A stretch of 23,050 nucleotides of DNA from a virus: IMG/VR virus record IMGVR_UViG_3300022198_001925, positions 1 through 23,050 of that record; one strand, written 5' to 3'. The notes below the pieces were generated by a model, which saw only the letters and a list, made by a program, of their open reading frames with translations, was not told the origin of the DNA and searched no databases. Made by a program: the position numbers and the translations under genes. Shown here piece by piece: positions 1-23,050 of the stretch. Numbering within the stretch: the stretch's first letter is position 1; each line of letters begins with the position of its first letter.

Positions 1-1632
1 GCCAACAGACGCAACCCACATTCGCCGGAAAGCGCGTTCTGCCGCTTCCCTACTAAGCCTCGGGAAAATGGCCTGCTGAATTGTGTCAATGCCGTACTTC
101 TCAAGGAAACCGGCAGCGGCGCCATAAGCAAGCGCCTGCTGATACGCAATGCTGGCGGCACGTTCCGGATCAACGCCATCTCGAACAAGCTGGCGGTATT
201 GGTGGCCGTAGAAAAGACCGGCCTCGCTTGCTCCTGCGACCAGCACAAACGGTGCAGCATCACGCAGATATTCGGTAAACTTGCCTTTCCCGGTAATTGG
301 TCGAACGCGGGCAGCACCTAGAGCTTTGCCAGCAACGCCAAAACCAACAAGAGAACCAGCGCCTTGGCCTACGTTTTTCAGCCAGTTAGTTGCGCCACTG
401 ACAGTCGTCGGGTCAATGTTGTCTGGGTCATAAAGAGTTCGAGCGTCAACACCTGCTTGACCCATAGCCTCGATTACTTCGTCAGCATCATCAGCAAATC
501 CAATAAGCATTTCGGCTACGTTGTCAAGAGCTTCGACCATTCCCATTGATGCAAGGCCACCCGGATCACCAGCAATAGCCTTGGGAAGCCTGTTGACAAG
601 CTGAAGCCCGTATCCAGTAGTTCTTGCAAGGAACGAGCCAGAGCCAATGGCCATCGTTTCCACGCCGGTCTTAACAGCACCAGCGGCGTCAACGATAGAG
701 TCAGTAAGCCATCCGTAGCCGTCGCCAATATCTGCATCCATCAGTTTTTCATGCAGATAAACAAAAGCCTCTTTTTGGCTGTCGGGAACAAATTCAATGT
801 TGTCGGGGTTGGCAAAAAACGACTTGAGATGAATGCCCCACTGGCCAGCCTTGTCTTGCCTTTGCATACCGATTCTGATTTCTGGCATGATGCCAGTGGT
901 CAGAAGTTCTCTTGCTCGCAAAAACTTGCCAATCCTAACTTCGTCTCGTACGCTCTTAAGTCCTTGCTCTTCCCAGTCGTAACCAAACTCATTGACTGCG
1001 GTCGTATAAACCTGCTCTCGAATAGCGTTCTGGTAGGTTTCTGGGTCAACAGAATTCTTGAACTCTCTGATGGAAGCAATCTGCTCTTCGTCAGCGTTTT
1101 CGACCATCATCTTCCAGATTTCACGCATCACACCCTTGTTGGATTCGTGCGTGACATTTCTGCTTTCCAAACGTTCGGGGCGGAACCGAACCTGACCCGG
1201 AACACGGTTGCGCCCCATCACTTCTTGCCTCCGAGCTTCTTGCTCAAGAGACAATGGCCTGCTGGACTCAGCAAGTCCAACCACAGATGGTTTGTCTAAA
1301 CCTTCTGGGAAATAGACGGTTGAAACTGTGTCACCCAGTGCCTCTCGGGCATCCGCAGACAAAATTCCGTACGGTCCAAGACTGTCAGTAGGAATGACAT
1401 CATCCAAAGTCATTGACTCTGGAGCTGACGCCCAATCTTTAAACGCTTGAGGACGGCCTAAAAAACCGCCTTGTTCTTGGCCATATTCTCGCAGCGTTTG
1501 CGGACCAACGTTGTCGGGCGCTTCGCCTGAACCTACCGTAACCGAGCGTCCTTCGGTGGACCGGAATTCGTCGTTTTGCGGCATCGGCCGAGAGTTAACA
1601 ACGTCTTGGGCCGGAAAAAATGCGCTACTCAT
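1..1632 (-). CDS. Very large virion protein, partial (at least 544 residues)
   Basis: The frame opens at ATG 1632 behind AAAGGAA and stays open for 544 codons to the left edge, so the C-terminus is missing. The first ~150 residues are Pro/Gly/Glu-rich and probably disordered. Helices follow (residues 165-205, MREIWKMMVENADEEQ; 225-264, EVRIGKFLRARELL). From about 305 there are amphipathic or hydrophobic stretches (DSIVDAAGAVKTGVETMAIG; GAGSLVGFGVAGKALGAA near 424-442; DAAPFVLVAGASEAGLFYG near 458-476). This looks like large internal virion or ejection proteins that insert into the host envelope. No transglycosylase or polymerase motif is visible in this part; such a domain could lie beyond the edge. 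Confidence 0.78.
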   Translation of the reverse strand, partial: MSSAFFPAQDVVNSRPMPQNDEFRSTEGRSVTVGSGEAPDNVGPQTLREYGQEQGGFLGRPQAFKDWASAPESMTLDDVIPTDSLGPYGILSADAREALGDTVSTVYFPEGLDKPSVVGLAESSRPLSLEQEARRQEVMGRNRVPGQVRFRPERLESRNVTHESNKGVMREIWKMMVENADEEQIASIREFKNSVDPETYQNAIREQVYTTAVNEFGYDWEEQGLKSVRDEVRIGKFLRARELLTTGIMPEIRIGMQRQDKAGQWGIHLKSFFANPDNIEFVPDSQKEAFVYLHEKLMDADIGDGYGWLTDSIVDAAGAVKTGVETMAIGSGSFLARTTGYGLQLVNRLPKAIAGDPGGLASMGMVEALDNVAEMLIGFADDADEVIEAMGQAGVDARTLYDPDNIDPTTVSGATNWLKNVGQGAGSLVGFGVAGKALGAARVRPITGKGKFTEYLRDAAPFVLVAGASEAGLFYGHQYRQLVRDGVDPERAASIAYQQALAYGAAAGFLEKYGIDTIQQAIFPRLSREAAERAFRRMWVASVG

Positions 1633-1636
1633 GTCG

Positions 1637-1652
1637 TTCCTTTAAAAAGGAA
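1637..1652 (-). promoter_or_regulatory. Small inverted repeat covering a ribosome-binding site
   Basis: The 16 bases read ttcctttaaaaaggaa on the plus strand: arms of six to seven bases around a short loop. On the minus strand the second arm contains AAAGGAA, the ribosome-binding site of the gene starting at ATG 1632. If it folds, it would reduce initiation. It lies in the 24-base gap after the stop of the large repeat protein. Confidence 0.35.
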
Positions 1653-1656
1653 AATT

Positions 1657-4047
1657 TTAGAAAACAGAGTCGTCGATCAGATCTGCTCTGTCATTTGCAG
1701 GAGTTTCTGGCCGATGCCCATAGTCCGTTGCCTTGATAAATTTCCACTCGCCATCTTTAAAATCAACGAAATACCTGTGCCTTTGAACGTATTCGTCAGT
1801 GAATCGTGAACGGTCAACATTCTTTTGTGGGACTTCAAAGCCAGCAATAGAACGAGCAATTTCTGGGTTGTCCCTAAAAAGCCTTACTGCGTCTTCTTGA
1901 GTTCTCAATCTAAGGAAAAGTAACGGGTCTTCCTGAGTGCCATAACTTCCGACCCAGAACTGTTGCCCGGTTGCTTTAAACGTGACAAATCTAGGCAGAC
2001 CCCTTTTTACGCCAAATTCCCAAGGTTCGATTTCCCAAGGGTTTGAGTTTGGCTCTGTTGGATCCGCTGCTGGCGCAGCCAGTGTTGGTTCTGGACGACT
2101 CTGCTCACCAGCAGTCACAGCTGGCCCTGTACCCGTCACGCCTCTAGACGCTTCAAACCTTGCGGTTTCTTGCTCATCCCATTGACGAGCCTGCATGTAC
2201 TCCTCTGGAGTCAGATGACGCTTGGTTGGATCTTCTTCCAACTCTTCAAGCAATTTGTTCCAATCAACTTCTTTGCCGGGCTGAACGGTAAGAGCGTCAT
2301 TCAAAATTGACAACATGCTCTTGGTTTGAGGATTCACATTCGCCCAATAAATTCTACGCAAACGGTCTCGTTCGACTCGTGCTGCTCTGGCTTCTGTTTC
2401 TTCGGCTCGTTTTGCGCGAGATTCTTCAGAGGCTGCTTCTTCAGCAGTTCTAACCGCAGCCTTGGCCGCTTCCCCTCGAACGCGCTCTTCGTAACGAGTT
2501 GCGTCCTGAGCAATGCCGTAGAGCAAAGATCCGCGTTCTCGTCGAAGTTGCTCTTGATAATCAGCCTGTTGCCTAGGAGTCAAACTGTCTGGCATTCTTC
2601 GCGTATCAAGCTCGTTTAGACGATTCCTGACGCTATCACTAAGCAATCCATTTTGTTCTGCGTAATTCAGCAGGTCGTCATCCGCGGCTGGATTTTCTGC
2701 CATTGCAGACGCAAAAGCGTCTTGGCTCATTCCACCTTCGCCGGTGACATTTGGAAACGAAAAACCGTCGCTTGTCGTCAGCGTCGTGCCATCAGCACTG
2801 ATGGCGTCTTGCATCGTTGGAGGAACTGGTCCTGAAGGTGGCGCTCCAGATGGTTCAGCACCTAGGTTGTAACCATACGAGGGTGTTTCTCCGGGAACAA
2901 AACCACCATAACCACGGTTTTGGCCGCCAGATGGCCTGCGCCTGCCAAGACCCATGCTATTTGGAGACCCATCACCTCGATAAGGACGCTGAGCTTTGTA
3001 TTCTCCTCTTCGGACAGAAGGGTCACGAGGAGTCCACTGCCCTGTCTTATAACTCCGCAGAGCCCCCTTTATTCGACTCTTAAGGTCATTGATTTCTTCT
3101 ATTGTCCATCCCCTACCGCCCCATGAAATTCTCGGCCTGTTCGGGTCAGCATTTTTTATTGCTTCGTCAATTGACTCTAGTCGATCGTTCAAAATGGCTC
3201 GGGTTTTTTCATCCGGGCCTCTTCCAAGCGGACCTTGACCCATGCCGCCGCTGCGGCGAGGCTGCTGCCTGTCTTGGGCGCGACGAGTGCCCTCACGAAT
3301 AAATTCCTCAGAATTAATCCCAAGTTCGGGAATGACATTCCCGTTTTCGTCTCTGTACAAAAAATCAGCAGCAGCGTTGCCGCGAATGGAATCGTTGAAA
3401 TCGTCAGCAGACTGGCGGCCAAAATTAGGGTCGTTTCTCCGATATTCGGCAAACAAAGCACGAGCGCCGGGATCCTTGATGGCGTAACCGGGAATCTCTC
3501 CATTAGCGGCTGCCGTAAACTCGGCACGGCCGCTTTCGTTTAGCAATTCATACCCACCTGCTTGCGATTGTCCTCGTGCCGAACCAGTAGTGGTCCACGG
3601 GTCCGGGCCTTGAGGATCTCCGACACCCCTTAATGGGTTGTCTCTCATGTACTGTTCAGCCTCTTCAATCATATCGCGCACTCTGGGTTGCACAGAACCA
3701 TCCACTGGAGTTCCCGGTTGCCGTGGATCAAATTCTGGCCTTGGTTCTGTCGTTGACTCAACTACAGATCCAGAATCACGCCAAAAGCCTTCTCCATACG
3801 GCTCGCCAGTTACAGGATCAATGAGTCGTCTGGGCCTTTGGTCAACAGGCGTAATTCCAGCGCCCCAATTCCAAGTGCCACCAAATTCTGGGCGCGGATC
3901 GCTTGGAGTTCGAGCGCCATCGCCGTGGTGCGTTCCAGCGAAAGCACTGCCCGGAACATCACGCAGGGTTTCTTCCATACCTTCTGCGTAAGGCTTGCCG
4001 GTGTTTGGGTCAATTAGTCTTCGAGGACGGTCGTCATTAGTGGGCAT
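1657..4047 (-). CDS. Large virion protein with N-terminal tandem repeats (candidate ejection protein)
   Basis: 796 residues. Residues 7-70 and 71-116 repeat one another: RPRRLIDPNTGKPYAEG then RPRRLIDPVTGEPYGEG, each followed by a (D/E)PRPEF and a TPVD. Much of the protein is Pro/Gly/Arg/Gln-rich and probably disordered (about 115-420). A charged coiled coil runs from about 490 to 566 (YEERVRGEAAKAAVRTAEEA). The C-terminal ~150 residues look folded (PWEIEPWEFGVKRG, QQFWVGSYG). Long, poorly folded proteins with coiled coils after the tail genes are typical of internal virion proteins that enter the host with the DNA. No catalytic motif is visible. A weak GTGAG precedes ATG 4047. Confidence 0.75.
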   Translation of the reverse strand: MPTNDDRPRRLIDPNTGKPYAEGMEETLRDVPGSAFAGTHHGDGARTPSDPRPEFGGTWNWGAGITPVDQRPRRLIDPVTGEPYGEGFWRDSGSVVESTTEPRPEFDPRQPGTPVDGSVQPRVRDMIEEAEQYMRDNPLRGVGDPQGPDPWTTTGSARGQSQAGGYELLNESGRAEFTAAANGEIPGYAIKDPGARALFAEYRRNDPNFGRQSADDFNDSIRGNAAADFLYRDENGNVIPELGINSEEFIREGTRRAQDRQQPRRSGGMGQGPLGRGPDEKTRAILNDRLESIDEAIKNADPNRPRISWGGRGWTIEEINDLKSRIKGALRSYKTGQWTPRDPSVRRGEYKAQRPYRGDGSPNSMGLGRRRPSGGQNRGYGGFVPGETPSYGYNLGAEPSGAPPSGPVPPTMQDAISADGTTLTTSDGFSFPNVTGEGGMSQDAFASAMAENPAADDDLLNYAEQNGLLSDSVRNRLNELDTRRMPDSLTPRQQADYQEQLRRERGSLLYGIAQDATRYEERVRGEAAKAAVRTAEEAASEESRAKRAEETEARAARVERDRLRRIYWANVNPQTKSMLSILNDALTVQPGKEVDWNKLLEELEEDPTKRHLTPEEYMQARQWDEQETARFEASRGVTGTGPAVTAGEQSRPEPTLAAPAADPTEPNSNPWEIEPWEFGVKRGLPRFVTFKATGQQFWVGSYGTQEDPLLFLRLRTQEDAVRLFRDNPEIARSIAGFEVPQKNVDRSRFTDEYVQRHRYFVDFKDGEWKFIKATDYGHRPETPANDRADLIDDSVF
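3697..4029 (-). repeat. Tandem coding repeat of 46-64 residues in the large virion protein
   Basis: Unit 1 (4029-3838) and unit 2 (3837-3697) are adjacent in one reading frame. Both start with RPRRLIDP-TG-PY-EG and end with PRPEF followed by TPVD. Unit 2 is about 18 residues shorter in the middle. DNA identity is partial, so the duplication is not recent. Confidence 0.8.
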
Positions 4048-4054
4048 AATTATC

Positions 4055-5443
4055 TCACGAAATCAAACCATCGACAATGGTTTCTGAACCAGAATAATCG
4101 CAAGGCAAAGCGTAACCAAGCGTTGCCATATTGAAGAAACGGTCGAATTCAATAGTGAATTTGCCTTCGCCGTTGTTTGTAACATCAAAGGTTGATTCGT
4201 CGTCGTAGGAAAATCTGGTGCTTCCGGGGATGACTTGATATGCGAGTCCGCCAGCAATGGGTCGGTGCATTTCTGCAAGACAAAGGTCATCAATAAAAAC
4301 GCTAACGCCGCTGTTGAAAGCAGTCGGCGTTTCAATGACGATGTACGAACCCTTCGGGATTTCGGTGGGCGTCATGCAAACCAGCGTCTTGAGCTGCCAC
4401 GATGTGGTCAGATCGCCACCGACATTGTAGTCAAGCTGAATTTCCATCTTCCGGTTACTGTCGGCGTTGTTTAGAACAGTAGAGCCATCAGTAACGTACA
4501 CCTTAAGCTGGCCAGCGCTCATGACCCCCGTCTGCTTAACGGCAAAGCTGATCGTGTACAAAGTATCAGGCTTAATTCTGCCAAGGGTGCCAGAAGAAGA
4601 GTTAAACGACTGCGTAAGCTTTACGGCTGTAGAACCGTCGCCAACAATTTCAAGGCACTTGCTACCGCGATAAGCACCAGAATCTTCGAGGACATCAGTG
4701 CCAGCGGCGCCGGTAGCGATCGTCCAACCATCCGGGGTGTTGGTCGTGAAGTTCTCAAAGGTCGAGTTCCGAAGCACGTTGTATCCGGCGCCGATGTTCT
4801 GCTCAGCATAAGAATTGGCCGCATTGATTCTGGCACGAGTGCCGCTGCCTTTGGGCCAATCTTCGTCAAGATTGACTTCAGCTCGCTGTCCAAGGATCTC
4901 GAACTCCTCAGCACCCTCAGAAACAGACGGATCGGTAGAGTCGGCGGTGCAGCGAACCCGAATCAGTTCTGACTTGATTGAAGGGTAGTCAACGACGGTC
5001 GGGGCGTAGACTTGAGAAGCAAGGCCGCTAGCAACCAAAACGCCTTTCCCAGCACCAAAGCTTGAAGGCGTTCCAATCGTAATCGTAGTGCCCTCTACGG
5101 TTGAGCCAGCGTCAATCATCTGTCTGATGAGTTCCCGAATGGCGGTTGGAACCGTCTTGTTTGGAAGACCTCCGCCATAAAAAAGCACGAGGTCATCGTC
5201 AACCATCTCAATCAGAGTCGAGTCAGCATCACGCTTAATAGCCTGAATAATCCTGTTGGAATCGTTGATCCTGCTTTCAATGTCCTTGGTCAAACTTCCA
5301 ACCATGTACATGTCAGCGTCGGAATACTCGCTGATAACGTCAGCGTATTCAGTTCTTAGGTTGGCTTGATGAGCGCGTACGGTTTCGGCCATGCCAAAAA
5401 GCTTGCCGAGACGAGCAAACAAAGTTGAAGCAGAAACACCCAT
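4055..5443 (-). CDS. Minor structural protein with carbohydrate-binding jelly roll
   Basis: 462 residues from ATG 5443, in TAATG overlap with the upstream stop; an upstream start in the same frame would add 20 residues inside the previous gene. The first ~90 residues are helical (TLFARLGKLFGMAETVRAHQ, then SRINDSNRIIQAIKRDADST). The middle holds beta segments. From about residue 215 it reads like a CBM4/9/22-type jelly roll: NVLRNSTFENF, PDGWTIATG, YRGSKCLEI, PDTLYTISFAVKQTG, and VSVFIDDLCLAEM. The last ~60 residues are another beta stretch. The helical N-terminus resembles tail-anchored regions, the jelly roll a glycan binder. A tail fibre or tail-tip role is likely. Confidence 0.72.
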   Translation of the reverse strand: MGVSASTLFARLGKLFGMAETVRAHQANLRTEYADVISEYSDADMYMVGSLTKDIESRINDSNRIIQAIKRDADSTLIEMVDDDLVLFYGGGLPNKTVPTAIRELIRQMIDAGSTVEGTTITIGTPSSFGAGKGVLVASGLASQVYAPTVVDYPSIKSELIRVRCTADSTDPSVSEGAEEFEILGQRAEVNLDEDWPKGSGTRARINAANSYAEQNIGAGYNVLRNSTFENFTTNTPDGWTIATGAAGTDVLEDSGAYRGSKCLEIVGDGSTAVKLTQSFNSSSGTLGRIKPDTLYTISFAVKQTGVMSAGQLKVYVTDGSTVLNNADSNRKMEIQLDYNVGGDLTTSWQLKTLVCMTPTEIPKGSYIVIETPTAFNSGVSVFIDDLCLAEMHRPIAGGLAYQVIPGSTRFSYDDESTFDVTNNGEGKFTIEFDRFFNMATLGYALPCDYSGSETIVDGLIS

Positions 5444-5700
5444 TAGTCTGATTTCCTTGGCATCAAGTTGTTGAGAACTTTGCGTCTTGCACCACAGCCG
5501 CACGGTTTTCTGGTGACCTTTTCTACCTTCTTGACAATCTTGTCAATCCCAATGGTTTTTAGGCCAACATGAACAATGTCTCCAACCCCCCGTATTTTGC
5601 CATCATAATCGTTGCAGCTTTGGCAATACTCGCTACTCGGCTTTTTATTCTCGTGCCCAAGAACACAAAATGGCCCCACCTTGTGCTTGCAATCAGACAT
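5443..5700 (-). CDS. Small cysteine-rich protein with terminal CGCG motif
   Basis: 85 residues, overlapping the previous stop by eight bases. The N-terminal part has spaced cysteines and histidines (CKHKVGPFC, then CQSC) that could hold zinc or iron. A helical middle (GVGDIVHVGLKTIGIDKIVKKVEKV) leads to PCGCGARRKVLNNLMP. A CGCG-x-RR-x-x-LN ending after a G-x-GD helix is a pattern I have met in small proteins beside phage tail genes, function unknown. Two metal sites or one shared site are possible. Stop overlaps the next start as TAATG. Confidence 0.75.
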   Translation of the reverse strand: MSDCKHKVGPFCVLGHENKKPSSEYCQSCNDYDGKIRGVGDIVHVGLKTIGIDKIVKKVEKVTRKPCGCGARRKVLNNLMPRKSD

Positions 5701-7012
5701 TGGTTGGCCAATCAGAAGGCGCTGGCATTGAGTAAAGCAATTCGTGGCGTGTAATCATCAGCTCGGCGCCATTAGACCCTTGCAGAAACCCACTTCTGTT
5801 TCTTGAACCAATTTGAGGGTGGTCTGGGAGACTGTTGTCACAACCCCCTGCAAGCGGGATTGGCTGGCCGCATTGAACTGTGGCCATGCAGGTCGGACTG
5901 TTGTTTGGCGAGCAGTTGTTGGACGACGCCGAATCTGAAACATCAAAATCGTTTGACCCGCCTTTGCCAAGGTGGAAACCAGAGCAATCATTGCCAAAGG
6001 CCACAGACGGAGCATTCCAGTTGGCTCCAATGCAAGTCATTGTTGGGCCGGTGGTGATTTCATTGGCAATCAAAGAATCGCCACGGAGTCCGTATGTGTG
6101 AAGCAAAATCCCCTTCAGATCTTGACACTCACAAGCAACAGGAACCGTGCAGCTTGGATTTGGAGGAGAGGTATACGCTCCCAAATCAATGGTGAAGCTT
6201 ACGGGCCTCTGGGTTACTTTGGGGCAAACATCTGGCTCTTGCGGGTAAATCTCGCTGTATTGATTGATTCGCAGAGAATCGCTGGAATAGCCATTGGCAG
6301 AACAAGACAACCCATAATCGCTTTCGACATTGATAGAACACTCGCCAGTAAATGCGTTGTAGAAGCCTTGATCTCTAAAATACGAGTAGTACCCACTTGT
6401 TTCTCCAGCAACTCGCCAATCCGCCTCAATCGAAAAGATTTCGTAACACCCTTCGGTTGCGCATGGGGTTATTTCTTCGCAGCTAAAACTTCTTACCGTC
6501 CTGCTCATGGAAAAACTAAGCAACTCGTATTCTTCGTTGCCGTTTGAGCTGGACACGTTTTTAGTTTCTCGAAGGCTATTTGTCCAATTACACAACAATG
6601 ACGGGCTTCCGAAATCAGGGCAAGAGAAACCGTCGCCAATGCTGACTCGCTGGTATGTAAAATTTGACTCAAAACCACCAGTAATTGACGCTACAGGCAA
6701 ATACGGCCCACTGCTTGGCGTCCCATACGAAGCTTCGCCATCCCTAATTAGCAACGCTTTAAAAGGAACCCTGACAAAACAACTTCCGGTGTTTTCAAGC
6801 GTGGCAGTATATTCTGTCGGTGCGTGAACAACGTCAGAACTGCAACTGAGGCATTCGCAGCGAACAGTTTCTGTTTCTAAGTTGCTGCCAACCTTTGTCT
6901 GCAATGCGTATCCCTCAACAACGATTGCGACGGGTTGGCACGGATACCCTGTGGTTTGGTTTTCGCACGTTGGCGCCGGTACTCCGCAACAGCAACCAAG
7001 GTAAGCGGTCAT
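5693..7012 (-). CDS. Cysteine-rich structural protein (26 Cys)
   Basis: 439 residues with 26 cysteines, nearly 6 percent, spread along the whole chain: CCCGVP at residues 7-12, CECLSC near 52-57, TPCATEGC in the middle, CTVPVACEC near 285, and several single Cys towards the end. The rest is beta-rich with many Ser, Gly, Asn and Tyr. No signal peptide. Phage proteins are made in the reducing cytoplasm, so such density suggests metal binding or disulfides formed after release, either of which would harden an exposed appendage. It lies between small tail genes and a small CGC-motif protein, so a tail-tip or fibre role is likely. No family recognised. Confidence 0.72.
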   Translation of the reverse strand: MTAYLGCCCGVPAPTCENQTTGYPCQPVAIVVEGYALQTKVGSNLETETVRCECLSCSSDVVHAPTEYTATLENTGSCFVRVPFKALLIRDGEASYGTPSSGPYLPVASITGGFESNFTYQRVSIGDGFSCPDFGSPSLLCNWTNSLRETKNVSSSNGNEEYELLSFSMSRTVRSFSCEEITPCATEGCYEIFSIEADWRVAGETSGYYSYFRDQGFYNAFTGECSINVESDYGLSCSANGYSSDSLRINQYSEIYPQEPDVCPKVTQRPVSFTIDLGAYTSPPNPSCTVPVACECQDLKGILLHTYGLRGDSLIANEITTGPTMTCIGANWNAPSVAFGNDCSGFHLGKGGSNDFDVSDSASSNNCSPNNSPTCMATVQCGQPIPLAGGCDNSLPDHPQIGSRNRSGFLQGSNGAELMITRHELLYSMPAPSDWPTNV

Positions 7013-7329
7013 CAGGTCACATCCGCATAAACCATAACGGCGATTGTGTTTGCTGCTGTGGCGTATCCAATTAGCCGATCGCCGGGCAACATGTAAAACG
7101 GCCCCTCAAAAACAGTGGTAGTTTGAGATTTGATGATTTGGTTGAACGCAATAGAAAAATTGCTTCCGTCGGCTTGCCCACTAGGAACGTGCCTTAGGTA
7201 GATGTTTCTGTTGCTTGAATCGTGGTTGGTACACCAAATCGAATCAATGGTAATCCGCTGGTTTTGATCGCATGTCAACAGCGTCTTTTCAGAGGCGGCC
7301 AAATTTGAAAACGGGTATCTGGTCTTCAT
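7012..7329 (-). CDS. Small beta-sandwich structural protein
   Basis: 105 residues, one base after the previous stop. Strand-rich throughout: ITIDSIWCTNHDSSNRNIYL, FSIAFNQIIKSQTTTVFEG, then FYMLPGDRLIGYATAANTIAVMVYADV. A strand pair around a polar loop and a PGD turn before the last strands is a pattern of small phage neck, stopper or decoration proteins. Exact family uncertain. Its stop overlaps the next start as TGATG. Confidence 0.72.
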   Translation of the reverse strand: MKTRYPFSNLAASEKTLLTCDQNQRITIDSIWCTNHDSSNRNIYLRHVPSGQADGSNFSIAFNQIIKSQTTTVFEGPFYMLPGDRLIGYATAANTIAVMVYADVT

Positions 7330-7330
7330 G

Positions 7331-7843
7331 TCAGCACACCACGCTCAAACGAGGCTTGACGGAAGCAAAGACGACCAAATTAGGCGATACGCGCCTACCC
7401 ATCACGATGACCCCAGCCAAAAGAGGATCTGCTTCCAATGAGGTAATCGTTTCTGGGTATGCCACTGGCAATGATGGCTCTGAAATCAGATCGTAGCCAT
7501 CAATCTCGTCGGTCTTGTTCAAGACGGTAACACACGGCTGGCCGTCGCCGGTCTCACCGTATTCGACATTAAAAGCGTATCCGCGGTACTTGTTGGCAAG
7601 CAGAGCTTCGCCATTGCAAACAACGTCAGTCGGCCCCCAGCCGCCAGACGCGATTTCAAAAAAGCAAACAGGAGATTCGGCAGCTATTGTGTCTCCTGCA
7701 ACCGAATTAAAAAGCTCTACGTCTGCCGCAAGCCGCTTCAGTTCTGCGTTTTCCTGCTGAAGCGTCTCAATGGCAAGCTCCATCGAAGCGAGCTTGTCCC
7801 TAAACGTTGACGAAAAAGGATTCTTGAAGTCTTCGGCGCTCAT
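7331..7843 (-). CDS. Coiled-coil structural protein of unknown function
   Basis: 170 residues from ATG 7843, which overlaps the previous stop as ATGA; a TTG four codons upstream is less likely. Residues 14-46 make a clear coiled coil (DKLASMELAIETLQQENAEL), a common trimerisation stem in fibre proteins. The remaining ~120 residues are a compact beta-rich domain (VCFFEIASGGWGPTDVVCNG, KYRGYAFNVEYGET, VIVMGRRVSPNLVVFASV) with four cysteines. This suggests a trimeric tail appendage or fibre base. Not recognised further. Confidence 0.72.
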   Translation of the reverse strand: MSAEDFKNPFSSTFRDKLASMELAIETLQQENAELKRLAADVELFNSVAGDTIAAESPVCFFEIASGGWGPTDVVCNGEALLANKYRGYAFNVEYGETGDGQPCVTVLNKTDEIDGYDLISEPSLPVAYPETITSLEADPLLAGVIVMGRRVSPNLVVFASVKPRLSVVC

Positions 7844-8595
7844 GTCAAAGTCCAACTTCCAATGTCGTACATTTTGACAAGCCTAACTCTCCATTGGCTG
7901 TCGTAATAAAGATCTTGGGCTTGCCAAGCAGAGCTGGTTGCGTAAGTCAATGAGTGGTAACCGTAGTATCTTGCGCCAGCGGTCGTTGCTTTGGAGTCGC
8001 AAACAAACCCATCGTATCTCACGGTCTGTGGTTCAAACGCCTGACCAGAAACCAAAAGCTGAGAACTGTTCAGTGTTCCGGCTGCGTTGCGAAAGTTTAC
8101 TGCGGGGTGAAGACCTGTCGCAAATGGCCACTTTAGACGCAAGACCGGCCTTTGCCAAACCTTGCGTTCCACAGAACTTCTTTTGGTTGCATCCGTGATT
8201 TCGGACGCCGGGCACAAGACTGCGCCAAAAGGAATGCCGTTGCTAAAGGCTGCGTAGTCTGTGTAAACCGGCATTGCTTCATAAGCGGTTTGCGTATCTA
8301 CAAGATTAGAAGCAGATATTGGCAAACTGGTCGTAACAGATCTGTCGTATCTCGCAATTACAAGCCACTTGCCAATTCCGATTCGAGTAGCAGTCAGTGT
8401 TTGCAGAGGCAGGCTTGTCAGCTCATTGTGCAACAATCCGATGGAGCCATAAACGGCGTTGATGACATCGGCCTTGGTGTCGGCTGGAGCAGCATCAACA
8501 AAAAACCGCCTGATGGCGGAATCTTTGTTGTAGTCCTTGTACGCAACAGTCAGTTGCGAACCAGAAATGTCGGACTTGGTAATTGCGGCGCTCAT
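7840..8595 (-). CDS. Tail/appendage structural protein
   Basis: 251 residues, ATGA-coupled at both ends. Mixed N-terminal half (SQLTVAYKDYNKDSAIRRFF, then helix ADVINAVYGSIGLLHNEL and GKWLVIARYDRS). The C-terminal half is aromatic and strand-rich: NFRNAAGTLNSSQLLVSG, FEPQTVRYDGFVCD, YYGYHSLTYATSSAWQAQ and a WRVRLVKMYD end. This Tyr/Trp-rich pattern recurs in phage tail and baseplate proteins. I do not recognise an exact family; position among tail genes is the main guide. Confidence 0.7.
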   Translation of the reverse strand: MSAAITKSDISGSQLTVAYKDYNKDSAIRRFFVDAAPADTKADVINAVYGSIGLLHNELTSLPLQTLTATRIGIGKWLVIARYDRSVTTSLPISASNLVDTQTAYEAMPVYTDYAAFSNGIPFGAVLCPASEITDATKRSSVERKVWQRPVLRLKWPFATGLHPAVNFRNAAGTLNSSQLLVSGQAFEPQTVRYDGFVCDSKATTAGARYYGYHSLTYATSSAWQAQDLYYDSQWRVRLVKMYDIGSWTLT

Positions 8596-8801
8596 TGCCT
8601 AATGAACTCGTTTAGGGATTGAAGTTCACTCAGGATATCGGCAAGGACTTCCACAATCGGATCAGTCTGATTGCTCAAGCTCTCTGAAATCGACATCCCA
8701 CTACCAGAAGCAAATGCAGGATCAAATTCGCCAGATTCACGGATCTTCTCCAAGTCGGCAAACGCGGCTTCAATTTCTCTGATGTCTTCGGGGTTAATCA
8801 T
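8592..8801 (-). CDS. Small acidic helical protein, unknown function
   Basis: 69 residues joined by ATGA at both ends, so certainly within the coupled series. It is almost wholly helical and acidic (EDIREIEAAFADLEKIRES), with a Gly/Ser-rich break in the middle (ASGSGMSISES) and a second helix (IVEVLADILSELQSLNEFI) whose hydrophobic spacing suggests a coiled coil. It may be an assembly chaperone or tail-connector partner. Not recognised. Confidence 0.75.
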   Translation of the reverse strand: MINPEDIREIEAAFADLEKIRESGEFDPAFASGSGMSISESLSNQTDPIVEVLADILSELQSLNEFIRQ

Positions 8802-9286
8802 GGTGAGGGTATTATTTCTGTTTCAAGCAAGACGTTTGTACCATCATAGCTGCCAGTGAACAGCCCTTGAATGGTCAACGGGATGAATGGAGCTGTTCTT
8901 TGGTATTGAAGCTGAATGCCCGTAATCAAAGAATCAAAACTGACAAACCGAGTTTTACTCCCGTCTGAATCGCCACCAAACATCAAACTGATCTGGACGT
9001 TGTTGTTGTTGGTGGTGCTTTTCAACTGGTCAAACTGGACCTTTTTGTTGACCATCCACCCAGACAAAGCAAACGAGCCAGCAATGAAGCCAAGGTGTCG
9101 GATGTCTGAAAACGAGTCGCCTTCGGCCGTGATGTCAAACGGTTTGGTTTGTGGCGACAAGACATACGAGCCAATCTTCATGTAGAAGCGTTGGCCTTGG
9201 CCGTTATCGTCAGCGTTAATGCTGCCAGCGGCCAAACGCGAAATCGTATCGCCAACGCCATTAGGCTTGACAATGGCAAACGACAT
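8798..9286 (-). CDS. Tail-associated structural protein, copy B of a paralogous pair
   Basis: 162 residues, three bases after the 69-residue module's stop. Homologous along its length to the protein at 11155-11634: AIVKPN, DDNG-RFYM, EGDSFSDIRH, FALSGWMVNK, FVSFDSLITGIQL, GLFTGSYDG. Divergence is well beyond recent duplication. All-beta pattern, no membrane segment, two residues of proline at the end. A tail-tube-like or baseplate-ring role is plausible from shape only. The following gene starts in an ATGA overlap. Confidence 0.75.
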   Translation of the reverse strand: MSFAIVKPNGVGDTISRLAAGSINADDNGQGQRFYMKIGSYVLSPQTKPFDITAEGDSFSDIRHLGFIAGSFALSGWMVNKKVQFDQLKSTTNNNNVQISLMFGGDSDGSKTRFVSFDSLITGIQLQYQRTAPFIPLTIQGLFTGSYDGTNVLLETEIIPSP

Positions 9287-9289
9287 CTA

Positions 9290-9499
9290 TCAGGGTCCGA
9301 TCTTTGCCCAAGATGCGGACTCGAAAGTCCCCTGATTGATGTAGAGTTCGCCGGTTGCCGTGTTTACAGCAAGCGCTCCCTTGCCATACCCACTAATGGT
9401 GTCGGTCGGGGTTCCGGCAACAATGTGCAGAAAAGCGCCTTCAAAATCGACACCCTTCTGAGATTGTCCAAGTTCAAACGCTGCGTTGTGTCCAGACAT
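9290..9499 (-). CDS. Stand-alone 69-residue virion module, paralogue of the SGNH protein N-terminus
   Basis: Start ATG 9499 is preceded by AAAGGA seven bases upstream; the frame extends further but MSGH matches the paralogue's start. It shares MSGH, GQ-QKGV-F-G-FL, GTP, ISG-GKGALA and LYINQG with residues 1-67 of the SGNH protein encoded just upstream, about half identical by eye. The G-KGALAV-T-TG-LYINQG-W core appears in many phage structural proteins and probably forms a small beta fold that docks on the virion. As a free subunit it may fill sites not taken by the enzyme. It begins 11 bases after the hydrolase stop. Confidence 0.8.
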   Translation of the reverse strand: MSGHNAAFELGQSQKGVDFEGAFLHIVAGTPTDTISGYGKGALAVNTATGELYINQGTFESASWAKIGP

Positions 9500-9510
9500 G
9501 TGGGTTCCTT

Positions 9511-11145
9511 TCAGGCTCCAGTGAGTGCGGTGTTGGTGATTTGTTCCCAAACGAATTCAGCAACAACTTTCGACAACTGCGGGGTCGGGTGAGCAGAATC
9601 GACAAGCCAGTAATTTGGCGCTGTTGCGAAGGCTGTCGGCACAATCCCAAGGTCTCTAACACCATGGTACAAGTCAATTGACGAGTAATTGTTTGACTTC
9701 GCAAGATTCAAAACGCGATAGGCGCGTTCTTCCCAAACCGGCGCCGGTCCTGCGCCGTAGTTGGTCATAACAACAATTTTTACATCGTTTGCCGAGTACC
9801 CAGTGTCACCCTGAGTTGCGTCAAGGTTGTTACGCATTCTTTGGATTGCTTGCTGAATGTACGTTTCTTCATCAAACCCATCGTCTGCGGAATTGTTGAA
9901 CATTGAATAGTAAATAATATTCGGCTTAAACACCTTCAGCATTTCTTGGATTGCTTCGTCCGAAACCCAAGCAGTTCCACCATCAGTTTCGTGAGGCGTT
10001 TGTTCTGGCTGACCAAACCCATTATCCAAAATTCCGTGAGATGCCCAACTACATCCACCGCTACCCATGTAGCCAAGAATCATCCCGTCACTAATGTCGT
10101 CGTTTTCAATAACAGAAAAGATCGGGAGGAACTTGTCGGTTTGAAGTGTTCCAGATGCGGCGGCGTACCTGAAATACGCCGAGGTTCCAAGAATGTCTTG
10201 GTCAATGTTCTGGGTAGTCAACTCTGTAGTATAAAAATTTCCACTCAGAGTGAAATTGCCAGTAGTTGTTCCAGATGCGCCGTGAAAAGTCGAAGACGTG
10301 GCGTTCAGGTCCGTTCCATAATTAATACCGCCGGTTGTGGTGTCCCTGTACCAAAGGGTTTTGTTGGTCCAAGTGGTATTAACCGCGTTGTACCAACGCT
10401 CGGAATTCACCCCGCCAGACGAACTATCAAAAACTTGATTTCGACCGACAGAAAACCCTTGGTTTTCAGGATCAGTCCAACCAAATTGCCATTCAAGAAT
10501 ATCACCATTCTCGTCTGGAAAATCAATATTGGTTGCCGAAACTGTGGCGGTTGCATTAAACGGAGCAAAACTGCTTGTTCCATTTGGAACACCAGTAAAA
10601 CCGTTGGTAAAAACAGTTGGCTGAATGATGTTGTATTTGCCAGTACCAACACCAACAATGTCGGTGCCCATCTTTACGTTAATGTCGGTAATTCCAGCGA
10701 AGTTGTTGTAAAAGCCTGACTGGAAGCCAGATGCCGACAAGATTGGGCAATGGCCTGCCCATTTGCTGGGTCGCCAATACTTGTGATAAGCGTTTACAAC
10801 TCCCAAGTACCCATCATAACTTGGGGTGTCTGTAATCATCTGGGTTGGGTTATGAATGCTGTCGCCAACAACAAGAACCCTTGCTCTCTCACCATACATA
10901 ACCGGAGCAGCATCAGCGATGTCGCTCATGTAAGCGCCGCCCTGCACCTTGATCCAGTTGGCAAAGGTGGAATTGCCCTGATTGATGTACAGGATTCCAG
11001 ACGCCTTGTCGATAGCAAGTGCGCCCTTTCCAAATCCAGAAATGTTGTTCGCCGGTGTTCCGCTGCTAAAAGAAAGGAACCTTCCGTCAAACGAAACACC
11101 CTTTTGGGGCTGGCCAAGATCGGCTGCTCTGGTATGTCCGCTCAT
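9511..11145 (-). CDS. SGNH/GDSL-type hydrolase tail protein with N-terminal virion module
   Basis: 544 residues, start ATG 11145 with AGGGA seven bases upstream. Residues 1-67 match the stand-alone protein at 9290-9499 (shared MSGH, QKGV-F-G-FL, ISG-GKGALA and LYINQG), likely a virion attachment module. The rest reads as an SGNH hydrolase: VLVVGDSIHN with Ser96 in GDS, a glycine-rich GYMGSGGCSW, IIYYSMFNNSAD as a candidate for the Asn block, and VDSAHP with Asp516 and His519. These enzymes remove acetyl or other ester groups from sugars. The distance from Ser96 to Asp516 is far longer than usual (whole domains are often about 200 residues), so a beta-rich, Thr/Ser-rich insert at roughly 150-350 is likely. 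Probable role: deacylating host surface polysaccharide during adsorption. Confidence 0.75.
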   Translation of the reverse strand: MSGHTRAADLGQPQKGVSFDGRFLSFSSGTPANNISGFGKGALAIDKASGILYINQGNSTFANWIKVQGGAYMSDIADAAPVMYGERARVLVVGDSIHNPTQMITDTPSYDGYLGVVNAYHKYWRPSKWAGHCPILSASGFQSGFYNNFAGITDINVKMGTDIVGVGTGKYNIIQPTVFTNGFTGVPNGTSSFAPFNATATVSATNIDFPDENGDILEWQFGWTDPENQGFSVGRNQVFDSSSGGVNSERWYNAVNTTWTNKTLWYRDTTTGGINYGTDLNATSSTFHGASGTTTGNFTLSGNFYTTELTTQNIDQDILGTSAYFRYAAASGTLQTDKFLPIFSVIENDDISDGMILGYMGSGGCSWASHGILDNGFGQPEQTPHETDGGTAWVSDEAIQEMLKVFKPNIIYYSMFNNSADDGFDEETYIQQAIQRMRNNLDATQGDTGYSANDVKIVVMTNYGAGPAPVWEERAYRVLNLAKSNNYSSIDLYHGVRDLGIVPTAFATAPNYWLVDSAHPTPQLSKVVAEFVWEQITNTALTGA

Positions 11146-11154
11146 TTTGTTTCC

Positions 11155-11634
11155 CTAAGAAGAAACCGTTCCGGTTTCAACAAACATTTCCGTCTGGCTT
11201 GTGGTCAGATATGTATCTGTCATTAGGCCAGAAATTTGAATAGAAGAAAACGGGCCGTCAAGTGCCCATCCTACCTGAATTTGACTGACGATCGCCCTGA
11301 AAACGAAATATCTGATTGCCGCGCCAGTTCGGCCAACAGCAACTGCAATGTCAAAGGGGTTGTTTGATTGGCTGTTGATATTTGCAACACCAACGGCATA
11401 TTCAGTCACCATGTAGCCTCGCATGGAAAACTGGCCGTTCTGCATTTGGTTGTGCTGAAAATGCCGAACGGTATCGCCGTCTCCGGTCAACTCAGCAACC
11501 TGAGTTCCGACAGAAATCGCCATGCTCTGGACGTTCATGTAGAACTTCTTAACACCGTTGTCATCTATGCCAGAAGTCGATGCAAAGCTCGACTCGCCAG
11601 ACATGTTCGGTTTGAGAAGGGCGACTCTGGCCAT
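11155..11634 (-). CDS. Tail-associated structural protein, copy A of a paralogous pair
   Basis: 159 residues, starting three bases after the adaptor stop. It aligns along its whole length with the protein at 8798-9286: both have KPN near the N-terminus, DDNG then FYM around residue 30, a GD(T/S)-RH segment near 52, a G-x-F-x-x-x-G-(Y/W)-M-V motif near 70, an IVSQIQ/LITGIQ strand near 115 and a GLMTDTY/GLFTGSY end. The fold looks all-beta, suggesting a tail or neck ring subunit. It directly precedes the SGNH hydrolase gene, whose N-terminal module is also duplicated. Family not known to me. Confidence 0.75.
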   Translation of the reverse strand: MARVALLKPNMSGESSFASTSGIDDNGVKKFYMNVQSMAISVGTQVAELTGDGDTVRHFQHNQMQNGQFSMRGYMVTEYAVGVANINSQSNNPFDIAVAVGRTGAAIRYFVFRAIVSQIQVGWALDGPFSSIQISGLMTDTYLTTSQTEMFVETGTVSS

Positions 11635-11637
11635 GTG

Positions 11638-12588
11638 TCAGCTCGGGTAAACGGTTCCAGAATTGTTCGTGTAGGTTGCGTACCTGAGATTCCTACGAAT
11701 CAACACCGGCTCGTCTGAGTTGTCTAGGTTCTGGCCGAAGTATTCGATCGCCGTCGCTTGGCGATCCAGCATGACACTGGCCGCCAAACGGTCCTGATAA
11801 AGCTCTCGATGACGATTGCTTTTTTCGGGAGCGTACAACTCGGCAATTGCAAGGCAAGAAGCCATAATGGTTTCGTCGTGCATGGTCCCGCCATAAATGG
11901 TGGAACTTGCAGTCACCTCAACGTTGTACTTGTACTGAATTCGATATGACTTGTCTGGAGACGGCCACAGAAGCAGCTCAAAGCTGTTCCCGTAAGTCGA
12001 TCCAGCAATCGGCCTAACCGCGGCGTAAACTGGTGCGTCGTCAATCTGGCCCTGATCTTGCCTAAGCACACGGATGTAAGACTCGCCAACAATCCTGATT
12101 TCGTGTTCTTGAGATTCCCTCGAATACGTCATTGGACCAGCAATGCCGCCAAAATCAGCAGGCAGGGCCAGCTCATCGTGACGCAAAACGTATGACGTTC
12201 CAGACGAAATGTTGACCGAGGTGTCAACAAGGGTGATTTGGCTGCCGCTGTCTCGTGTAGCGATGTCGTAATCTTCGTTGGCAACCGACAGAGTGCCTTC
12301 TGCTGCCCAGCTTGGGAAGGTTCCAGTGGTCAGCGTCACGACCCCGCTAACCACCTCAATGGTTCCAGTGGAATACGGGCCATTGGTCACAATCGTTGCT
12401 ACAGGCTTAAGAAACGACCATTCGTGTACGGCAGCTTCGTTTGGCAACACTCCGGGATAGTAAAACTGCCGAAGACCGCGATCGACAATGGCGTCAATGT
12501 CATCAGCAGCCGATCCAGTAGCACCAGAACGACCCCAGCCAAGAAATCGCCCGACTTCACCCTCAAGATTGCTTCGCGTCAAAGCCAC
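11638..12588 (-). CDS. Adaptor/connector-like protein with inserted beta domain
   Basis: 316 residues, start GTG 12588 behind GAGAGG. The N-terminal helices (IDAIVDRGLRQFYYP, residues about 31-45) and EWSFLKP resemble head-to-tail adaptor proteins that bind under the portal. An Ig-like or beta-barrel domain follows at about 65-135 (GTIEVVSGVVTLTTGTFPSW, then SQITLVDTSVNISSGTSYVL). The rest returns to LLLWPSPDKSYRIQYKYNVE and a long helical segment (MASCLAIAELYAPEK through RELYQDRLAASVML). The insert is a recurring feature of such adaptors in phages. The gene lies among head-completion and tail genes, consistent with a connector. Confidence is moderate because the call rests on motif pattern. 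Confidence 0.65.
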   Translation of the reverse strand: MALTRSNLEGEVGRFLGWGRSGATGSAADDIDAIVDRGLRQFYYPGVLPNEAAVHEWSFLKPVATIVTNGPYSTGTIEVVSGVVTLTTGTFPSWAAEGTLSVANEDYDIATRDSGSQITLVDTSVNISSGTSYVLRHDELALPADFGGIAGPMTYSRESQEHEIRIVGESYIRVLRQDQGQIDDAPVYAAVRPIAGSTYGNSFELLLWPSPDKSYRIQYKYNVEVTASSTIYGGTMHDETIMASCLAIAELYAPEKSNRHRELYQDRLAASVMLDRQATAIEYFGQNLDNSDEPVLIRRNLRYATYTNNSGTVYPS

Positions 12589-12598
12589 GGCTCACCTC

Positions 12599-13210
12599 TC
12601 AACTGAAAGGACAAACAAGCACGGCCAACTCGGCGGTGCCTGAGTCGGTGACGCCATCAAAACAAATCCGCGAGAACGCGCCGACCGGCATCGTCACGAA
12701 AGAAAGGCCGAGGCCAGCACCGCCTCGGTTAACGTGGTATTGGTCAGACGCAAAATTGCCGTAAACGCCAGTGGTCGGCGCAGTACCGATAGTGCTGACT
12801 TCTGCACCGTCGTAACGAGCAAAACGACTAATCAAACCCATGACTTTGGCATTTACGTTCGAGGCAACGTCGGTAAATCCGTCCGAAGCGTGGTTCGTGT
12901 ACGCCTGAGACAAACCGAAATCTCCTGCGGCAAATGAACCGCAAGCAGTCGTGGCGTGCGTCAGAGTCCCAATTTCTTGGTTGACGTAGATGGTTTGTTG
13001 CTGCGCGCTTTCGGCGTCCGAATTGGTGCCGTAAATCTTGAGGTCGCTCGACCGAGTTGACCCAACCTGCAACATCATGATCATCAGGTTGGAAAAACCA
13101 TCGCAAATGAAGTTGCATTCACCCGGTGGTGTTTTGGTCACGGTCGTAAGCGTCGGGGCTACCGCATTAACGCTAAATTCTCCGACCAGTTTCCATCCGT
13201 GAGAAATCAT
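12599..13210 (-). CDS. Structural protein of unknown family
   Basis: 203 residues, translationally coupled to the basic peptide by ATGA. It is strand-rich, with Thr/Val/Gly repeats and few charges: FSVNAVAPTLTTVTKT at the start, LMIMMLQVG, TIYVNQEIG, and a final TAELAVLVCPFS. This suggests a beta-sandwich virion component. Position just before the adaptor-like gene is where head-completion or neck proteins lie. Four cysteines are present besides the one near the end. I do not recognise a specific family. Confidence 0.7.
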   Translation of the reverse strand: MISHGWKLVGEFSVNAVAPTLTTVTKTPPGECNFICDGFSNLMIMMLQVGSTRSSDLKIYGTNSDAESAQQQTIYVNQEIGTLTHATTACGSFAAGDFGLSQAYTNHASDGFTDVASNVNAKVMGLISRFARYDGAEVSTIGTAPTTGVYGNFASDQYHVNRGGAGLGLSFVTMPVGAFSRICFDGVTDSGTAELAVLVCPFS

Positions 13211-13353
13211 CGCTTGGTCCTTGAGCTTCGAGAACTAGAACGGCCGGAAGAACGACTGCGGCCAGACCGAGCCGTCTTCTTTGCGGCTCCCTTCAGACGA
13301 TCTTTTCTAAGACTGATTTGCGATCCACCGGATCCACCGGAATCCCTAGGCAT
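13207..13353 (-). CDS. Very basic RS-rich 48-residue peptide
   Basis: Starts at ATG 13353 with a perfect AAGGAGG six bases upstream, located inside the end of the lipoprotein gene (eight-base overlap with its stop). The frame remains open further upstream, but this start is clearly the used one. The product has a Gly/Ser-rich N-terminus (DSGGSGGSQ), a basic middle (LRKDRLKGAAKK) and an Arg/Ser repeat tail (SGRSRSSGRSSSRSSRTKR), with no acidic residues after Asp18. Such composition suggests binding of DNA or RNA, perhaps inside the capsid. Its TGA overlaps the next ATG as ATGA. Confidence 0.75.
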   Translation of the reverse strand: MPRDSGGSGGSQISLRKDRLKGAAKKTARSGRSRSSGRSSSRSSRTKR

Positions 13354-13831
13354 TAGAAGCCTCCTTAATGGTTTCGACCAGTTCTTTGCCCTTGGCAAGA
13401 CCGGCGTTGTAAGAATCTTCCTTTTCCTTGGCGACAACCTTGTCTTCGCCCGGACGCTTCATGAACCAGCCAGCCAGAAGGCTCAGGCCAGAGAAAAGAA
13501 CCGCGCCGCCGGGGAAGGTGTTGCTGACTTCGCCAAGGGCGCCCATGCCAAGAGCAGTAACGTCGTTGATAAGCGAAACGCGGGCGTTGGCGTCAGAAAT
13601 GCTAGAGGCCAGTGCTTCACTGTTGGCCTGCACCCAGTTCTCCCACTGGCTCCAAACGTAATCGGAATTGGAGAGGGTTTCAGTTTCGTTGGCGTCGATC
13701 GCACCCTGAACACCCTTGGGCACATCAAAGCTTACGAGCTTCTGAAGATCGCACCCTTGGACTGCCATTGCAAGGATGAAACAAGCAACAGCAGCGGTGC
13801 CAAAGTAAAACGCCTTCTTTTTATGATCCAC
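13346..13831 (-). CDS. Predicted lipoprotein with second membrane segment
   Basis: 161 residues from GTG 13831, chosen because GGAGG lies six bases upstream; a longer frame back to 13909 would overlap the previous gene by 89 bases and hide the signal. The N-terminus is a lipoprotein signal: KKK, a hydrophobic run (FGTAAVACFILAMAV), then QGC with the lipid-carrying cysteine at residue 27. The -2 Gln is unusual but tolerated. A helical middle follows, then a second hydrophobic segment (about 108-124, GGAVLFSGLSLLAGWFM), KRPG, and a charged tail. Together with the preceding membrane protein it resembles a lysis or envelope-fusion pair, yet outer-membrane spanins usually lack a second membrane segment. 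It could instead be a virion membrane protein. Confidence 0.7.
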   Translation of the reverse strand: MDHKKKAFYFGTAAVACFILAMAVQGCDLQKLVSFDVPKGVQGAIDANETETLSNSDYVWSQWENWVQANSEALASSISDANARVSLINDVTALGMGALGEVSNTFPGGAVLFSGLSLLAGWFMKRPGEDKVVAKEKEDSYNAGLAKGKELVETIKEASNA

Positions 13832-14099
13832 GAAGATCCTCCAATCGGTCAAGCCTTCGCTTGAGTTCTTCAATTTGGCGTTGATGTTCGCCGTCGTTTG
13901 CAACTCCAAGAACCTGACTTTTCACAAGCTCTTGGGTGATATCCCAAAGTTCAGTAACGCGAGTCTTGTTTGATTCAATTGTGACATCTTTGCGACCAAG
14001 TGCCATAAAAACCGAGGCAACACCGGCCACAACCGTAATGAGCGTCATCGTCTGAATGACACTCTGGAATCGAAGCACTCCGTGTTCTGAACTACTCAT
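13821..14099 (-). CDS. Small membrane protein with C-terminal coiled coil (holin- or spanin-like)
   Basis: 92 residues, overlapping the previous stop by eight bases. One hydrophobic segment at residues 16-35 (SVIQTMTLITVVAGVASVFM) is followed by a polar region and an ideal coiled coil at the end (QRQIEELKRRLDRLEDL). One N-terminal membrane helix with a helical tail is the layout of inner-membrane spanins and of some small holin-like or anchor proteins. The next gene encodes a lipoprotein, which strengthens the idea of a membrane-acting pair. No endolysin is present in the window, so lysis is not proven; a membrane role in DNA entry is an alternative. Confidence 0.65.
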   Translation of the reverse strand: MSSSEHGVLRFQSVIQTMTLITVVAGVASVFMALGRKDVTIESNKTRVTELWDITQELVKSQVLGVANDGEHQRQIEELKRRLDRLEDLRGS

Positions 14100-14337
14100 C
14101 TAGCTTTTCGCTTTCCTCGACGTAATGAAGTGTTTCCAAATGAAATGCGTGCTTCAACATAGCGTCACAGAGAAGCTCGTTCCCATTCCTCTGGTACATC
14201 ATTTTACTCTTTTTGCCCTGAGTAAACGTAGTAATCACAATAATTGCATCAGCACCAGATTCTTGGAGTTCGTTCATAAATCTTGCGCACGTTTGCTCTA
14301 AACCGATTTCAATCGCACTTTTTCTCGGCTTGGGCAT
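14092..14337 (-). CDS. Small soluble protein of unknown function
   Basis: 81 residues, starting in a TAATG overlap with the phosphoesterase stop, hence probably co-translated. After a basic N-terminus (MPKPRKSA) it alternates helix and strand (ARFMNELQES, ADAIIVITTF), then a basic GKKSKMMYQRNG loop, a helix and an acidic end. This looks like a small alpha/beta fold, possibly a partner of the phosphoesterase, but I do not recognise a family. Its last eight bases overlap the next gene's start. Confidence 0.7.
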   Translation of the reverse strand: MPKPRKSAIEIGLEQTCARFMNELQESGADAIIVITTFTQGKKSKMMYQRNGNELLCDAMLKHAFHLETLHYVEESEKLDE

Positions 14338-15206
14338 TAGGTGGCCTCCATAAATTCAAAATCAAGCTTCTCTTCTGAGTTCAGGAAAAACCTCAGCCAC
14401 CAAGCCCCAAGAGGTTTTGGCGTGCCACCACGCTCAATGTGCCACCCCTTGAACGAACTGTATTCGTCTTTGTAACCCGGTATCTTGATGTGGACCTGAC
14501 GATCAAGATACGGGATGCCAACGTGATTTAGCCTAGATCGGTCAATTTGCAAGGCCCATTTTTCGTGAACGTGGCCGCTAACCACAATGTTGCAATCTGG
14601 CAGATACGTCGCCATTCGATTCGTTTGGATGACGCCCTTAGTAACCGGGCCTCCGCCACCATAGCCGTGGTGGTATCCAAGAATCACGTTGCTTGACTTG
14701 CGGATTCCGTGTTGAACCCTAAACCGGATAAACCCGGCGTAATCTCCCATTACAAGCTTATTGGCACCGGCTTTTTGCATCCCTTCAACAAACCTTGCGG
14801 TTGGGTCTGTTTCGTGGTGCTTTAGGATGCTGGTTTCGTGATTGCCGGGACTAACAAAGGCCCAGTGTTTGGCGTAGGGCGCAAAAAAATCGACTGCGGT
14901 TTCAATCACCGAGTCGATGTAACGGCCTTCGCGATGTTCCGGCCTGCACTGGCTTGTGTCTGATCTGCGGTCCCACTTCCCTTGCATTAGACACATGAGG
15001 TCGCCAAAGTCACAAATAAGGGCGTCTCTCTGCTTTGCCTGTTCAAGGTGCTTTTTTTCTAAGCTCCAATCTGCCTTCGCATTGTCGTGATGTCGATCGG
15101 AAGACAAAAGAACCCATTGTTCCCAGCCAGACTGCTTTGAAATTTTGAAATCAATTGAAACGCAACCGCTGCTTGTTTTTTCTGTTGCAATGTTGCTCAA
15201 AGACAC
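14337..15206 (-). CDS. Calcineurin-like metallophosphoesterase
   Basis: 289 residues from GTG 15206, chosen because a perfect AAGGAG lies six bases upstream; a TTG seven codons earlier would start inside the terminator. All metal-site motifs of the superfamily are visible in order: DRHHD (residues 37-41), GD (68-69), GNHE (121-124), a His pair in GYHHG (179-180) and GHVH (211-214). Enzymes of this family use two metal ions to cleave phosphodiesters or phosphomonoesters; the substrate here is unknown. It is the first gene after the terminator, so it needs read-through or its own promoter, which I cannot see. It is probably a soluble accessory enzyme acting on nucleotides or nucleic acid. Its stop overlaps the next start as TAATG. 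Confidence 0.88.
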   Translation of the reverse strand: MSLSNIATEKTSSGCVSIDFKISKQSGWEQWVLLSSDRHHDNAKADWSLEKKHLEQAKQRDALICDFGDLMCLMQGKWDRRSDTSQCRPEHREGRYIDSVIETAVDFFAPYAKHWAFVSPGNHETSILKHHETDPTARFVEGMQKAGANKLVMGDYAGFIRFRVQHGIRKSSNVILGYHHGYGGGGPVTKGVIQTNRMATYLPDCNIVVSGHVHEKWALQIDRSRLNHVGIPYLDRQVHIKIPGYKDEYSSFKGWHIERGGTPKPLGAWWLRFFLNSEEKLDFEFMEAT

Positions 15207-15225
15207 TTCTGACTCCTTAAAAGAC

Positions 15226-15260
15226 AAGGGGGCGCCGATTGACTCAATCGACGCCCCCTT
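15226..15260 (-). terminator. Rho-independent terminator after the capsid genes
   Basis: Bases 15226-15260 form an inverted repeat of about 17-18 base pairs around a three-base loop (15242-15244). The arms carry five consecutive G:C pairs (15228-15232 with 15254-15258). The only mismatch on the plus strand (15235 with 15251) becomes a G-U pair in the minus-strand RNA. Downstream on the minus strand comes a T-rich tract (TTGTCTTTT). It sits between the stop of the lectin-like gene (15281) and the start of the phosphoesterase gene (15206). A second small palindrome (15267-15282) overlaps the upstream stop. Confidence 0.8.
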
Positions 15261-15280
15261 TGGCTAGACATTTTTAAATG

Positions 15281-16048
15281 TCAGCTCTTGTCGCCAGACC
15301 AGTCAACGTAATCAACGTCAACAATGTTGGCGGCAGCAACGTTAGTGGTTACAAGCAGAACGGGATAAAGCGATGCGTCAGAAACAATGGAAGCGTCTCG
15401 GACGGTGTGCTTGAGTTCTCCGTTCAAGTAAAAACGAACAATACCTGCCTGAACACTGATTCCAAATCGGTACATGACATCGTTGGAACCGGCCGTTTCG
15501 CTGGAGTCAACACCGAATTCGGTGTCAAGCTCACCAGTAGTCGTACCAGCCAGACCAACTGCGTTCTTGCTACAGAACACTTGGAACTTGCCAGTAGTCG
15601 TGTTGGTATCAGCAAACCAACCAATGCGATCGTCGCCAGCGGCTGCAACTGCAATGGCGTTGGTCGAAATGATGTCCGAAGCACCAATCCCCTCACTGAA
15701 ACCAAAGAAGAAATTGGTATCAGCGATGTCGTTAAACGCAATGCGGATTTCCGCAGAGCAGTTGTAGACATCAGGGCGTTCAGCAAGGGTTGCAAAGTGC
15801 ATGATGCAGCCGTCGTTAATACCAGTGTCAGTGGTGTAACGCATCGTGCCACCTGCATAGCCACCAGCAACACTTACCGCAGGAGTGGTAGTGCTTCCAG
15901 AAAGCTGAACAAGAGTGAAGATGCTTGCGGCATCGCTTGCAGCAAAGTCTTCAAACTGACGGAAAGACTTCTTGGGATCGACAAGAGCGTCAAGCGAACG
16001 ACCGCCGCTGCCCTGTCCCCCGTCGTAAGTGGTCTTGATCTGTGCCAT
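15281..16048 (-). CDS. Capsid-adjacent lectin-like protein (candidate head decoration protein)
   Basis: 255 residues, start ATG 16048 with AGAAAGGA seven bases upstream, a strong site. After a short polar N-terminus (YDGGQGSGGRS) it looks like one concanavalin-type jelly roll: ADTNFFFGFSEG, RIGWFADT, YRFGISVQ, RFYLNGEL and a closing VDVDYVDW. This strand pattern matches phage proteins encoded beside the coat gene that coat the capsid or bind glycans, and resembles the C-terminal domain of the fibre-like gene at 19189-20625. Like the coat gene it lacks TTA, CTA and TCA codons, implying high expression. A strong terminator follows at once, so coat and this protein probably end one abundant transcript. 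Decoration versus head-fibre role is undecided. Confidence 0.7.
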   Translation of the reverse strand: MAQIKTTYDGGQGSGGRSLDALVDPKKSFRQFEDFAASDAASIFTLVQLSGSTTTPAVSVAGGYAGGTMRYTTDTGINDGCIMHFATLAERPDVYNCSAEIRIAFNDIADTNFFFGFSEGIGASDIISTNAIAVAAAGDDRIGWFADTNTTTGKFQVFCSKNAVGLAGTTTGELDTEFGVDSSETAGSNDVMYRFGISVQAGIVRFYLNGELKHTVRDASIVSDASLYPVLLVTTNVAAANIVDVDYVDWSGDKS

Positions 16049-16069
16049 CGTTTAGTCCTTTCTGCTGGC

Positions 16070-17125
16070 TCAGCCAGCGTCATCCGGGTCAGCGGTGGCA
16101 AGAACGAAGTTACGACGACGATCCGTGCAGTACAGGTTCATCGTGGTATCGACATGGGTCTGGAAGACCGTGTGCTGGTTCGACGCAGCCTTCGGGCCTT
16201 CCTCGCGCATGTACTCACCAGTGAGGAAACCAACACGGAGCGAGTTCCAGTTGATGCCGTAGATCGGATCTCCGGTACGGCCTTCAAGCTGCGGAACCCA
16301 AGTCACCGGAATCTGTCGGAACAGAAGCTTGCCGTCCTTGGAAGCGATGTCGTTGCCAAGGTTGTCGTTCTGGGCTTCAAGAACCTCTTCCAGCGGGCCG
16401 ATAACGTCATAGTTCGTGTAGAACGCATAACGATCGCCGGTGAAATAGGGGTTGCCCGGAACCGGGGGACGGAAGTTGGTGAAGGTAGCAGCCTTACGCC
16501 ACTTGCGAACAAGGTCGGTGCTGCTGACGGTGGTGTAGTTGGCCGACCAGTTCTGCCAATCCGGAACAGTTGCGACGGGCAGGCCCGCAGCACCACCGGC
16601 AAAACCGTTCGGGTCTCCACCCTCAAAGCCTTCCGAGCCAGCGGACGAACCGTACGAAATCCAGTACGGAACGCCATAGACACGCTTGGTGTCAGTGCTG
16701 GTGGCGGGCTTCGACCAGAAACGCTGCTCGATGTGCTTGGCAAGGTCAATCATCGCGTCGTTACGACGGATGCGAACCAGCTCAACAATCTGAGCAGCAC
16801 CAGTGTTCATCGCGATTTCGCGACGTTCAATGGCATAGTTAGTCGTAACGTGACGCCACGGCACGTTGGCCGTGGTCATAACGTCAGCGACATTCACGTT
16901 GTCAACCTCGTAGAGGCCAACGTCCTTGGCGGCACCGCTGGTGCCAGTCATGATGTTCCACTGAATCCCATGACCACTCTGGAACGTCACACGCTCCTTC
17001 TGGAGAAGCATCGGCATAGCGATGTACTCCTGAAGATCGTAAGACAGGTCGGTCCATCGGAGCTTGCCGAGGTCGCGCTGAGTCGTGGTAATGAGATCAG
17101 CAATGTCTTCAGCTTGAAGAGCCAT
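16070..17125 (-). CDS. Major capsid protein
   Basis: 351 residues, immediately after the scaffold gene. The N-terminus is helical (ADLITTTQRDLGKLRWTDLS), followed by a strand-rich stretch and helices such as IVELVRIRRNDAMIDLAKHI, then a domain with GDRYAFYTNYDVIGPLEEVL; this size and alternation fit HK97-fold coat proteins. Codon use is very even: there are no TTA, CTA or TCA codons, which leaves the opposite strand open in register for the whole gene and suits strong expression. The start follows an 11-base gap after the scaffold stop. The next gene is a capsid-adjacent lectin-like protein followed by a terminator. The coat subfamily cannot be fixed without a structure-based search. Confidence 0.85.
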   Translation of the reverse strand: MALQAEDIADLITTTQRDLGKLRWTDLSYDLQEYIAMPMLLQKERVTFQSGHGIQWNIMTGTSGAAKDVGLYEVDNVNVADVMTTANVPWRHVTTNYAIERREIAMNTGAAQIVELVRIRRNDAMIDLAKHIEQRFWSKPATSTDTKRVYGVPYWISYGSSAGSEGFEGGDPNGFAGGAAGLPVATVPDWQNWSANYTTVSSTDLVRKWRKAATFTNFRPPVPGNPYFTGDRYAFYTNYDVIGPLEEVLEAQNDNLGNDIASKDGKLLFRQIPVTWVPQLEGRTGDPIYGINWNSLRVGFLTGEYMREEGPKAASNQHTVFQTHVDTTMNLYCTDRRRNFVLATADPDDAG

Positions 17126-17136
17126 ATGTCTGATCC

Positions 17137-17949
17137 TTATTCAAAGCTATCAGTTGATCCGCCAAGACCCCGATCACGCATCAGGGCTGCCACGCTACGA
17201 GTGGCTTCGGCGACTTTGTTGTTGGGCTTGGAAACACGAGTGTTCGGCCTCGCAATACGAGAGTTATGTCGTTGTTCCACCTTGTTGGAAAACTCCTGTC
17301 TCGCATGTTCGGCCATCTGCTCTCCAAACACCAGATTAATTGCCTTTGCAAGCATCTGATCATCGGACGGAAGAGCGCGACCCTTGGCTTGATATCCAGC
17401 CTTCAGCGCTTCAACCTCATCGAGAACCATACGCCTGTTTTTGCCTTCCTTGGTGTTTGAATCAACCACGCCGGAGCCAAAGCGTTCCGGCTGGTTCAAT
17501 TTATCAAACATCAAGGAAGTTTTGCTACTTTCCGAAATTTTATTCATGGATAGCAGCTGGTCGCGAAGACCGGCAATTTCTTGGTCGTAATGTTGCTTCA
17601 TAGACCTGAATTGGGCAACAATTTCAGGATCGTAGAAGCTTTCATTTAGATCAATGTCAAAGCTCGACTCCTTTTCTGGAGCAGCAGGCTTTGAAACATT
17701 CATCGCATTGATCAAGCTTTCTGCAAGCTTTTGGTCGAAAACAAGCCGAGAAAAATCGTCAACATCAATGCCGTTTTCTTCAAGAAGGGCTTTTTGTTCT
17801 TCGCTAATTTCAGCTTTTTCATTGATCTCATTTGAAGACGATTCTTTTTCTTCCGTGGTGTTGGTTTCCGAACTGTCGTTTTCAACAGCCTCATACGGAT
17901 CGACTACTTCAAAGTCGGGTCCAGTGAATTCGTTTTCTTCTTCAGACAT
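17137..17949 (-). CDS. Head scaffolding protein
   Basis: 270 residues from ATG 17949, with GGAG seven bases upstream; a TTG one codon earlier is possible but less likely. Layout fits a scaffold: an acidic, Ser/Glu-rich N-terminus (EEENEF, ETNTTEEKESSSNE), a central helical coiled-coil-like region around FRSMKQHYDQEIAGLRDQLL, and a basic C-terminal part (KVEQRHNSRIARPNTR) like the capsid-binding tail of many scaffolds. It lies directly upstream of the major capsid gene, the usual place. Scaffolds guide coat assembly around the portal and then leave or are degraded; I see no protease motif here. Identification rests on composition and position. Confidence 0.8.
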   Translation of the reverse strand: MSEEENEFTGPDFEVVDPYEAVENDSSETNTTEEKESSSNEINEKAEISEEQKALLEENGIDVDDFSRLVFDQKLAESLINAMNVSKPAAPEKESSFDIDLNESFYDPEIVAQFRSMKQHYDQEIAGLRDQLLSMNKISESSKTSLMFDKLNQPERFGSGVVDSNTKEGKNRRMVLDEVEALKAGYQAKGRALPSDDQMLAKAINLVFGEQMAEHARQEFSNKVEQRHNSRIARPNTRVSKPNNKVAEATRSVAALMRDRGLGGSTDSFE

Positions 17950-18320
17950 CAACCATCTCCATATCCGCCGTTCTTGTCGTGCATTCCATTGGCACGCAGG
18001 AAATTGCGACGGTGGTTTCGATCTCGGAAGATGGCCTGTCCAGTCTTCCTGTCATATTCAGTCGGTACACCAATCTTCGCAGAAGCAGCTTCTGCCTTGG
18101 CCGCATCTGCTGGGTGAACGCCAGCGGCATCGCTTTTAATGGGCCAGCCAGAGGAAGCACCACGAGAAGCCTGCCGGTTGTGTTCAGCAGCAATGTCTCT
18201 TTCGTACCATTGCCCTTCAATACTCAAGCCCTTTTCGCCATACTTGAGCATTTCGGCTACAGACATAAACTTGCGAACTGTATGTCCGGTTTCTTTGTTG
18301 GTAAAGCAGTAATAAGGCAT
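17949..18320 (-). CDS. Small phage protein ahead of the scaffold (unknown function)
   Basis: 123 residues from ATG 18320, which overlaps the previous stop as TAATG; a start seven codons upstream is possible but less likely. The N-terminus (MPYYCFTNKETGHTVRKFMS) faintly resembles FmdB-type small regulators, but the zinc-binding cysteine pairs are missing. The C-terminus is basic then glycine-rich (RDRNHRRNFLRANG, ending GGYGDG), a pattern I associate with small proteins next to phage scaffold genes, though I cannot name a family. Its TGA at 17951-17949 overlaps the scaffold ATG. A role in head assembly is inferred from position. Confidence 0.7.
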   Translation of the reverse strand: MPYYCFTNKETGHTVRKFMSVAEMLKYGEKGLSIEGQWYERDIAAEHNRQASRGASSGWPIKSDAAGVHPADAAKAEAASAKIGVPTEYDRKTGQAIFRDRNHRRNFLRANGMHDKNGGYGDG

Positions 18321-18856
18321 TAGGGAAGTTCCCACCCCCATTGGGTGTTCAAAATGCCAAGGTCAGATCCGCCAACCTTGCCATCAAAATCAAGATCGGA
18401 CCGCTGGGCATCGGTGCCCCAATCCGCAAACAGCAAGCCCCGGTCTTCGCCGTCCACCTTGCCATCCTCGTTGATGTCGCCCACAGGATACAGTTGGATC
18501 GCCCAGTCAATAGGCACGACTTCAGTCTGAAGCGGCCCGACCGCAGTCTTCCACTCAGCGACAATCACCTTCTGCGACCACTCCCAGCAGACCTCCCCAT
18601 CCGTCACCACAGGCTTCTTGCCGTCAGGGATCTTCCACCGCATCTGGAATGTGTGGATTCGATTTGACGCCATCTTGTTCTCAGTGGTGATCTCGCCATC
18701 CATTTGCCACTCCCAGTCGGTGGTCTCAATGGTGTAGATCACATCGGTCTTCTTGGTGTCATTGTCGTCGTGAGCCTCCACGACCCAGATCCCGTCAAGG
18801 AAAAGCCGGGTGGCCTGCATGGCGGTGAGTGCTACTGCGCAGATCTGGACTTGCAT
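18320..18856 (-). CDS. Dockerin-like EF-hand-repeat protein, probable cargo (moron) gene
   Basis: 178 residues, start ATG 18856 preceded by a clear GGAG. The C-terminal ~50 residues hold two calcium-loop repeats: GDINEDGKVDGEDRGLLFADW and, about 20 residues later, DLDFDGKVGGSDLGILNTQW. Paired D-x-N/D-x-D-G-x-V loops each followed by a helix are the dockerin type I pattern, abundant in Planctomycetes secreted proteins. The first ~110 residues form a Trp-rich beta-like domain I do not recognise. The N-terminus (MQVQICAVALTAMQA) is only a weak secretion signal. Codon choice looks richer in G and C than in neighbouring genes, and the gene has its own leader, both suggesting acquisition. The role could be calcium-dependent adhesion or a virion attachment function; this is inference. 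Confidence 0.7.
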   Translation of the reverse strand: MQVQICAVALTAMQATRLFLDGIWVVEAHDDNDTKKTDVIYTIETTDWEWQMDGEITTENKMASNRIHTFQMRWKIPDGKKPVVTDGEVCWEWSQKVIVAEWKTAVGPLQTEVVPIDWAIQLYPVGDINEDGKVDGEDRGLLFADWGTDAQRSDLDFDGKVGGSDLGILNTQWGWELP

Positions 18857-18966
18857 TACGGATTCTCCACTATTTCTCGGACGAGAAAATAGGGTAATTC
18901 AAAGTCTGACTTTGAATCGCCCTTGTGACAAACCGTTACGCCGCGAGGCTGATGACCGACGCTTCA
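18857..18966 (-). promoter_or_regulatory. Structured 110-base non-coding leader with two inverted repeats
   Basis: This is the longest gene-free stretch in the window. Bases 18897-18917 form a perfect nine-base-pair inverted repeat around a three-base loop (arms attcaaagt / actttgaat). Bases 18870-18892 form a second one with a single bulged base (arms ctatttctcg / cgagaaaatag). On the minus strand the order is: stop of the 69-residue gene, first hairpin, a TATTTT tract, second hairpin, then GGAG nine bases before ATG 18856. The first hairpin is too A+T-rich for a convincing terminator. I cannot identify a clear -35/-10 pair. A local promoter or post-transcriptional element for the next gene is a reasonable inference. 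Confidence 0.35.
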
Positions 18967-19176
18967 TCACGCGGGCGGGGTGTAGTTCACCTGCTTCAAG
19001 GATGTAGCGGCAGCCGAGAGAGCGGTGGCTGAGGCGACAAGTGCGTCGATCATTGCGTCGTCAACAGCAGTTCGCTGCTGCACGGTGCTAAAGGTGGTCA
19101 ACAATTCGTTCAGGATGCCTTCGATGGTGGCGAGAGAAGTCGCTGCCTTGGCGTACTCGTAGGTTGTAGAAGCCAT
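18967..19176 (-). CDS. Small helical protein of unknown function
   Basis: 69 residues, almost entirely predicted helix, Ala/Thr/Leu rich, with a heptad-like hydrophobic spacing through TIEGILNELLTTF and MIDALVASATALSAA, ending in a short Pro-rich tail. No cysteine, signal peptide or membrane segment. It starts 12 bases after the stop of the fibre-like gene, behind an AGGA element. It could be a small oligomerising chaperone or connector, but I do not recognise it. It is the last gene before the 110-base leader of the dockerin-like gene. Confidence 0.65.
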   Translation of the reverse strand: MASTTYEYAKAATSLATIEGILNELLTTFSTVQQRTAVDDAMIDALVASATALSAAATSLKQVNYTPPA

Positions 19177-19188
19177 TAATCAAATGTC

Positions 19189-20625
19189 CTAAAGAGAAAC
19201 GTGGTCTGTTCGGTTAGCCACAAGGCTGCCGATCTTGTACTGACACGAAATCCAATCAATGTGGACGACGCACGTTCCTGCCGACGTTCCAACACCTCCA
19301 CCGACGTAAGGCGTCAGAATAGAGTCGAACGTCATCGTCGTCGTTGCAACGCTCGTCCCATTCACATACAACGTGATGTCCCAGTTCAGGTTAGTTGCGT
19401 TGTACTCGGCTTGGACACCGAAACGAAACCAAGTGTCAACGTACGAGGATGTTGGATACGAAGTTAGGTCAGCAGCGGTTGGTGAACCAGCAGCGCCAGT
19501 GTCTTTTACAAACCACCGAAGATATGTCTGCGACAAGTCAATCGTGAGTCCAACTTGGTCAAACCCAGAGTAACCGGCTCCCGGAGGTTGGTCGTTGACG
19601 TTGAGCGTGGCGACTTGATCGGCGAGGCCAAGGTTGATGGATCCAGAAGTTGCAAGAGAGTCAACAAAATAGCAACGTGCCTCCCACAAAATCTTGTCAC
19701 CGTCCGCTTCTTGCGGACCAGTCAAGACGCTCGGTCCCCAAAAAGTGTACCGATCGTTGTTGGCGTTCAGGAGAAACGACACTGCGCCTCGCGATCCAGC
19801 GATAGTGCTTTCCTCAGGACTGACGCCACTACCACCACTGTTCATCCACCATGTGGTGAAACTGAGTCGATCAGGCACCGCGTTAAGGAAGTCGTACCAA
19901 AGTTTGACTTGGTTGTTGGTGTACGTTGGCTGCGAGATGTAGTCGTTTGCACCAAGCGTCAAGTCGTTGTTAAACGACGAAAGGTTGATGCTGCTCAATG
20001 CCGTTGAGACAGCCTGATTGCTAGCGTTGCCAAGAAAAATCTTGTCTTGGTTAAGGTTTGGAACTGCGTTGGTACGGCCAGCACCACCGACCTTGATGAT
20101 GCCGCTCGGACCGCCACCGCTGTTGACGCGAGCAACCCATCCAATGTTTTGGATCAAGTTGCTCTCGCCGGTAGGAGGCGAGTCGGTAAAGGTTCCAGCG
20201 GTCCCGACGTAGACGTTGGAGCCGAGCGTGTAGGTTCCAGACGGAACATCTACACTCTCGACGCTGCCGAGCGTGGCGATATGCGTTTCGGCGTTGGGGT
20301 TAACGCTGGCGTCTCGGACCATGCCGAACGCAGGCATCTTTGAGGGGTCAGAACAGTCAGCAAGATCGACGGTCGGGGTCGATCCAGACACACCGTTGAT
20401 GTAAACAATGTCGCCAACGGTGAGCGTGACACCGCTAGCGTTCTTGGCCCGAAACGTCACAGCACCGTCTAGGTCGCCATGAATGTCAAGCCAACGAAAG
20501 TCTTCGTTGCCAATGACATAAGTGCGATCTGCATCTGGGTTGATGTCAATCCCAAAACTGCCGCCAAGTTCTCCGGCAACGATTTCGTCTGCTCGGACAA
20601 ATTTTGGGTAATGAACAATACCCAT
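19189..20625 (-). CDS. Fibre-like structural protein with C-terminal lectin-like jelly roll
   Basis: 478 residues. The N-terminal ~190 residues show the beta-rich fibre module common in phage appendages: a VTFRAKNASGVTLTVGDIVY core, then PAFGMVRD, then a stretch ending in NLNQDKIFLGNAS. A linker to about residue 260 leads to a C-terminal domain that looks like a concanavalin/LamG-type jelly roll, with WFRFGVQAEY, ITLYVNGT and a final VVHIDWISC strand. These strands resemble those of the capsid-adjacent protein at 15281-16048, suggesting shared descent. The likely role is a head or tail fibre that binds surface glycans. The start has only a weak AAGAAG-type site and may depend on coupling to the upstream peptide. 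Which virion part it decorates cannot be told from sequence. Confidence 0.72.
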   Translation of the reverse strand: MGIVHYPKFVRADEIVAGELGGSFGIDINPDADRTYVIGNEDFRWLDIHGDLDGAVTFRAKNASGVTLTVGDIVYINGVSGSTPTVDLADCSDPSKMPAFGMVRDASVNPNAETHIATLGSVESVDVPSGTYTLGSNVYVGTAGTFTDSPPTGESNLIQNIGWVARVNSGGGPSGIIKVGGAGRTNAVPNLNQDKIFLGNASNQAVSTALSSINLSSFNNDLTLGANDYISQPTYTNNQVKLWYDFLNAVPDRLSFTTWWMNSGGSGVSPEESTIAGSRGAVSFLLNANNDRYTFWGPSVLTGPQEADGDKILWEARCYFVDSLATSGSINLGLADQVATLNVNDQPPGAGYSGFDQVGLTIDLSQTYLRWFVKDTGAAGSPTAADLTSYPTSSYVDTWFRFGVQAEYNATNLNWDITLYVNGTSVATTTMTFDSILTPYVGGGVGTSAGTCVVHIDWISCQYKIGSLVANRTDHVSL

Positions 20626-20631
20626 TTTTAC

Positions 20632-20730
20632 TTACTTCTTCTTCTTAGGCATCGACTTCTTAGTCGATCCAGACTTGTTCATCATCATCGGCTTCTTCTT
20701 CTTCTTCATGGTCTTCTTGGATCCGCGCAT
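20632..20730 (-). CDS. Lysine-rich 32-residue peptide overprinted on the 3' end of the preceding gene
   Basis: A 33-codon frame opens at ATG 20730, preceded by AGAAAGG seven bases upstream, a good ribosome-binding site. It closes at TAA 20632, seven bases before the next gene's start. The product is almost half lysine (14 of 32): it begins MRGSKKTMKKKKKPMMM and ends KKSMPKKKK. Its first 70 bases or so lie inside the 200-residue gene in a different frame, so the same GAA/AAG run makes poly-Glu in one protein and poly-Lys in the other. Tiny lysine-rich proteins occur in many phage head clusters and may bind DNA or the capsid interior. A shorter start at ATG 20709 exists but lacks a good site. 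It could be spurious; the ribosome site and tidy stop favour a real gene. Confidence 0.55.
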   Translation of the reverse strand: MRGSKKTMKKKKKPMMMNKSGSTKKSMPKKKK

Positions 20731-21262
20731 TTCCGTACCTTTCTGCTCGCTTGGTGACGTATTCCATGAATTGCGACGAGCAATTCTTGTAATAGCCCTT
20801 TGACATTAGATGAGCGCTTGCCTTTTCCAGTTCAGACAAGCATTGAATAAACACCATAGCGTACTCTTCTTCTACAACAGGTTCCCAATTTGTTTGTTCT
20901 TCTTCTGGCTGGCCAGTGTCAATTTCACTTCCGGGAACAAACGGAATCAGAACAAGATCATCTCCAACAAGCTGCTTGTTCGATTCATCGCACCATGCCT
21001 CAATGTCGTCAAAATCCCAAGGCTGGTCAATAACAACAATTACAACGTCTGTTTCATACGGCCAGTCGTAAATGTACTGGTCAATCTTTTTCCTGCCGCC
21101 AAAATCAACCTTGACCTTGTTGTTCAGCCAAGCCAACTTTGCATATGGGCAAGGCGGGATTCCATTGAAATGCTTGGATGGCACACTGAGAACGTCAGTG
21201 ATCCATCGCTTGATCTCTTCGACGATGGCGATCTTCTTCTTCGTGTTGTAATAGTCGGTCAT
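20660..21262 (-). CDS. Conserved-looking phage protein with acidic C-terminal tail
   Basis: 200 residues, starting in an ATGA overlap with the portal stop, so translation is probably coupled. I do not recognise the family. The N-terminal half contains GIPPCPYAKLAW and a basic KVDFGGRKK patch, then alternating hydrophobic strand-like segments (DVVIVVIDQPWDF) that suggest a small alpha/beta fold. A helical segment follows, and the protein ends in a highly acidic tail of Glu and Asp (EEEEEADDDEQ). Such tails can mimic nucleic acid or hold basic partners, and a very basic peptide is encoded in another frame of the same DNA, but that link is speculation. Position between portal and fibre genes suggests a virion-assembly or accessory role. 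Confidence 0.75.
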   Translation of the reverse strand: MTDYYNTKKKIAIVEEIKRWITDVLSVPSKHFNGIPPCPYAKLAWLNNKVKVDFGGRKKIDQYIYDWPYETDVVIVVIDQPWDFDDIEAWCDESNKQLVGDDLVLIPFVPGSEIDTGQPEEEQTNWEPVVEEEYAMVFIQCLSELEKASAHLMSKGYYKNCSSQFMEYVTKRAERYGNARIQEDHEEEEEADDDEQVWID

Positions 21263-23031
21263 TCCATTCCTGTCATGTTAGACGGATTGGTTGCGGCGCC
21301 CATGAGCATCCGCACCATGTCATCGTCACGGCCTTGACGAGTTTGGCCGCTTCTTCCTTCTCGAATGTATCGGCGAGTCGTGACTGGAGATTGTCGCGGA
21401 CTTTCTCCGCCATTCATTTGCATTGCCATCTGCATGTCTTGGTCTGTCATCAAGCCAAGAATCTCGTCGATCTCGGGCGTGTTGCTGTACTTGCTGACGT
21501 AATGCAAGAACTTCTGCATGTCCGGCTTGATTCCGAACTGCGTCATCATCGGCGCCATCGGAATAATAACGCCCTGCATTAGCTCCATAATGCTCTGAAC
21601 ACGTTCCGCCGGGCTGCGGTCCTGCATCGAATACGGGGCAATGTCGATTTCGTATTCGATGAACTCGCCTTCTCGTGCTTCAGGAGCAAAGTCGGTGTTG
21701 ATCGTAATCCCGTTTTCAAAAGTCTTGGAGAACGGGTAGGTTCCAATCGGATCGTAATAGATGTACTTTCCGATCGTCTCAACGACCCTCTTGACGCTTT
21801 GCGTGGTTCGCTCTTGCAGATCAACGATCTTCATGGAGCTGGCCTGCTTCAGAAGTCGCTCTTGACCAAGAGTGTCGGCACCCTTCGACAAACCGCCAAG
21901 GGTGTCGAGGTTGCCGCCAAGGTACGAGAACAGATCCTTGATCTGAATAAGAAACGCAAGGCTGGCCTGATCGACTCCGCCAAATCGAGCTTCCCGAGTA
22001 GCCTCTGGACGATCGGATCGGATCGTGTCACCGTCATCAGAACGAACGATGCGTTCGCCATCCTCTTCGGCGCCGCCAGCAACGACCGTGATGGTCTTTT
22101 GCCGCTGAGCTTGACGAGCAAGCTTTCGGAAAACACTGTTGGACAGATCGTTCAAGTCCATCAGGTTTGCAATCGGAGACAAAGGCATCAGGTTGCCCGG
22201 AACGTCTCCATAAGACAGGATGTGATACGGACCCTCTTCTGGCCCAGACCAGTCCTTTTCGTCAACGATGTTGGTCGGATCAATGCCGCCATCGTCTTGC
22301 GACTGGAACGTAATGATCTTTCGTTCGTAAGGGATGTAAATGTCCCAGAACTCGGCAACACGATGAATGTCGTGGCCTTGGTAGCGATCCAAACCAATGG
22401 AAACGCTTCCAACACGCTGGTCGCCCTGCTCGTTCGTCACGCCAACAATGGTTTCTCGGATCTTGCGAGTCTTGTCGCCAAAAAGATCCGTGTCGATAAC
22501 GTAATCGTACGGAAGCTGGTAACGATTGCCGATGTATTGAGACTGATCCCACTTCTTTGCCGTCATATCGACAACGAAGTCATCAAGGTCAACAACATCG
22601 GCAAACACCTTGCCTGCATCGCGGTACTGACCGTAAAGCTCGGCGACTGTCTCATCACTCGGAGACAATCCGACCTTCATGATCCCAATGCTAAACAGTG
22701 CGTCAGTCACCCACTGAGAAAGAGAATCCTCAAAACGCATCTCTTTGAGTTGCTGGTTGAGAACAAGCTCAAGATCCAAAGCAAGCGGACGATTTTCCGA
22801 CTTCTTGGCCGTGACCACAACACGCGGCCTAGAAGCAGCAAGCTGACGCTTGTAGATGGACAACGCCATCTCAAGCAGGTTCACCGGCATCTTGAGCGTC
22901 GGGTTTTCGTCTGAGTAGTTTGCGCCTACATAGGTTCTGACGGCATCCAGACGCTTGCGTCGAAACGGCTCAAGCTTTCGTCGAGAGTATTCAATTGCGT
23001 CTGCAAGCTTTTCTTTGGTGAGTTTGGCCAT
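21259..23031 (-). CDS. Phage portal protein
   Basis: About 590 residues, the usual size for a portal, the dodecameric ring at the head vertex through which DNA is packaged and ejected. The N-terminal part is helical and charged. It is followed by a stretch typical of portals, in which a membrane- or DNA-contact region (FRKLARQAQRQKTITVVAGG) precedes a helical stem/crown segment rich in Q, E and R. The C-terminus is flexible and Met/Gln/Arg rich. Position at the start of the head cluster, ahead of scaffold and capsid, supports the call. Two starts are possible: ATG at 23037 (592 residues) has a purine-rich GGGA only three bases away, whereas ATG at 23031 has it about nine bases away and forms a TAATG junction, so I prefer 23031. 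Its stop overlaps the next start as ATGA. Portal subfamily not determined. Confidence 0.88.
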   Translation of the reverse strand: MAKLTKEKLADAIEYSRRKLEPFRRKRLDAVRTYVGANYSDENPTLKMPVNLLEMALSIYKRQLAASRPRVVVTAKKSENRPLALDLELVLNQQLKEMRFEDSLSQWVTDALFSIGIMKVGLSPSDETVAELYGQYRDAGKVFADVVDLDDFVVDMTAKKWDQSQYIGNRYQLPYDYVIDTDLFGDKTRKIRETIVGVTNEQGDQRVGSVSIGLDRYQGHDIHRVAEFWDIYIPYERKIITFQSQDDGGIDPTNIVDEKDWSGPEEGPYHILSYGDVPGNLMPLSPIANLMDLNDLSNSVFRKLARQAQRQKTITVVAGGAEEDGERIVRSDDGDTIRSDRPEATREARFGGVDQASLAFLIQIKDLFSYLGGNLDTLGGLSKGADTLGQERLLKQASSMKIVDLQERTTQSVKRVVETIGKYIYYDPIGTYPFSKTFENGITINTDFAPEAREGEFIEYEIDIAPYSMQDRSPAERVQSIMELMQGVIIPMAPMMTQFGIKPDMQKFLHYVSKYSNTPEIDEILGLMTDQDMQMAMQMNGGESPRQSPVTTRRYIREGRSGQTRQGRDDDMVRMLMGAATNPSNMTGME

Positions 23032-23050
23032 TACCATTGATCCCGCTTCG
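23031..23050 (-). CDS. 3' end of the preceding gene (possibly terminase large subunit), partial
   Basis: Reading leftward from the edge, one frame gives K-R-D-Q-W and then a TAA at 23033-23031 that shares a base with an ATG at 23031, forming a TAATG junction. The same junction type joins other gene pairs here (at 18320, 14337 and 5443). The gene before the portal in tailed phages is usually the terminase large subunit, so that identity is positional inference only. With five codons visible, even the existence of the gene is tentative. Confidence 0.3.

Follow-up and report, generated by a model that had tools for sequence, protein, structure and literature searches.

The 544-residue protein P0001, encoded at positions 9511..11145 of the window (the whole 23,050-nucleotide stretch analysed here, a 23-kb virus record from an environmental contig), is probably an SGNH hydrolase. 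On balance, we favour the view that it is a virion-associated SGNH-type carbohydrate O-acylesterase, carried on a duplicated small structural protein and split by an insert of about 215 residues that would hold the polysaccharide. The open reading frame lies on the minus strand, with its ATG at 11145 and its stop at 9511, and its product comprises an N-terminal anchor (residues 1-67), a segment with block I (about 84-130), the insert (about 130-345) and the rest of the presumed SGNH domain (about 345-544). We read the protein as an SGNH enzyme because its motifs occur in block-like order, a modelled alpha/beta core follows the expected order, SGNH enzymes recur among weak fold matches and the protein of a relative gives a weak GDSL match. 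We place it on the virion because its anchor was duplicated from a gene of the structural block, the same module stands alone in relatives, and anchor-like modules follow capsid genes elsewhere.

SGNH enzymes are recognised by short conserved blocks; block III is usually G-x-N-D, with its Asn in the oxyanion hole, to which the Gly of block II also contributes. The preliminary description had identified an SGNH-type hydrolase from Ser96 in a GDS and Asp516/His519 in a D-x-x-H, and both motifs are present in P0001 exactly as numbered. The block I-like VLVVGDS (residues 90-96; 10858..10878, minus strand) carries the presumed nucleophile Ser96 in the context VLVVGDS96IHN, where a hydrophobic strand precedes the GDS as the SGNH/GDSL superfamily requires. 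The block V-like DSAH (residues 516-519; 9589..9600, minus strand) lies in the context LVD516SAH519PT and is followed by a modelled helix at 522-542, as in block V of the superfamily. Between them, GSGG at residues 361-364 (10054..10065, minus strand) is a candidate block II by its position in the sequence, and SMFNN at residues 414-418 (9892..9906, minus strand) is a candidate block III by sequence and by a modelled strand at 410-417, at the end of which lies Asn417. Here, Met takes the place of the Gly of the usual block III.

The bare motif pair is not rare. P0001 itself holds two further D-x-x-H (D95-H98 and D491-H494), and a bare GDS with any later D-x-x-H arises in 712 of 20,000 shuffles of residues 68-544 (3.6%) and in 21 of the 491 open reading frames of at least 300 amino acids from the fetched loci. 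A scan of this kind gave false positives, two of them capsid proteins, and for this reason the bare pair was dropped as evidence. A fuller, block-like form, in which three hydrophobic residues precede the GDS and D-x-x-H-P-[TNSD] lies at most 45 residues from the C-terminus, appears in none of 200,000 shuffles and in P0001 alone among 1,623 open reading frames; the pattern was composed with P0001 already known, and the count is a guide rather than a blind test. The motif observation is thus real and beyond chance, and the pair cited earlier is the weaker part of the case. These counts also bear on an unlikely alternative, in which P0001 is no enzyme but serves receptor binding or decoration, its alpha/beta part being Rossmann-like and its GDS and D-x-x-H coincidental or degenerate: the commonness of the bare pair would suit such a protein, while the absence of the fuller form from shuffles and other open reading frames speaks against it.

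Searches of Pfam, NCBIfam and PHROG with P0001, whole and in fragments, gave no SGNH match, and to this extent the hydrolase assignment of the preliminary description goes without family support and the non-enzymatic alternative gains some. A match to HTH_16 (E 0.01-0.06, below cut-off) was judged to be due to chance. A Pfam search in which the insert was cut out and the flanking block I and C-terminal pieces were fused brought no gain, and a sequence search of the PDB with P0001 returned noise alone. Interrupted SGNH domains such as those of the haemagglutinin-esterases are known to give poor alignments with other members of the superfamily (PMC9487903). Neither tblastn nor pattern scans of phages, plasmids, and viral and genome contigs found homologues of the whole protein, its C-terminal part or its insert; the pattern scans require near-exact 8-residue words, and distant relatives may therefore have been missed. 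A search for host genomes with the capsid protein as query found none.

Two AlphaFold runs were made on P0001, one from the single sequence, which was poor (pLDDT 35), and a second with 14 anchor rows. In the second model most of the anchor exceeds pLDDT 90. Residues 391-490, with block means of 57-82, include an alpha/beta core of moderate confidence at 393-490. This core runs from a helix through a strand (410-417) ending at FNN, a helix, a strand (456-463) and a further helix, and a last helix follows DSAHPT. The order is, with moderate confidence in the model, the one that the latter half of an SGNH domain should show, and argues against the non-enzymatic alternative. Residues 71-392 and 492-520, which cover block I, block V and the insert, have pLDDT below 50. 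Fold comparison of this model gave no match above noise: the weak matches to residues 343-512 include TesA (Z 5.4) and the CE2 esterase 2wao (Z 5.2), and SGNH enzymes recur among them (TesA, CE2, CE3, OafB and SsfX3), accounting for about 5 of the 50 VIA-align rows, with GTPases and TIM barrels interspersed. The many unrelated alpha/beta proteins in this company are also what a non-enzymatic Rossmann-like part might attract.

The 420 residues between Ser96 and Asp516 had earlier been taken as one long insert. The spacing is correct, while the insert itself, with approximate borders at residues 130 and 345 (10111..10758, minus strand), amounts to about 215 amino acids. Thr, Ser, Asn and Gly make up 46% of it against 29% of the C-terminal part. 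The beta-richness attributed to it is reflected in this composition and in low-confidence strands of the single-sequence model, and is hardly seen in the second; profile searches gave no family match for the insert. Nor is such a layout, with an insert described earlier as unusually long, without precedent. In Neisseria Ape, an O-acetylpeptidoglycan esterase, catalytic residues 45-99 and 227-393 enclose an inserted CBM35-like beta-sandwich (104-221) that is proposed to bind carbohydrate (PMC6174289). P0001 resembles Ape in its SGNH-type motifs and, by the positions of those motifs, in having the block I segment parted from the remainder of the catalytic domain by a large insert. It differs in that Ape is a bacterial, periplasmic protein with a shorter insert (about 118 amino acids against about 215) and no virion anchor, and the two have no detectable sequence similarity. 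The haemagglutinin-esterases of animal viruses also carry a domain inside the SGNH domain (PMC9487903) and, like P0001 in the reading favoured here, are virion-borne SGNH esterases with a second domain within. However, their published residue numbers (Ser40, Gly75, Asn104, Asp326 and His329; PMC4707155) place the inserted receptor-binding domain after the Asn of block III and ahead of block V, instead of between I and II. In P0001 just 99 residues separate Asn417 from Asp516 and the long stretch comes before, so that a relationship was rejected on insert position; the viruses are unrelated, and the likeness is one of analogy only.

By analogy with both systems, it is plausible that the insert of P0001 is the sugar-binding half of a two-part enzyme. 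It is also quite possible, though not the reading we prefer, that an SGNH enzyme on the virion carries an insert with no part in carbohydrate binding, made of long loops, an oligomerisation element or a spacer, with specificity arising from the catalytic cleft. The lack of a family match or a modelled domain would fit such an insert; set against it are the beta-sandwiches of Ape and the haemagglutinin-esterases, which are proposed or shown to bind carbohydrate, a length that suffices for a domain and a composition unlike the rest of P0001. The insert position shared with Ape (PMC6174289) could further suggest that the enzyme targets O-acetylated peptidoglycan at entry or release rather than a surface polysaccharide. 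We regard this as quite improbable, given that P0001 showed no sequence similarity to a solved structure of the Ape kind and that capsule or O-antigen is the substrate of those phage SGNH proteins that have been characterised.

The N-terminal module (residues 1-67; 10945..11145, minus strand) would link the presumed enzyme to the particle. It is 55-58% identical to the 69-residue protein of the adjoining downstream gene (9290..9499, minus strand), a small gene that stands alone and is conserved in related phages. Judged by sequence, the module is a diverged copy of this gene, a feature absent from the preliminary description; about two thirds of the aligned DNA positions are identical, and the duplication is therefore not recent. 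Fold comparison matched the anchor, at 49% identity, to an unnamed viral protein of 71 residues (TM 0.88 on the target), and a PDB search with the anchor profile found no solved relative. That residues 1-67 are homologous to a structural-block gene which related phages have kept lends indirect backing to the earlier placement of the protein on the virion.

About 60 related contigs were retrieved with the capsid protein of the window. In the closest well-covered relative (L006), whose capsid protein is 93% identical, the gene order around the locus is the same as in the window, with the small anchor gene alone and the enzyme gene absent. Stand-alone anchors of about 70 amino acids occur in about ten relatives, and one of these contigs carries two of them in tandem (L069:6001-6460), the intermediate state that a route of duplication followed by fusion would predict. 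In unrelated phages an anchor-like module forms a small gene or the end of a 170-residue protein directly downstream of the major capsid gene, the latter confirmed by Pfam in L097, L099, L101, L105, L110, L113 and L117, and this arrangement suggests a head-associated role. The longer form is a widespread protein of about 170 amino acids (EVQTLTLGGTPTGGTF... with a C-terminal anchor-like hairpin), which many unrelated phages encode immediately behind their major capsid gene (L094-L121, e.g. L113:3137-3649). Within the group of the window itself, however, the anchor has as its neighbours an adaptor-like gene and paralogous genes of about 160 codons, the latter read by us as tail-tube-like in spite of their lacking a profile match, and a place on the head is accordingly tentative.

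Several other genes of the window deserve mention. The paralogous proteins of about 160 amino acids (8798-9286 and 11155-11634, minus strand), 31% identical to each other, flank the anchor genes, and both are also present in L006. A calcineurin-like phosphoesterase is encoded within the structural block at 14337-15227 (minus strand; PF00149, E 4e-4, just under cut-off) and is 76% identical in L006. The C-terminal repeats of the product of 18320-18856 (minus strand), upstream of a scaffold-like gene, resemble dockerin type I (PF00404, E 0.003, below cut-off). The product of 4055-5503 (minus strand), 70% identical in L006, carries a carbohydrate-binding domain that is CBM_4_9-like (E 2e-5, with a bit score just below cut-off) and is another candidate sugar-binding protein.

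A second, analogous fusion is found in three relatives (L016, L017 and L160). Their 531-residue protein joins the same kind of anchor to VGDSN, a long middle, HGGAN and a D-V-H near the C-terminus, and is encoded upstream of the terminase gene. PF13472 matches the L016/L017 protein weakly (E 0.005, below cut-off), aligning model positions 33-178 with residues 362-518. A GDSL domain with an interruption behind block I would be expected to produce just such a match, beginning past that block. A PF13472 search over 32 records returned none, an insensitive test, as the L016/L017 protein found by hmmscan also escaped it. P0001 shares with this protein the anchor family, the GDS, a long middle, a block III-like element (HGGAN in the relatives, a candidate in P0001) and a terminal acid-histidine motif (D-x-H in theirs), and differs in the location of the gene and in having no detectable similarity outside the anchor. 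The 22-23% identity of P0001 and the L017 protein over their full length is no better than that of shuffles once the anchor is set aside, and homology beyond the anchor is not claimed. In a tree of 67 columns, and hence a weak one, the L016/L017 anchor groups with other small anchors in a supported clade, apart from the P0001 anchor. The simplest reading of these sequences is that, on two or more occasions, similar enzymes became attached to an anchor of this kind; it is possible that both fusions descend from one fast-changing ancestor. This parallel fusion also argues against a non-enzymatic P0001.

Taken as the esterase that we favour, P0001 would work as follows. Residues 1-67 may plug the enzyme into the particle, tentatively at the head or neck rather than the tail tip, while residues of about 84-130 and 345-544 would fold together as one SGNH domain. 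Ser96, activated by His519 and Asp516, would attack an ester, probably O-acetyl, on a surface polysaccharide, and a Gly near 361-364 together with Asn417 would form the oxyanion hole. The insert, about 215 residues placed after block I and before block II, would lie next to the active site and keep hold of the polysaccharide.

Phage SGNH proteins are known to be esterases (PMC13123978, PMC11654681), and esterases of this kind are established on tail fibres and spikes (PMC13123978, PMC11058221, PMC11654681). G7C gp63.1, Aristophanes gp41, Moo19 gp82 and the Klebsiella prophage fibres are, like P0001, phage structural proteins with SGNH-type or esterase activity, both the structural role and the activity of P0001 being predicted ones. 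They reside on tail fibres or spikes, and no sequence similarity to them was found; the N-terminal module of P0001 instead copies a small protein with look-alikes downstream of capsid genes. Neither the enzyme class nor the split layout is new. The unusual feature is the way the enzyme is carried, on a small structural protein that has been duplicated, and the fact that this recurs. A broader and rather doubtful generalisation is that phages of this kind have repeatedly placed split SGNH enzymes, unrelated to one another, on the head or neck by way of a duplicated small decoration-type protein, such that the body of the particle, and not the tail tip, bears a two-part lectin-esterase, a convergent phage counterpart of the haemagglutinin-esterases. 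Phage SGNH esterases have been described chiefly on tail fibres and spikes. The present arrangement, if it is confirmed, would mean that a duplicated small structural gene can serve as a ready-made socket for enzymes, through which a phage gains surface enzymes with its tail untouched, and the anchor module would provide a sequence handle for finding other enzymes displayed in the same way.
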